The notes under the pieces are model-generated. The model made no database searches. It was not told the DNA's origin and worked only from the letters and a program-made list of their open reading frames with translations. From Flavobacteriales bacterium (GTDB lineage: Bacteria; Bacteroidota; Bacteroidia; Flavobacteriales_D; CAJJDF01), in assembly GCA_020630395.1 (NCBI GenBank), contig JAHDBM010000004.1, forward strand, positions 20,701 through 84,700: 64,000 nt of DNA, given 5' to 3'. Position 1 is the stretch's first letter. The number at the start of each line of letters is the position of its first letter. Shown in pieces: positions 1-64,000 of this stretch. A program made the translations under genes and the position numbers.

Positions 1-636
1 AACAGTTTTAAAGTTCCGAAAGGATATTTTAAAGAACTGGAAGAAGTTGTTAATGTTAAGAATAACATACAGGGATTAGAGAATAATAAGGGACTTGGAG
101 TGCCAGAAGGTTATTTTGATAAATTGGTTATTAATGTTAAAAATAGAATAGCTGAAGAAGAAATAGGATTAGAAGAATTAGCATTAACGGATAGTTTTGT
201 AGTTCCAACCAGATATTTTGAAACATTAGAAGATAAAGTAAAAGCAAAAATTAACCTAAATGGGAAAGTAATACAATTATTTTCGTTTAAAAGCTTTGCT
301 TATGCAGCATCAATAGCTGCTCTTATTGCGGTTTCAATATTTGTTTTTGATGGTAATGAGATAAAACAAGATGAGCCATTAGTAGCCTCCAATATTAATT
401 TTTCTGAATTTGATATAAACTATTCATCTTATAAAGAGTTAAAGGCGAATGCCTTTTTTGAAGAAATAACAGAAAGTGATTTTCCTATGGATGGCATAGT
501 TTTTGGAGATATAAATATAGACAACACAGAGGTTCAAGAAGAGATTGTAGAGATAATAGAAGAAGAGGAGATTTTTTTAGATGCTACTGAATTTATTGAG
601 TTAGATAGTGATGAATTAGATCTGTTTGATTATTAA
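1..636 (+). CDS. Partial CDS (5' end outside window): membrane-anchored hypothetical protein, possible anti-sigma-like/regulatory protein with N-terminal VPxxYF repeats and acidic C-terminus
   Basis: Frame of the 100..636 ORF stays open to base 1 (NSFKVPKGYFKELEEVVNVKNNIQGLENNKGLGVPEGYFDKL...), so the GTG at 100 is probably not the start. One TM-like segment (FAYAASIAALIAVSIFVF). Confidence 0.6.
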   Translation, partial: NSFKVPKGYFKELEEVVNVKNNIQGLENNKGLGVPEGYFDKLVINVKNRIAEEEIGLEELALTDSFVVPTRYFETLEDKVKAKINLNGKVIQLFSFKSFAYAASIAALIAVSIFVFDGNEIKQDEPLVASNINFSEFDINYSSYKELKANAFFEEITESDFPMDGIVFGDINIDNTEVQEEIVEIIEEEEIFLDATEFIELDSDELDLFDY

Positions 637-730
637 AAAAAAGAAGAAAAGATACTACTTGTCAGTTCGAGTATTTTCAATGGTAGTTGAAACTGTATCG
701 AGAATTGAACTAGGGACTAAAAAAAACAAA

Positions 731-1213
731 ATGAAAACAATAGTACATACCATATTAATAGGAATAATGCTTTTTGGTTCAGGTGTAACTTTTTCACAAG
801 AGGAAGGAGATAAGCCATTAACTAAAAAAGAGAAAAGAGCTGCTATTAAAGTAGCCATTATCACAGAAAAATTAGATTTAACAGAAGCGGAATCTAAAGC
901 GTTTTGGCCAGTTTATGATGAATTTACAGAAGATAGAAAAGCACTTCGTAAAAACTTTAAAAAGACAAAAGACAAAAGTAAAAAAATGGAGGATCTTACT
1001 GACGAAGAAGTAGAGACTATCATAACAGAATCTTTTGATTATAAACAAAAAGAATTAGACTTAAAGAAGAAATATCATTTAAAGCTTAAAGAGATATTAC
1101 CAATAAAAAAAATAGCAAAGCTATATCATATAGAAAAAAGAATAAATCAAGAGGTTAGAGCACGATCTAGCGCAAATAGATCTAGACCTGGCCCACGAAA
1201 TAGAAGGCGGTAA
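731..1213 (+). CDS. Secreted hypothetical protein with Lys/Glu-rich helical region (Spy/CpxP-like sensor type)
   Basis: In-frame ATG at 731 gives a signal peptide (MKTIVHTILIGIMLFGSGVTFSQ). The first 35 aa of the 626..1213 ORF derive from an intergenic repeat. Confidence 0.6.
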   Translation: MKTIVHTILIGIMLFGSGVTFSQEEGDKPLTKKEKRAAIKVAIITEKLDLTEAESKAFWPVYDEFTEDRKALRKNFKKTKDKSKKMEDLTDEEVETIITESFDYKQKELDLKKKYHLKLKEILPIKKIAKLYHIEKRINQEVRARSSANRSRPGPRNRRR

Positions 1214-1239
1214 TTCCGCTTAGTTTTAGTTTAGTAATT

Positions 1240-1265
1240 CGCCCTTCTTAATAAGGGCGTTTTTA
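1240..1265 (+). terminator. Rho-independent-like terminator
   Basis: CGCCCTT cttaat AAGGGCG followed by TTTTT. Confidence 0.7.
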
Positions 1266-1370
1266 CTTTGTGATAAACAGATTTTGTGAAAAACTATAAC
1301 TGTCATCCTGAACTTGATTCTGGATCCAGTGTAAGCATTCGAAATCAAACATGGAATAACAAGTGTTTAA

Positions 1371-2387
1371 TTAAAAATTAATAAACCTCAATACGATTTC
1401 ATAACCAGCAAAATAGCTAGTTGCATTTCTAATATACGAGTGGTTTAGACCAAATGTAGCACCAATAGAATAGTGATCGTATTCAAAAAATACCGAAGGA
1501 ACAAAAGCATCTTTATAGCGGTAAAAACCACCAACCGACAAGTTCATGTCTTTTGAGAAACTTGTATGCTTAGATGTTTCTTTTAGCATTATTTTAACCA
1601 TCATACCAGCACTAATTTCTTGGTAAGGTCCTTGTCTTACGTACATAGCGGCTGGATTAATAGCAAAATTTGAGTTTTTTATTTTAAACACACCATTAAA
1701 ATGACCTAAATACTTTCTATATAATCGATTATTACCAATTGAAGAATATTGAAATTTAGGTTCTAATAAATGATGTACAGCAAAACCAATTTCAATTTCA
1801 GTTCGTTTAGAACTTTCTAGTCCCATATTATGAATGTCCTTTGAGTCGAACTGATAAGCAAACCCTGCATTAAAATCAGCAAAACCAAAAGGAGAAAAAT
1901 CAAAGTTTTCTCCAGAAGTAGAACCTTCATTGTAAGCTCCATTTTGATACTGTGAATCCCATTCCATTCCAGATGTGTTGATACTTTGTTGAGAATATCC
2001 ACCTTGAATGGCTAATGATATTCTACTTTTTTTACCAGTTGGTACTATTGCAGATACCGAACCCATTGCTTGAGTATTTCCCATTTTTAACGTTCCAGCT
2101 ACATCTCTTACAGCATACACACCAATTCCAAGATTAGATTTTTTAACCTTCCCAAACACAGCATCAGCTGCTACAAAATATGTTTTAAAAGGGCTTTTTG
2201 CAATCGACCATTGATCTCTATAAGATAACACAGCTCTTTGGTTTCCATAAATTAACCCTGATTTTGCAGGATTGGTAACAATGCTCGTGTTAAATACATG
2301 AGATAAATGTATATCCTGACTGTACATCTTTGTATTTAAACAAACGAATAATACAAAACTAACTACTATATATATCGTCCTTTTCAT
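1371..2387 (-). CDS. PorP/SprF family type IX secretion membrane protein
   Basis: Signal peptide, HVFNTSIVTNPAKSG ... LSYRDQWSIAKSPFKTYFVAADAVF pattern, C-terminal beta-barrel. Adjacent to a type-B CTD protein. Confidence 0.85.
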   Translation of the reverse strand: MKRTIYIVVSFVLFVCLNTKMYSQDIHLSHVFNTSIVTNPAKSGLIYGNQRAVLSYRDQWSIAKSPFKTYFVAADAVFGKVKKSNLGIGVYAVRDVAGTLKMGNTQAMGSVSAIVPTGKKSRISLAIQGGYSQQSINTSGMEWDSQYQNGAYNEGSTSGENFDFSPFGFADFNAGFAYQFDSKDIHNMGLESSKRTEIEIGFAVHHLLEPKFQYSSIGNNRLYRKYLGHFNGVFKIKNSNFAINPAAMYVRQGPYQEISAGMMVKIMLKETSKHTSFSKDMNLSVGGFYRYKDAFVPSVFFEYDHYSIGATFGLNHSYIRNATSYFAGYEIVLRFINF

Positions 2388-5300
2388 TATCTAATTAAGG
2401 TTATATTCCCCTTCTTTTTAAATACTCTATTTCTATGGTCTAAGCCTTCAATAATATATGCATAAGCACCTTTATTACAATCTTTACCTCTAAATGTACC
2501 ATCCCAACCTTCGGTATAGTTGTCAGTTTCAAATACTTTTTCTCCCCATCTATTAAAAATGGTCATGCGGTAATTAGTAAATACTGAACCTCTAATTCTA
2601 AAGATGTCATTCCAGTTATCTCCATTTGGAGAGAAAATAGTAGGAACAAATATCTCAGCTTCTTCTTGTACATTAATGGTTATACTAACCGTAGAGTCGC
2701 ATCCACCTAAACTAACTTTAACTTGATACGTAATAGTGGTTAACGGAGTAGCGGTTGGATTAGGACAATTAGTACAGGATAATCCAACTCCAGGTGTCCA
2801 GCTATAGTCGTAACTGCCAGAAACAAATAAGGGAACTTGGTCACCTATGGTAATTGAGGTGTCATTAGAGTGAATAAAAGTTGGCATAGGAGCTACAAAT
2901 AACTCGGTTTCTAATATAGAATCACAACCAGCACTATTAGTAAGTGTATCGAAATAATTGCCAGCTGTAGATTGATGAGAACCTCCTATGAATATGATCT
3001 CTCCTTGGCAAATAGTATCAAAAACTTTATGCTGAGAACTGTTGTTTACAAATAATTTAGTAGTCACAATACTATCGCAACCGTTAACACTTAATAAAGA
3101 ATCTACATATGTACCCGCAGTTTTTCTCCATTGTCCTTGAAGAAAAACAGAGTCGTTATTGCATATGTTTAATGTTAAGTTCTCTGTAAAAGGTTGATAT
3201 TCTGTCACATTAATTTGTATGATACTATCACAACCAGCAGCACTAATAAGGGTATCGTTATAGGTGCCACTTGAGGCTATATATCTTCCATTTATAAGAA
3301 CACTATCACCTTCACAAAAACCAGTGTCTATATTACTAAATACAGGTGAAATGACATGTAAATTAGTAGTAATAATACTATCACATCCGGTAAGGTTAGG
3401 TAGAGTGTCTGTATATACGCCAGATGAATTTACCATAGCGCCACCGGGTAATGTATAGGTTTGACTAGCACATATTGTATCAAAAACAGTAATGTTGCTA
3501 GTATCATTAACATGTAACTGTATAACCATTATGCTATCACATCCTGTTCCAATTCTTGGTAAAGTATCATTGTATGTGCCAGCTGTATTAGCAGTATTGT
3601 TTCCACTAGGAAAAACATACGTTTCGTTTTCGCAAATGGTATCATAAATAACCACATGTATCGTGTCATTTACATGCAAATAAATAGTAACAATACTATC
3701 ACATCCGGTAGTCAATTTTTGTAGTGTATCAATATACGTTCCAGCAGTATTGGTGTAGTTTCCGTTTGGTAATAATAAACTATCATTTTCACAAATAGAA
3801 TCATAAATTACTGTTTGTGAAGTGTCATTAACCGTTAGATTGAATATGATAATACTGTCACATCCAGTATTAAGTTTAGATAATGTATCTCTGTATATGC
3901 CAGCTGTGTTTACGAATGATCCGTTAGATAGTCGAACACTATCATTAGGACAAATAGTATCGTATAAATTAGTATGTGAAGTATCGTTTACTAATAAAAT
4001 GGTAGTGATGATACTATCACAGCCAGTATTTATTCTACTTAATGTATCGGTATATGTTCCAGAAGAATTGGTATAAGTACCATTTGGAAGCTGTATACTA
4101 TCGTTTCTACATATTGTGTCGTATACTGTATCAATAGATATCGGAAGAATAAATAAGTTAATATAAGTAATACTATCACAACCGTTTACTGAGGATGAGG
4201 TATCGTTATATATACCATTTGCCTGTGGTAAAGTATCTCCTTTAGATGTTATGTAATATTCATTTTCACAAATTGTATCAAAATGTGTGTTGTGAATAGT
4301 ATCGTTAACAAAAAGATGTAAGAAAATAATACTGTCACAACCGGTTATTGTTGATAATGTATCATGATATGTACCAGTAAGATTAGTATAATCACCATTA
4401 GATAATTGAATACTATCGTTTTCACATATAGTATCGTGAAGATGTGTATGAATGGTATCTAAAATGTGTAAATGAGTTGTAATTATACTATCACAGCCAG
4501 TACTTATTCTTAATAGTGTATCGATATATGTACCATTTGTATTTATATAATTTCCTGAAGGAAGTTGTATACTATCATTTTCACAAATAGTATCATAAAT
4601 CGTAATATGTATGGTGTCGTTAACCTGTAATATGGTAGTAATGATACTATCACACCCGTTTAATTTTGTTAATGTATCGTTATATATCCCTTGTGTATTA
4701 ACATAATTACCAGATATGAGTTGAATACTATCGTTTTCACAGATTGTATCATAAATGGTATCTTGTGATACAGGAAGTACAAATAAGTCTATTTGTATAA
4801 CACTATCACAACCATTTACGTTATTTACGGTATCATAGTAAGAATTGGTTACACTTGGAAGTGTATCTCCTAGTGAAGTGACATATATTTCGTTTTCACA
4901 AATTGTATCAAATAATAGGGTGTCATTAGAGCGATAAACTGTAACAGATGAATAACTCGTATCAAAGCAAGTTGGAGTATTTGAATTACTTATTTCAAGG
5001 CTTATTTGAAATGTTCCAGCTGTAACGTAAGTATGTGTTGGGTTTTGTAAGCTTGTAGTATTACCATCACCAAAATCCCAATTCCAGTTAGATACTGTAT
5101 TAGTAGGATGTGGACTTAAATCGGTAAAGTAAGAAGAATCAGTAAATATTACAGTAAGAGAATCACATCCAATTTGATTATCAAGTTTAAAAAACGAAAC
5201 AGGCTGTTGTACAAGAATAGAATCCATTATTGATTGTGAACAACCGTTAATGTCCATTATAGTAAGCGTTACATAAAATAAACCGGGTGTATTATATACA

Positions 5301-6973
5301 TGAAATGGATGTTGCATACTAGATGCCCCACCATCACCAAAATCCCAATTCCAACTTAAAATAGTTCCGTTAGCTATTGAACTATCAGCAAAGAAAATGG
5401 TGTCATTTTCACATACGATAGAGTCGTTTTTATCGATTCTAGCAATAGATCCATTAACAGTAATAACATCACTTTCACTTTTTGAACAACCAGCTGCATC
5501 AGTTATAGTCAAAATAACGGTATAGCTTCCCGGTTGAGCATATATATTTGATGGATTTTGAAGGGTTGATGTATTTCCATCCCCAAAATCCCAACTCCAA
5601 TTGGTAATGGTTGTGTCTGCGCTAGAAGCATCTGTAAAATTAACAGTAAGAGGAAAACAACCTGAAGTTGTTGAAGCTGAAAAATCAGCTATGGAATTTA
5701 CAACAAGAAGAGAATCTGTTTTAGTTCTAGTACATCCATCAATGTCAGTTACAGTTAATGAAACCGTAAATTTACCATTGCTTGAATATGCATGGGAAGG
5801 ATTTTGTAAAGGAGATGTATTTCCATCTCCAAAGTCCCAAGCCCAAGATGTAATAGGAGCAGTAAAAATAGTACTGTCAGAAAAGTTAATAGTTTGGTTT
5901 AAACAAGCTAAAGAATCATCAAAACCAAAATTAACATCAGGACCAATTACTTGTATATAATTAGTTTCAGTTTTACTAACCGTACAACCATTACTATCAG
6001 TTGCAAAAAGAGTAACATCATACAATCCTGGATTTTGATAAGTATGTATTGGATTTTGTTGATTTGAAGTGTTTCCATCACCAAAATTCCAATTCCATCC
6101 AACTATTGGAGTAGTTCCAGATGAAAGATCAGTAAAATTAACAGCTAAAGGGCCACAACCAAATACAGGAGAGGCAGTAAAATCAGCATTAGGAATAGAT
6201 ATTTTTACTGTATCATAAGCAGTATCTAAACATCCAGTTATGGTATCAGCTATTGCAAGTCTAACTACATAAGTTCCAGTTGAGGTATAGTTATGTACTG
6301 GGTTTTGTAAAGTTGATGTATTTCCATCACCAAAATCCCATGACCAAGTATCAGGCAGTGTAGATTGATCGGTAAAAAAAACAGTGTGAGGTACTGAGCA
6401 TCCATTTTTTGGGGTTGCACTAAAGTTAGCTGCAACAGTACTAAATGTTCCTGTAACTCTATATTCTAAATAAATTCCCCATGCTACTTGACCACCAGAA
6501 CATGTTGTTCCATTTACAAATCGTGTTCTATTTGCAAGAGCTGTCCAAGAGCTTTGATTTTGATTAATATCTAAGTTAGTGAAAGGTATTACCTCATTTC
6601 CAGTTTGGGCTTCGCCTCCAGGGGCATCTAATTCTTCTGCGCTCCATGTGAATAGATAATTAGAAGGCAATTCATAGCAATAGGCTTGAGAAAAGAACGT
6701 TTGGTTTATAATTCTTGTTCCAGGACAGTTCGTTTCGGTTAAACTGTAAGTTCCACTTTGTGTAATACTATTGGTTACATCTTCTATACTAAAATCCCAA
6801 TGAGGATCACTGTCTCCAGAGTTTAAACCAGGTAAAATCCCAGCATCCATATCTCCAATAAAACTATTTACCCTTAAAATTCTAAACTCTAATGTCTTTT
6901 GACTAAAAGAAACATTTATTCCTTTGATTAAGAAGAGGAAGGTACAAAGTATAAATAATCGCGTTATTTGCAC
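2387..6973 (-). CDS. Large PKD-domain adhesin-like protein with gliding motility-associated C-terminal (T9SS type B) sorting domain
   Basis: 1528 aa; six WxWDFGDGNTSxxQNPxHxY PKD cores, 13 DTICEND...GCDSI repeats, C-terminus IFVPTIFSPNGDNWNDIFRI...YRMTIFNRWGEKVFET. Confidence 0.9.
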   Translation of the reverse strand: MQITRLFILCTFLFLIKGINVSFSQKTLEFRILRVNSFIGDMDAGILPGLNSGDSDPHWDFSIEDVTNSITQSGTYSLTETNCPGTRIINQTFFSQAYCYELPSNYLFTWSAEELDAPGGEAQTGNEVIPFTNLDINQNQSSWTALANRTRFVNGTTCSGGQVAWGIYLEYRVTGTFSTVAANFSATPKNGCSVPHTVFFTDQSTLPDTWSWDFGDGNTSTLQNPVHNYTSTGTYVVRLAIADTITGCLDTAYDTVKISIPNADFTASPVFGCGPLAVNFTDLSSGTTPIVGWNWNFGDGNTSNQQNPIHTYQNPGLYDVTLFATDSNGCTVSKTETNYIQVIGPDVNFGFDDSLACLNQTINFSDSTIFTAPITSWAWDFGDGNTSPLQNPSHAYSSNGKFTVSLTVTDIDGCTRTKTDSLLVVNSIADFSASTTSGCFPLTVNFTDASSADTTITNWSWDFGDGNTSTLQNPSNIYAQPGSYTVILTITDAAGCSKSESDVITVNGSIARIDKNDSIVCENDTIFFADSSIANGTILSWNWDFGDGGASSMQHPFHVYNTPGLFYVTLTIMDINGCSQSIMDSILVQQPVSFFKLDNQIGCDSLTVIFTDSSYFTDLSPHPTNTVSNWNWDFGDGNTTSLQNPTHTYVTAGTFQISLEISNSNTPTCFDTSYSSVTVYRSNDTLLFDTICENEIYVTSLGDTLPSVTNSYYDTVNNVNGCDSVIQIDLFVLPVSQDTIYDTICENDSIQLISGNYVNTQGIYNDTLTKLNGCDSIITTILQVNDTIHITIYDTICENDSIQLPSGNYINTNGTYIDTLLRISTGCDSIITTHLHILDTIHTHLHDTICENDSIQLSNGDYTNLTGTYHDTLSTITGCDSIIFLHLFVNDTIHNTHFDTICENEYYITSKGDTLPQANGIYNDTSSSVNGCDSITYINLFILPISIDTVYDTICRNDSIQLPNGTYTNSSGTYTDTLSRINTGCDSIITTILLVNDTSHTNLYDTICPNDSVRLSNGSFVNTAGIYRDTLSKLNTGCDSIIIFNLTVNDTSQTVIYDSICENDSLLLPNGNYTNTAGTYIDTLQKLTTGCDSIVTIYLHVNDTIHVVIYDTICENETYVFPSGNNTANTAGTYNDTLPRIGTGCDSIMVIQLHVNDTSNITVFDTICASQTYTLPGGAMVNSSGVYTDTLPNLTGCDSIITTNLHVISPVFSNIDTGFCEGDSVLINGRYIASSGTYNDTLISAAGCDSIIQINVTEYQPFTENLTLNICNNDSVFLQGQWRKTAGTYVDSLLSVNGCDSIVTTKLFVNNSSQHKVFDTICQGEIIFIGGSHQSTAGNYFDTLTNSAGCDSILETELFVAPMPTFIHSNDTSITIGDQVPLFVSGSYDYSWTPGVGLSCTNCPNPTATPLTTITYQVKVSLGGCDSTVSITINVQEEAEIFVPTIFSPNGDNWNDIFRIRGSVFTNYRMTIFNRWGEKVFETDNYTEGWDGTFRGKDCNKGAYAYIIEGLDHRNRVFKKKGNITLIR
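2890..4930 (-). repeat. About 13 tandem ~52-aa (~156-bp) repeats (xYDTICENDSIQLPSGxYxNTxGTYxDTLxxxTGCDSIITxxLxVNDT)
   Basis: Read directly from the protein translation; approximate boundaries. Confidence 0.85.
4930..6430 (-). repeat. Six PKD-domain repeats
   Basis: Six WDFGDG(N/G)(T/A)S-type cores in the translation; approximate boundaries. Confidence 0.85.
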
Positions 6974-7054
6974 AAAAGATTAATTTTTTAACAAAAGTAA
7001 ACTAAAAACCCTTTGTCTCGGAGACTGAAACAGTATAATAACATAATCTTAACG

Positions 7055-8215
7055 TTAAATAACCCTCACTTTTTTTGCAAGATTTTTAGCTCTATGCGTA
7101 ACATGTTGAATGTCTTGGTTTAGTTTATCATTAGTTAATACTACTCCCATTCTTCTATAGGGTCTAGTATCTGGTTTACCAAATAAACGAATATCTGTTT
7201 TGGGTTCAACTAATACATCTTCAATTCCTAAATAAGTGTAAGAATCAGCATGTTCATTTGCTAAAATAACTGAGCTCGCCCCTATTTGTATTTGATCAAT
7301 TGATGGGATAGCTAATCCTAATACTGCTCTTGCATGTAATTCAAATTGATTTAGATTTTGAGTATTAGCTAAAGTAACCATTCCGGTATCGTGCGGTCTT
7401 GGTGACAGTTCAGAGAAATACACTTCGTTTTCAGTTAAGAAAAATTCTACCCCCCATATTCCTGCACCACCTAACGCTTCGGTAACTTTTTTAGCCATAT
7501 CTTGTGCAGTTTTCAAAAGAGTATCCTTAACTGGTGCTGGTTGCCAGCTTTGTTGGTAGTCGCCTCTCTCTTGAACGTGACCTATGGGAGCACAAAATAA
7601 TGTTTCTCCGTTTTGTTGTGTAACTGTTAATAATGTAATTTCTTCTTCAAAAGGAACAAATTCTTCTACAATTACTTCAATAATATCTCCTCTTGATCCT
7701 GCAACTGCATAATCCCAAGAAGTTATAATGTTATCATTAGTTTTAATTACAGATTGCCCTTTACCAGATGAGGACATTAAAGGTTTTACCACACAAGGCA
7801 ACCCGATTTTATCTACAGCTTCTTTTAATTCTTTTTCATTAGTAGCATAAGCATATTTAGCCGTTTTAATACCTAAATCTTGGGCAGCTAAATCACGAAT
7901 GGCTCTCCTATTCATGGTGTAGTTAGTTGCTTTTGCACTTGGCACAACCTGTATACCTTCTTTTTCGAATTGATATAGTTTTTCGGTACGAATTGCTTCT
8001 ATTTCTGGCACAATAATATCAGGATTGTATTTAGATACTACCGTTTGTAGTTCATCTGCATCTAGCATGTCAATTACTTCACGCGCATCTGCAACTTGCA
8101 TGGCTGGAGCTCCTTTATAGCTATCTACAGCAATAACATACTGCCCTAATCTTTGACAAGAAATAACAAATTCTTTACCTAACTCACCTGATCCTAATAA
8201 CAATATCTTTTTCAT
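7055..8215 (-). CDS. purT: Formate-dependent phosphoribosylglycinamide formyltransferase (PurT)
   Basis: ATP-grasp protein: [63 protein letters not shown]. Confidence 0.93.
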
Positions 8216-8238
8216 GATGCAAAGATAGCAAGGTTAGT
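8163..8238 (-). repeat. Direct repeat copy 1 (functional purT 5' end and promoter-proximal sequence)
   Basis: 76 bp, 73 identical to 10113..10188 by manual alignment. Confidence 0.92.
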
Positions 8239-8367
8239 CATTAATAAATAAGATTTTAAGATAATATGTTTAGTATATATTATTGATTACCCAATTTATT
8301 TCCATTATATACTACGCTAAAGGACTAAACACTTCTTTTTACATATTGAGTTTAAAATTTACTCAAT

Positions 8368-9225
8368 TTAAATATTTTCGAATTTAATTTTTGCTATTAA
8401 ATCTTTGAAATATTTAGCACTCCAAATATTTAAAACCTCATCATTTTTGATAAACCTAACCACATCATCTTTTACATTGCTAAAAGAGACTGAGTTGATT
8501 TTCATATCTAGTAGTTCGATAATCTGTTCATTAGAAATATTATCCTCTTGCCAATCGTTTGTTTCTTTTGCTCTAGTTAAAAAATGATTTACATCTAAAG
8601 GAATTCCTTTTTTTATGTACCATTCTAAGTCATACCAATCTCTTCCTTTTACTCTGTTTTTCCACTTTCTAAATAATAGGGCATGTAATTTTCCTGAAAA
8701 CAAGCTTGGTTTGGCAAAACATTTCACATAAAAGGAAAATGGGCGTAGTAATAATTTCTCTTCTGTTTTAAAGTTAAGAGGTGGTTGTCGATCAACTTCA
8801 ATTTTTATTTTTAAAGTCTTGTTAGATCTTACACCAGCTTCTTTAATTATATCCTCAAGTACTATTTCTTTCCATATTGTTTCTGCTTTTAAAAAAGCAG
8901 AGTCGATTACTGTTTGTTTTGTTTTTTTCTTTTCCTTAATACTAACAGTTAAGCCCAGTGCACTAAACTCATCTAAAATAGGGTTGAAATAAGGCTCTAT
9001 TGAAAAATTAGTATTGGGTTCAAGTAAAGAAAAGTCTAAATCTTCAGAATATCTATCTAGTCCATAAAAAATACGAAGAGCTGTACCACCATAAAAAGCT
9101 GCTTTTTCAAAAAAATCAGTTCTTGACAAGCCTGCTAACGTGATTTCCTGCATTATTTCACGTAAGGCAGCTAATATTTCTTCCTCATTTTGAGGGTTAT
9201 ATTCGGCTATCCATTCTTTTATCAT
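8368..9225 (-). CDS. AbiEii/AbiGii-family nucleotidyltransferase toxin
   Basis: FYGGTALRIFYGLDRYSEDLDFSL motif; 4-bp ATGA overlap with upstream AbiEi-like ORF. Confidence 0.9.
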   Translation of the reverse strand: MIKEWIAEYNPQNEEEILAALREIMQEITLAGLSRTDFFEKAAFYGGTALRIFYGLDRYSEDLDFSLLEPNTNFSIEPYFNPILDEFSALGLTVSIKEKKKTKQTVIDSAFLKAETIWKEIVLEDIIKEAGVRSNKTLKIKIEVDRQPPLNFKTEEKLLLRPFSFYVKCFAKPSLFSGKLHALLFRKWKNRVKGRDWYDLEWYIKKGIPLDVNHFLTRAKETNDWQEDNISNEQIIELLDMKINSVSFSNVKDDVVRFIKNDEVLNIWSAKYFKDLIAKIKFENI

Positions 9226-9860
9226 AATGATGTGATTGTTTTAATAAGCATTTCTAAACTCCTTTTTTTAGGAGCATTTTTAATCCATAACTTCATTAAC
9301 TCTATATTTAATGTGCTTAATGCTTCACTATCAATGCGTAGATCATCCATTAGAAAAGTTTTAGTTTGTTTGATGCTTCTAAGGTTAATTTTGGCTGTTA
9401 GTATAATTTTGTCACATAAGGCCTTTTCGGGAGAAGCAATTAGTATAGTTTGTTTAGGGGTGCTTTTTATTATTTTTATACCATACGAATAATAAGGCGT
9501 TTTTAATTGTTGGTAACTGAATCGTCCAACTTTATTTTTATATTTTTTTGATGTTTTTATTGTAACCGAACTTATTTCGTATGTTCTCTCTGGTATCATG
9601 TTCCAATAGGACAATGCTGACTCTAATGAAACATAACTAGGGCCTCTTAGGTGATTCGCTATCAAAAATGGTTCTGGAGAAGGTAAATCCATTTTAGATC
9701 CAGTTATATATAACCCTCGCCTAACAGAAATTAGTTTTTCATTTTTAATTAGCTCACTAATTTTGTCGTTTGGACTTTTATATTCACTTAGTATCTCTAG
9801 CATTAAATGTCTAGATATAGGAATTTCAGCATATTTTTTTAATATAGACCTCAAGCTCAT
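9222..9860 (-). CDS. AbiEi-family antitoxin / wHTH transcriptional regulator
   Basis: LISVRRGLYITGSK, GPSYVSLESALSYWNMIPE, ASPEKALCDKI patterns typical of AbiEi; operon with AbiEii. Confidence 0.88.
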   Translation of the reverse strand: MSLRSILKKYAEIPISRHLMLEILSEYKSPNDKISELIKNEKLISVRRGLYITGSKMDLPSPEPFLIANHLRGPSYVSLESALSYWNMIPERTYEISSVTIKTSKKYKNKVGRFSYQQLKTPYYSYGIKIIKSTPKQTILIASPEKALCDKIILTAKINLRSIKQTKTFLMDDLRIDSEALSTLNIELMKLWIKNAPKKRSLEMLIKTITSL

Positions 9861-9883
9861 ATTGTAACTTATAAGTTGTTTAG

Positions 9884-9966
9884 TCGGTTATTTTCCGATT
9901 ATCAAGCTTAAATATAACAAGTAAATGTTAAAAAAGGATGTGTTAATCGGATATAATTCGATTAAG
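9884..9966. promoter_or_regulatory. Candidate AbiE operator region: inverted TCCGATTA (9894-9901) / TAATCGGA (9944-9951), the second nested in TTAATCGgatataattCGATTAA (9943-9965)
   Basis: Inverted repeats directly upstream of abiEi start. Confidence 0.45.
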
Positions 9967-10112
9967 TAATTGTATTATGATATTTTAAGTTAGAGCTAAT
10001 GTTCTTTTAGTCTATTTTATTTCTGATTTAATGGTTTATTATCAAGAGATATTTATGATGAAGTATGTATACAAAATTAGGAATTATGTTTAGGTGTTTT
10101 TTTATCATTTAG

Positions 10113-10188
10113 ATAACAAATTCTTTCCCTAACTCACCTGTTCCTAATAACAATATCTTTTTCATGATGCAAAGATAGTAAGGTTAGT
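10113..10188 (-). pseudogene. Orphan copy of purT 5' end (promoter-proximal region, start codon and about 17 codons)
   Basis: Reverse complement reads ATGAAAAAGATATTGTTATTAGGAACAGGTGAGTTAGGGAAAGAATTTGTTAT ([17 protein letters not shown]); near-identical to 8163..8238. Confidence 0.9.
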
Positions 10189-10235
10189 TGTAATATTAAT
10201 ATCTTAATTTTCTTCATTAAATGGAGTTGAAAATT

Positions 10236-10306
10236 GCTAACGTTCCGGCTAAAAAGCGTTGCTGTCCCGCAGGGCAGCTATGATTTTTTAGCCATTGTTA
10301 GGTGCA
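10236..10306 (-). other. attC-like imperfect hairpin at the 3' end of the DoxX-like gene
   Basis: GCTAAC-gttcc-GGCTAAAAA-...GCTGtCCCgcaGGGCAGC...-TTTTTTAGCC-att-GTTAGGTGCA: nested stems with spacers. Confidence 0.5.
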
Positions 10307-10662
10307 GTTTTTATTAATTTATTTTTAGTTGAAACTGCAACTACTACTAGTATTATACCAATAAGTGAAGGAGCCCATTCACCGTCATTTACAGCTATGT
10401 GTGCAAAAAAAGCTAAAATAACATCAAAAAAGAAACCTGCATAAGCCCACTCTTTCAGGAATTTCGACTTTCCCGACCAAATCGCTACCATACCTAAAAT
10501 CTTGGCTATTGCTAATGGATACATAATATATGACGGGTATCCTAAATTAGTAAAAATACTGGGATCACCTACGAAAATGTACATTCCTGCTGAGAATGAC
10601 ATTAACAAGGTTAAAAGTGACTTTGACGTTATATGAATTTTTTTTATTGAAGATCTTTCCAT
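10288..10662 (-). CDS. DoxX-like family membrane protein
   Basis: 124 aa, four TM-like segments, GYPSYIMYPLAIAKILGMVAIW ... LKEWAYAGFFFDVILAFFAH pattern. Confidence 0.75.
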   Translation of the reverse strand: MERSSIKKIHITSKSLLTLLMSFSAGMYIFVGDPSIFTNLGYPSYIMYPLAIAKILGMVAIWSGKSKFLKEWAYAGFFFDVILAFFAHIAVNDGEWAPSLIGIILVVVAVSTKNKLIKTAPNNG

Positions 10663-10750
10663 TAAACAATTGATAAAATTTTCTTCAAATTTATTGCTGC
10701 AAAACCTGAGGACATCTATTAAAGCCGGACTAATAGTTATAAAAATCTGC

Positions 10751-11632
10751 CTACAGGTAAGGTTTTCTAAAATCTTGTGGTGTTTGATTGGTTCTTTGCT
10801 TGAAGAAATTATGAAAATTTGTGTGTTCCGAGAATCCTACTTCGAAAGCGATTTCTTTAATTGATTTGTCTACAGAATTTATCAAAATCCTCTTAATCTG
10901 TATTAAATAGATATCATTGATAAAATCTTTTGCTTGTTTTTTTAATACTGATTGAGTAATAATATTTAAGCGTTTCGTACTTGAACCGAGTAATTTTGAA
11001 TAGAAATTTACTTTGTTCGACTGAAAAACATAAGTTTCTACTGATTCTTGAAATTTCAAAAATTCCTCTAAATGTATTTTTTTGAAGTTCAGGTCTGTTG
11101 ATTGCGATTTAATTCTATGGAGCCTTGTTACCAATATTTGGATTTCACTTCTAATAATATCGCTTGACCAAATTTTGTTATTCTCGAAATATTCAACTTC
11201 GATTCGTTCAATTAATTCTGAGATAATGGAAAATTGCAATTTATTCAATTGTGTTTTTGAACTGTATATTAAACTGTTAAACACCTTGTAAGATTTTAAT
11301 AATTGAAGTTTGCTTACTTGATTAACGAGAAATTCATCAGTGAATAACAAAAGCTTTCCCTTGATAGTTTTTGAAACAATAAAATGATGGATTTGACCTT
11401 TTCGAATTGTAATTACAGTTCCTTTACTAAGTTTTAATTCTTTGAAGTCGATACAGTGTTTACCAGTTCCATCTTGAGCAAAAATTATTGCAAAAAATTC
11501 AATGAGATGATTCTTAAAAATGAGTTCCTTTGATTGCTTACTATTAATAAAATATTCTAGATCAACAATATCAAATTTTGAATCCTTGTTATTCAAGTTT
11601 TTGTAATTGAATTGTCTGACTTTCATAAGCAA
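10751..11632 (-). CDS. AraC family transcriptional regulator
   Basis: C-terminal double HTH: SVDKSIKEIAFEVGFSEHTNFHNFFKQRTNQTPQDFRK. Confidence 0.9.
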   Translation of the reverse strand: MLMKVRQFNYKNLNNKDSKFDIVDLEYFINSKQSKELIFKNHLIEFFAIIFAQDGTGKHCIDFKELKLSKGTVITIRKGQIHHFIVSKTIKGKLLLFTDEFLVNQVSKLQLLKSYKVFNSLIYSSKTQLNKLQFSIISELIERIEVEYFENNKIWSSDIIRSEIQILVTRLHRIKSQSTDLNFKKIHLEEFLKFQESVETYVFQSNKVNFYSKLLGSSTKRLNIITQSVLKKQAKDFINDIYLIQIKRILINSVDKSIKEIAFEVGFSEHTNFHNFFKQRTNQTPQDFRKPYL

Positions 11633-11647
11633 AGCTTGATTTTATAT

Positions 11648-11657
11648 TGCACCTAAC
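11648..11657 (-). other. TGCACCTAAC motif (GTTAGGTGCA on minus strand), 5' boundary of cassette-like unit
   Basis: Exact inverted copy of 10297..10306; matches GTTRRRY-type consensus on minus strand. Confidence 0.5.
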
Positions 11658-11660
11658 TTG

Positions 11661-11716
11661 TGTATAAACACCATTGTTTATACAAATGTTTACAAACGAC
11701 TATAATCGTTTGTAAA
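11661..11716. repeat. Two consecutive hairpins: TGTATAAAC/GTTTATACA and TTTACAAACGA/TCGTTTGTAAA
   Basis: Perfect 9-bp and 11-bp stems read in sequence. Confidence 0.75.
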
Positions 11717-11797
11717 TGTAAGTTAATTAAAATATATGATATGACTCCTGCTAATGTTACTTGAGAGTAATAGTATTAACTTAAGTAAGATGCTTTT

Positions 11798-12454
11798 CTA
11801 AAAATTAAACCCAACAATCATATTTAGCTGATCTCTTTGGTTACCATTTAAAAACTGATTCATATAACCTAACTCAAAGCGGAGTGAATTGTTTACCCTG
11901 TAACCAAGCCCTCCGTAAAGCCTATTTCGATCGAAGATGGAGTTAGCATTGTTAATGAAAATTTCATTGTAAGCAGAGAAATAGAACGTCTTGTCGGTTA
12001 ATTCTTTGTTATTTAACGCAATATTTAACGCAAGAAAATAACGAAAACGAGCTTTAAAATTGGTCTCAATAAATCTTTGTTCAAAGCGATACCTGTGTTG
12101 TATGTATACTCTCCCAACATGTTGTTTCGTTATAAACTGCTGATAAATTCTATGTTCGTTTACTATGTTTTTCTTATCAGTAGTATCTAGATAATTTTCG
12201 CTTCTAATGAAACCATAACCTAATAAAACATTGTTATTTTTTGGTGTTAAGTTATAGCCAATACCTCCTCTTAATAGTAGTTGCTCTAAATCACCAATTG
12301 CATTGTAGTTACGGTATTGAACTTCGTGATGCAAATTGAATTTGTCATTTAACTTTTTGTTTCCAAAATAAATCATCCAATTTCCTAACTCACTTTGTTG
12401 AGAGAAACTAATGGAAGTGATAAGAATAATAATTACTGCTAATAATGTTTTCAT
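11798..12454 (-). CDS. DUF2490-like outer membrane protein
   Basis: Signal peptide, SELGNWMIYFGNKKLNDKFNLHHEVQYRNYN, beta-barrel C-terminus FNF. Confidence 0.75.
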   Translation of the reverse strand: MKTLLAVIIILITSISFSQQSELGNWMIYFGNKKLNDKFNLHHEVQYRNYNAIGDLEQLLLRGGIGYNLTPKNNNVLLGYGFIRSENYLDTTDKKNIVNEHRIYQQFITKQHVGRVYIQHRYRFEQRFIETNFKARFRYFLALNIALNNKELTDKTFYFSAYNEIFINNANSIFDRNRLYGGLGYRVNNSLRFELGYMNQFLNGNQRDQLNMIVGFNF

Positions 12455-12463
12455 ATAAGTGAA

Positions 12464-12497
12464 TAAAAAAAGCCGCTAACATATTAAATGTAGCGGC
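12464..12497 (-). terminator. Rho-independent-like terminator
   Basis: GCCGCTA...TAGCGGC with T-run on minus strand. Confidence 0.7.
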
Positions 12498-12520
12498 CAT
12501 AAAATTAATTTAAAAAAGGA

Positions 12521-13105
12521 CTATCTACCTAAAAAACCTTGGATAAATCCACCAATTCCTCCTTTGCGGTTATTGATAAACATACTTGCGATATCGCCTA
12601 TGTCTAATCCATTATCTGCTGGATCTTCTGATGATTGTGCATTACTGTTAAATAGGTTAGAAAGTAAGTTTCCAATTCCACCACCATCTAAACCTTCTTG
12701 CTTTTTTTGTTTTCCTAAATAAGACATCACTAAAGGAGCAGCAATTTCTAAAATTTTAGACATAGAGTTTGAGCTAACTCCAGTTTTAGAACTTAATATA
12801 TTTTCTACACCTGTTCTTCTAGATCCTAATGCATGTTTTAAAATACCTTTTCCGTTTCCTTGCTTAGGATTGTCTAAAAATCCCGCAAGGTTATCTAATA
12901 AGCTTCCATCATGATCTCTTTCTAAAGCATTATCTAGTTGTTTTTGACCTATTTTGCTATCTGCATTTCCTTTAAGAGCAGAAATTATAGTAGGTAAAGC
13001 CCCTTGTAAAGCAGTGTTAACTTTATCTTTTTCAATACCAGCTTGCTCTCCAATTTTACTAATTTCGCTATCTCCTAATAGAGATAATATGTTATTGATG
13101 TTCAT
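12521..13105 (-). CDS. DUF937 domain-containing protein
   Basis: NILSLLGDSEISKIGEQAGIEKDKVNTALQGALPTIISALKGNA. Confidence 0.8.
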   Translation of the reverse strand: MNINNILSLLGDSEISKIGEQAGIEKDKVNTALQGALPTIISALKGNADSKIGQKQLDNALERDHDGSLLDNLAGFLDNPKQGNGKGILKHALGSRRTGVENILSSKTGVSSNSMSKILEIAAPLVMSYLGKQKKQEGLDGGGIGNLLSNLFNSNAQSSEDPADNGLDIGDIASMFINNRKGGIGGFIQGFLGR

Positions 13106-13207
13106 TTTAATTTATTTTAATAATGCAAAGTAAAAAATCTTTATCCTTAATTGATATAAAAGGGGACATTATTTTTTAATTTTAAGAAAGATTTAACCTA
13201 AAGAACT

Positions 13208-14386
13208 ATGAGAACTGATTTATATCAAGGACATGATTATTATTTAATGGATGATTTGCTTTCGGATGAGCATAAGCTAATTCGTGATTCGGCAAGAGCT
13301 TGGATTAAAAAAGAAGTAAGCCCAATTATTGAAGATTATTATGAACGAGCTGAATTTCCTAAACAAATAGTACCAGGATTAGCATCAATTGGTGGGTTTG
13401 GGCCATATATACCAGAAGAGTATGGAGGTGCTGGGTTAGATCAAATATCGTATGGGTTAATTATGCAAGAATTAGAGAGATGTGATTCTGGTTTGCGATC
13501 TACTTCATCTGTTCAAAGTTCATTAGTGATGTTTCCAATATGGAAATATGGAAGTGAAGAGCAAAAGCAAAAGTTTTTACCAAAATTAGCTACCGGAGAA
13601 TTTATTGGAAGTTTTGGGTTAACGGAGCCAGATCATGGATCAGATCCTGGATCAATGATTACCAATTTTAAAGATGCTGGTGACCATTATATATTAAATG
13701 GAGCTAAAATGTGGATTTCTAATTCACCAATGTGTGATGTTGCTGTGGTTTGGGCAAAAAATGAAGATGGAAGAATTCATGGATTATTAGTAGAAAGAGG
13801 GATGGAAGGTTTTACTACTCCAGAAACTCATGGTAAATTATCATTAAGAGCATCAGCTACTGGAGAATTAGTATTTGATAATGTTAAAGTGCCTAAAGAA
13901 AATTTATTACCTGGAAGATCAGGTTTAGGAGCGCCACTTAGTTGTTTAGATTCTGCAAGATATGGTATTGCATGGGGAGCTATAGGTGCGGCTTTAGATT
14001 GTTATGATTCTGCTCTTAGGTATTCAAAAGAACGTATTCAGTTTGGTAAGCCTATTGCAGCATTTCAGTTACAACAAAAGAAATTAGCTGAAATGATTAC
14101 TGAAATTACAAAGGCTCAGTTATTAACCTTTAGATTAGGTCAATTAAAGAATGAGGGGAGAGCAACAACCGCTCAAATATCTATGGCAAAACGTAATAAT
14201 GTAGATATGGCATTGAAAGTTGCAAGAGAAGCTAGACAAATTCATGGAGGTATGGGAATTAGTAATGAATATCCTATTATGCGTCACATGGCAAATTTAG
14301 AATCAGTAGTTACATATGAGGGAACTCATGATATTCACTTACTGATTACTGGTATGGATATTACCGGGATACCAGCTTTTAAATAG
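13208..14386 (+). CDS. Acyl-CoA dehydrogenase, glutaryl-CoA dehydrogenase-like
   Basis: IGSFGLTEPDHGSDPGSM, LNGAKMWISNSP, QIHGGMGISNEYPIMRHMANLESVVTYEGTHDIH. Confidence 0.9.
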   Translation: MRTDLYQGHDYYLMDDLLSDEHKLIRDSARAWIKKEVSPIIEDYYERAEFPKQIVPGLASIGGFGPYIPEEYGGAGLDQISYGLIMQELERCDSGLRSTSSVQSSLVMFPIWKYGSEEQKQKFLPKLATGEFIGSFGLTEPDHGSDPGSMITNFKDAGDHYILNGAKMWISNSPMCDVAVVWAKNEDGRIHGLLVERGMEGFTTPETHGKLSLRASATGELVFDNVKVPKENLLPGRSGLGAPLSCLDSARYGIAWGAIGAALDCYDSALRYSKERIQFGKPIAAFQLQQKKLAEMITEITKAQLLTFRLGQLKNEGRATTAQISMAKRNNVDMALKVAREARQIHGGMGISNEYPIMRHMANLESVVTYEGTHDIHLLITGMDITGIPAFK

Positions 14387-14410
14387 TTATAAGTTAACAT
14401 TAGTTTTTTT

Positions 14411-14436
14411 AAGCCACTTAATTAAGTGGCTTTTTT
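14411..14436 (+). terminator. Rho-independent terminator
   Basis: AAGCCACTTAATTAAGTGGCTT followed by T-run. Confidence 0.8.
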
Positions 14437-14545
14437 ATATTGAGAGTAATATACTTTGAGATTAGTCTTGTATTGGGTTTTTAACGTATAACAAACGAAA
14501 AACGACATCCAATTTAATATCTTATGAGCTTGTTTAGGCGATTAC

Positions 14546-15352
14546 TTATTCTTTGTACTCTATGGTGTTTCTTTTTTTCCAGTTACGTTCATTTCTAATT
14601 CCTCTTTCTGTTTCGCCTACAGCTTTTGCAGTGCCTTTACTTACTCCGCTAAATAAACCAGCTGCATAAATGCCAATACTAAAGGTAGAAATGGTTAACT
14701 TTTGATTTTCTACAGGATTAGATATTTCATTATATGTTTGATTAGAATATCTAAGATATGCTCCCAGAAATGAATATCCCGCGTATACAGTGGTTTCAAA
14801 AATATTAGCTCCTCCTCCTTTAGAAAATAAATCTTTCATGTAGCTTTGTTTTATCATCACTGGGCCAACAGAAGCAAATCCATGAATGCCTAAACCAAAT
14901 TGGTGACCTCTTGCTTCAAAATTTTTCATGTTGTTTGCAGCATTTAAGCTATAAAGAGAATATTGCCATTGACCACCTGCGTATAGTGCACCATATCGTG
15001 TTATAGGTAATCCAAATCCAATTTGTAGTGGAAAAAACTTAACTCTGTCAAAACGGCCAAGGTCATCTCTATCATACCAAGTTTCATCTTTCCTATTAAG
15101 ACCTAATGCGTAAACTAATACTAAATCACTTAAAAAAGTTCCGTCTATATTAAAATATACGTTTTTTGTAATTATATCAGCTGCAAAATCACTTGATCTC
15201 CCTTTAAATTGAATAAGAGAATTATCAAAATCTTTAAATTTCACATTGTTAAACTTTACACCTAATCGACTTAAATCGGACCCATACCAATTTTTGATTT
15301 GTGTATGACAAGTAAAAGAAAGTAACAGTAAAGTAAGTGTAATAAATTTCAT
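14546..15352 (-). CDS. Secreted/outer membrane hypothetical protein
   Basis: Signal peptide and beta-strand-rich ORF. Confidence 0.6.
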   Translation of the reverse strand: MKFITLTLLLLSFTCHTQIKNWYGSDLSRLGVKFNNVKFKDFDNSLIQFKGRSSDFAADIITKNVYFNIDGTFLSDLVLVYALGLNRKDETWYDRDDLGRFDRVKFFPLQIGFGLPITRYGALYAGGQWQYSLYSLNAANNMKNFEARGHQFGLGIHGFASVGPVMIKQSYMKDLFSKGGGANIFETTVYAGYSFLGAYLRYSNQTYNEISNPVENQKLTISTFSIGIYAAGLFSGVSKGTAKAVGETERGIRNERNWKKRNTIEYKE

Positions 15353-15420
15353 TATAGTTGTTTTTTTATTTTTAGGAACCTTTGTTTTTCAGTAAAGTCC
15401 AGATAATATGTTAATGTTTT

Positions 15421-15460
15421 TTATCTAAGTTGAGTTTTTGATAAAACTCAACTTAGATAA
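15421..15460. repeat. Perfect 18-bp inverted repeat with 4-nt loop
   Basis: TTATCTAAGTTGAGTTTT-tgat-AAAACTCAACTTAGATAA. Confidence 0.95.
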
Positions 15461-15498
15461 CGATCATAGTTTTAGTAGGATTTTATTTAAAGTTGTTG

Positions 15499-16914
15499 TT
15501 ATAATGTATGTCTTAATCTTAAACTATGAAAAATTCTACCTAAAGGAATATTTGCTCCAACAGTAAATTGAAAATGATTTGCAATTGCGGCATCTTTATA
15601 TGTGTACCAAGTTCCGTTTAGAAATGCAGCACCAATCTCTAGACTTGCACCATATCCTCTAAAATTTGTTTTTTGAGGTAAAAAATCTGGATTATTAGAT
15701 GCATCTGCAGTAATGTTATTTTTAGATTGAAAATCGGCCAGCATTGCACTTCCGTTTTTATAGGTGTAATTGGGTTGGTTTAAAAATTCTGTTACACCCA
15801 TTGTGTAATACCCATTTAAACGAACAAATGGAACCTTCATTCTAGAAATTAATTTAGATTCGTAGCTTTTGTTAAAGCCAACATCAATTGCAAATACTTT
15901 CCCAAAATCTATTCCTATTCTTGCTCCGTAGTGGTTTACATTTACTTGAGATGTAAAGTCGTAGTTTCTTAACCTTGGATATGTTTTAACAATTTTAGTA
16001 AAACTTGTTTCATCCTTAAGCCCCATTTCTCCTTGTTCATAAAATCCATCTAGCATTAAATACCAAAAACGCATACCAAAATTAAGGCCTTTCATAGCTG
16101 TAAGTGCTTGGTTTTTTCTAAGGGCTTTAAATGAATAAGTGGGACCTACTCCCCAAAAAGGTCTAACAAGAGAGATTATTCGTTCACCAGGCGAAAATTC
16201 AGTAATAGATGTCGTTACTATTTCACGATATAGACCTGATCGGCTGTCGTATTTTAATCCATTATCTTTTCGGTATGTTTTTTTAGATACATTGTATCCT
16301 CTTAAAGAAAATTCTTTTGGAAACAATAAGTCAAAAGCATTTTCAATACCAATTGTTATAGTAGTTCCGCTAATAAATCCTTTTCCAAGGTTATGTTGTC
16401 CATTGCCACCAAAAAATGTTGTATTTACATATAACCCTGCATTGTAACTCGCACTAAGATATACATGAGAAAAACGCAATTGTAACCCAGGAGAAAATAC
16501 AATTCCTGCAGATGCTACGTTATCATTAACGACTTTATTATTAGCCTGCATATATGATCCAGAAACTTGTAGATATGGTTTTACTCCAAAAGAAGTAAAA
16601 GAGTTGCTGCCTAGCGTCCAGTGAGTAGGTCCTAATCTATACCCAATATTAAATACATTACCTTTCGGATTTCCTACTGTACTATCTGCTCCAATTTTTC
16701 TTACTTGCCCTTCATGATAAGAGAAATTTAAACCACTTAGGTTAATTTCAAAACCTTCCCAACCATCAAAATTTTCGAAACCTTTTGGTTGGAAATTAAT
16801 ATTATTGATTGAATAACCAATATATCCATTGCTTACGAAAGGAGAGTCTTCTTGTGCTGTATATGGAGTTATTAAAAGAAAATAAATAATAAGGGTAACT
16901 AATAGTTTTTTCAT
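15499..16914 (-). CDS. Outer membrane hypothetical protein
   Basis: 471 aa, signal peptide, aromatic-rich beta-strand pattern. Confidence 0.6.
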   Translation of the reverse strand: MKKLLVTLIIYFLLITPYTAQEDSPFVSNGYIGYSINNINFQPKGFENFDGWEGFEINLSGLNFSYHEGQVRKIGADSTVGNPKGNVFNIGYRLGPTHWTLGSNSFTSFGVKPYLQVSGSYMQANNKVVNDNVASAGIVFSPGLQLRFSHVYLSASYNAGLYVNTTFFGGNGQHNLGKGFISGTTITIGIENAFDLLFPKEFSLRGYNVSKKTYRKDNGLKYDSRSGLYREIVTTSITEFSPGERIISLVRPFWGVGPTYSFKALRKNQALTAMKGLNFGMRFWYLMLDGFYEQGEMGLKDETSFTKIVKTYPRLRNYDFTSQVNVNHYGARIGIDFGKVFAIDVGFNKSYESKLISRMKVPFVRLNGYYTMGVTEFLNQPNYTYKNGSAMLADFQSKNNITADASNNPDFLPQKTNFRGYGASLEIGAAFLNGTWYTYKDAAIANHFQFTVGANIPLGRIFHSLRLRHTL

Positions 16915-17026
16915 ATTTAGAGTATTGTAATATGAAATTACTATTAGCGGATTAGGTTAAAAATACGCATTATGTCGTATTTTTATTAGTATGTCTTTTC
17001 TATAATTTAGATTAAAAATAATTGTT

Positions 17027-17416
17027 ATGTGTTTTTCTAAATTAATTACTTGTTTTGCTGCTGTTATTATGTTGTTTGGATGTTCAAAAGGAGATAATTA
17101 TTGTGAGCCTCCCGAGCAGATAGAAGGATTTTTATCAATTCAGTATTATAATACGTCTAGCCGAAAGGTAAGAGTAGAATTAAAGTATAATCAGCTGTTT
17201 AACAATGATCAAAAAAATACACTTTTTAGTTTTAGCACACCAGATGTTTTTGAAAACCCTAGAGGAGATTATCAAGAAATTATCTTAGGGACTAAATATT
17301 ACGAATACCAATTAAAAGATCCTACTTCTCCGCCAGATTCTGTGAAAATTACAGCTTATGCATTTAACGATTGTGGTGAAAGTAATTGTGTGTCAACTTG
17401 GTTAAGGTATCTATAA
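17027..17416 (+). CDS. Hypothetical lipoprotein
   Basis: Lipobox-like MLFGCSKGD. Confidence 0.65.
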   Translation: MCFSKLITCFAAVIMLFGCSKGDNYCEPPEQIEGFLSIQYYNTSSRKVRVELKYNQLFNNDQKNTLFSFSTPDVFENPRGDYQEIILGTKYYEYQLKDPTSPPDSVKITAYAFNDCGESNCVSTWLRYL

Positions 17417-17935
17417 GTTTATTAAGTGTATAATACTCATAAATTGTTTCATGGAGGTAACTCCATCAGTTGTATACTTTATATTAAATACACTTTCTGA
17501 ATCACCTGTGTAAATTTTGTTATCAGCTAAGGTGAAAAGACAATTAAACGTGCTTTCGGAGTCTCCTTTGTAGATTTTATCACTGGTAAAAGTATATAAG
17601 CAGTTAAAGGTACTTTCAGAATCACCTTGATATATTTTATCGTCTGTTATAGTATAAGCACAATCAAAGGTGCTTTCGGAATCTCCATTGTATATTTTAT
17701 CATCTGCTATGGTGTATATACAATCAAAAGTGCTTTCGGAATTACCTTTATATATCTTTGAATTAGCCAAAGTATACAAACAATTAAAATTGCTTTCAGA
17801 ATCTCCTTTATATATTTTGTCGTCTGTTATAGTATATATGCAATCGAATGTACTCTCTGAGTTTCCTTTGTAAATTTTTACTTGTGTAAATACAAAGGAA
17901 GGTATAAAAATGAGTAGTAATACTATATTTTTCAT
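17411..17935 (-). CDS. Secreted protein of seven 20-aa KIYxG(D/N)SESxF(D/N)CxYT repeats
   Basis: Signal peptide then seven tandem repeats with conserved Cys in repeats 1-6. Confidence 0.75.
   Translation of the reverse strand: MKNIVLLLIFIPSFVFTQVKIYKGNSESTFDCIYTITDDKIYKGDSESNFNCLYTLANSKIYKGNSESTFDCIYTIADDKIYNGDSESTFDCAYTITDDKIYQGDSESTFNCLYTFTSDKIYKGDSESTFNCLFTLADNKIYTGDSESVFNIKYTTDGVTSMKQFMSIIHLINL
17459..17878 (-). repeat. Seven tandem 60-bp coding repeats
   Basis: Strict 60-bp periodicity visible in the raw sequence. Confidence 0.9.
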
Positions 17936-17964
17936 GGATAGTTTTAATAAATTACTCCAAACGA

Positions 17965-19656
17965 TTACTTAGCGTTATATACCCAAGCATTTAATTTTTT
18001 TTCTGATTTAAAATTATTAGCATCTGATCTTGATTTGAAATTTTCTACATATACCATGTGTAAGTCTTTCACTGAATTATATAAGATTTTAGCATCATAT
18101 CCTCTTTGCTTCATTAATCCTTTTCTTCTTTTGGCGTTACTAGGACTTCTAAATGAACCTGTAACAACTAAATATCCTTTTATAGAGCTTGATTCTTTAG
18201 TAGCTATTGTTTCTTTTTTCTTTGTATTAGAAGATTTTTTTGAAGGTGCAGTCGTTTTTTTCTTCTCGGTTAAAGATTTACTTTTAATTTCTTTGCTAAC
18301 CGTTTTTTCTTTTGAAGTTTTCTTGTTAGTTGTTATGCTTTTAGATTTTGCAACAACTTTCTTTTCTACTTTCTCAACTGTTCTGTCTTCTCCTTTCATT
18401 GCCATTAGTTCGGCAATTTCTCTTAATGTTAAGGCTTGATTTTTATCGGCTTCCTTTTTTGTTTTTTCTTTTCCCTTGCTAATATAATCGTAGCTTAAAA
18501 ATTTAAAAGGAAGATCTTTTCCTTTATTGGCTATTAAGTCGGGCATTTCATCATCATAATAAGTGTCATGAAAAACCATTATCCTACCTGTATAGCATGC
18601 TACCCATATATTTTTAGTAGCATCATCAAATGTTATACCTATTGGTTTTGAGTTCGTCCTGCTTTCATCTACAACAGTCATTGTTTTAGTGTCGACTTTA
18701 GATAATCTATTACTAGAGTAATTTACAACATATAAAAACTTACCGTCTTCAGATAGAATCATAGACCTAGGATTGCTACCCGTTTTAATGACTGTTTTTT
18801 CATAAGTATCAAGATCAATACGAACTACTTTTCCTTCATTGTTAATAGAAACGTATAAATACTTGTCATCAGGTGAAATACAAATATGTCTTGGTCCCCT
18901 TCCAACATTTTTGATCCAAGATACTGTGTAGTTATAAAGATTAATTTTAGCTATTTTATTAGAGCCCATTATCGCAACATAAGCATATGTGCTTTTGCTG
19001 TTTACTTCTATACCTCTAGGTAACCTTCCAAGTTTTATTCGTTTTATTTCTTTGTTTGTTTCTGTACTAATAACACTTAAATCTCCACTAGTCCAGTTTG
19101 TAACAAGTACTAACTTGTTATCTGGTGTTGCTGCAAGATATTTAGGTACAGAACCAACTTTAATAACATCTTCTAGATCATACGTCTTGGTGTTTATTTT
19201 ATAGACATAACTTTTATCATATTTTTTACCAGTACAACCATCACAACCTGGTTTGTTAAATTCGTATTTAGAACCACCTCTCATTTCATAATTAGAAACC
19301 CAAGCATATTTACCATCATGACTAAAAGCACATTCTACTGGTGCTCCTTTGTAGGTTCCTTTGTATTTATCTTCTCCGTAGTCGCTTAGTTTAACTTTAT
19401 CAGATATGGTTTTAACCAATTTGTATGATCTGTCGTATACAGTTACTGTATGTCTATACATCATGTTTTGAGCAAAAAACACTCCGTTTTTATTATGCAC
19501 AATAGATTTTGGGGAGATTTTCCCTTTAATTGTTTTAATGTGATTTAAGTGTTGTGTTTTCTCTTTTTTTTCTGGAGGATCACTTGAAAAACCCTTAACA
19601 ATAAAAAGCAAAGAGAACAGAAATAATATGATGCTTTTTTGTGTTGATAAATACAC
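17965..19656 (-). CDS. YVTN-type beta-propeller protein with C-terminal SPOR-like domain
   Basis: Repeats such as PKYLAATPDNKLVLVTNWTSGDLSVIST and PRHICISPDDKYLYVSINNEGKVVRID; Lys-rich linker; C-term GYLVVTGSFRSPSNAKRRKGLMKQRGYDAKI. Confidence 0.8.
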   Translation of the reverse strand: MYLSTQKSIILFLFSLLFIVKGFSSDPPEKKEKTQHLNHIKTIKGKISPKSIVHNKNGVFFAQNMMYRHTVTVYDRSYKLVKTISDKVKLSDYGEDKYKGTYKGAPVECAFSHDGKYAWVSNYEMRGGSKYEFNKPGCDGCTGKKYDKSYVYKINTKTYDLEDVIKVGSVPKYLAATPDNKLVLVTNWTSGDLSVISTETNKEIKRIKLGRLPRGIEVNSKSTYAYVAIMGSNKIAKINLYNYTVSWIKNVGRGPRHICISPDDKYLYVSINNEGKVVRIDLDTYEKTVIKTGSNPRSMILSEDGKFLYVVNYSSNRLSKVDTKTMTVVDESRTNSKPIGITFDDATKNIWVACYTGRIMVFHDTYYDDEMPDLIANKGKDLPFKFLSYDYISKGKEKTKKEADKNQALTLREIAELMAMKGEDRTVEKVEKKVVAKSKSITTNKKTSKEKTVSKEIKSKSLTEKKKTTAPSKKSSNTKKKETIATKESSSIKGYLVVTGSFRSPSNAKRRKGLMKQRGYDAKILYNSVKDLHMVYVENFKSRSDANNFKSEKKLNAWVYNAK

Positions 19657-19662
19657 GGCTTT

Positions 19663-20448
19663 TTACTCTAAAGTTAGTTTGGTTAATGATTTAAGTGTTT
19701 GAAGATAGATGTTTGATTCATAAACATCAAACCCTATGATAGAATCTTTTGAACTATAAATTGTTGAATGATCAAAAGATTGAAGATTATATGATTGTAT
19801 TTTTTTTCCATTTGCGTATACAAGGCTGTTGTTTTGGAGTTTAACCATTGTAGCATCTTTTAGAGATGTTTTTTTTATAAAATTGCCAAAAATATCGAAA
19901 TGTAAAAGCCCATTAGAAGGATCAAAAAGGTAGATTGTTTCATTCTTTTCGAATAATTGAGTAGGGTTTAGTTCAAGATTTAATAATTGACCAATGTTTT
20001 CAAATTCGTTAATAACCTCCAAATTTCGATCTACTTTTAATAAAGATTGGTTGTTTATGCTGTACATCCAAAAGGCATTATCTCTACTAGAAAAACAAAC
20101 TAAGTCAATCCATTCAAAATAATCTCCAAGAGCCAATTTATTGGTTTCTGCCAGCATATTATCTAACAAGGTTATTTGCTGTTGATCTTTGTAAAAAACA
20201 ATTGTTTGTAAGGCATTTTTAGTATCAATACTGTATATAGAACCATTGTTCCAATAAGAATAGTCGACTATTTTTTTCCCGTTCGCATCATATTTAATAA
20301 TACTATTATCAGCTATTTGATAAATTTTACCAAGCTGATCTACTTTAATAAGATTAGCTTTTACTTCTTTTTGCCATTTAACAACTGGGTTATTAAATAA
20401 GGTAAAGGAAGTTAATAGAAAGGAAAGGATAAAAAGATTACTCTTCAT
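19663..20448 (-). CDS. Hypothetical secreted protein (propeller-like)
   Basis: Start chosen at MKSNLFILSFLLTSF (internal Met of the 19663..20511 ORF) giving a signal peptide. Confidence 0.55.
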   Translation of the reverse strand: MKSNLFILSFLLTSFTLFNNPVVKWQKEVKANLIKVDQLGKIYQIADNSIIKYDANGKKIVDYSYWNNGSIYSIDTKNALQTIVFYKDQQQITLLDNMLAETNKLALGDYFEWIDLVCFSSRDNAFWMYSINNQSLLKVDRNLEVINEFENIGQLLNLELNPTQLFEKNETIYLFDPSNGLLHFDIFGNFIKKTSLKDATMVKLQNNSLVYANGKKIQSYNLQSFDHSTIYSSKDSIIGFDVYESNIYLQTLKSLTKLTLE

Positions 20449-21655
20449 AGTTTTGATAGAGAAAATCATTGTAAGGGAATCGGGTAATATGTATTTCCTT
20501 AATTTGATCATATAGTTTCTTTCTTAACTCATCAATATTGGCCTTTTCATGCGCAGATATAAAGACTACATTGCTTTCGTTCATTTTAGACATCCAAGAT
20601 TTTTGTAAATCTTCGAGTGTATCATTTTCTCTAGTTCTAGGAGTTAAATCATCCTCTTCTTTTTCAATAAACGTATAAGCATCTATTTTATTAAATACTA
20701 AGATAGTTGGTTTGTCTAAAGTTTCGATCTCTCTTAACGTTTGGTTAACTGTGTTGTAATGATCTTCAAAGCATTTGTGAGAGATATCTAATACATGAAT
20801 TAACACATCAGCCTCTCTCACTTCATCTAGAGTAGATTTAAAAGATTCTACTAATTGAGGTGGTAATTTTCTAATAAATCCAACAGTATCAGAAAGTAAA
20901 AAAGGAATGTTCTGTACCGTTACTTTTCTAACAGTTGTGTCAAGCGTAGCAAACAGTTTATTTTCGGCAAAAACATTAGTTTTACTAATGAGATTCATAA
21001 TAGTAGATTTACCAACATTGGTATATCCAACTAGTGCGGCTCTAACCAGTTTACCTCTATTTTGTCTCTGTGTATTTTTTTGCTTGTCAATTTTTACAAG
21101 CTTTTTTTTAAGTTTGGCTATTTTGTCTTTAATAATACGTCTATCGGTTTCAATTTGTGTTTCACCTGGACCTCTCATTCCAATTCCTCCCTTTTGTCTT
21201 TCTAAGTGAGTCCACATTCTGGTTAGTCTAGGAAGCAAATATTGATATTGGGCTAATTCAACTTGAGTTTTAGCATCAGCAGTTTGAGCTCTACTTGCAA
21301 AAATATCGAGTATGAGGTTACTTCGGTCTAATACTTTGCATTCCATTGCTCGTTCAATATTTCTAATTTGAGATGGCGATAGTTCATCATCAAAAATGAC
21401 CATATCGATATCGTTATTATCGCGATAGTCAATAATGTCTTGAAGTTTACCAGAGCCAACAAATGTTTTAGGGTTAGGGAATTCTAACTTTTGAACAAAT
21501 CGTTTTACTGTTTTTGCACCAGCAGTTTCAGCAAGAAATGCCAATTCATCAAGGTATTCTGCAACTTCTTCTTCAGTTTGAGCTTTAGTTACAACACCAA
21601 CTAACACACATGTTTCAATTAGCTTATCAGTGTGGTTATATCGTTCGTTTCCCAT
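20438..21655 (-). CDS. hflX: GTPase HflX
   Basis: GGIGMRGPGETQIETDRR, VGYTNVGKSTIMN, LFATLDTTVRKV, LSDTVGFIRKLPPQLVESFKSTLDE. Confidence 0.95.
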   Translation of the reverse strand: MGNERYNHTDKLIETCVLVGVVTKAQTEEEVAEYLDELAFLAETAGAKTVKRFVQKLEFPNPKTFVGSGKLQDIIDYRDNNDIDMVIFDDELSPSQIRNIERAMECKVLDRSNLILDIFASRAQTADAKTQVELAQYQYLLPRLTRMWTHLERQKGGIGMRGPGETQIETDRRIIKDKIAKLKKKLVKIDKQKNTQRQNRGKLVRAALVGYTNVGKSTIMNLISKTNVFAENKLFATLDTTVRKVTVQNIPFLLSDTVGFIRKLPPQLVESFKSTLDEVREADVLIHVLDISHKCFEDHYNTVNQTLREIETLDKPTILVFNKIDAYTFIEKEEDDLTPRTRENDTLEDLQKSWMSKMNESNVVFISAHEKANIDELRKKLYDQIKEIHITRFPYNDFLYQNYEE

Positions 21656-21657
21656 AA

Positions 21658-22296
21658 TTAAGTTAAGAAAGGATTGTGTTTTTTTTCATTTCCAATAGTG
21701 GTTTCTGGGCCATGACCACAATATACAGTATATTCATCTGGTAAAGTAAAGAGTTGTTCTTTAATACTGTTAATTAAGGTGTCGAAATCACCTCCAGGTA
21801 AATCGGTTCTACCTATACTGCCATTAAATAAGCAATCTCCATTAATAACGAATTGCTCTGCATGAGAAATAAAGACAACATGACCAGGAGCATGACCAGG
21901 AACAAATCTAATTTCTAAGGTAGTGTTGCCAAATGAAAGTCCTTGTTCTAAATTGAAAAAATTATCAGGCTTTGAAGGGTTAAAATTTGAAAAGCCATAC
22001 ATAGGAGCATAGCTTGGTACTCTTGCTAATGTTTCTTCATCTTGTTTACAAATCGTTAAAGGAATGTTAAAGTATTCTTTGATGGCATTATTTCCAAATA
22101 CATGGTCAATATGGCTATGAGTACTGGCAATAGTAGTTGGCTTAAGATTTTTACTCTCAATAAAATCAATTAATTCTTGTTCCTCATGTTTTTCATAGCA
22201 ACCAGGGTCCACAATAATGCATGAATTAGTTTCGTCATAGATAACATACGTGTTTTCTTGGAAGGGGTTAAAAACAATTTTTTTTACAGTAACCAT
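21658..22296 (-). CDS. MBL-fold metallo-hydrolase (glyoxalase II-like)
   Basis: THSHIDHVFGN, GHAPGHVVFI, GDCLFNGSIGRTDLPGG, YCGHGPETTIGNE. Confidence 0.9.
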   Translation of the reverse strand: MVTVKKIVFNPFQENTYVIYDETNSCIIVDPGCYEKHEEQELIDFIESKNLKPTTIASTHSHIDHVFGNNAIKEYFNIPLTICKQDEETLARVPSYAPMYGFSNFNPSKPDNFFNLEQGLSFGNTTLEIRFVPGHAPGHVVFISHAEQFVINGDCLFNGSIGRTDLPGGDFDTLINSIKEQLFTLPDEYTVYCGHGPETTIGNEKKHNPFLT

Positions 22297-22405
22297 ATTA
22301 AACCTTTTACGTAAATATTAAGTCAAAGCGAATATACTCTAATTAAAAGTTTTGGAGTATATTGGTAAACAGGATAGTTTATTTTTTTAACATAACGCAC
22401 TGTAT

Positions 22406-23305
22406 ATGAATGTAAAAATTAAAAAAACGGGAATTATTTTATTATTAGTTCCATTGTTTTTTGCTTGTAAAAAACAAACAATTACCACTCATGAAAATTT
22501 AATTGTAGATGGAAATACCCCTCCTCCATATGAAGGTGTGTCTACAACTCAAATTAATGTATATGTAGATAAATTACATATTGATATATTGGGCTTACAG
22601 GCTAATAATACTGATCTAAATACTTTTTCATCTTATTTAAAACAACAACAGCTATCTGAAGCTGCAAGAGATTCTGTAATCAATGTTTTATTAGCAAAAG
22701 ACGAATATTATGACAGATTGTTTAGTTCGTTAAGCAGCAGAATGTTGGAGAGCTTAAATAAATTTGAAATCAAACAAGAAGAGTTAAGTTATGATTTTAT
22801 TGCCCAATACTTGTATAGCATACAAGATACATTAAATGCACAAATTGTTGAAGTTGAGCGGGATAAATTCGCTTTTTTACATGATTGTGACTCATTATAT
22901 AGGGTAGGAGCTATAACGTTAAATCAATTTTATAAGGCGTTTTGTGATAATGAAGCTTATGATGAGATAAACATGGGGAGCTTTAACTTTGCAGTTTCTT
23001 GTTTCGAGAACTATTTCTTTAGAGCACCAACTGTAGATGAAGGAGAAAATGGGAAGAAGATGTGTGATGGGGAATCAGTCCCTATGTTGCATGGAGATGG
23101 AAATAGTAAGGAAGATTTTATGAACTTGATTATTAATTCTGATGAGTTTTATCAAGGATTAGTCATTGAAAATTACACCTTATTTTTAGCTAGAAAACCA
23201 ACATCTTACGAAACGTTTGTGGGGACGCAAATAGTGAAAACAGGAAATGATTTAAAAGCGCTAAAAAGATCCATTTTGCGTGGTGATGAATATGCTGGGT
23301 TTTAA
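22406..23305 (+). CDS. Hypothetical lipoprotein, first gene of DUF1501-containing cluster
   Basis: Lipobox LFFACKKQ; C-term FLARKPTSYETFVGTQIV. Confidence 0.65.
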   Translation: MNVKIKKTGIILLLVPLFFACKKQTITTHENLIVDGNTPPPYEGVSTTQINVYVDKLHIDILGLQANNTDLNTFSSYLKQQQLSEAARDSVINVLLAKDEYYDRLFSSLSSRMLESLNKFEIKQEELSYDFIAQYLYSIQDTLNAQIVEVERDKFAFLHDCDSLYRVGAITLNQFYKAFCDNEAYDEINMGSFNFAVSCFENYFFRAPTVDEGENGKKMCDGESVPMLHGDGNSKEDFMNLIINSDEFYQGLVIENYTLFLARKPTSYETFVGTQIVKTGNDLKALKRSILRGDEYAGF

Positions 23306-23345
23306 ATCCTTTAATAGAATGAATTATACAATTAAAAATAGCTAA

Positions 23346-23855
23346 ATGAAGAATTTAATAATATTAATAATTACATCATTCTTAATCTTTGGCGTTTCTT
23401 GTAAAAAGAAAATTGAAGAACAAGTGGTATATGATAATGTAATTTATGATATAGATAATGTTGAGGTATATTCATCTAATGCTCAAAAAACGAAACAAAA
23501 ATCGCCAGAGCTATTAATCTCCATTATGTATGCCGATTTATATAATCAAGGAATATCTACAACAGAATTATTAGAAGTAGCTGAAATTTACTTAGCCACA
23601 GGAGATAAAACCATGTTTAATGAGCTAATTTTTAGTCACTTTTTTAAAGCTCCTGCAGCTGTAGTTCCAACTGATGCCCAAATGAGAGCTGATATAGATC
23701 AGTTTGTTGATGATACTTATATTAGATTTTTTCAAAGACACCCATCTGAATATGAGAAACACTATGTAACAAATTTAATTACAAATGATGCAGCAGTTAC
23801 AGTAGAAAACGTATACACATCTTTTGTGTTAGCAAATGAATATTTCTTTTACTAA
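23346..23855 (+). CDS. Hypothetical lipoprotein
   Basis: Lipobox IFGVSCKKK; RFFQRHPSEYEKHYVTNLI. Confidence 0.65.
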   Translation: MKNLIILIITSFLIFGVSCKKKIEEQVVYDNVIYDIDNVEVYSSNAQKTKQKSPELLISIMYADLYNQGISTTELLEVAEIYLATGDKTMFNELIFSHFFKAPAAVVPTDAQMRADIDQFVDDTYIRFFQRHPSEYEKHYVTNLITNDAAVTVENVYTSFVLANEYFFY

Positions 23856-23875
23856 CGGATAAAACTTTATTAGAA

Positions 23876-25204
23876 ATGAAAAGAAGAGATTTTATAAAAA
23901 AAGCAGGATTAACGACAGCAGGTGTGTTTGCTGCGCCTTATATTTTACCCTCTGGAATGTTATTTGCTCCAACTGGGACACGCTTAGCTAATCATGTGGT
24001 ATTTGTCTTGTTTGGTGGAGGTATTAGGAATCAAGAAGCAGTAAAGCAAATGTATATTGCCGACCAAGGCTTTGGAGTTACGGGAAATGTAATGAATAAC
24101 ATGCTAACTGGAGCAGCACCATCTAGTAATATTGTGTATAATCAATGGGCACCCATTTTAGGTAGTTCAATACAAAGTCAAGGGGTTGTTTTTCCCGAGA
24201 TGAGATATACCCAAGGCCCAACAGGTCATTATAATGGGCACACTGTTGCCATGACAGGAAATTATACTGAAACAGGATTAAACTTAAATATTAATCCAGA
24301 GCATCCTACAATATTTGAATATTATAGGAAACATAATAGTCCTTCACAAACCGCTCTAAATGCTTGGTGGTTATCAGAAGGGTTAGGGCCATACCCATCA
24401 CTTAATTACAGTCAGCACGAATTGTATGGAGCTACTTATGGCGCAAACTACATGAGGCCAAATAGTATTTTTGGAGGTAAGGGACCAGATTATTTAACGG
24501 ATGCATCAGTATATCAACCAGATGATGTTACTCGTATAGAAAACATGAAAAATTTCTTTGATGTTAATTTCGATAAAACAGCAGATGATTTACCAGGTGT
24601 AATTAATACAAGAGCAGATAAAGAGGCGATAAAGGATATGATTGTAGATGTATTAAACAATCCTACTACGTTAGATTATGCAAAACCATCAAGTGCTGGA
24701 TTTAATGAATTGACAGGAGATTTAATAAATATTACTGCTGCATGGAAAGTGTTAGATACTTTTAAGCCTGAGTTAACCGTTATTAATACGTTTAACTTAG
24801 ATGTATGCCATAGTAACTTTTCAGGTTATATTCAAAACTTACATAAAGCTGATTATGGAGTTGGTTGGTTATGGGATAAGATCCAAAATGATCCTGTTTT
24901 AGCTAATGACACGGTTATGATTTGTATGCCAGAACATGGTAGGAATTCCCAGCCAAATAATCTATTAGATGCTAATGGATTAGCAGCTTACGATCATACA
25001 AGTGATGCAAATTCTAGGGAATTATTTTCATTAATAGTAGGCCCTCCAGGAGTAATTAAGCAAAATCAAAGTTTTGGTACAGCTGGAAGCCCAGTAGGAG
25101 AAAGTATTGATATAGTGCCAACAATAGCACACATATTAGGTTTTGAAGACCAAATCCCATCAGGATTACTTCCAGGTAGAATTTTAACAGAAGCATTTAT
25201 ATAA
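23876..25204 (+). CDS. DUF1501-like (sulfatase-fold) secreted protein with Tat-like signal
   Basis: MKRRDFIKKAGLTTAGVFAAPYILPSG; VMICMPEHGRNSQPN, YDHTSDANSRELFSLIVGP. Confidence 0.75.
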   Translation: MKRRDFIKKAGLTTAGVFAAPYILPSGMLFAPTGTRLANHVVFVLFGGGIRNQEAVKQMYIADQGFGVTGNVMNNMLTGAAPSSNIVYNQWAPILGSSIQSQGVVFPEMRYTQGPTGHYNGHTVAMTGNYTETGLNLNINPEHPTIFEYYRKHNSPSQTALNAWWLSEGLGPYPSLNYSQHELYGATYGANYMRPNSIFGGKGPDYLTDASVYQPDDVTRIENMKNFFDVNFDKTADDLPGVINTRADKEAIKDMIVDVLNNPTTLDYAKPSSAGFNELTGDLINITAAWKVLDTFKPELTVINTFNLDVCHSNFSGYIQNLHKADYGVGWLWDKIQNDPVLANDTVMICMPEHGRNSQPNNLLDANGLAAYDHTSDANSRELFSLIVGPPGVIKQNQSFGTAGSPVGESIDIVPTIAHILGFEDQIPSGLLPGRILTEAFI

Positions 25205-25214
25205 TTAGGCGATT

Positions 25215-26204
25215 ATGAGTTTAAATAGACTTAAAATAATAGGCGTTATTTTATTAGGGGTGTTTGTATTACTACAATCCTGTAAAAAAGAAGTAACACG
25301 TGTTGAGGCAACAGCCCCATCTAATCCATTTGATGGTATTGATTATGGAAATGACCCTGATGCTATACCTGTAGATTCGACTAGCTATTTAGGATTACAT
25401 AAATTTATTTTTGCAAAAAAATGTGCAGTACCTGCATGTCATGACGGAGCTTTTGAGCCAGATTTTAGAACAGTAGTTGGTTCTTATAACAATTTAGTTT
25501 ATCATAATGTAGTAAAGAATAACGCGACTAATGACTTTACATATAGAGTAATTCCTGGAGATACAGCTTTGTCATGGTTGCATGAGCGAGTAACAACAGA
25601 TGATGCTACCTTAGGTAAAATGCCACTTTATGATGTAATGAGCGATCATGAGGTAGAACAAATTGAAACATGGATTTTAAATGGAGCAAAAGATGTTTTT
25701 GATATTGCTCCTAATCTTCCAAATTTACAACCAAGTAGTGGTGGAGTGCTAGCTTATTTAAATGATACTTCAGGAATAAGATTAGATACTGCTAGAGATA
25801 ATGTTATTTCTCCTATGAAATTACCACCTAGCTCTACAGTTCAATTGTGGTTTTTAATGTATGATACCGATTTGCAAGGTAATTTTATACCTGGGTTTGG
25901 TTTAACCCATAATAAAATTAAGATATCGGATCATCCTTTTGATTTTACTGGTGTTACAGATAATAATATGACCTTATTATCACCTGCTGCCCCTGCTATG
26001 TTGCCAATTCCATTTACTCCAGGGTCATCTCAGTTAGCCCCTTTTTATCATTCCTACACGATTAATACGGGTAATTTTACCCCAGGTAGAACATATTATA
26101 TTAGAGTTTATGTTCAAGATGCGAATCATACATCTCCAACCGAAATTCCAGAGAACGGATCGCAGGTTTATTTTACAACATACTATGCATTCATAGTTCA
26201 ATAA
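25215..26204 (+). CDS. Lipoprotein with planctomycete-type cytochrome-like CX4CH motif
   Basis: LQSCKKE lipobox; KKCAVPACHDGAFEPDFRT; MPLYDVMSDHEVEQIETWILNGAKD. Confidence 0.65.
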   Translation: MSLNRLKIIGVILLGVFVLLQSCKKEVTRVEATAPSNPFDGIDYGNDPDAIPVDSTSYLGLHKFIFAKKCAVPACHDGAFEPDFRTVVGSYNNLVYHNVVKNNATNDFTYRVIPGDTALSWLHERVTTDDATLGKMPLYDVMSDHEVEQIETWILNGAKDVFDIAPNLPNLQPSSGGVLAYLNDTSGIRLDTARDNVISPMKLPPSSTVQLWFLMYDTDLQGNFIPGFGLTHNKIKISDHPFDFTGVTDNNMTLLSPAAPAMLPIPFTPGSSQLAPFYHSYTINTGNFTPGRTYYIRVYVQDANHTSPTEIPENGSQVYFTTYYAFIVQ

Positions 26205-26215
26205 TTTATCGTTTT

Positions 26216-26671
26216 ATGTTAAAGAATATTTATATAATAGGATGTATAGGATTGCTTTTTTCATGTAAAAAAGAGAAAGGGAATGATCCATTACCAGTAA
26301 TTTCAGATACACCAGCTATTACTAGTGTTTCGCTTAATGCCACAACAATCAATCAGTTTGATGATTTAGTTTTCTCGATAAATTATACGGATGGAGATGG
26401 AGACCTAGGAACAACAGATGCTGATGAAAAATCCATTTTTATTACCGACAAAAGAAGTAGTTCAATTATTCACGAATTCCATTTGCAACCATTATCACCA
26501 GTTGGTCAAAATATTGCTATCCAAGGAAAAATATCGGTTAATTTAGAGAACGTCATTTTATTAGATCAAAGCAATAATAGTGAAACAGTTCAGTTTGAAA
26601 TAAAAATAAAAGATCGATCAGGAAAAAACAGTAATGTAGTTACAACTACTAGTGTTACTATAAACAAATAA
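26216..26671 (+). CDS. Hypothetical lipoprotein
   Basis: LLFSCKKEKG; DLVFSINYTDGDGDLGTTDAD. Confidence 0.65.
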   Translation: MLKNIYIIGCIGLLFSCKKEKGNDPLPVISDTPAITSVSLNATTINQFDDLVFSINYTDGDGDLGTTDADEKSIFITDKRSSSIIHEFHLQPLSPVGQNIAIQGKISVNLENVILLDQSNNSETVQFEIKIKDRSGKNSNVVTTTSVTINK

Positions 26672-26673
26672 AA

Positions 26674-26859
26674 ATGAAAGGAGTTACAAAATTTATTCTA
26701 TATATAATATTAATAATTGTGTTGGCTGTAGCAGGTGTTTTACTTTATCAAACGTATGGTGTGCCCGATAAAACAGATTGGGAAGACAAAGATGAAGTTG
26801 AATTAGAACAAGAACATACTGCTGATTCTGTTGCCGCATCTTCTGGTATTTTTGATTAG
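26674..26859 (+). CDS. Small single-TM protein
   Basis: 61 aa with one N-terminal TM; 2 bp after preceding gene. Confidence 0.55.
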   Translation: MKGVTKFILYIILIIVLAVAGVLLYQTYGVPDKTDWEDKDEVELEQEHTADSVAASSGIFD

Positions 26860-27010
26860 GTACTTATCTAATTTAAGATAGAAATATATTCTACTAGTTA
26901 ATCATAGAATTAATTTAAGTTAAAATCTTGTTACAATAGCTTTGTTTATTTGCAGTAAATTAGGGATAATGTGTATATTAAGGATTATAAATTAATAATT
27001 AAAAACAAAA

Positions 27011-27460
27011 ATGAGTTTATTAGATTCAATTAAAGAAAGAGCATTAGATGCACATGTTAGAGAAGAAATAGAGAGATCTGTTAATTATTTCGAGCAAGGA
27101 GGTGTTAATACTGATGGGTTAGATATTAATAAAGAAAATGATGCTTTTAGAGTTACTGGTACTGTAGGAGATTGGGAACAATTAGGTAAATTAAATTCAC
27201 TTATTGAAGCAGCTGATACTAATGTTGTTAATGAGGTAGAATTAGAAGATTGGACTGCAAAAAATGTGCAATTAAAAGTTGTTACAAAAGGAAGTAACCT
27301 TAATGTAAGAAGTGGAGCAGGTACCGATAATGATGTTGTTGGTAAATTTGCAAATGGAGCTAATGTAACTTTAGTGAAGAAAGTTGCTGCTGATTGGTAT
27401 GAAGTACAAGATGAAAATGTAAAAGGGTATTGTCATACAAATTATTTGGAAGAAGTATAG
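27011..27460 (+). CDS. SH3b-domain protein with BON-like N-terminus
   Basis: TKGSNLNVRSGAGTDNDVVGKFANGANVTLVKKVAADWYEVQ. Confidence 0.75.
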   Translation: MSLLDSIKERALDAHVREEIERSVNYFEQGGVNTDGLDINKENDAFRVTGTVGDWEQLGKLNSLIEAADTNVVNEVELEDWTAKNVQLKVVTKGSNLNVRSGAGTDNDVVGKFANGANVTLVKKVAADWYEVQDENVKGYCHTNYLEEV

Positions 27461-27469
27461 CATCAAGTA

Positions 27470-28042
27470 TTGAATGCTAAATACCATATTCTTTTTAAGG
27501 TACTTTTTTTAGGCTTTTTCTTGTCTTTCTTAATATTATGCAAAAAAGGCAAGAAAAATCCTAGTGCATGCAATGGCTCTTCAACTCGAAGAGCAATTAA
27601 ATTAGCGTCAGATGAAAATGCAAGTGATATTGATACAATTCCAGAATTAATTACTGTTGAAGCAATAGGAGAGCTTGATGTTCCTGAAGCATCTAGTGAC
27701 ATGGAAAGGCAGGAAGCCGAAAAGAAAGTATACCAGATAACGGCTAAAGTTGAAAAAATTAGTAAACATAGAGACGGAGATCTTAAAGTTAAATTGGTTG
27801 CAAATAGGAAGTATATAAATTGTGAGTTTCCTAATCCATGGTGCGAATATGCTGTCGAATCACGTTTTTATAATGAATTAGTAGAAACTAGATTGTGGTT
27901 AGAATCTTGCTTAGATGATTTAGAAGGAGAGACAATAACTATTACTGGTATTGGTTTTATCGATTTAGATCACAAATTTCCAAGAAATAATGCTGATAAT
28001 GAAATGGAGCTACATCCAGTCCTTAGCATTAAGAAAAATTAA
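27470..28042 (+). CDS. Hypothetical secreted protein, OB-fold-like
   Basis: N-terminal hydrophobic segment; KVYQITAKVEKISKHRDGDLKV...GETITITGIGFID. Confidence 0.5.
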   Translation: MNAKYHILFKVLFLGFFLSFLILCKKGKKNPSACNGSSTRRAIKLASDENASDIDTIPELITVEAIGELDVPEASSDMERQEAEKKVYQITAKVEKISKHRDGDLKVKLVANRKYINCEFPNPWCEYAVESRFYNELVETRLWLESCLDDLEGETITITGIGFIDLDHKFPRNNADNEMELHPVLSIKKN

Positions 28043-28070
28043 AAAAGAATATAAACATTATATAATGTTA

Positions 28071-28098
28071 GGCTTTCAATATAATTGAAAGCCTTTTT
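28071..28098 (+). terminator. Rho-independent terminator
   Basis: GGCTTTCAAT ATA ATTGAAAGCC TTTTTT. Confidence 0.85.
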
Positions 28099-28112
28099 TA
28101 TTAGATTTAATA

Positions 28113-28940
28113 ATGGGAAAAATATTGCCACTAAAAATTGGAGATAGAGTAGCTGTAATTTCGCCTTCTGGCAAGGTTGATAAAGATCATATTTTAACAT
28201 CAACACAACTACTTAAAAATTGGGGATTGGAAGTGATTTATGGCGAGCATACATTTGACGTTCATCATAAACTAGCAGGAAAAGATGAAGATCGTTTAAA
28301 GGATCTTCAGTGGGCACTTGACGATCATAATATAAAAGCAATATTTTGTTCTAGGGGAGGATATGGATTGGTAAGAATTATAGATGAACTTAACTGGAGT
28401 AAATTTACGAGTAAACCAAAATTAATTATAGGGTTTAGTGATGTTACAGTTTTGCATAATGAATTAAATAAAAGAGGCTTTAATAGTATACATGCTGTAA
28501 TGCCTAATAGCTATCATTCGTCATCAACCGAAGTCTTAGACTCTTTGCGCCAAGCATTGTTTTATGAGAAATATCAGTTCAATTTACCATTGTTTAAAAA
28601 CTATGAAGTTGTTGGTGGTAATTTGGCTATTATATATAGTTTATTAGGCACAAATAGTGATATAGATACTCATGGAAAAGTTCTTTTTATAGAAGATATA
28701 GGAGAGTATGCTTATGTTATTGATAGGATGATGCATGCGTTAAAAAAAGCGGGTAAATTAGATCATTTAAAAGGGTTAGTTTTAGGTCATTTTACAAACA
28801 TCAAAGAAGATGATTTTGGGTATTCTGTAAGGCAAATTGTTGAGCGTGTTACCGCAGAATTCGATTATCCAATAGTATATGATGTGCCTATTGGTCATGA
28901 AGATGAAAATTATACGTTAGCACTTAGTAAAAAACAATGA
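28113..28940 (+). CDS. Muramoyltetrapeptide/LD-carboxypeptidase (S66 family)
   Basis: GDRVAVISPSG, AIFCSRGGYGLVRII, PKLIIGFSDVTVLH, LFIEDIGE. Confidence 0.92.
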   Translation: MGKILPLKIGDRVAVISPSGKVDKDHILTSTQLLKNWGLEVIYGEHTFDVHHKLAGKDEDRLKDLQWALDDHNIKAIFCSRGGYGLVRIIDELNWSKFTSKPKLIIGFSDVTVLHNELNKRGFNSIHAVMPNSYHSSSTEVLDSLRQALFYEKYQFNLPLFKNYEVVGGNLAIIYSLLGTNSDIDTHGKVLFIEDIGEYAYVIDRMMHALKKAGKLDHLKGLVLGHFTNIKEDDFGYSVRQIVERVTAEFDYPIVYDVPIGHEDENYTLALSKKQ

Positions 28941-28941
28941 A

Positions 28942-29910
28942 ATGAAAAAAATATTTATTTATATGGGAATATTGTCATTTTTAGTGTCTTGTTTTAGCAA
29001 TAAGAATAATGCTAAAAAAAGAGAAAAACTATTGGGTAGAATAGCCGAAATAATTGATGAACCATTTACAATAGAAAGTTTGTCAGGTAATGCAAATGCA
29101 GGTAATATGGATTTTTCTCAACAAAAATCTTGGGTTGTATGGGAAAAAGATGTAAACGTTCGTTTTTTTATAACCTTCCAGTATAAAAAAGGAAAAATCA
29201 TATTAAAAGATGATCGTTTTCTTCAGGCTTTTAACAGAAAAAAACATTCAATACAAAAGACGTATGAGCTCAAGCCTTTAATGGATAAATATTATCAATG
29301 TCCATATAAATTCGAAGTTTCAGTTAATGATTATAGTTTAACAAGTAATTTTAAAGCATTTATTCAGCTTAATTTGAATGATAGTATTATTCAAGACCAG
29401 TTAACTATTATTAGAGCTATTGCTAAAGAAGCATTAACGATTGTTAAATCCGATAGGATACTGATGAATGTATCCTTTGGAAGAAGTATTGATGGCATTC
29501 CCAATGCTGATACTACTAACTATTTGTTTGTAGCGACTCCAGGTAATAATTCATATGAAACGACTCAAACTGATTTTATTTATAGAGGAGACTTTAACTT
29601 CAATAACAATAAAGAATATAAAACAGAGACACTCAATTTTAATAAAATATCGAATTATGTAACTATTGATTTAAAGGATAAAGTTAGAGAATACGTGAAA
29701 AATCATCAAAATTATACACAGGGAGACTTTTTTGAACCAAAGATATGGGGCGAATATTTTAAAAATGAAGAGTTAGACTCAATAGCTAATGTTGAATGGC
29801 AAAAGTTTTATGCCTATCCAAAAAAATCATATAAAGACAATGACGATCCTTCTAAAAAGATTGAAGGGTTGATTAATATCTACACTAAAGAGATTAAACC
29901 AAAAGAATAG
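28942..29910 (+). CDS. Hypothetical lipoprotein
   Basis: Lipobox SFLVSCFS. Confidence 0.55.
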   Translation: MKKIFIYMGILSFLVSCFSNKNNAKKREKLLGRIAEIIDEPFTIESLSGNANAGNMDFSQQKSWVVWEKDVNVRFFITFQYKKGKIILKDDRFLQAFNRKKHSIQKTYELKPLMDKYYQCPYKFEVSVNDYSLTSNFKAFIQLNLNDSIIQDQLTIIRAIAKEALTIVKSDRILMNVSFGRSIDGIPNADTTNYLFVATPGNNSYETTQTDFIYRGDFNFNNNKEYKTETLNFNKISNYVTIDLKDKVREYVKNHQNYTQGDFFEPKIWGEYFKNEELDSIANVEWQKFYAYPKKSYKDNDDPSKKIEGLINIYTKEIKPKE

Positions 29911-29911
29911 A

Positions 29912-30811
29912 TTACATATGTACTTTGGTAACTTGAATAACTTCTTTAGTGCTAAAATCCATTAAATAGGCTATAACATTTATGTTAGCATCATTCCAAG
30001 CTGGATCTATTGTATAGGTATATTTACTAATTAGCTTTTCAGTATCGGCTAGTGATCCAGAAACAATTTCTTCTCCATATAACCCATTCACATTACCTCT
30101 AAAAACATGGTTGTGAACATAATATTGTACATCTCCAGAGGGATATCCTGGATGTCCATTAGCACCACTGCCATTTACCTGCCAATCTACTATACTATCT
30201 TCTGTTAATGCAATAACTAAGTGGTAATTCCCAGTTAAATCAGTTAAAGCTTCAGTTTCTACAAAAACACATAGTGTACCATCAGTATTATCATAAGATG
30301 TAATCATTTGAAGATTAGCTAGCGGAGTATTATTTAAAAAAGCATTTACTGCAGATGAAAATTCACTTTTACTAAAAATCTTACTTCCATTATTTAAAAC
30401 CGTATCGCTTCTATTAATCATTCCTTTAGGATAAGAAGGTAGAGGGCCAAAATCATCATGGAGGTTATTTCCGTCTTCCGATCTGTAATCAGATTCGAAT
30501 TTACCAGATCCAGCAGCTCTAGGCTCTGAGAAAAAACCAGAATGAATAGCAACTCCAATTACTTGATCTCCATGTGCGGCTTCAATTTGTTCTAACTCAT
30601 AAGCAGCACCTGGACAGCCAACACATGTATGCCCAGTAAAATCTTCAATTAAAATGTTTCTTTTTGTATTAGTGTTTGGGGCAAATGTAACATCAGTACA
30701 TTTTGTATCGTCAAAACCACCACTTTTTTTCTCTAATGGTTCATTTACATAATCACAAGAGAAAAATAAAGCAAATAAGCTAATGAATGTTATATGTTTA
30801 GTAATCTTCAT
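29912..30811 (-). CDS. Omp28-related outer membrane lipoprotein
   Basis: Lipobox LFFSCDYV; NILIEDFTGHTCVGCPGAAYELEQIEAAHGDQVIGVAIHSGFF. Confidence 0.85.
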   Translation of the reverse strand: MKITKHITFISLFALFFSCDYVNEPLEKKSGGFDDTKCTDVTFAPNTNTKRNILIEDFTGHTCVGCPGAAYELEQIEAAHGDQVIGVAIHSGFFSEPRAAGSGKFESDYRSEDGNNLHDDFGPLPSYPKGMINRSDTVLNNGSKIFSKSEFSSAVNAFLNNTPLANLQMITSYDNTDGTLCVFVETEALTDLTGNYHLVIALTEDSIVDWQVNGSGANGHPGYPSGDVQYYVHNHVFRGNVNGLYGEEIVSGSLADTEKLISKYTYTIDPAWNDANINVIAYLMDFSTKEVIQVTKVHM

Positions 30812-30849
30812 AAAATAAAAATAAGGTATTATTAGTTAAAAATCAATGA

Positions 30850-32517
30850 TTAGAAACTACTCGTTACGGTAAAAGTAAATCCGTTAGAGGCAGGTACATT
30901 TCTACATACACCACCAACACAAAATATACCAGCTCTTTGCCTACCATAACTTAAGGTAAATCGGTTAGCATCTTTTATATAACCTACTGAAGTAAATAAG
31001 TAATGAATTCTCTTTTCTTCTTCTTTATTTCCGTAGTTAAATTGGTCTAATACTGCAAAGGTCCAATGTGGAGAAACGGTATATTCAATTAATCCTGTAG
31101 CCCAATTTCCTTGATCTTCATAATATCCATTTTTTTTATTCGTACCCAAATGTTGAGCTTCTACCCTAATGGTGTTTTTTCTGTTTATTTTGTAGGCTAA
31201 ATCAAGAACATGAATTCTAGCATTTACAAGTCCATCACCTATCTTTCCTTCGATTACATCTTTATTATACCTCATATCAAAATAAGAATATACGAGTTTT
31301 AATTTTTTACTTATTTTTTTTCTTATTTCGATATTAAAGTCACTAAAATAAACTTCTTTTCCTGGTGAAAAGAAGTTTGTTTCATACCCCATTCTACTAG
31401 AGTCATTTTGTATTAAAGAACTATCTAAACCATACGCATTAGATAAATTAACCGATACTTGAGTTCCATATTTGCCACCTAGTAAAGATTTCTTTTTAAA
31501 CTTATATGAAATATCCCCTTGAAAAGAAACTTCTCCATTAGGTTGAACTGCATAAGGATATAAGGTAGCTGGTAAGTTGTAAGTATGCTGCTTAGTTGTT
31601 GCTGGTAGGTAGTTAATTAATAAATTTGTTAGCTCTTCATCTCTATCTGATCTATAGCTCATATTATCAATGCTTTTAGCTGAAAAAGTTATGCCTAAAC
31701 CTTTAGTAGAATATGAGGTGTTAAATAGTAAGCCTCTTCCTTTTTTGTAAATGAAATTATTATCTACTGATGGGTCGTTTATTTTTTCAACATATTCTCC
31801 AGAAAAATAAACATCACCCCAAAACACATTCACTCTACCTGCATAAGATCCTACATTTTCTGGTAACGTATAGGTTTGATTATCGTCTTTTTGGTATTTA
31901 CTTACAAAACTACCTCCTAATGTTATTCTTGGTTTTAGTTTTTTGTTTAACGAGTCAGTTAATTCGTTTAATACAACTTCTCCGTCAATTCCTCTAACTA
32001 TACCTTCTCCTTTACCAAAAAACAATCTTTGTACCCCATAAACACCTTTCATATATACTCCGTTAATAGGACTATATTTCAATCTAAATCCATCCATTGC
32101 ATTATCATAACCTAGCCCTCTTTCTTCATAAGATCTAAAAATCATACCGCTACCAAATTGTTCGTAATAATTACCAGCAGTTACGTCTAGTGTTCCTGTT
32201 TTGTATCGAGCATATCGATAAGGTAAGCCAGTTCCTTGAAATCCAACAGGAAATCCTTGAAGTGCATTTAAATAGGATTCGTATCGAATACCAGCTTCAA
32301 AATCCTTGTTGTTATATATGATATTGGCAAAGCCATTCATTAACATTTTTTCTGGTACAACAGGAGCTCCGATTAGAGAGTCAGGGTTGTAGTATTGTAC
32401 ATCTGTTTGGATATTTCCTTTAATGGTTCCAAGGTTATTCTGCCCATTTACAGAAATTGAAACAAAAGTTAAGAGGGCTAATAAGAAAGTGTTTTTCTTT
32501 ATTATATAGGCAATCAT
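30850..32517 (-). CDS. Outer membrane beta-barrel protein (DUF6029-like)
   Basis: Signal peptide; GNLGTIKGNIQTDVQYY, YEQFGSGMIFRSYEERGLGYDNAMDG. Confidence 0.7.
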   Translation of the reverse strand: MIAYIIKKNTFLLALLTFVSISVNGQNNLGTIKGNIQTDVQYYNPDSLIGAPVVPEKMLMNGFANIIYNNKDFEAGIRYESYLNALQGFPVGFQGTGLPYRYARYKTGTLDVTAGNYYEQFGSGMIFRSYEERGLGYDNAMDGFRLKYSPINGVYMKGVYGVQRLFFGKGEGIVRGIDGEVVLNELTDSLNKKLKPRITLGGSFVSKYQKDDNQTYTLPENVGSYAGRVNVFWGDVYFSGEYVEKINDPSVDNNFIYKKGRGLLFNTSYSTKGLGITFSAKSIDNMSYRSDRDEELTNLLINYLPATTKQHTYNLPATLYPYAVQPNGEVSFQGDISYKFKKKSLLGGKYGTQVSVNLSNAYGLDSSLIQNDSSRMGYETNFFSPGKEVYFSDFNIEIRKKISKKLKLVYSYFDMRYNKDVIEGKIGDGLVNARIHVLDLAYKINRKNTIRVEAQHLGTNKKNGYYEDQGNWATGLIEYTVSPHWTFAVLDQFNYGNKEEEKRIHYLFTSVGYIKDANRFTLSYGRQRAGIFCVGGVCRNVPASNGFTFTVTSSF

Positions 32518-32725
32518 ACGTTAAAAATGTTTGTATAGAGGTTACTAAACTATTAAAAATAAATCATCCTCAAATTTTTTATTTGCTTTAAATACATAGA
32601 GATTAAATTAATTCAACATTTTTTAAGGATGTTAAAGTTTGATAAGTATGTGTAATTATTTTCGATAAAGAATATGCAGGAAGGTATATTTTGTTAAATT
32701 CGTGACCGATAAATAGTATTTAAAT

Positions 32726-35700
32726 ATGGATTATAAAAAGTTTAATAATATTATAGGGTGGCTAGTTTTTTTAATAGCTGCTGTTACGTATGTCTCTACA
32801 GTTGAGCCTTCAACAAGTCTTTGGGATTGTGGTGAGTACATCACAACATCATATAAATTAGAAGTGGGACACCCCCCAGGAGCACCTGTTTACATGATGA
32901 TTGGACGTATATTTTCTGCATTTGTATCGCCCGAAAATGCAGCATACATGATTAATATTGTATCGGCATTAAGTAGTGCATTTTGTATTTTATTTTTATT
33001 TTGGACAATCACTCATTTAGCAAAGAAAATTGTTGTTGCTGGCGGAGAAAAATTAACACAAGGAAGTTTAATCGCTATTTTAGGTAGTGGAGCAGTAGGT
33101 GCTTTAGCATACACGTTCACTGATTCATTTTGGTTCTCTGCAGTGGAAGGAGAGGTATATGCTATGTCATCTTTCTTCACAGCTATTACCTTTTGGGCAA
33201 TACTTAAATGGGAAGAAAATGCTAATGATATTAGTTCGGATAGATGGATTGTACTTATCATCTTTTTAATTGGATTAGCAATAGGAGTTCACATGCTTAA
33301 CTTACTAGTTATACCGGCTGTAGGTTATGTTATTTACTTTAAAAAGTATGAGTTTAATTGGAAAGGCTTCTTTATTACTGGAGCAGCTTCTATTGGTATA
33401 TTAGGTTTCATATTTTTTATTTTTATCGATAAGTCAATTCAAGTAGCATCTGCCTTTGAAAGAATGTGTACAAATTCATTCGGAATGGGCTTTAATGTAG
33501 GTACATTTTTATTCTTTGCTTTGTTTTTAGGCGCTATTGTAGCAGGAACATTATATTTTAGAAAAAATGGAAAAAGAGTTTATCATTTAATTTCAATGTC
33601 GGTTGGTGTTTTAATTGTTGGTTATGCTGCATTTGCAATGATTGTAGTACGATCTAATGCAAACCCACCATTAGATGAGAATGATCCTGAAACATTGCCT
33701 GCTTTGAAAGCGTATTTGGCACGTGAGCAATATGGAGATACTCCTTTAGTAAAGGGAGGTTATTGGAATTCGCCACAAAAACAAACTACAGGTACATCTG
33801 ATGATGATATAGCTAGTAAAAAATATTTTAAAGCTTTTGTAATTAACGATAGAGGTGTAGAAAAATCGTTTAAAACAGAATTTGCTGCTAAAGAATATTT
33901 GAAAAATAATAACAAAGGAGCACTTCCTATAGATGAAAAATATATTGTAACAGGAAGATCATATAATCAAGACTATCCAGCAGGGATGGATGATCAGTAT
34001 ACTACACTCCCTCGTATGTGGGATCCTAGACCAGCAAAAGTTAAAGGGTATATGTTTTGGAGTGGTTATCAAGGAGAAAGTGGTATTATAGCTAAAAACC
34101 CTAAGCGTCAAGATGGTTCAGATAGGTATATCCCTACCTTTGGAGAAAACATGTCATACATGTTTAACTACCAAATGGGCTGGATGTATTGGAGATATTT
34201 CTTATGGAATTTTGCAGGACGTCAAAATGATTTGCAAGGACATAATTATGATTATAATGGTGATGGAATGCTATATAATGGAGCATTAACTAGAGGGAAT
34301 TGGTTAAGTGGTGTTAGTTTTATAGATAAAGAACGATTAGGAGATCAAAAGAATTTACCTTCTACCTTATCACAAGATGAATCCTACAATAGGTATTATT
34401 ATATACCGTTAATATTAGGCTTGCTAGGATTAATTTTTCAAATTATCAAAGCACCAAAAGATTCATTTACCATTTTCCTACTATTCTTTTTTACTGGTTT
34501 AGCTATTGTAATTTACCTTAATCAAAAACCAGAAGAACCAAGAGAAAGAGATTATGCTTATGCAGCATCTTTTTATGCATTTTCCGTCTGGATAGGTTTT
34601 GGAGTATTGGCTATTTATCACTGGGGAAAACATCTTACTATGAAAGATTTCCAAAAAGGATTAATTGGAGCTGGTGCTGCAGCTGTTTTATTCCTAGTTG
34701 CTGATGCAGTTAATGGAGGAGGAATGGCATTTGGATATTCTATTGCATATATTGCTATTATTGGAGTTGCATTTGTAGGGATAGGAATGGCAATTAATAA
34801 ATTCTTAGGTAATGATAAATCACTGGCCATAGTCGCCACAGTGGTAGGTCTATCAGCCCCATTTTTATTGGGGTCAGAAAACTGGGATGACCATGATCGA
34901 TCAGGTAGATATTTTGCAAGGGATATAGCACATAATTATCTAAATACATGCGAAAAGAATGCTATTTTATTCTGCTTTGGAGATAATGATACGTTCCCAC
35001 TATGGTTTGCACAAGAAGTAGAAGGGGTAAGAACCGATATGAAAGTGATAAACTATAGCTTATTAAGTTCAGATTGGCATTACAACCAAATGAAAAAAGC
35101 TACTTACGAAGCTCCACACGTAGAAACAATTTTAGATGAGCCAGATTACAGGGCTGGAACGAGAGATTATATATTTTTAGGAAAAGATAAAAGAACAGTT
35201 TCTGCTCGTCAATTTGTTGAGTATATGAAAAATGGAAAAGATATTGATCCTAGATCGGCTAAATTTGGTTATGCAAATATCCCTTTTAGATCAATCTATA
35301 TTGATGTAGATAAAGAAGCTGCTGTTAAGAATGGTTTAGTTAAAGAAGATCAAAAAAATAGATTAGTTAATCGTGTGGAATGGACGTTATCTGGCAATGG
35401 AATATCTAAAGCCGATTTAGCTATTATTGATCTATTAGCAAATTATAAGTGGGATCGCCCAATTTATTTTACGTCTACTTACATACAAGGAGCAAATAAA
35501 GGATTAAGTTCTTACTTGCAACATGAGGGTATTGCATCTAAGCTTGTACCTATTAAAAATCCTGGTCATAACAAAGATAAAATGTATAGTCTTTTTGTAA
35601 CTGGAGATAGGGATATTAATGGAGATGGAAAAAATGATAAATTTGAATGGGGAGGATTAAAAAACCCAGGTGTATTTAGTGATTATTACACTATGCGAAT

Positions 35701-36316
35701 GGTACGTTCTTCAAGAATACATTTTATGCAATTATCTGAAAACTTTATTAATGGAGCTAATAGTTTAGAGAATAAGTATAAGCAAGCGCTTAATACAGAT
35801 TCTACTGCGGTTAGAGATCCAAAAATTGAAGAGTATAAGAAGAAAGCAATTGATGTACTAGATGCTCATTTTGAAGAATTGCCTATTGGTAGAGTTAAGA
35901 TAGATGAACTTACAGGATACTTATCTACCATGTATTATAGAGCAGGAGATACAGTTAAAGGAGAAAAATATACAAGACAATTAATGGACTTGTATAATGA
36001 AAATTTAAACTTCTTTGCCGATCAAGATGAGGAATATATTTCAGAGATGATTACAGAAATTGGATCATTCATGAATTACTTTGAATTTATAGCACAACAA
36101 ACAAAAGATACGACCATGACGTTTAAAGTATCTAATCCTGAAGGTTATAATAAACTTGCCGATAAAATCAATAAGACATTAACAAGTAACAATGATTTTT
36201 ATGGTAGACTTTATCAAGATTTAGCAAAATTCTTGCAAAGTAGAGGTCAATCAAGATCGATATTACCTTATTCTTTCATGCAGGATAAATTACCAATGCT
36301 TTTTCCTAAAAAGTAA
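32726..36316 (+). CDS. DUF2723 / GT117-like membrane protein
   Basis: EPSTSLWDCGEYITTSYKLEVGHPPGAPVYMMIGRIFSAF; FCFGDNDTFPLWFAQEVEGVRTDMKVINYSLL. Confidence 0.9.
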   Translation: MDYKKFNNIIGWLVFLIAAVTYVSTVEPSTSLWDCGEYITTSYKLEVGHPPGAPVYMMIGRIFSAFVSPENAAYMINIVSALSSAFCILFLFWTITHLAKKIVVAGGEKLTQGSLIAILGSGAVGALAYTFTDSFWFSAVEGEVYAMSSFFTAITFWAILKWEENANDISSDRWIVLIIFLIGLAIGVHMLNLLVIPAVGYVIYFKKYEFNWKGFFITGAASIGILGFIFFIFIDKSIQVASAFERMCTNSFGMGFNVGTFLFFALFLGAIVAGTLYFRKNGKRVYHLISMSVGVLIVGYAAFAMIVVRSNANPPLDENDPETLPALKAYLAREQYGDTPLVKGGYWNSPQKQTTGTSDDDIASKKYFKAFVINDRGVEKSFKTEFAAKEYLKNNNKGALPIDEKYIVTGRSYNQDYPAGMDDQYTTLPRMWDPRPAKVKGYMFWSGYQGESGIIAKNPKRQDGSDRYIPTFGENMSYMFNYQMGWMYWRYFLWNFAGRQNDLQGHNYDYNGDGMLYNGALTRGNWLSGVSFIDKERLGDQKNLPSTLSQDESYNRYYYIPLILGLLGLIFQIIKAPKDSFTIFLLFFFTGLAIVIYLNQKPEEPRERDYAYAASFYAFSVWIGFGVLAIYHWGKHLTMKDFQKGLIGAGAAAVLFLVADAVNGGGMAFGYSIAYIAIIGVAFVGIGMAINKFLGNDKSLAIVATVVGLSAPFLLGSENWDDHDRSGRYFARDIAHNYLNTCEKNAILFCFGDNDTFPLWFAQEVEGVRTDMKVINYSLLSSDWHYNQMKKATYEAPHVETILDEPDYRAGTRDYIFLGKDKRTVSARQFVEYMKNGKDIDPRSAKFGYANIPFRSIYIDVDKEAAVKNGLVKEDQKNRLVNRVEWTLSGNGISKADLAIIDLLANYKWDRPIYFTSTYIQGANKGLSSYLQHEGIASKLVPIKNPGHNKDKMYSLFVTGDRDINGDGKNDKFEWGGLKNPGVFSDYYTMRMVRSSRIHFMQLSENFINGANSLENKYKQALNTDSTAVRDPKIEEYKKKAIDVLDAHFEELPIGRVKIDELTGYLSTMYYRAGDTVKGEKYTRQLMDLYNENLNFFADQDEEYISEMITEIGSFMNYFEFIAQQTKDTTMTFKVSNPEGYNKLADKINKTLTSNNDFYGRLYQDLAKFLQSRGQSRSILPYSFMQDKLPMLFPKK

Positions 36317-36384
36317 TGTTTAGCAAAACTAATTATGGATTACAATATTGAAATCCTTCAAGAATTAAATTATAGTTAATTAAT

Positions 36385-36425
36385 AAAACCTGTTTGATTT
36401 TAAGTAATAAATCAAACAGGTTTTT
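36385..36425 (+). terminator. Rho-independent terminator
   Basis: AAAACCTGTTTGATTT taagtaat AAATCAAACAGGTTTTT. Confidence 0.85.
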
Positions 36426-36556
36426 GTTTTATAGATAGAAAAGAAAGAAATTATAGTGTTTATATTTTGATTTAAAATAGTTTTACTGTCAGCTCGAGCG
36501 ATTTTGATTTTAGCCAAAATAGTATCGAAACTAAGTGAAATTAAATTATAACAATC

Positions 36557-36623
36557 TGTCATCCTCAACTTGATTGGGGATCTAAAAGATGTTATTAGAT
36601 TCCTGATCAAGTCAGGAATGACA
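36557..36623. repeat. Imperfect ~27-bp inverted repeat, dispersed intergenic element (TGTCATCCTcAACTTGAT...ATCAAGTCAGGAATGACA)
   Basis: Half-site also present at 1301..1330. Confidence 0.75.
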
Positions 36624-36661
36624 TTATAATGATATATTGACATTATCAAAAGAAAGGAAAG

Positions 36662-38413
36662 ATGAGACTGTTATTATTATGTATACTAATTACTTCGTTT
36701 AGTTTTGGGCAATCTAAGCCTAAAATTAATAAGAGAGGAATTAAACGAGTTACTTACTATTATGATGCTGCTAAAACTAAACGTCAAAGTAGCGGACAAA
36801 TAGTTGATAATCCTAAATTTTCCTTTAATGGAGCAAAAATGGGAGCTTGGACTTTTTGGCACGAGAATGGAAATGTTCAAGAAAAATCTAATTATTACTT
36901 AGGTAAACTAGACGGATTAGTGAAACAGTATTATCCATCTGGAGAAATTAAAACACAAGGAACATTTATACAAGGTATTCAAGAAGGTAAAATGACAGCA
37001 TATTACCGAAATGGAATTATTGCAGAAACAGGGAGCTTTATAGATGACAAAAGAATAGGAGAGTGGGTTGCTCGATATAGGGATTCTAGTTTAATGAGAT
37101 TATCAATTTATGATTCGCTAGAAAACGAAAAATTAATTGAATATTATAATGCCAAAGGAGACCATCAAATTAAAAGTGGTAATGGAAAAATGATTTCCTA
37201 TTTTACTAATGGAAATATTAAACAACAATATGCGTATAAAGATAGCCTCAGAAATGGAGATTTTATTGAATATAAAGCAAATGGTAAGTTGAAAATAAAG
37301 GGCGCTTATGTAAATGATATTCCTCATGGAGAATGGAAAGAAATGTATTTGTTTACCGATAGGCTTAAAGTATCTAAAACCTACAATAAAGGAAATTTAA
37401 CAGGGCCTTATGAGAAATATTTTCAAAGCGGAGATCTTAACATAAAAGGAAATTATAAAAATGGGTTAAAAAATGGATACTGGACTTGGTTTACGCGTAA
37501 TAAGCAAGTAGACATGAAAGGAGGCTTCAAAAATGATGAACAACACGGTAAATGGACTTACTATTATACTAATGGTAAAGTAAAATCTACAGGGAAGTTT
37601 TTCGAAGGAAAGAAAAAAGGTTTATGGAAGTATTTTTATAAAGACGGAAGTAAATGGAAAGAAGGAAACTTCGATAATGGACTAAAAGAAGGAGAATGGA
37701 GTGTTTGGTTTGAAACTGGTGATTTATCTCACAAAGGGAGTTATAAAAAAGGAGTAGAACATGGTATTTGGGAATCTTGGTTTGAAAACGGTCAAGAAAA
37801 AGACAAAGGTGAATACAATAATGGTAAAATGACTGGCACTTGGGAAGGTTGGTATCCTAACGGGAATAAAAATTATTTAGGAACTAGGAAGAATGATATG
37901 AAAACAGGTGAATGGGTGTATTGGCATTCCAATGGAATAAAAAAAGAAGAAGGAAGTTATAAAATAATGACGGTTGAAAGAGATAATTTTTCACTTGTTG
38001 GAGGGGGAGATAATCAAAAAGAGGCAAACCAATCAATTGAATCAAGTTTACCAACTATAACGAAAAGTGTTAATGATGGTAAATGGAAAAAATATAGCGA
38101 AGTGGACGGGAGCTTGGTAAGTGAAGAAGAGTATAAAAATGGAGAAAAGTCTGGAGAGTGGAAATACTACTATCCTGGAGGGGTGATAACAAATTCAGTT
38201 ACTAACTATAAAAAAGGAAAACTAAATGGAGTTAGTAAGCGCTTTGATAGACAAGGAAGAGTTACAAGTATTGTCAATTATAAAGAAAATGTAAAACACG
38301 GTAAAATGATTGTGTACGATACAAAGTCAGGAGAGGTATTATATGAAGAAAAATATAAGTTTGGTTTTAAAGAAGGAAAAAAAGGAACAAATTATTCTCC
38401 AATAAAACGGTAA
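36662..38413 (+). CDS. MORN/YwqK-like repeat protein
   Basis: Many copies of GxWxxYxxNGxxKxxGxYKNGxxxG. Confidence 0.85.
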   Translation: MRLLLLCILITSFSFGQSKPKINKRGIKRVTYYYDAAKTKRQSSGQIVDNPKFSFNGAKMGAWTFWHENGNVQEKSNYYLGKLDGLVKQYYPSGEIKTQGTFIQGIQEGKMTAYYRNGIIAETGSFIDDKRIGEWVARYRDSSLMRLSIYDSLENEKLIEYYNAKGDHQIKSGNGKMISYFTNGNIKQQYAYKDSLRNGDFIEYKANGKLKIKGAYVNDIPHGEWKEMYLFTDRLKVSKTYNKGNLTGPYEKYFQSGDLNIKGNYKNGLKNGYWTWFTRNKQVDMKGGFKNDEQHGKWTYYYTNGKVKSTGKFFEGKKKGLWKYFYKDGSKWKEGNFDNGLKEGEWSVWFETGDLSHKGSYKKGVEHGIWESWFENGQEKDKGEYNNGKMTGTWEGWYPNGNKNYLGTRKNDMKTGEWVYWHSNGIKKEEGSYKIMTVERDNFSLVGGGDNQKEANQSIESSLPTITKSVNDGKWKKYSEVDGSLVSEEEYKNGEKSGEWKYYYPGGVITNSVTNYKKGKLNGVSKRFDRQGRVTSIVNYKENVKHGKMIVYDTKSGEVLYEEKYKFGFKEGKKGTNYSPIKR

Positions 38414-39220
38414 ATGAAAAAAATAGTATTAGGATTTAGTGGTTTATTGTTTCTAATAGCATGCAACAATAAAAGAGATAACGTTAAAACAGAAGAACAA
38501 GCTACAGTAGAAGAAACTACCGATAAAAGAGCAGTAAATCCATATGTTGCTTCTATTGAAGAAGCTCATAATAAAAATAAATTTTTAAAGGAAGAGGTAG
38601 TGAGCTTTAACTTGAATCTTTCTTTTGGGGGTAAAGAACGAATTAATGGCAAACTAACCCTAGCAACTAACTCCAGTAAAGGAAGGTTAGATTATACCAA
38701 TGGTAAAACAATCCTCTATAATCAAGATGGGATTTATTATTCTAATAATTTTGAGTCTACTCAAGGAATAGGGTTTGATGCTTATACCTGGTCATATTTC
38801 TTTTTGTTTCCCTACAAATTAAGTGATCCAGGAACTAAATGGGCAGACTACACAGCTACCGATTCACTTAGTAAATCTCATAATACTAAAAAATTATTGT
38901 TCGAAGCTGGTACAGGTGAGGCTCCAGATGATTGGTATATCACCTATGCAAACAAAGGAAATAATAGGGTAGATTATGCGGCTTATATTGTTACTGCAAA
39001 TAAATCTCAAGAAGAAGCTGAAGTAGACCCTCATGGTATACGATACATTAATTATAAAGAAATAAATGGAATACCAATTGCTCACAGTTGGACTTTTTGG
39101 GCTTGGAGAGATGGTTTAGGGTTTACTAAACAATTAGGAGAAGCAGAACTTACTAATGTTGAATTTCGTAAAGAAGAAGAAAAAGAGTTTATTCCATCAA
39201 CAGATTTTATAAAATTATAA
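38414..39220 (+). CDS. Lipoprotein (DUF6503-like)
   Basis: Lipobox LFLIACNNK; GRLDYTNGKTILYNQDGIYY. Confidence 0.65.
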   Translation: MKKIVLGFSGLLFLIACNNKRDNVKTEEQATVEETTDKRAVNPYVASIEEAHNKNKFLKEEVVSFNLNLSFGGKERINGKLTLATNSSKGRLDYTNGKTILYNQDGIYYSNNFESTQGIGFDAYTWSYFFLFPYKLSDPGTKWADYTATDSLSKSHNTKKLLFEAGTGEAPDDWYITYANKGNNRVDYAAYIVTANKSQEEAEVDPHGIRYINYKEINGIPIAHSWTFWAWRDGLGFTKQLGEAELTNVEFRKEEEKEFIPSTDFIKL

Positions 39221-39221
39221 T

Positions 39222-39893
39222 ATGATAAGAGTTGGATTTATATTGATATTGTGTATGATTGGATTGTTTGGATCAAGCCAAACAATTAACTCAGTTTATT
39301 TTGAAAATCCTCAGCCATTAAATACTAAAAACACTTCTTCTTTTAGTGCTGATGTTATAGGAAGGTATTATAAAGCAACTGATAACATAATAGACCTTGT
39401 AATAGATTCAACTAAAATAGAAGTAAAGTATCTAGTTAAGATGTTACTTAGAATGGATGAAATAAAATCTAATGATAAATATTACATCAAAAATAATTTG
39501 CTGTATGGAGTAAACGAAAAAAAGGGATTGGAGTTTTTTGTAAAAAACGATACAGTATATTTTGGTGTATTTCAAACGGAAACTTTTTTTGAACAAACTG
39601 ACTCATCTTTTATTCGAAAAATTGGCAATAAATATGTGTTAAATGAAAAAAAGGAAGATGCTTGGGACGTGACAGTTCTATACAAAAAGGATACAACACT
39701 CTATATAAGAACAATTGATTTAATTGAAGAAGAAGAAAAAGTAAACAAATATTTAGCTCCACTTACTAAAAAAGTAATCAATAAAGAACATACTTACATC
39801 AGTAATCCATCTGTAAAGAAGATGAAAAGCTTTGTTTCAGCAAAAGGCTTTTATGATATTATTAAGTATCATGTTAAGCTAGAGGAGGAGTAA
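39222..39893 (+). CDS. Secreted hypothetical protein
   Basis: Signal peptide; tail-to-tail overlap with the 39874..40611 gene. Confidence 0.55.
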   Translation: MIRVGFILILCMIGLFGSSQTINSVYFENPQPLNTKNTSSFSADVIGRYYKATDNIIDLVIDSTKIEVKYLVKMLLRMDEIKSNDKYYIKNNLLYGVNEKKGLEFFVKNDTVYFGVFQTETFFEQTDSSFIRKIGNKYVLNEKKEDAWDVTVLYKKDTTLYIRTIDLIEEEEKVNKYLAPLTKKVINKEHTYISNPSVKKMKSFVSAKGFYDIIKYHVKLEEE

Positions 39894-40611
39894 CATCAAC
39901 ATGATCGTTATCAATAGGTAGGTTATTCAAAATAACAATCTTTTGATATATCTTTCTACTTAACCCAGTAGTGAGTACTTCAATTTCATTTACCGATCGT
40001 ACAATAACTTCATCTGGTAAACTTTGAGAATATAAGGCTGCAACCTTTGCAATTAATGCATGTGCTTCTGAGCAGTAATCTAAATATCTTTGTAATTCAA
40101 ATCGAGTTAAAGTTCGCTTTGGAGAATTGACTGTGTTAAAGTTTTTAGAAAGAATTAAGTTAGGGTCTTTTGTGAGTTGATGCATATCTATAACATGAGC
40201 GATTACTCTTAATTCATGTAATGATTTAATTGTTCTTTTTCGTTTAACACGAGTTTCAATTGTTACTAAAAAGAAAACAGCTGCACCAAGCAATACAATA
40301 TCATTAAAAATAGCTTCTGTTATTCCGACAACATTACCTAGTGTTGTATTTTCTATTTTAAGCTCAATAAACGTTACACTAAATACTAAACCAATTAATG
40401 CAGTAATAATAAGACCGTAAGCAAAAATTCGCAATGGAATATTAGGTTTTGATACCCATTCAATATTCTCTTTACTGTTTTTAGTTAAGGTTAATAGATT
40501 TCCGACAGCTTTACGTAAACCAGATTCGGGAAATCGATCTGCAATACGCATTTCCAGTTTATTAACTGTACGAATAATTTTTTCAGGATCTAATTGATTA
40601 TTTAAGCTCAT
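39874..40611 (-). CDS. Two-TM membrane protein, last gene of dlt-like operon
   Basis: ATGA overlap with dltA-like stop; two hydrophobic segments. Confidence 0.65.
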   Translation of the reverse strand: MSLNNQLDPEKIIRTVNKLEMRIADRFPESGLRKAVGNLLTLTKNSKENIEWVSKPNIPLRIFAYGLIITALIGLVFSVTFIELKIENTTLGNVVGITEAIFNDIVLLGAAVFFLVTIETRVKRKRTIKSLHELRVIAHVIDMHQLTKDPNLILSKNFNTVNSPKRTLTRFELQRYLDYCSEAHALIAKVAALYSQSLPDEVIVRSVNEIEVLTTGLSRKIYQKIVILNNLPIDNDHVDVTPPLA

Positions 40612-42110
40612 TTATATAGTCCTTTTTTAAAATTTTCAACTAATTGTTTTCCATCAATTTTATGGTTTGCATTAACCGGAAATTCATGAATAGCAATAAT
40701 GTTTTTAGGAATCATATAAGCGGGTAATTTGGGTTTAATTGCCTCTTTTACATTATTAGCGGTTGCATCATTAGTATTCACTAATTGAACAAAGCTAATA
40801 ATGGCTTTAACATCATTTCCTCTTTTTAAAGGAACAGTATAAGCGAGCTTTACAATTTCTAAATCATTTAAAACAGATGTAATTTCTCCAAGCTCTATTC
40901 GGTATCCGTTAAATTTTATTTGATTATCAATCCTACCATTAAAAAACACCATATCGTCTTTGTAATAGCCTAAATCTCCAGTACGATATGCCTTTTTACC
41001 CTCAATCGTAAAAAACTTTTCTTTTGTCTGCTCAAGATTTTTAAAATATCCGGTAGAAACATGATCGCCAATTAATATGATTTCACCAATTGGGTTATCA
41101 TTTTCTATAGGCTCAATCATAACATCACTATCCCGTTTAGGAAAACCAATTGGAAGTATTTCATAAGTAGATAAAATTTCATCAGTAAGTGTAATCCATG
41201 TACTTGTTATAGTTGCTTCAGTGGGACCATAAGCATTAATTACTCTACATGCATTAAAATTATTGAATAGCGTTTTTACTGTTCTTTTGGGTAGTTCTTC
41301 TCCTGCAAATACAAATGTTTTTAACTGTGGAAGTTCAGAACTATTAAAATTTAATTCTCTTAAATACAGATAAACAAAAGAGGGAGTAGAAGTCCAAACT
41401 GTACAGCCGTATTGCTTTATCTTATCGATAAAATCATCTTGTTTGGCTTGTTCTCTACTCACTAAAAATAATGATGCCCCTAATGAGAACGAACTTAATA
41501 GATCATAAAGAGATACATCAAATGTAAAGGGTGATTGATTTAAGAAAACATCATCTTTGGAATAGCCATAATCTTGATGTATCCAGTCTAAAAAGCTTAG
41601 TAAACAAGTATTGGTAATTTGAACCCCTTTTGGCTCTCCAGTCGAGCCAGAAGTGAACATAATATAGCGTAATGGATCATTTGCATTCCAAAAGATATTA
41701 TCTTCATTATAATTTGGTGTACAAGAGATGTTGACGCTACAATCAAGATTAATCTCAGCAGCAAAAATAAGAGGTAACGTTTTATTGGTACAGTTAATCA
41801 CTACTTGACTATTAGATGATTGTTGTATAGTAATTAAGCGTTCATTTGGATAAATAGTATCGATAGGGATATATGGAATATCTAAATGAATTAGGGCTAA
41901 TATACTAATAGCATAATGAGCTTCTTTATGTCCGTATATGATAACCGGATGCCCCTTGGGAATAGATAAGCTTTCTATAGCTCCTTTAAGTTTTATAACA
42001 TGATTATATGTTTCTTGCCAGGTTAGCGATTTATCACTCCCATAAATACAAGGCTTATCTTGATTAATTTCCAGCTCTTCAAAGCTATTGGTATGGAAGT
42101 TAAATTTCAT
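40608..42110 (-). CDS. dltA: DltA-like amino acid--carrier protein ligase (adenylation domain)
   Basis: YIMFTSGSTGEPKGVQIT, SPFTFDVSLYDLLSSFSLG, VWTSTPSFVYLYL, LKTFVFAGEELP, NAYGPTEATITST, YRTGDLGYYKDDMVFFNGRIDNQIKFNGYRIEL. Confidence 0.88.
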   Translation of the reverse strand: MKFNFHTNSFEELEINQDKPCIYGSDKSLTWQETYNHVIKLKGAIESLSIPKGHPVIIYGHKEAHYAISILALIHLDIPYIPIDTIYPNERLITIQQSSNSQVVINCTNKTLPLIFAAEINLDCSVNISCTPNYNEDNIFWNANDPLRYIMFTSGSTGEPKGVQITNTCLLSFLDWIHQDYGYSKDDVFLNQSPFTFDVSLYDLLSSFSLGASLFLVSREQAKQDDFIDKIKQYGCTVWTSTPSFVYLYLRELNFNSSELPQLKTFVFAGEELPKRTVKTLFNNFNACRVINAYGPTEATITSTWITLTDEILSTYEILPIGFPKRDSDVMIEPIENDNPIGEIILIGDHVSTGYFKNLEQTKEKFFTIEGKKAYRTGDLGYYKDDMVFFNGRIDNQIKFNGYRIELGEITSVLNDLEIVKLAYTVPLKRGNDVKAIISFVQLVNTNDATANNVKEAIKPKLPAYMIPKNIIAIHEFPVNANHKIDGKQLVENFKKGLYK

Positions 42111-42141
42111 GTATTAATTTTTATTATTCCACTATGAATTG

Positions 42142-43308
42142 TTATAAAAAGGGAAAATAACCACTAAAAATATAAATGGCAAATGCTGTTATGTTAAAGG
42201 TTATAATGATAGATAAAACCGTAACTATTTTAGGGGATAAACCACCAAAGAACACATCTTTTTTCTGTTTTCTACAGTTATAAACGTATGTATTATGTAT
42301 TACTGAGTATAAACCAAACAAAGCACCACTAAGAATAAAATTTTTATGAAACCCATTCCAGCATCCCATAAGCGTAAAAGTGGAAAATAAGGCTAAGTTT
42401 TGTCTTATAAGTGGTTTCTTTTTTAGCTTAGGTTTCTTACTAAAGAATTTATAGAAAGGAGTGAAAAAATAATCTTTAAGCCAGTCTCCAAGAGTAATGT
42501 GAAACCGTTTCCAAAATTCCTGTGGATTTTTAGCTAAAAAAGGAAGGTTAAAGTTTTCAGGTACATGAATTCCCATCATCTTTGCTATGCCAATAGCCAT
42601 AGAAGAGTATCCTGCAAAATCGAAAAATAAGTATAAGTGATAGGAATACATGGTGTTTAACATGGGTAACACTTCTTTTGCATGTACATCTTGCCATGGT
42701 AACCAATAGCGGTTAATAGCTTCAGCAATTACATATTTATATAATACTCCTAGTAAAAAAAGCTCCCAGCCCTTTATAACGTTTTGCAGGGTTAAGTTGC
42801 TGTACCCAGTAGCTATGTTTTTTTTAAACCTTGGGTATCGATCAATAGGACCAATTAGGATTGTTGGTGTAAAAATTAGGTAGTTGGTATACGATTTAAA
42901 ATCTATCGCTTTATCGGTAGGTTTAGCATCTAAATAAATGCTAATTAATCGAAAACTGATGTATGATAGACCAGCAAAGAATATAAATTCACTGATGTTA
43001 TTAGGGTAAAAATCAACTTTAATATTAGCCTTAAATACAATCATAGGGAGTAACATAAGCAGAACTCCTAATAATTTCTTTTTTGGTTTAATAATCTCCT
43101 GGAATAAAAAGTATATTCCATAGGTATAGCCTAAAAACAATACTAAGTGTAGCGGTTTAGGATAATACAATAAAATATAAGCAACACTTAATAATAAAAT
43201 TGCCGAACCATAAGGAATAACCTTGCTTAAAAAGGCTTTTATAAAGTAAAGCACCAGAATAAAAATTCCAGCAATAATAAAATAATCTATGGAACTAAAT
43301 GGAGCCAT
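42142..43308 (-). CDS. dltB: DltB-like MBOAT acyltransferase
   Basis: FWKRFHITLGDWLKDYFFTPFY, FFDFAGYSSMAIGIAKMMGIHVPENFNLPF, multi-TM. Confidence 0.88.
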   Translation of the reverse strand: MAPFSSIDYFIIAGIFILVLYFIKAFLSKVIPYGSAILLLSVAYILLYYPKPLHLVLFLGYTYGIYFLFQEIIKPKKKLLGVLLMLLPMIVFKANIKVDFYPNNISEFIFFAGLSYISFRLISIYLDAKPTDKAIDFKSYTNYLIFTPTILIGPIDRYPRFKKNIATGYSNLTLQNVIKGWELFLLGVLYKYVIAEAINRYWLPWQDVHAKEVLPMLNTMYSYHLYLFFDFAGYSSMAIGIAKMMGIHVPENFNLPFLAKNPQEFWKRFHITLGDWLKDYFFTPFYKFFSKKPKLKKKPLIRQNLALFSTFTLMGCWNGFHKNFILSGALFGLYSVIHNTYVYNCRKQKKDVFFGGLSPKIVTVLSIIITFNITAFAIYIFSGYFPFL

Positions 43309-43454
43309 TAAAAGTTTTGATAAACAAAAGTTGAGTTAGAAGTAGGTTGTTGCAAATCATTACTATATGGCTTGTAGATAAACCATATTCCTAATATAAT
43401 AGCTGTATATAAAATCACTTTCCAAGTAGTATTTGAAATAAGTTTATCTTTCAT
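43308..43454 (-). CDS. dltX: DltX-like 48-aa single-TM microprotein
   Basis: MKDKLISNTTWKVILYTAIILGIWFIYKPYSNDLQQPTSNSTFVYQNF; position next to dltB and C-terminal FVYQNF resembling DltX FIYNEF; stop overlaps dltB ATG by one base. Confidence 0.75.
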   Translation of the reverse strand: MKDKLISNTTWKVILYTAIILGIWFIYKPYSNDLQQPTSNSTFVYQNF

Positions 43455-43509
43455 CAATATTATGTTAATTATAGTTGGTTGTTTACTCATTCAATAACAA
43501 ATTAGCCCA

Positions 43510-44694
43510 TTATGGGCTTTCATTGTATGGAATGTTATAATGATTAATAATTTTTTGGTTTATTCTTAGCCAACCATAATCTCCTAGGTGCATAACATCA
43601 GTTAACATTCCTTTTTCATAATGAGCAGTATCGCTAATAAACATATTAAAAGTAGGGATGTTAAATCGATTACTTATAGATTCTATAGAATCTATAATGG
43701 GGGTTAAATCGGTTAGGTTTTCGTATGCATAAGGATTTAATGGCTGTATAATGAATAAGGGATCGGCTTTATATTCGTGTAATAATTGACATAATAACCT
43801 AAAGTCTTGTAATTCCTGATTATTATTCATTTCTGGAATTTTTTGAAAAGCTTTTTTCCCTTTTGTGTAATTGGTATAGTAGTCATTATTTATACCCCAT
43901 TTATTATTAGTTGATTGATTAGTGTGGTCGTTTATTGACTTGGCTGTTAATTTATCCCACTTTATGCTAGGTAAACTGTCTTTTTTTGGTGTGTGGTTGC
44001 AGTTGTCTGGAAGAACGGGAGTAATTTCTTTTCTAGAGTTTAGCAATAGATTATTTATAAAGCTTAGAGGAGCATTTTTTATTTTACTCCATTCGTTACG
44101 ATCATAATAAAAAGCCTTCATTACCCATGAAGGACTACTGATGTCATTATAATTTCGGGAGATATAATCACTTAGAGCTTGCTTATAGGTGTAATTTAAA
44201 GAATCATTTCGGTATATATTTAACAGAAAACGCTCGTTAGCATATTCTAAGAAAGATGGAATAGAAGTTCCTTTTTCATAACCATTCGTAAACCATCCAG
44301 GCGAAACAACCACAATAATTTTACTATCCTTTAGGTATTGACTATAATGTAATAGCTGAGTGAAAATTGCAAAATTTTGATTTCCTGCATGTCCCATTCC
44401 AAGCACATTCGAATAGGTATGTTTAGGAATAAAATGAAACGGTTTAAGTTTTGAAGTGTCTTTTCCAGTTAATTCGGAAGAACCTAAAATAAGAATGTTA
44501 TTTTTTATTGATAAGTTAAGCGCTATATCAGCTTCAGCTTGATCGCCTTTATCATAATTTAAGTAAAGGCCAGATGTTTTGGAAAGACATAGACTATCAG
44601 GTGTTATTTCGTTCTCCGGAAATGTAGTAATGCAAAAATAGGAGATGCCCCCAGCAACAATTAATGTGATTAAATGAAGAACAACTTGTTTCAT
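43510..44694 (-). CDS. dltD: DltD-like protein
   Basis: LGSSELTGKDTSKLKPFHFIP, GHAGNQNF, SPGWFTNGYEKG, DVMHLGDYGWLRINQKI. Confidence 0.87.
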   Translation of the reverse strand: MKQVVLHLITLIVAGGISYFCITTFPENEITPDSLCLSKTSGLYLNYDKGDQAEADIALNLSIKNNILILGSSELTGKDTSKLKPFHFIPKHTYSNVLGMGHAGNQNFAIFTQLLHYSQYLKDSKIIVVVSPGWFTNGYEKGTSIPSFLEYANERFLLNIYRNDSLNYTYKQALSDYISRNYNDISSPSWVMKAFYYDRNEWSKIKNAPLSFINNLLLNSRKEITPVLPDNCNHTPKKDSLPSIKWDKLTAKSINDHTNQSTNNKWGINNDYYTNYTKGKKAFQKIPEMNNNQELQDFRLLCQLLHEYKADPLFIIQPLNPYAYENLTDLTPIIDSIESISNRFNIPTFNMFISDTAHYEKGMLTDVMHLGDYGWLRINQKIINHYNIPYNESP

Positions 44695-44918
44695 TGTTTC
44701 TCTAAGTAGGCTACAATATGATTTATGGATTCAAAGTGTTCTGGAATGACATCACTATTAGGAATGTGAACATCATACTCCTCTTCAATAGCAACAACAA
44801 GATCCACTACCACAATTGAATCTAATAAACCAGACTCTATTAAAGATTCTTCATTGGAAACTTCAGTAAACGCTAGTTCGTTAATTTGCTCTTTTAAAAA
44901 ATCATGTAAACCTTCCAT
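44691..44918 (-). CDS. dltC: DltC-like acyl/aminoacyl carrier protein
   Basis: 75 aa with carrier motif IESGLLDSIVVVDLVVAIEEEY; ATGA overlap with dltD. Confidence 0.87.
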   Translation of the reverse strand: MEGLHDFLKEQINELAFTEVSNEESLIESGLLDSIVVVDLVVAIEEEYDVHIPNSDVIPEHFESINHIVAYLEKQ

Positions 44919-44973
44919 GTGGCAAATATAGGGATTTAAAGATTGTATAAAAAGAGGCTTTTAGCTTCTTTTT

Positions 44974-47900
44974 TTACTGAAATAAGTTAATCCTCAAGGC
45001 AAACCCAACATTTTGGTTCATGGTTGGGAAAGAAGTAGAGATAAATGGATTAGTCATGACTCTGTCGTAGTAAAAACGTAACGTAAACTGTTTGTTTATT
45101 ACATAATCAGCAGATGCTTTTATAGAGATGTATCTTTGTCCAGCAGTAAGTTGATTTTGTTCTTCTACAATTTTTCTAATAATCGTTTTATTACTACGTA
45201 TAGACATATCTAAACGAGCATTAATATCACTAACAGGTTTTTTCTTACCAATTTTAAATGGAAGCTCTACTTTTTCGAAACGGTAACCCGTACCAATTGT
45301 AATTTCATTTCCTTTAAGTTCAGTAATTTGGTTATTCGTTAAACTTAACGAGATGTTTCGGTTACTCTTGTATTCAAACTTTGTGATTAAACTGTTTTTC
45401 CAGGTCGCATCTACTTTAAATAGTGGACTAAATTGCTCAGTAATAGATACGGCTAAAATTTGTTGTCCAGGGATAAAATTATTTGCTTGATCTCTAGCGG
45501 TTAAATTACCAAGAGCATCCTCACTAGATTCTAGGTTAGTTGTAAACGTAGCAATATTCATAGTAGAGTTGTAAGCATGAGAGAACGTAATACTCTTAAA
45601 GATTTTCTTCATTGCTTCAATTCTATTTAATCCATCAATGGTTAACCTCCAGTTTAATGCAGGTAAGTTCTTAAAAGGATTAAGTTTATTTGGGTTTAAT
45701 GATTTTCCAGCATAAGAACTCAAGAATGAATTTATTAATACATCTTGTTGCGTGCCATCATAACCATCATAAAATCCAGTAGCTTCTTGTGTACTAGAGT
45801 TTGCGTTTTTCTCACTTAACATTCTAGAAGCATCTCTTCGTGTTTCTAATAACTTATTAAATAAAGCTGATTCACCATCTTCACCATCTTTACTAAAAGC
45901 TGTTTTAAGAGAGTTAAACGAGATACTGTAATTACCCGTTCTCATGCTGTTTAAGTGGTTATATGTATTGGTACTATCCCACATAAAGTTTTCAGTTAAA
46001 TTCTCAGAGAAGGTTAGGTTAGAAGTAAGTTCTAAACGCATTCCTCTAAACGGTTCAAAAGAAGCCCTTCCATTAAATTTTTTAGAGTGATTAATCGTGT
46101 GTTGTTGGGTAATAAACCTACTGGTACTTCCAACTAGCCAATTATTAGCAGCTGCTCTTATGGCAAAATCGTTATCAGTTTGTCTTCCAAATATATCACG
46201 TTCTTGTTCTCCACCAAAAACAAAAGGAACACCAGGAGCTGTAAAACCATTCGACATACCAAAGAACTCTGTCCTTTCTTTATAACCCGGAAGTAATGTA
46301 CCGTCAATTACACTATAATTAAACGTAACAGTTTTAAGCGACATTAATACTTTAGCAAAAGCATCAGTGAAGGTAAGTTTATTAGGGTCTTTTTTCTTTT
46401 TCTTCTTGTCCTCTCCATCTTTTTTGTCTCCATCTTTTTTAGCGTCTTTACCTTTTGGATCTTTCTTTGTTTCAGGCTTTCTTCTAGATGGTCTTCTTCT
46501 TCGGTTACCTTTTTGGTTAACTTTTCTTAAGTATGGAACCTTATTGTAAAGGTTTATCATATTAAAATTACCATTCCATGCTACATTTCTTGAGTTTTGG
46601 ATGGTGTTTCCTAAGCTATCTTGGCTTAATGGAGCTCTTTGCCAATCGTAGGCAACAGAATATTTAGTAGTAAGGTTAACAAAGTCTAGTAAAGGTATTT
46701 TTCTAAATGGCCATTGATAAGTAACATTGGTAGTTTGTGCATAATGGTTGTTTTCCCCAAAATTTCGAATACTTTTCCAAACACTATCTTTTACTTGCTC
46801 AAATTCATCAGCATAAAGTGTTTTGTTAACTCTTAAATCTTGTGGTTCACCAATAAAACCATTATTGTTAGCATTGTAATCAATTTTTAATGATTTAGTT
46901 AAATCCCATTTTAAATCATAATTTCTATCCCAAGTAAATGTCTTAGAGAACTGAGGTATAATTAAAGCGTTACCTGTTATATCTCTTGCTTTAGATTCGT
47001 TATACGTACGATCCATATTGGTTCTAAAAGCAAATTGTTTTGGAATAGGAGAGAGGTTAAAATCTCTAACCAATTGAAACCATTTAGATTTTCTTAATGC
47101 CTTATTATTCCTAAAAGGAGTCCAAGGCTTCATTTTAGTTTGATAGGTATAATTTAACTGACCATTATAGGTTCTGTTAGTGTTGTAATCAGTTTGTATG
47201 TCACGTCTATATAGCTCATTGTAAGCATAGGAAGCGGCAAAGTTTTTTATATCCCAAGGATAACTTTTTTTGCTTTTCTTTTTGGGAGCAATCCTCACAT
47301 TGGTAAGGTTCATACTCCTTCTAACGGTTAAGTCTCGTGAAGCTTTTCTTCTTTTTTGTTGTTCTTCTGCAGTTAAATCGGCAACAGATTCTTTAAACTC
47401 AATATCTGGGTTAAGTGGGTCAAATTGTGGATCGATAATACCTTCAGAAAAACCTAAGAATAGTGGTATTTGCACACCAGCATCTTTTCCAAAGAATTTA
47501 CCAAGTTGAATGTTAGTTGTGGCATCAACTTGCTTAATGGTTTCCCTTTGTCGATCACTTACTTTTTGATCGATACTACCAAACCCAGGAGTACTAATAT
47601 GACCAGCTAATGCAATATTTGCAAAATCAGCTAAATTTGCCTGAACTCTAGATTGTGCTGCATAACCTCCTTGGTCGTCAAAATCAGTCATACGAAGCTC
47701 ATTAATCCATATTTTAGCACATTTATCTAATCCATCATCTGGCATCCAAGGATGGTTTTGATCTTTATGAGGGTTTCTAACTCCAACCATAATGGTTCTT
47801 AATCCTTGTAAATTAGGATTACCAATTACTTTAATAATATGATCTGATTTGCCAGGTACTGCTTGCTTAAATAATGCTAGTAGAGATGCTGCGCCAACAG

Positions 47901-50900
47901 ATAATGCATTATTACGAGCTACTTTTAGGTTTTTTAAATCTTGTAATATAATTTCTAGATTATTTTCCTCAGGCCATATATCATCCACACTAGCTGATCC
48001 CCATGGAGTCATTTTAAGAGGCATTTCATATTCATAGTAATTATATTCAAAATCACTACCAAGTCTTACAAATACTGTTAAGTCATCATCCGAAACTGGG
48101 TTTAAAGCTTGCACATGCTCTTCTGCGTGAACAAACATTTTAATTTTTTTGTAAGAAAGAACATCAAACTCTACATTTCTAAAAGCTGAACGACCAACAC
48201 CATCTTTTAATCCACAAACCTCTAGCTCTAATGATTGCTCATTTAAAAATGCTTGTACAGCTGAGTTTGGATTGATTTCACGAATAATATTTGGAGGAGT
48301 TTCATATTTAATAGGTTGTCTATTGCTATTCTCTTCAATATTTACAGCTCCAATATTAAAGATAGATCCAGAAGGGTCACTTTGAAGATATTCTCCAGCT
48401 TCTACCATAGGTTTTTCAAATCTTCTCCATGTACCTCTTATTAATTCTAATCTAGCAAAACGCAGAACAGCTTCTTGACTAAACTGTTTCATGAAAATTC
48501 GTATAAAACGAATAGATCTAAAATCTTGTATACCATTAATCACTTTATTCGGTTCTCGAATAGGAATTCTAAATTGGTACCAATCTACAGCCTTACCAGA
48601 TTCAGCATGAGTACGAGATACTTTATCAACAATATAATTAGTACCTACTACCATATCAGCAGGTCTTAAACTTACCTTGTATTGATAATAACTTTCGGTT
48701 TCGTTTAAGTTATTATCTCGATTAATATCTTCAATGTCTGGTAGAGTAGTTTTAGAAGTAGGGTATCCATCTCCGTTTTCTAGCTGAGATTGTTCGTTTG
48801 TTGGTGAATTCCCTTCCAAACCATTAAATTTCTTGTATCGCTCAATAATATCAAGGTTGGCAGCATCATAATCATCATCTCTAAAGAAGTTGTAGTCATC
48901 AGCAGAAGGATCGGCTAGAATTTGATTTTTAGCAGCTGGAGTTAATGAAGAACTGTTTACCCAAGTAATATAACTCGAAAAGAAATTAGATTCATTAGCA
49001 TTAGACAAACCATCTAATCCTACATCTTGAAACTCTCTTGTGTTAACATCATTATCAAATGCATTAACAATTACCTGTGTAGTAGGAACTCTACCAAGGT
49101 TAGTTGTTTTCATGATATCTGAATCGAAACTACCATCAGTAGATAATCCATTTTCAAATGATTTAGAACCATCCCTTAAAATATCTTCTGATACATTACC
49201 TAGATTAAAATATAAATCACCTCCTGTTGAATTGTCTGAATCGACATTAGATCCATTTCCTGCTGCATTAAAAGGGTCCATTACCCAAAATTGAATATAC
49301 TCAACATTTGCATTTTCAAAATCATTAGTTTGCAACTGACGCATAATTCCACCCCATCTAGAGCCTGGGTTATTTAACGTACCATTATTCGTTAATCCAG
49401 CCGATAATGAATTAGGATCTGTATCATAGTTATAAGGTCCTCTTTCTTCAGGAAAATAAGCTAAATTAAACATTGCAATACGATCAATATCACCAGCAGT
49501 AGGATCTATACTTCTGTTAGGAAACACCTCACTTTCTCTAACTTGTCGCATTTGGTGGTTATACTGAATTGCATCTGCATTAATATAACCCGGTACTAAT
49601 CCTCTATCTTCATGAAACACTGTTGGATCAATTACATACCAGTTCATCAAAGCACGGTTCATTCCAGATTGAGGATCGTTATTTAATGCTGCTTCTGGAA
49701 ATAAATCAGGTTGTCCTTGTGGAATACTGGCAAGTACCCATGTGTTAAATGAACGTATATCGATAGTAGATTGACTTCCTTCAAAATCATCTATATATGA
49801 ATTTCCTTCTTTACCAATAGCTTTACTATGTCCAGGGATTAAATATGCAGCCTCTAAATTTGCTGTAATAGAAGATTTTTCTTTAGTATTTATAAATGGT
49901 ATTGCATCAGCAATTTTTGTTAAAAAAGGAGCATCACTTTGAAAGTTTCCATTAAGACCAATCATGGTATTTTTAATAGGCTCATCACCAATGTTTACTT
50001 TTTGAGTTAGTGGTCTTTCAGAAAGACGTAACATGGTGGCACCAAGGTTAAAATTCTTATTGAATTTATAATCAAAATGTGTTCCGATTAGGTTTTTTTG
50101 GATCGTACTAAATAATGAGTTACTCTCAACAGATATTTTAATTGGCGTACCAGAGTTTAATACACCATCATTAATAATTTTTACTCTACCCAAGTTGTAA
50201 TCTACAGTAAAGTCTTGATTTTCTATTAATTGAACTCCTCCAGCAGATACTTGTACTGCCCCTTGTGGAATATTAAACGCATTTAATGAAATTTCAGAAC
50301 TACTAGATGATTCATACGTCCCTTTAATCTTAAAACGATTTAATTCTGGAAATTGTAAAGCTTTAATTTTTGTGCTATCATATAATTGAGGGAATGCAAT
50401 TGTTTGAACTACAGAAGGATTTAATCCTGCGTTTAATAGCTGTGTTTCTAAATAAGCTCCAAAGGGTTCCACTTTACTAAAAATAACCCTACCGTTTTGA
50501 GGATTTATGGTTCCTCCATTGGTCACTCTTGGGCCATCAAAAGTTAACGGCACAAAATCAAAAACTCCATCTGGAACAGAGGCACTTTGTACATTTAATA
50601 TATCAGATCCAATTAATTGAATAACGAGTTTATCATCTACACCCGATTGAGGAATATAATTAATATCTACTCCCGTTTTTGGATTATTATACCAAACATC
50701 TAGTTTAAAATTTGTTGGACTAACTTGATAAGCACCTATAGAATAGATATTTTTCATCATCAAGTCCCATGCTTTATATGCAGGCGTATTATTTGTACCT
50801 CTTAATAGTTTTAAGAATAAAGCGTCTTTTCCTTCAACCCCATCAGTAGAAAACTCACCTACTTGATACGTTTTTCCTCCAAATGTATATTGGTATGCTA

Positions 50901-52329
50901 CACCAAGTATTTCATCATTATTTAATGACTGGTTTAAAGAGATGTATCCAAGAACAGAGTTGTAATTATATTCAGAAGAATTAAGTAGTCTTGCATTTTC
51001 TAACTTTTCATAATGTCTACCTTGATTAAATGGTCCAGGTGATCCTGTAGTCCCATCTAAAATAGCGCTAGCGGTAGAAAGATCTCTTATTGCAGGATTT
51101 CCGGTAATGTACGAATACAATCCATTAGCTGTATTGTATGGAATGTTTGGAGTAGATCCACCAGGTCCTGGATTACCTTCTTGCACATTTTGCTCTCCTA
51201 AATCCGCAAAAGCAATAATGTTTCGAGTGTCTTCAAAATCATTTACTCTGTTAGTTACCCATACTTCCATTCGCGTAATTCTAACTTGTGAAGCTACATT
51301 GGGTAATGAGCTCATGGCTTGGTCGAAATTATCTCTATGGTAATGATTTAAAAAGTAGTGTTTGTTAGCTTCGTAATTATCAATATTTAAATCATACTCT
51401 TGTATTTGAGCACCACCTTTAATATTGATTTCTTTTCGTTCACCTTTCTGCTGAGAAAGTACAGTTGAGATGTTTAATTTACCAAATTTCAAATCGGTTC
51501 TAAGTCCAAATAAACTTTGACTACCTTGAATTAAAGAGTTGGATACGGGATATGTAATATGTCCAGCTTCAATTTTTTGGATGATGTCATCTTCATTTCC
51601 TTCAAAACCAAGTTTCATTTGGTTTTCAAAATCAAAAGTAGCTTCTGTATTGTAGCTTGTGTTTATTTTAAGTTTATCACCAATACTACCCGTAACATTC
51701 AATTGTATTTGCTGATCAAAATCAAAGGTGGTAATGCTTCTTTGTCTTACTGGTATTGCAGGATTATCTGTTTTAGAGGTATTAAGTCCAAAACTTAATT
51801 CAGCAGATCCTTGTGGAGTTATTTGAATAAGGTTACTCCCGAAAATATCTTCTAAAGATTTGTTGTCGACATTTAATTTTGGAGCAAATCCAGAGCTATT
51901 AGCAGCATTATCTTCTTCGATTTGAGATTGCCAATAATCTTTCATGGCTTGCTGAAATTCGTATTCACGATATTCATCAAAATCCATGTAATAAGGATCT
52001 CTATAAGTCCCGTCTTCTCCTAATGAACTTTGAAATACGTATTTACCAGATTTTGGATCATAAACAACTTTTCTGTTTACGTTTAAAGGGTCTTTAAAAT
52101 CAATATTAGAACCTCCATTGCCATAAGGGTCATTTGAACCATCACCAATAGGATAAATTAAATCTACATCAGGAGAATCTACTGCAGGTATAATTTCCTT
52201 GGGAGTTTCCCATGTTAAAGATGACACTATTTTATCTCTTGATTTTTTAGCTTGACTAACAAAAAATGCTCCTATGAAACTAACTAGGAAGAAAAACCGG
52301 ATGAATATTTTGTGATCTATTTTTTTCAA
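44974..52329 (-). CDS. sprA: Cell surface protein SprA (T9SS outer membrane translocon)
   Basis: 2451 aa; immediately downstream of ruvA; PAIPVRQRSITTFDFDQQIQLNVTGSIGDKLKINTSYNTEATFDFENQMKLGFEG; EAAYLIPGHSKAIGKEGNSYIDDFEGSQSTID. Confidence 0.95.
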   Translation of the reverse strand: MKKIDHKIFIRFFFLVSFIGAFFVSQAKKSRDKIVSSLTWETPKEIIPAVDSPDVDLIYPIGDGSNDPYGNGGSNIDFKDPLNVNRKVVYDPKSGKYVFQSSLGEDGTYRDPYYMDFDEYREYEFQQAMKDYWQSQIEEDNAANSSGFAPKLNVDNKSLEDIFGSNLIQITPQGSAELSFGLNTSKTDNPAIPVRQRSITTFDFDQQIQLNVTGSIGDKLKINTSYNTEATFDFENQMKLGFEGNEDDIIQKIEAGHITYPVSNSLIQGSQSLFGLRTDLKFGKLNISTVLSQQKGERKEINIKGGAQIQEYDLNIDNYEANKHYFLNHYHRDNFDQAMSSLPNVASQVRITRMEVWVTNRVNDFEDTRNIIAFADLGEQNVQEGNPGPGGSTPNIPYNTANGLYSYITGNPAIRDLSTASAILDGTTGSPGPFNQGRHYEKLENARLLNSSEYNYNSVLGYISLNQSLNNDEILGVAYQYTFGGKTYQVGEFSTDGVEGKDALFLKLLRGTNNTPAYKAWDLMMKNIYSIGAYQVSPTNFKLDVWYNNPKTGVDINYIPQSGVDDKLVIQLIGSDILNVQSASVPDGVFDFVPLTFDGPRVTNGGTINPQNGRVIFSKVEPFGAYLETQLLNAGLNPSVVQTIAFPQLYDSTKIKALQFPELNRFKIKGTYESSSSSEISLNAFNIPQGAVQVSAGGVQLIENQDFTVDYNLGRVKIINDGVLNSGTPIKISVESNSLFSTIQKNLIGTHFDYKFNKNFNLGATMLRLSERPLTQKVNIGDEPIKNTMIGLNGNFQSDAPFLTKIADAIPFINTKEKSSITANLEAAYLIPGHSKAIGKEGNSYIDDFEGSQSTIDIRSFNTWVLASIPQGQPDLFPEAALNNDPQSGMNRALMNWYVIDPTVFHEDRGLVPGYINADAIQYNHQMRQVRESEVFPNRSIDPTAGDIDRIAMFNLAYFPEERGPYNYDTDPNSLSAGLTNNGTLNNPGSRWGGIMRQLQTNDFENANVEYIQFWVMDPFNAAGNGSNVDSDNSTGGDLYFNLGNVSEDILRDGSKSFENGLSTDGSFDSDIMKTTNLGRVPTTQVIVNAFDNDVNTREFQDVGLDGLSNANESNFFSSYITWVNSSSLTPAAKNQILADPSADDYNFFRDDDYDAANLDIIERYKKFNGLEGNSPTNEQSQLENGDGYPTSKTTLPDIEDINRDNNLNETESYYQYKVSLRPADMVVGTNYIVDKVSRTHAESGKAVDWYQFRIPIREPNKVINGIQDFRSIRFIRIFMKQFSQEAVLRFARLELIRGTWRRFEKPMVEAGEYLQSDPSGSIFNIGAVNIEENSNRQPIKYETPPNIIREINPNSAVQAFLNEQSLELEVCGLKDGVGRSAFRNVEFDVLSYKKIKMFVHAEEHVQALNPVSDDDLTVFVRLGSDFEYNYYEYEMPLKMTPWGSASVDDIWPEENNLEIILQDLKNLKVARNNALSVGAASLLALFKQAVPGKSDHIIKVIGNPNLQGLRTIMVGVRNPHKDQNHPWMPDDGLDKCAKIWINELRMTDFDDQGGYAAQSRVQANLADFANIALAGHISTPGFGSIDQKVSDRQRETIKQVDATTNIQLGKFFGKDAGVQIPLFLGFSEGIIDPQFDPLNPDIEFKESVADLTAEEQQKRRKASRDLTVRRSMNLTNVRIAPKKKSKKSYPWDIKNFAASYAYNELYRRDIQTDYNTNRTYNGQLNYTYQTKMKPWTPFRNNKALRKSKWFQLVRDFNLSPIPKQFAFRTNMDRTYNESKARDITGNALIIPQFSKTFTWDRNYDLKWDLTKSLKIDYNANNNGFIGEPQDLRVNKTLYADEFEQVKDSVWKSIRNFGENNHYAQTTNVTYQWPFRKIPLLDFVNLTTKYSVAYDWQRAPLSQDSLGNTIQNSRNVAWNGNFNMINLYNKVPYLRKVNQKGNRRRRPSRRKPETKKDPKGKDAKKDGDKKDGEDKKKKKKDPNKLTFTDAFAKVLMSLKTVTFNYSVIDGTLLPGYKERTEFFGMSNGFTAPGVPFVFGGEQERDIFGRQTDNDFAIRAAANNWLVGSTSRFITQQHTINHSKKFNGRASFEPFRGMRLELTSNLTFSENLTENFMWDSTNTYNHLNSMRTGNYSISFNSLKTAFSKDGEDGESALFNKLLETRRDASRMLSEKNANSSTQEATGFYDGYDGTQQDVLINSFLSSYAGKSLNPNKLNPFKNLPALNWRLTIDGLNRIEAMKKIFKSITFSHAYNSTMNIATFTTNLESSEDALGNLTARDQANNFIPGQQILAVSITEQFSPLFKVDATWKNSLITKFEYKSNRNISLSLTNNQITELKGNEITIGTGYRFEKVELPFKIGKKKPVSDINARLDMSIRSNKTIIRKIVEEQNQLTAGQRYISIKASADYVINKQFTLRFYYDRVMTNPFISTSFPTMNQNVGFALRINLFQ

Positions 52330-52337
52330 AAGCGTAA

Positions 52338-52922
52338 TTAAAGTTTTTTAAGTGAGTACTTAATTAATTCTTCAACATCCTTTATTTGTGGGTTTTTAGC
52401 TAAGACCGTGTCAATGGTTTTTTCTGTAGCTTTTTTATCAAACCCTAAGACCAACATAGCAGATAACGCTTCAGTTTTTAAGGTATTGTTTGGAGATACA
52501 AAAATATTATCAGAAACACCTACCTTACCAATCTTATCTTTTAGGTCTAAGATCACTCTTTGTGCGGTTTTAGCTCCAATTCCTTTAATAGCTTTTAAAG
52601 CGTCTACATTACCCGAAGCAATAGCACCAATAATTTCTTGACTATTTAATGATGACAACATCATCCTTGCTGTATTTGTCCCAACCCCAGAAACTGAAAT
52701 AAGTTGTTTAAACAACTCTCGTTCTTCAATATCAGCAAAGCCATATAGTGTATGAGAATCTTCCTTTACAGAAAGATAGGTGTGTAGTTTGCAAGCTTCT
52801 TGATCTTTCATTGCCGAAAAGGTTTGCAATGAAATGTGCAAGAAGTAACCAACACCATTGGTTTCAATAATGGCGTAAGATGGATTTTTTTCTACTAATT
52901 TACCGCTTATGTATGTGATCAT
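52338..52922 (-). CDS. ruvA: Holliday junction branch migration protein RuvA
   Basis: LISVSGVGTNTARMMLS, IKGIGAKTAQRVILDLKDKI. Confidence 0.95.
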   Translation of the reverse strand: MITYISGKLVEKNPSYAIIETNGVGYFLHISLQTFSAMKDQEACKLHTYLSVKEDSHTLYGFADIEERELFKQLISVSGVGTNTARMMLSSLNSQEIIGAIASGNVDALKAIKGIGAKTAQRVILDLKDKIGKVGVSDNIFVSPNNTLKTEALSAMLVLGFDKKATEKTIDTVLAKNPQIKDVEELIKYSLKKL

Positions 52923-53054
52923 ATCCTAATATCTTAACAATAAGAATCCGCTAAGATATAAAAACTAACTGCTTTATATCAATGATTCAAATTCAAAATG
53001 TGTTTGGGTAAAGATAGGATCGAATAATTTTAGAATTTTCGTAAAGATATAAAA

Positions 53055-53080
53055 AAAGGAGAGCCGCTCAGCTCTCCTTT
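53055..53080 (-). terminator. Rho-independent terminator
   Basis: AAAGGAGAGC tgagcg GCTCTCCTTT with T-run on minus strand. Confidence 0.85.
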
Positions 53081-53104
53081 AAAAATTATAAATTGTTTAA
53101 CACA

Positions 53105-53848
53105 TTAATTTGTTATAATAACCTTTTTTGTTTTAATAGCATTTGTGTTTGTTTGAACAGAAACAAAATATACTCCAGATTTAAAATTTTCAGTATTGAC
53201 AATTGTATTTGTGTTATTAGCTGGTATAGTAGTAATTACTTTACCTAATAAATCTGTAACAGTAATGACAGCATTACTATTAATGGTTTGTTCATCTAAA
53301 TTTACATTTAAAACACCAGAATTAGCTGGATTAGGAAATACATTTAATTCGATTTTACTAGATAATTCTTCTATTGAAGCAGCATTAGCAACATCAAAAA
53401 CAACATCTACATATGCTGTGTCGTTTAAGTCATTTACATCAAACCAAACAAATCTGATCTTAGTAGGTCCGTGTAAATTTTTAATGTAAACGTGTCCATT
53501 AAAAATTGCTGATGAATCATTATCTAGTGCAAGAGGATCAGAGTCTAAAACTGGTTGACTTCCATATGCAACAGGAGGAGAGCATGTACTCCAGCATATT
53601 GCGTTATCCATTCCGCTAACCCCATAAAAGATTTCTCGTTTCTTTACTTTATATGTTTTGGTGCTTCCACTGATGTTTTTAGCTTCAATATCTGCAACTA
53701 CTTCAAAATCGCTAGATAATCCATTAACGGTTATTTCTGTTCCATTTATAAGTCCTGTTCCACCTCCATGAACATCTCTTAATTCAATTTGAGAGAAGCC
53801 AGAGGCTAATATAGAACTTAATGCTATTGAGAGTAATGTTTTTTTCAT
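53105..53848 (-). CDS. Secreted protein with T9SS type A sorting domain
   Basis: C-term LNVFPNPANSGVLNVNL...SGVYFVSVQTNTNAIKTKKVIITN. Confidence 0.88.
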   Translation of the reverse strand: MKKTLLSIALSSILASGFSQIELRDVHGGGTGLINGTEITVNGLSSDFEVVADIEAKNISGSTKTYKVKKREIFYGVSGMDNAICWSTCSPPVAYGSQPVLDSDPLALDNDSSAIFNGHVYIKNLHGPTKIRFVWFDVNDLNDTAYVDVVFDVANAASIEELSSKIELNVFPNPANSGVLNVNLDEQTINSNAVITVTDLLGKVITTIPANNTNTIVNTENFKSGVYFVSVQTNTNAIKTKKVIITN

Positions 53849-53944
53849 ATTTCGTTATTTAACTGTTAAAGTAAAAATTGTATTTAAAAATCTCGTATAT
53901 TGGTTGTATAGATTTATATTGAATATAAGCAAAAAACTAATGCT

Positions 53945-54448
53945 ATGAAAAAAAACGTGAGACTTTTAACTTTTGTTATGTTAGGTGTGTTTGCTTTGTC
54001 TTTTAGAGGAGATGGAGGTAAAACAGTTCCTAAGGTTGATCTTAAGAATTTAAAAGGTAAAACAATAAGTACAACTACATTTAGTAATGATGGTAAACCT
54101 TACATTATTAATTTTTGGGCAACTTGGTGCAGTCCATGCAAAAGAGAGCTTAACACAATACATGATGAATATGAGGATTGGGTAGAGGAAACTGGGGTGA
54201 AAATAATAGCAGTGTCTATTGATGATTCTCGTAATGCACATAAAGTAAAACCTTATGTTGACTCTAAAGGATGGGAATATGAATGCTACATTGATGAGAA
54301 TAGAGATTTTGCTAGAGCTATGAGTGTTAATAATCCACCTCATACTGTTTTGGTAGATGGTAAAGGGAAAATTGTTTATGAACATAATGGATATTCACCT
54401 GGAGATGAAGAAGAATTATATGAGAAAGTGAAAGAATTACTTAAGTAA
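53945..54448 (+). CDS. TlpA-like thioredoxin-fold protein
   Basis: PYIINFWATWCSPCKRELNTIHDEYEDW. Confidence 0.9.
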   Translation: MKKNVRLLTFVMLGVFALSFRGDGGKTVPKVDLKNLKGKTISTTTFSNDGKPYIINFWATWCSPCKRELNTIHDEYEDWVEETGVKIIAVSIDDSRNAHKVKPYVDSKGWEYECYIDENRDFARAMSVNNPPHTVLVDGKGKIVYEHNGYSPGDEEELYEKVKELLK

Positions 54449-54475
54449 ACTAAATTATTTTAAATAAAAAATGAC

Positions 54476-54509
54476 AAAAAAGCTGAGTTTTACGCTCAGC
54501 TTTTTTTTT
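54476..54509 (+). terminator. Rho-independent terminator
   Basis: AAAAAAGCTGAG ttttacg CTCAGCTTTTTTTTT. Confidence 0.85.
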
Positions 54510-54542
54510 ATTACTACTTTTATAGTTAAATAACTAGTTATT

Positions 54543-54740
54543 ATGAATACAGTTGTATTACTTGGTATTATGGGCCCATGGCAAATAATACTTATTGTTG
54601 TAGTAGTTTTATTACTTTTTGGAGGGAAAAAAATTCCAGAATTAATGAAAGGTTTAGGTAGTGGCATTAAAGAATTTAAAGATGCATCTAAGGGAGAAAG
54701 CGCTAATGATAAGAGCGATAGTAATCTTATAGACAAATAA
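54543..54740 (+). CDS. tatA: Sec-independent protein translocase TatA
   Basis: [38 protein letters not shown]. Confidence 0.93.
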
Positions 54741-54748
54741 AGAGTACC

Positions 54749-56173
54749 TTGTATACATCATTTAATCAAGTGAAAGCAGCACTTGTCGAGCAATCGGTTA
54801 CATGTGTTAGTTTAGTAGATCATTACATCCAAAAAATTAAGGACAGAGAACATTTAAATATTTTTTTAGAAGTATTTGATGATTCTGCTGTGGCAAAAGC
54901 TAAAGAGGTTGATGCTAAAATTGCAAGTGGTACAGCTGGTAAGTTAGCAGGTATGGTCATTGCTATCAAAGACAATATTTGTTATAAAGATCATAAAGTT
55001 TCTGGTTCTTCAAAGATTTTAGGAGGATTTGAATCACTTTTTTCTTCAACTGCTGTAGAAAGATTATTAGCCGAAGATGCGATCATAATTGGTAGAACCA
55101 ATTGTGATGAATTTGCAATGGGTAGTTCTAATGAGAATTCAGCATATGGTAAAGTATTAAACCCTATTCAAGAAGATAAAGTGCCTGGTGGGTCATCAGG
55201 CGGTTCAGCTGCTGCTGTAACAGCAGGTATGTGTTTAGCTTCTTTGGGTTCTGATACTGGTGGTTCTATAAGACAACCTGCATCTTTTTGTGGAAATGTA
55301 GGGTTAAAACCTACCTATGCAAGAATCTCTAGATGGGGTTTATTAGCTTATGCTTCTTCTTTCGATCAAATTGGTCCTTTTACTCATACTGTAGAAGATG
55401 CAGCATTGTTATTAGAAGTAATGGCTGGTTCAGATGGTAAAGATAATACTGCATCTAATGTGCTTGTAGATCATTACAGTAAATTATTAGAAGATTCTAA
55501 TGAAACTTTAACTATAGGTGTTCCTAAAGATTTACTTACTGGTGAAGGAATGGATGATGAGGTGTTAGCAACTTATAAAGGTTTTATTAATACGATTAAA
55601 GAGGACGGACACAAGGTTGTTGAGTTTGATTTTCCTTTTTTCGATTATATGGTGCCAACTTATTATGTGTTAACTACTGCAGAAGCATCTGCTAATTTAG
55701 CGCGTTATGATGGAGCACATTTTGGTTATAGAAGTGAACAAGCTACTGATATAGATAGTACTTATGAACTTTCTCGAAGTGAGGGTTTTGGTATGGAAGT
55801 TAAAAGAAGAATAATGCTAGGGACGTTTGTGCTTAGTGCTGGATACATGGATGCCTATTATGCTAAAGCTCAAAAGGTAAGACGCATTCTTAAAACCAGA
55901 ACTGAGGAAGTTTTTGCTAAAGCTGATTTAATATTAACACCAACTACACCAACCACAGCTTTTGGGATAGGAGAAAACATTGACGACCCAATTACCATGT
56001 ATTTACAGGATATTTTCACGGTTTATGCAAACCTTGTTGGTAGTCCAGCTATTTCAATTCCAGTAGGTAAGCATAGTAATGGTTTGCCGTTTGGAATGCA
56101 GTTGATGGCAAATGATTTCGAAGAAAGTAAGTTGTTAGCATTCTCTGCTAAGTATCAAAAAAAGCTAGTATAA
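54749..56173 (+). CDS. gatA: Amidase, Asp/Glu-tRNA amidotransferase subunit A (GatA)
   Basis: GMVIAIKDNICYKDHKVSGSSKIL, DEFAMGSSNENSAYG, VPGGSSGGSAAAV, SDTGGSIRQPASFCG. Confidence 0.93.
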   Translation: MYTSFNQVKAALVEQSVTCVSLVDHYIQKIKDREHLNIFLEVFDDSAVAKAKEVDAKIASGTAGKLAGMVIAIKDNICYKDHKVSGSSKILGGFESLFSSTAVERLLAEDAIIIGRTNCDEFAMGSSNENSAYGKVLNPIQEDKVPGGSSGGSAAAVTAGMCLASLGSDTGGSIRQPASFCGNVGLKPTYARISRWGLLAYASSFDQIGPFTHTVEDAALLLEVMAGSDGKDNTASNVLVDHYSKLLEDSNETLTIGVPKDLLTGEGMDDEVLATYKGFINTIKEDGHKVVEFDFPFFDYMVPTYYVLTTAEASANLARYDGAHFGYRSEQATDIDSTYELSRSEGFGMEVKRRIMLGTFVLSAGYMDAYYAKAQKVRRILKTRTEEVFAKADLILTPTTPTTAFGIGENIDDPITMYLQDIFTVYANLVGSPAISIPVGKHSNGLPFGMQLMANDFEESKLLAFSAKYQKKLV

Positions 56174-56176
56174 GAT

Positions 56177-56536
56177 ATGTTAGAAGAGATAAAGAGTACC
56201 ATTTTGTCCTTGTTAAACGATAAATCCAATGTTTTAAAATGTACAGAAAAAGGTGAATGGTTTGAATATAATGGAACTATTCCTGCTTTACAAGGAAAAA
56301 AGAAAGTAGATGGTCATTATTTTGCGAGTGTTATTGTAAAACCTAAAGATGTTAGGTTTTATTTTTTTCCAATATATACGCATGTTGACCAGTTTAATTT
56401 GAGCGACCAAATGAAAAAAGCATTGAAAGGTAAAAGTTGCTTTTATTTTAAGAAACTAGATGCTGATCTAGAAGCCGAGTTGTCACAGATGATAGCTAAA
56501 GGTATTTCTTTATATAAGACTGATAATCTCATTTAA
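56177..56536 (+). CDS. Hypothetical protein (DUF1801-like)
   Basis: 119 aa compact ORF; GKSCFYFKKLDADLEAELSQMIAKG. Confidence 0.55.
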   Translation: MLEEIKSTILSLLNDKSNVLKCTEKGEWFEYNGTIPALQGKKKVDGHYFASVIVKPKDVRFYFFPIYTHVDQFNLSDQMKKALKGKSCFYFKKLDADLEAELSQMIAKGISLYKTDNLI

Positions 56537-56606
56537 ATTAAACATAATATAACGTATTATTGACAATAATATACATTACATAAATGTTTGATAAGTATTA
56601 GAAAGA

Positions 56607-58238
56607 ATGAAGTACATTGTATATATATCTATTATAATTTCGATACTATCGAATTTTACGTTTGCTCAAGATACTGTATCTGCTAATATTTTTTTATCGA
56701 GTGAGGCTGTAAAGAAAGAAGTGGAATCCCTTACTCCATCAATGTATAAGGCCAGATATAAGGAAGAGGATTTAATGTTTAAAATCGTAGATAATTACGG
56801 TAATAAATTTGATAAATTATATGGTGCTCGTAATATGAGACCTGTTCTTCATGGTATTGCTTATAGGGGAGGAGCAAATAATTATTTTCATAAAACGGCT
56901 AAGCGTAAAAATCAAAATCCATTACCTAATGATGGTTTGGTAAACCTTTGTCAAGAAGGTTTTGGAAGTTCGGTTTATCTATATCGTACTAATTCAGATT
57001 CTTCTTTTACAGAGGTTAAGTGTAATTGTATTGATGGAGATAAAAATAAAATGGATTATTTTCAATATGATTATTTTGATGATAAGCATGTATATGAGAT
57101 GATTAAAATGGTGTACGAAAGTGCAACTGATTCGAGTAAAGGACCTGTTTATTTACACTGTTGGAATGGTTGGCATGCATCAGGGTTTTTGGCAGCTGTA
57201 ATATTAAAGCAATTTTGTGGCTATAATGATATTGATGCTGTGGCTTATTGGGACTTAGGAACAGATGGAGCAAATAGAAGTCCTCACTATAGAACGGTTA
57301 GAAAAAGAATTAGAGATTTTGAGGCGTTTCCAGAGTTTATGTTGGAAGATGAAATGGGAAATAGTATTTGTCCGCCTATGCCAAAAATGGTTGATAAAAC
57401 TAAATCTCATATAGATATTGAGCAATTGGTCATTGTACCTGAGGCAATACCGGTAAATTATAGAATTATTTTATATGATGTTATTTTTCAACCAAATCAA
57501 ACCACAATAGCTAATGTTGATAGCTTAAGAGAAATTAAGAATTTGATGGCAGCCATGAACAAATATCCTGATTTAAAGGTTGAAGTAGGAGGGCATACAG
57601 ATCGATCGGGCAGTGAAGCAGATAATAAAGTGTTGTCAAAAAATAGAGCAAAATATATTTATGATCTTATGATTAATAATGATATTGCTTCTAATAGAAT
57701 TTCTTATAAAGGGTATGGAAGTAGTATACCAGCTTATTCTAACAGTACTAAATCTGGACGAAATGCCAACAGAAGAATAGAGATTAAAATAGTAGCAAAA
57801 AAGGATTACGGTAAAGGTAAGTTAGTTGATGAAAGTGCATTTAATGAAAAAGGGTTTAAAAAAATATCAATCATTAAATATAATAGTGTAAAAAAGGATG
57901 AACGATATATATTAGAAAATTTAACATTCCCTCCTAATATAACAACCATTACAAATGAAAATAATAAAGACCTAAAAAAGGTTTTAGGTTTACTTAACAA
58001 TAATGCTAAAGTTAAAATTGAGATTGGAGGATATACCGATATATCTGGGATAAAAGAAAAGAATGATTCTTTATCAGAAGAAAGAGCTAAAGCTGTATAC
58101 CATTATTTAGTAAAAAAAGGAATAAACCCAACAAGATTAACCTATAAGGGGTATGGTCCTTTAAAACCCATAGCTGATAATCGTTTTAGATGGGGAAGAG
58201 ATAAAAACAGAAGAATAGAGATAAAAATCCTTAATTAA
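56607..58238 (+). CDS. Protein tyrosine phosphatase-like domain fused to two OmpA C-terminal domains
   Basis: YLHCWNGWHASGFLAAVIL plus two OmpA-like segments (VEVGGHTDRSGSEADNKVLSKNRAKYIYDLM; IEIGGYTDISGIKEKNDSLSEERAKAVYHYL). Confidence 0.8.
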   Translation: MKYIVYISIIISILSNFTFAQDTVSANIFLSSEAVKKEVESLTPSMYKARYKEEDLMFKIVDNYGNKFDKLYGARNMRPVLHGIAYRGGANNYFHKTAKRKNQNPLPNDGLVNLCQEGFGSSVYLYRTNSDSSFTEVKCNCIDGDKNKMDYFQYDYFDDKHVYEMIKMVYESATDSSKGPVYLHCWNGWHASGFLAAVILKQFCGYNDIDAVAYWDLGTDGANRSPHYRTVRKRIRDFEAFPEFMLEDEMGNSICPPMPKMVDKTKSHIDIEQLVIVPEAIPVNYRIILYDVIFQPNQTTIANVDSLREIKNLMAAMNKYPDLKVEVGGHTDRSGSEADNKVLSKNRAKYIYDLMINNDIASNRISYKGYGSSIPAYSNSTKSGRNANRRIEIKIVAKKDYGKGKLVDESAFNEKGFKKISIIKYNSVKKDERYILENLTFPPNITTITNENNKDLKKVLGLLNNNAKVKIEIGGYTDISGIKEKNDSLSEERAKAVYHYLVKKGINPTRLTYKGYGPLKPIADNRFRWGRDKNRRIEIKILN

Positions 58239-58897
58239 GAATTAGCATAAATTTTCTCTAGTTCTTGTTCCATTTTTTTATATCTAGTATCTAGTTCAGC
58301 CTTTGCTTTGTTAAAATCAAATTCTTTTTGAACAGATGGCATATTATAGCTATCAATCATTCCAAGGTTATTAGATACAAATTTATCAAGCAAATATTTA
58401 AAACGTGTTTGATGTTTTTTGTACACATTTAAAATATTTAAACCTGAATTAACTAATATGTAAGCTTCTTCTTTATCTGTTTTAAAAGTTGATTTTTTTG
58501 TAATAAATGGAGGGACTTTATCTTCAGTTGTTCTTAAAAGACGAGCTAATTTTGCCATTGCCATTGGATTATAGTATTGCAAGGCAGATGCTTTATAGTA
58601 AATATAAGCATTGTCAAAATCTCCAGCTTTTAAATATTTGTCGGCAATAATATATAATCCCTGTGAAACAGTATTCCATTCTATGTTTTTGCCTTCTAAT
58701 TTTGTGATAATTTCGCTTGTTTCAAGACTTTTAAGGTTATCATGAAGTTTTTTAAAATCAATCGCTTTATCAATAGGCAAATTAAAATCATTTATGTTGT
58801 TGGTTAATAATTCTTCAATAGAATAGTTTTCTTTTGTTTGTTTGTTGGTACAAGAAAAAATGAATAATAGTAGGGATAATAAGTATATGGTTTTCAT
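58235..58897 (-). CDS. Hypothetical lipoprotein
   Basis: Lipobox LFIFSCTNK; TPR-like FDNAYIYYKASALQYYNPMAMAKLARLL. Confidence 0.6.
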   Translation of the reverse strand: MKTIYLLSLLLFIFSCTNKQTKENYSIEELLTNNINDFNLPIDKAIDFKKLHDNLKSLETSEIITKLEGKNIEWNTVSQGLYIIADKYLKAGDFDNAYIYYKASALQYYNPMAMAKLARLLRTTEDKVPPFITKKSTFKTDKEEAYILVNSGLNILNVYKKHQTRFKYLLDKFVSNNLGMIDSYNMPSVQKEFDFNKAKAELDTRYKKMEQELEKIYANS

Positions 58898-59511
58898 TAT
58901 TTATAGTTTAAAATATTAATAGATTCTTTACAGAAAAAAGATTCCTCATCAACAGCATTTGAAGCTACAAAAACAATTCTATCTTTTAAATGATTCGTAA
59001 TTAATTCTTGATACCATTTAATCGCATGTTTATCTAAGTTAGATGTTGGTTCATCAAGTAGCAGAATATCAGTTTTAGAGAGAATGGAGAGCCCAAGTTT
59101 GACCCTCTGTCTCATACCAGAAGAAAAATTTTTTAATGCTTTGTCTTTTGTGTTTGTTAGCTCAATAATAGCGATAAATTCCTTAAAGGATAGGTTGTTT
59201 AAAGACTTAAACTTAGTGTAAAACTCAAAGAGTTCTTTTAAGGTGTATTCTTCAAATACATCTATATATGGAGCAGCATAAGCGACATGCTTATAGATGT
59301 TTTGGTTATTTATAGGTACATTATTTAATGAGTATGAAATAGAGCCTTTAGTGGGCGTTAAAAACCCAGATATAAGCTTTAGAAATGTAGATTTACCTGA
59401 TCCATTTGGTCCAGTAACAGCTACTGATTGATTCGTGTTAAAAGTTGATGAAAAGTCTTTTAGAATCCATTCTCTTTTAAATTTTTTACCTATGTTATCA
59501 AGTATTACCAT
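58897..59511 (-). CDS. ABC transporter ATP-binding protein
   Basis: GPNGSGKSTFLKLISG, FSSGMRQRVKLGLSILSKTDILLLDEPTSNLD. Confidence 0.92.
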   Translation of the reverse strand: MVILDNIGKKFKREWILKDFSSTFNTNQSVAVTGPNGSGKSTFLKLISGFLTPTKGSISYSLNNVPINNQNIYKHVAYAAPYIDVFEEYTLKELFEFYTKFKSLNNLSFKEFIAIIELTNTKDKALKNFSSGMRQRVKLGLSILSKTDILLLDEPTSNLDKHAIKWYQELITNHLKDRIVFVASNAVDEESFFCKESINILNYK

Positions 59512-60039
59512 CTAAGCCCCTAAGTATATGAGATACATATCTCCTTTAATATAAGCTAGAAATCCAAAAATATCTCCAAAATCTAATACAATAATATCAT
59601 GACTAACATATAATGATAAGTCATCTATACTTAATTGTATCATCTTTGTTGTTGAAGGAATAAAGGAAGTTTCTTGTAGCCTTTCATCATCTATTTGAGA
59701 TGACGTTACTTTTTCCCAATGGTTTATCGGTAAACTAGAGATGTATTGTTTTTTTGTTGGCAATTCTTCATCAAACACTTCAAATATTTCTATGCTTTTA
59801 GAGGTGCCAATAGTAATGTTCTTTGAATCAAAGACAAAATTTAAACCAGTAGCTGAATCTTCTTTTATAATGTATACTGTATCTAATGTATTGTCTTCAT
59901 CAAAGTAACCAGTAAGGTGTTGATTTGAAGTACTATCTAATTCGATACATTTAGGAGTGCTGTTAAAAGCTCCTGCATATTGAATTAAACAAAAAAAACT
60001 TACGATAATTAATAGAGAATATGTTTTTAACAAGAACAT
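59512..60039 (-). CDS. Hypothetical secreted protein
   Basis: Signal peptide; tight linkage to neighbours. Confidence 0.55.
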   Translation of the reverse strand: MFLLKTYSLLIIVSFFCLIQYAGAFNSTPKCIELDSTSNQHLTGYFDEDNTLDTVYIIKEDSATGLNFVFDSKNITIGTSKSIEIFEVFDEELPTKKQYISSLPINHWEKVTSSQIDDERLQETSFIPSTTKMIQLSIDDLSLYVSHDIIVLDFGDIFGFLAYIKGDMYLIYLGA

Positions 60040-60042
60040 AAA

Positions 60043-60819
60043 TTAACTAAACCCTCGCATGATTCCTTTGGTAGAAGCTTTAATAAAATCTACGATTTCA
60101 TCTTTTTCTTTTGATGGAGGAAGTTCAAGATCAACAATTTTTAATGCTTGCGTCATGTTTTTGTTTTGAACATATATCGTTCTGTATACATCTTCAATAG
60201 CTGTTATTTGTTCATCACTATATCCTCTTCTCTTTAATCCAACAGTGTTTACTCCAACAAAAGATATAGGCTCTCTTGCGGCTCTTACAAAAGGAGGTAC
60301 ATTTTTTCTTACACCAGTTGTGGCAGCTATAAATGAGTGTTTACCAATTGTAATGAATTGTTGTACACCAGCCATTCCTTCTAAAATTGCCCAGTCTTGT
60401 ATAGTAACATGTCCGGCAACATTTACAGAGTTTGCTAAAATTACATTATTACCAATTTGGCAATCATGTGCAATATGAACATAAGCCATTAATAAACAGT
60501 TGTTACCAATAGAAGTTGTCATTTTATCGACTGTACCTCTGTTTATTGTTACACATTCTCTAATTGTAGTATTATCGCCAATTTTTACTGTGGTTTTTTC
60601 TCCATCAAACTTTAGGTCTTGTGGAATAGCAGAAATAACTGCTCCAGGAAAAATTTTGCAATTTTTTCCAATTCTAGCACCATCCATTATTACAGCATTA
60701 GGACCAATCCAGGAGCCACTTCCAATTTCGACATCTGCATATATGGTAGCAAATGGTTCTATAATTGCATCATCAGCAATTTTTGCATCTGGATGTATAT
60801 TGGCTAATGGTTGATTCAT
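60043..60819 (-). CDS. lpxA: UDP-N-acetylglucosamine acyltransferase LpxA
   Basis: Hexapeptide repeats; AVISAIPQDLKFDGEKTTVKIGDNTTIRECVTINRGT, CLLMAYVHIAHDCQIGNNVILAN. Confidence 0.95.
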   Translation of the reverse strand: MNQPLANIHPDAKIADDAIIEPFATIYADVEIGSGSWIGPNAVIMDGARIGKNCKIFPGAVISAIPQDLKFDGEKTTVKIGDNTTIRECVTINRGTVDKMTTSIGNNCLLMAYVHIAHDCQIGNNVILANSVNVAGHVTIQDWAILEGMAGVQQFITIGKHSFIAATTGVRKNVPPFVRAAREPISFVGVNTVGLKRRGYSDEQITAIEDVYRTIYVQNKNMTQALKIVDLELPPSKEKDEIVDFIKASTKGIMRGFS

Positions 60820-60823
60820 AATA

Positions 60824-62230
60824 CTAATTGTTTTTTTCTTTTATTACCTGAGCTAACATTTCGGCTTCAGAAACAATGTTTCCGTTAACATAGGCTTTAC
60901 CTACCATATTAACCAAACCTCTTCTTATAGGACTAATAAGCTTAAGTTCAAAAACGACAGTATCTCCTGGAATTACTTTTTGTTTGTATTTTACCTTATC
61001 GATTTTAAGAAAATAAGTAGAGTAATTTTCAGGATCAGGCTTGTCGTGTAGTGCAAATACCCCACCACATTGAGCCATTGCTTCTATTTGTAATACACCT
61101 GGCATTACTGGGTTTCCAGGGAAGTGTCCTTGAAAAAAGGGCTCGTTCATGGTTACATTTTTAACACCTATTATAGTATCTTCTTTAATTTCTAAGATTT
61201 TATCTATTAATAAAAATGGATATCTATGAGGAATCAAGGATGATATTTGATTAATGTCATAAACTGGTTTTTGACTTAAATCGAAGTGTTTTGTTTTGCT
61301 TTTTTTCTTTTTAGCTGCTAAATCTTTTATGATTTTTGCAAATTGAGTATTCCCATAATGCCCAGGACGAGCACTTAAAATATGGCCTTTAATTCTAACT
61401 CCAGATAGAGCTAGATCACCAACAATGTCAAGTAACTTATGTCTAGCTGGTTCATTAGTAAAATGGAGTTTAGTGTTATTTAACACTCCCATTCCATCAA
61501 TTTTAACATTAAGGTCTTCTTTGCCTAATAATTTACGTAAGTCGTCAATTTCTTTTTGAGAAACCTCTGGTCTATCAACTAGTACTATCGCATTATCAAT
61601 ATCTCCACCTTTTATAAGTCCGTTCTTAGCTAAAAACTCTAGCTCTCTCAAGAAAACAAAGGTTCTGCATTTGCTAATTTCATTTTTAAATTCATGAATA
61701 TCAATCATGGATGCATGCTGTGTTCCTAGAACAGGTGAATTATAATCGACCATAACTGTAATCCTGTATTTATCATCAGGAACAGCTAAGAATTCTATGT
61801 TTCTTCCTTCTACTTCAAATTTTATATTTTCTTCGAATTCAAAGTATTCTCTATCGGCATCTTGTTCTTCTAGTCCGGCTTTATTAATTGCATCAATAAA
61901 AGGCCAAGAACTCCCATCCATTATAGGCATTTCAGGCCCGTCTACTTGAATAATAGCATTGTCAATACCGCTTCCGTATAAGGCAGCTAATACATGTTCT
62001 GTAGTATGAACTTTTGCACCATCTTGCTCAAGTGTAGTGCCTCTTTGAGTATCTACAACTAAATCTACATCTGCATTAATAAGAGGTTTTCCTTCAAGAT
62101 CAATTCTTTGGAATTTATATCCATGCTTTGCAGGTGCAGGGGAAATGGTTAGATTAGTTTTTTTACCAGTATGCAAACCAACTCCTGAAAGTTTAACTGC
62201 ATATTTTATGGTTTTTTGTTTATCTGACAT
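60824..62230 (-). CDS. lpxC/fabZ: Bifunctional LpxC / FabZ fusion
   Basis: N-term SGVGLHTGKKTNLTISPA, HTTEHVLAALYGSGIDNA, HKLLDIVGDLALSG; C-term IPHRYPFLLIDKILEI...FQGHFPGNPVMPGVLQIEAMAQ. Confidence 0.96.
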   Translation of the reverse strand: MSDKQKTIKYAVKLSGVGLHTGKKTNLTISPAPAKHGYKFQRIDLEGKPLINADVDLVVDTQRGTTLEQDGAKVHTTEHVLAALYGSGIDNAIIQVDGPEMPIMDGSSWPFIDAINKAGLEEQDADREYFEFEENIKFEVEGRNIEFLAVPDDKYRITVMVDYNSPVLGTQHASMIDIHEFKNEISKCRTFVFLRELEFLAKNGLIKGGDIDNAIVLVDRPEVSQKEIDDLRKLLGKEDLNVKIDGMGVLNNTKLHFTNEPARHKLLDIVGDLALSGVRIKGHILSARPGHYGNTQFAKIIKDLAAKKKKSKTKHFDLSQKPVYDINQISSLIPHRYPFLLIDKILEIKEDTIIGVKNVTMNEPFFQGHFPGNPVMPGVLQIEAMAQCGGVFALHDKPDPENYSTYFLKIDKVKYKQKVIPGDTVVFELKLISPIRRGLVNMVGKAYVNGNIVSEAEMLAQVIKEKNN

Positions 62231-62251
62231 GAAGTAAATATTGTATTAGCT

Positions 62252-63301
62252 CTAGTTTCTTAGTGCTTTTAAATCTTTTTTAAGTTGATCGATTTGTCCT
62301 TTAAGTTTAGGTAATCCCCTAAATAAAACATAAGATCGTTTGTAATCTCCAATTGAAAATGCAGGAGAACCTTGCCATATTGAATTTTCTTGTTCTATGC
62401 TGTTTCCTATACCTGATTGCGCAGCAATTTTAACTCCATCAGCAATTTTAAGATGACCAACAATACCTACTTGTCCGCCTATCATACAGTTTTTACCAAT
62501 TTTAGTCGATCCAGCAATTCCAGTTTGAGCAGCAATAACTGTATTTTCTCCTATCTCAACATTATGAGCTACTTGAATTAAATTATCAAGTTTAACTCCT
62601 TTTCTTATAATGGTAGAACCAAGTGTAGCTCTATCAATTGCAGTATTTGCGCCAATTTCTACGTGATCTTCTAAAATAGCATTTCCAATTTGAGGAACTT
62701 TATTGTAGTTGTTTTTGCTATTAGGGACAAAACCAAAACCATCACCACCCACAATAACTCCTGAGTGAAGTGTGCAGTGTTGTCCAATAATACAATCAGT
62801 ATATACATTTACACCAGCATAAATTACTGTTCCGTCACCTATTTTAGCATTGTCACCAATAAAACTATTAGGATATATTTTTACATTATTTCCTATTGTA
62901 ACATTTTTACCAACATATACGTGAGCTCCAACATACACATCATTACCAATTGATGCAGATTCTTCAATCGTGCTTTTAGGATGAATGCCAGTTTCTGCTT
63001 GTTTTATTTGATTATACATCTCAAGCAGTTTAGCAAAAGCAGCTTGTGCACTATCTACTTTAATCAAAGTAAGTGTGCTTGGTACTGTTTGTGAGGGCTC
63101 AAAGCTTTTATCTACAATTGCGATTGAAGCTTTTGTTTCGTATAAAAACGGCTCGTATTTTAAGTTGGCTAAAAAGGATAGTGTGCCTTTTTTTCCTTCT
63201 TCTATTTTAGATAAATTAGTTACAGATACCGTATGATCTCCTTCTATTTCTCCTTGAAGAAGATCGGCTATTTGTGTTGCAGAAAATTCCATTAAAAACA
63301 A
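62252..63301 (-). CDS. lpxD: UDP-3-O-acylglucosamine N-acyltransferase LpxD
   Basis: IHPKSTIEESASIGNDVYVGAHVYVG, GDGFGFVPN, QVAHNVEIGENTVIAAQTGIAGSTKIG. Confidence 0.95.
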   Translation of the reverse strand: MFLMEFSATQIADLLQGEIEGDHTVSVTNLSKIEEGKKGTLSFLANLKYEPFLYETKASIAIVDKSFEPSQTVPSTLTLIKVDSAQAAFAKLLEMYNQIKQAETGIHPKSTIEESASIGNDVYVGAHVYVGKNVTIGNNVKIYPNSFIGDNAKIGDGTVIYAGVNVYTDCIIGQHCTLHSGVIVGGDGFGFVPNSKNNYNKVPQIGNAILEDHVEIGANTAIDRATLGSTIIRKGVKLDNLIQVAHNVEIGENTVIAAQTGIAGSTKIGKNCMIGGQVGIVGHLKIADGVKIAAQSGIGNSIEQENSIWQGSPAFSIGDYKRSYVLFRGLPKLKGQIDQLKKDLKALRN

Positions 63302-63375
63302 AAATAAAAATATTCTTCAGAATCTTTTCTAATAAGAGCATATATATCGTAACAAGTCATTGTTTAAAAAAGAAA

Positions 63376-63780
63376 TTATTTAATTAATACACCTTTTTTT
63401 TCAATAATAGGTATGGTTCTAAGGTTTTCTTCTTGAATAGATTCGGCTAAGAAAATATATTTTTTATCAAATAGTTGTTTGTCTAGAAAAAAACTTACCC
63501 AGAATTCATTGCTTAATGCAAATAAGTCCTCAGTTAAAGATTCTATTTTTTTAAAACTTTTACGTTCAACTACATCTAAAAAGTGTCGAAATAGAGCAGT
63601 CTTTTTTTTCTCTCCTTTAATTTCTCCATATCCTTTGGTAGAAACAAGAACTCCTTCAATGTTTTTATCTTTTAGGTTTAAAAGATATGCTGTCCATTGA
63701 TTTTCGTTTAATTCATTTTTTTCTTGAACAATTGCTACAGCAATATCCTCAACTTTAGGAGGGATGATGTCACTTTTCAT
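63376..63780 (-). CDS. Conserved hypothetical protein
   Basis: 134 aa; ATGA overlap with lipB-like ORF. Confidence 0.65.
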
Positions 63781-64000
63781 TTGTAAGATAGTGTTTGTTC
63801 GTCAGCTGTTATGATATCAAAATCAAAAATGTTAGATAAGTTGATAAGAAGTTTTTCTTTTACTTCTTCTATATCTAATTCATGATTTAATTCGTGTTGC
63901 ATAGAAGTTACAGCTTTGTCATCAATGCCACAAGGTATTATGTTGTTAAATAAATTTAAATCTGTATTAACATTAAAAGCAAATCCGTGCATAGTTACCC
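63777..64000 (-). CDS. lipB: Octanoyltransferase LipB, C-terminal part (start outside window)
   Basis: Frame open to window end: ..[33 protein letters not shown], characteristic LipB C-terminal sequence. Confidence 0.88.

Follow-up and report, generated by a model that had tools for sequence, protein, structure and literature searches.

A putative Dlt-type aminoacyl export cassette with an altered MBOAT active site in a Flavobacteriales bacterium with LPS genes

A complete dltC-D-X-B-A cassette was identified by open reading frame calls together with profile and motif matches on the minus strand at positions 40608-44918 of the window, the 64,000-nucleotide stretch of contig JAHDBM010000004.1 from a Flavobacteriales bacterium analyzed here. 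We think it likely that this locus encodes an aminoacyl export relay of the Dlt type, belonging to the Gram-negative branch that includes the dra genes of Bordetella and Achromobacter. Judging from its relatives, the relay would most likely decorate a periplasmic envelope glycan with ester-linked D-alanine or a similar small amino acid. The direct observations are the gene content and linkage, the motifs, the phylogeny, the substitution in the MBOAT active site and the absence of PF04464. The first-pass annotation had proposed that an LPS producer carries a Dlt-type aminoacylation machine, and all five components were recovered by profile or motif (Table 1).

Table 1. Features of the dlt-like cassette and the adjoining gene, in positions of the window.
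Feature	Position	Strand	Basis
DltC-like aminoacyl carrier protein	44691..44918	-	75 aa; PF00550 31 bits, LDSI
DltD-like membrane-anchored SGNH transferase	43510..44694	-	394 aa; PF04914 174 bits, solved DltD structures matched
DltX-like single-TM microprotein	43308..43454	-	48 aa; C-terminal FVYQNF
DltB-like MBOAT	42142..43308	-	388 aa; TIGR04091 258 bits, 6bug/8jem matched
DltB Asn318 codon AAT, at the MBOAT invariant-His position	42355..42357	-	alignment MGCWNG vs MGFWHG
DltA-like aminoacyl-carrier ligase	40608..42110	-	500 aa; NF003417 439 bits
Adjacent predicted membrane protein, outside the Dlt system	39874..40611	-	245 aa; no family match

The five genes are closely packed, as the first-pass annotation had described, with ATGA overlaps at 44691/44694 between dltC and dltD and at 40608/40611 between dltA and the gene for the 245-aa protein, and with a one-base TAATG overlap at 43308 between dltX and dltB. 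A gap of 31 bp separates dltB from dltA, and 55 bp separate dltD from the start of the 48-aa dltX at 43454; an alternative upstream ATG at 43490 would give a product of 60 aa. A foreign origin of the cassette was considered on base composition and rejected, its GC content of 0.31 being near the 0.32 of the window.

The top NCBIfam match of DltC is the DltC model at 40 bits, below the cut-off of 68, and its phosphopantetheine serine sits in LDSI. The PF04914 score of DltD exceeds the cut-off of 22.7, its TIGR04092 score of 143 bits falls below the cut-off of 150, and its catalytic residues are intact, with the serine in GSSEL and the aspartate and histidine in D-V-M-H (D-x-x-H). Scores for DltB and DltA are strong, each below the curated cut-off (375 for TIGR04091 and 476 for NF003417). 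The predicted model of the window DltB compares with a solved DltB structure at a TM of 0.83, and the nearest NCBIfam models of DltA are D-alanine ligases. The microprotein had no family match in the profile libraries searched; its C-terminus fits the motif FXYXXF with an acceptor tyrosine, which is the DltX acyl-shuttle motif in PMC12148441. An FXYXXF microprotein was present in every sampled locus covering the place, in 33 Bacteroidota, 3 Campylobacterota and 22 Betaproteobacteria.

The first-pass annotation had also included the 245-aa membrane gene in the operon, which our results do not bear out: the gene is adjacent only and lies outside the conserved unit. It had no family match in profile searches, and it was not found beside dlt in ten relatives of the same order or in the other dlt loci examined. 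Relatives of its product, up to 69% identical, sit in stretches without any dlt gene, and we therefore rejected it as a Dlt component. A single-sequence structure model of the protein was uninformative (mean pLDDT 48).

Linkage of C-D-X-B-A recurs in ten further genomes from the same taxonomic order and, with few exceptions, in the loci examined from Bacteroidota, Campylobacterota and Betaproteobacteria. The synteny across Bacteroidota sought by the first-pass annotation was thus found, and its contrast with the Gram-positive XABCD order held, since C-D-X-B-A is common to the Campylobacterota and Betaproteobacteria as well but was not found in Firmicutes. Both observations that it had named as counting against a Dlt system were looked for as well; the profiles proved to be Dlt-type rather than of unrelated families, and the genes are co-conserved. 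All Gram-negative rows fall on one side in both the DltB and the DltA trees (100* branches in both). A pattern scan of the genome collection with DltD as the query gave no relatives, and the DltB alignment was used in its place there. Weak DltD matches (20-32 bits) in other genomes were rejected as Dlt, being MBOAT loci without dltA, dltC or dltX where examined. No clean empty site was found in the one dlt-negative genome of the same genus, in which SprA and the genes beyond the other side of the cassette are on different contigs; the cassette site is therefore a rearrangement point.

The active site of the window DltB differs from that of Firmicutes DltBs. Alignment columns show that His289 of Streptococcus thermophilus DltB is retained as His270, while His336 is replaced by Asn318 and Tyr345 by Ser327. 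This His-Asn-Ser triple was found in 62 of the 62 Gram-negative DltBs sampled, and His-His-Tyr in all 29 from Firmicutes. The window DltB is the sole MBOAT found in its genome; among the genomes sampled, non-Dlt MBOATs retain WHG wherever the motif is readable. The scan pattern MG[FC]WNGF could have pre-selected asparagine, but this was rejected as the source of the result: the ten order relatives were retrieved through DltD and carry it too, as do sequences not fitting the pattern, namely those of Betaproteobacteria (MGVWNGL) and Campylobacterota, loci L037, L053, L054 and L058, and a Klebsiella plasmid copy. To our knowledge, mechanistic papers regard one histidine as both the signature and the catalytic residue of all MBOATs, and the position of His336 is described as invariant throughout the family. 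In the literature searched we found no description of the His336 to Asn and Tyr345 to Ser replacements in Gram-negative DltBs. Because the equivalent of His336 is reported to be required for the activity of Firmicutes DltB and PatA (PMC12148441), the chemistry of this branch could in principle be altered.

DltA varies in a different way. The pocket aspartate and lysine are retained in the window enzyme, and alanine (FVFAGEELP) occupies the position of Cys269 of Bacillus cereus DltA, a residue which enforces D-alanine selectivity (PMC4176424). Counting the window, 18 of 36 Bacteroidota DltAs have Met, Ala or Ile in place of Cys269, and most of these also carry FDVSL[CY]D and NAYGPTEAT; the cysteine is retained in Firmicutes, Betaproteobacteria and readable Campylobacterota DltAs. 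Bacteroidota DltAs thus form two pocket classes, which separate in the tree, and judging from these sequences cassettes have apparently exchanged DltA, in loci L042, L043, L045 and L046 against a single DltB background. We found no description of the two classes or of this exchange in the literature searched.

The host genome carries lpxA, lpxC-fabZ and lpxD and the T9SS genes SprA, PorP/SprF and a sorting tail, so that the envelope genes named in the first-pass annotation were all identified again; an alanine racemase gene was also found. The poly(glycerophosphate) polymerase PF04464, the only polymerase family searched, was missing from all eight dlt-positive genomes examined, and for this reason the acceptor is probably not a teichoic acid, in keeping with the first-pass proposal. 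Apart from a single group of four close loci, the dlt loci had no syntenic neighbor family in common, and LPS, capsule and gliding polysaccharide therefore cannot be separated as acceptors.

Every chemical step, the amino acid, the acceptor and the phenotype are taken from homology. DltA would activate its substrate, a small amino acid that is probably D-alanine, and load it onto the phosphopantetheine arm of DltC; DltB would then pass the residue through the inner membrane to the tyrosine of the DltX FVYQNF motif. The MBOAT would run without the canonical histidine of its transmembrane helix, with His270 as the only one left of the two active-site histidines and Asn318 in the partner position, which may represent the reverse of the eukaryotic MBOAT Asn...His pair. 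One could suppose instead that the loss of His336 has left the DltB of this branch without MBOAT catalysis, so that it only binds DltC, DltX and DltD, and the requirement for the equivalent residue noted above speaks for this. We consider it very improbable: W-N-G and Ser327 are invariant in the 62 sequences and the remaining relay is intact, a pattern that points to a functional site under purifying selection, and PMC9858536 and PMC5541007 report dlt phenotypes for dra and Dickeya dlt. Almost negligible is the chance that this is an ordinary MBOAT-SGNH acetylation system of the PatA/AlgI type which an adenylation enzyme happens to adjoin. Related genomes do contain dltA-less MBOAT loci (the weak DltD matches L032-L035), but their MBOATs have WHG, complete loci conserve the carrier and adenylation genes together, and acyl-CoA-type MBOATs bear FXYXXF at their own C-terminus (PMC12148441), whereas the window has it in a separate DltX.

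A Dlt relay in which the DltA class of the window serves a small amino acid other than D-alanine, for instance L-alanine or glycine, is somewhat unlikely, though the replacement of Cys269 in half of the Bacteroidota enzymes, the separation of the classes in the tree and the apparent exchange would all fit it. The retained pocket aspartate and lysine and the affinity to D-alanine ligase models speak against it, as does the finding that C269A B. cereus DltA, while relaxed, still favors D-alanine (only about 17-fold, according to the PMC4176424 table). A protein or lipoprotein of the outer membrane as the acceptor seems rather unlikely, since the characterized MBOAT/SGNH relays in PMC12148441 modify glycans or teichoic acids and no acceptor gene is linked to the window locus. 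We give about even chances to the fuller proposal that these are working Gram-negative MBOATs with His to Asn and Tyr to Ser replacements, in which the other histidine transfers the acyl group in a reversed His/Asn arrangement, and that DltA is exchanged, so that the amino acids sent to the surface of Bacteroidota may be of more than one kind. A long-conserved branch without the MBOAT histidine and with the relay otherwise intact is a natural experiment on the role of that residue. With these loci the range of envelope aminoacyl decoration would also take in many Bacteroidota and some Campylobacterota, groups for which it is apparently undescribed in the literature searched.

The Firmicutes dltXABCD system shares the five components, the DltX motif, the DltD catalytic residues and the DltB fold with the window; it differs in gene order, in the His336 and Tyr345 positions, in the DltA pocket and in PF04464, which was not found here. 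In AlmEFG, glycine is transferred to lipid A by AlmG, a lipid A aminoacyltransferase, whereas the transferases of the window are an MBOAT and an SGNH protein by profile. Peptidoglycan O-acetylation by PatA/PatB follows the same relay logic from MBOAT to tyrosine to SGNH protein, but according to PMC12148441 it uses acetyl-CoA as donor, has no carrier or adenylation enzyme, has the motif fused to the MBOAT C-terminus and keeps the catalytic histidine. The window MBOAT is without FXYXXF and has WNG; WHG occurs in the non-Dlt MBOATs of its relatives, most of which carry FXYXXF as well.

Dlt systems in LPS producers are already known in principle from Bordetella dra and from Dickeya and Pectobacterium dlt. 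The latter confers peptide resistance, probably via LPS (PMC5541007), and, like a plasmid cassette of Klebsiella electrica and Enterobacter cloacae, has the same five components in a Gram-negative host, the likeness of Dickeya being by description. The Klebsiella plasmid copy (L120), of which no close copy was found in E. coli genomes, resembles the window in its DltB WNG and its DltX motif (FEYQKF), but its order is D-X-B-A-C and Ile replaces Cys269 in its DltA. The window locus falls in the branch of dra, which is needed to incorporate D-alanine into the outer membrane (PMC9858536). Its DltB and DltA fall on the window's side of the trees, and both have the C-D-X-B-A order. The loci of Achromobacter, Schauerella and Bordetella genomosp. 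13 (L071), which represents Bordetella DltB here in place of B. pertussis, share the His-Asn-Ser triple with the window and have FQYQQF in DltX. DltB identity between dra and the window is about 33-38%, and betaproteobacterial DltA has Cys269 where the window has alanine.

On the minus strand, ORF analysis delimited genes for a carrier protein, a DltD-like protein, a 48-60 aa microprotein, an MBOAT protein and an adenylation enzyme, joined by the overlaps that the first-pass annotation had given. Profile search assigned the four large proteins to DltC, DltD, DltB and DltA, with scores below the curated NCBIfam cut-offs, and a sequence search of solved structures matched DltA, DltB and DltD chains. 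The AlphaFold model of the MBOAT protein (mean pLDDT 75) gave a TM of 0.83 against solved DltB. The microprotein has a single hydrophobic stretch and a C-terminal FVYQNF; PMC12148441 describes a terminal FXYXXF in Firmicutes DltX, bearing the Tyr that accepts D-Ala from DltB and gives it on to DltD. The lpxA, lpxC-fabZ and lpxD genes noted earlier were all found above cut-off, and several T9SS genes are also present.

Positions of the dlt cassette and associated features in the window
Feature	Position	Strand	Remark
dltC-D-X-B-A-like cassette	40608-44918	minus	
DltB residue 275	42484-42486		beside conserved Trp276
245-aa membrane protein	39874-40611	minus	ATGA overlap with dltA

Few genomes of the phylum have DltD (PF04914): among 396 sampled genomes, only that of the window had a full-length match, and within the order such matches occurred in 11 of 299 genomes, the window's counted, from three families. 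A DltB-alignment scan added more Bacteroidota, four Campylobacterota, 22 Betaproteobacteria and 29 Firmicutes. The order C-D-X-B-A is conserved in all ten order relatives and recurs in other Bacteroidota loci. Gram-negative loci share this arrangement, with the exception of L044 and with a 1.3-kb spacer ahead of X in L062, whereas Firmicutes have X-A-B-C-D or, in Desulfosporosinus, C-D-X-A-B. L044 reads D-C-X-B-A. DltX with F-x-Y-x-x-F is present in each locus whose sequence spans that place. Firmicutes stand apart from Gram-negatives with full support in both the DltB and DltA trees. Three loci (L053, L054, L056) have SSI or TSI instead of DSI as carrier motif, and a DltX ending in FIYAQF or FVYAQF.

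The active site of Streptococcus thermophilus DltB comprises His289, an "invariant" His336 and Tyr345, while ACAT1, DGAT1, HHAT and PORCN have Asn or Asp plus His as the corresponding pair (PMC11035591). The His336-type residue is stated to be present in all MBOATs and needed in PatA and DltB (PMC12148441). In the window DltB, these places align with His270, Asn318 (codon AAT) and Ser327; judging from MGCWNG against MGFWHG, the alignment at Asn318 is not in doubt. His-Asn-Ser occurs in 62/62 Gram-negative DltBs, versus His-His-Tyr in 29/29 Firmicutes. The 62 do not count as independent cases, since 22 come from closely related Betaproteobacteria, and some were gathered by a WNG-containing pattern; that pattern played no part in gathering the order relatives, the Betaproteobacteria and Campylobacterota, several of the Bacteroidota or a Klebsiella copy. 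Across eight dlt-positive genomes, WNG is seen in the Dlt-linked MBOAT, against WHG in every other MBOAT whose motif is readable; WNG is therefore not a general tendency in these organisms. The replacement of His by Asn is most simply a single event, and its retention is the point. Residue 275 is Asp or Glu in 54/62 Gram-negatives and Phe in 28/29 Firmicutes, and may be coupled to this change.

Bacillus cereus DltA binds and selects D-Ala through Asp197 and Cys269, and in the C269A variant the preference for D over L falls from ~2000-fold to ~17-fold, as computed from the table in PMC4176424. Cys269 is kept in 29/29 Firmicutes and in all readable Betaproteobacteria (21) and Campylobacterota (3), while Bacteroidota divide evenly between Cys (18) and Met, Ala or Ile (18); the window DltA has Ala. 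These pocket classes mostly agree with the DltA tree. Four loci (L042, L043, L045, L046) combine a DltB from the window's clade with a class-1, Cys269-containing DltA from the other Bacteroidota clade: forcing their DltBs into that clade was rejected (p 0.03), and their DltA was placed there at 100*. This suggests, with moderate support, that a conserved export chassis has had its adenylation enzyme swapped. Another locus, L031, has a DltB of the first Bacteroidota clade and a long-branched DltA without Cys269 (FAGEALP, FDFAS), possibly a second independent replacement.

The adjoining membrane gene, once considered a system component, did not hold up as such. No homologue was found beside ten order-relative dlt loci or in other fetched dlt loci, and relatives with 45-69% identity come from other orders, where the genome stretches that were read contain no dlt gene. 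It is, from these comparisons, a separate gene downstream of dlt by chance. The protein and L160-L164, its relatives, form an orphan membrane family that neither Pfam nor NCBIfam names and that is sparse within the class; identity of up to 69% between orders hints at horizontal transfer. Compared with a same-genus genome (L119, L125), window 36662-44974 differs in order between SprA and a TMEM260-like/MORN block, and since the two flanks lie on different contigs there, the cassette sits at a rearrangement point.

By homology, DltA would charge DltC, DltB would transfer the residue to the Tyr of DltX, and DltD would then deliver it to an external hydroxyl. An alanine racemase is present. No poly(glycerophosphate) polymerase was found in eight dlt-positive genomes, and a teichoic acid acceptor is therefore unlikely. 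No gene neighbour recurs in synteny across dlt loci beyond one group of close loci, so the neighbourhood does not fix the acceptor. Our preferred candidate is a periplasmic glycan; the main alternative is an outer-membrane protein, in favour of which stands a protease-susceptible component reported in Bordetella.

A complete cassette in the order D-X-B-A-C is carried by a Klebsiella electrica plasmid (L120, NZ_CP041250.1 54621-67325). It is flanked by IS elements, and its DltX bears no annotation beyond "hypothetical protein". The same DltB occurs, whole or partial, in plasmid records of Enterobacter cloacae and Klebsiella pneumoniae (partial in the latter). Our literature search found no account of Dlt in Bacteroidota or of a DltB missing the MBOAT His, which is weak evidence of novelty as subscription papers were under-represented. 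Gram-negative Dlt as such is already established in Bordetella (dra) and in Dickeya/Pectobacterium (PMC9858536, PMC3544676, PMC5541007).
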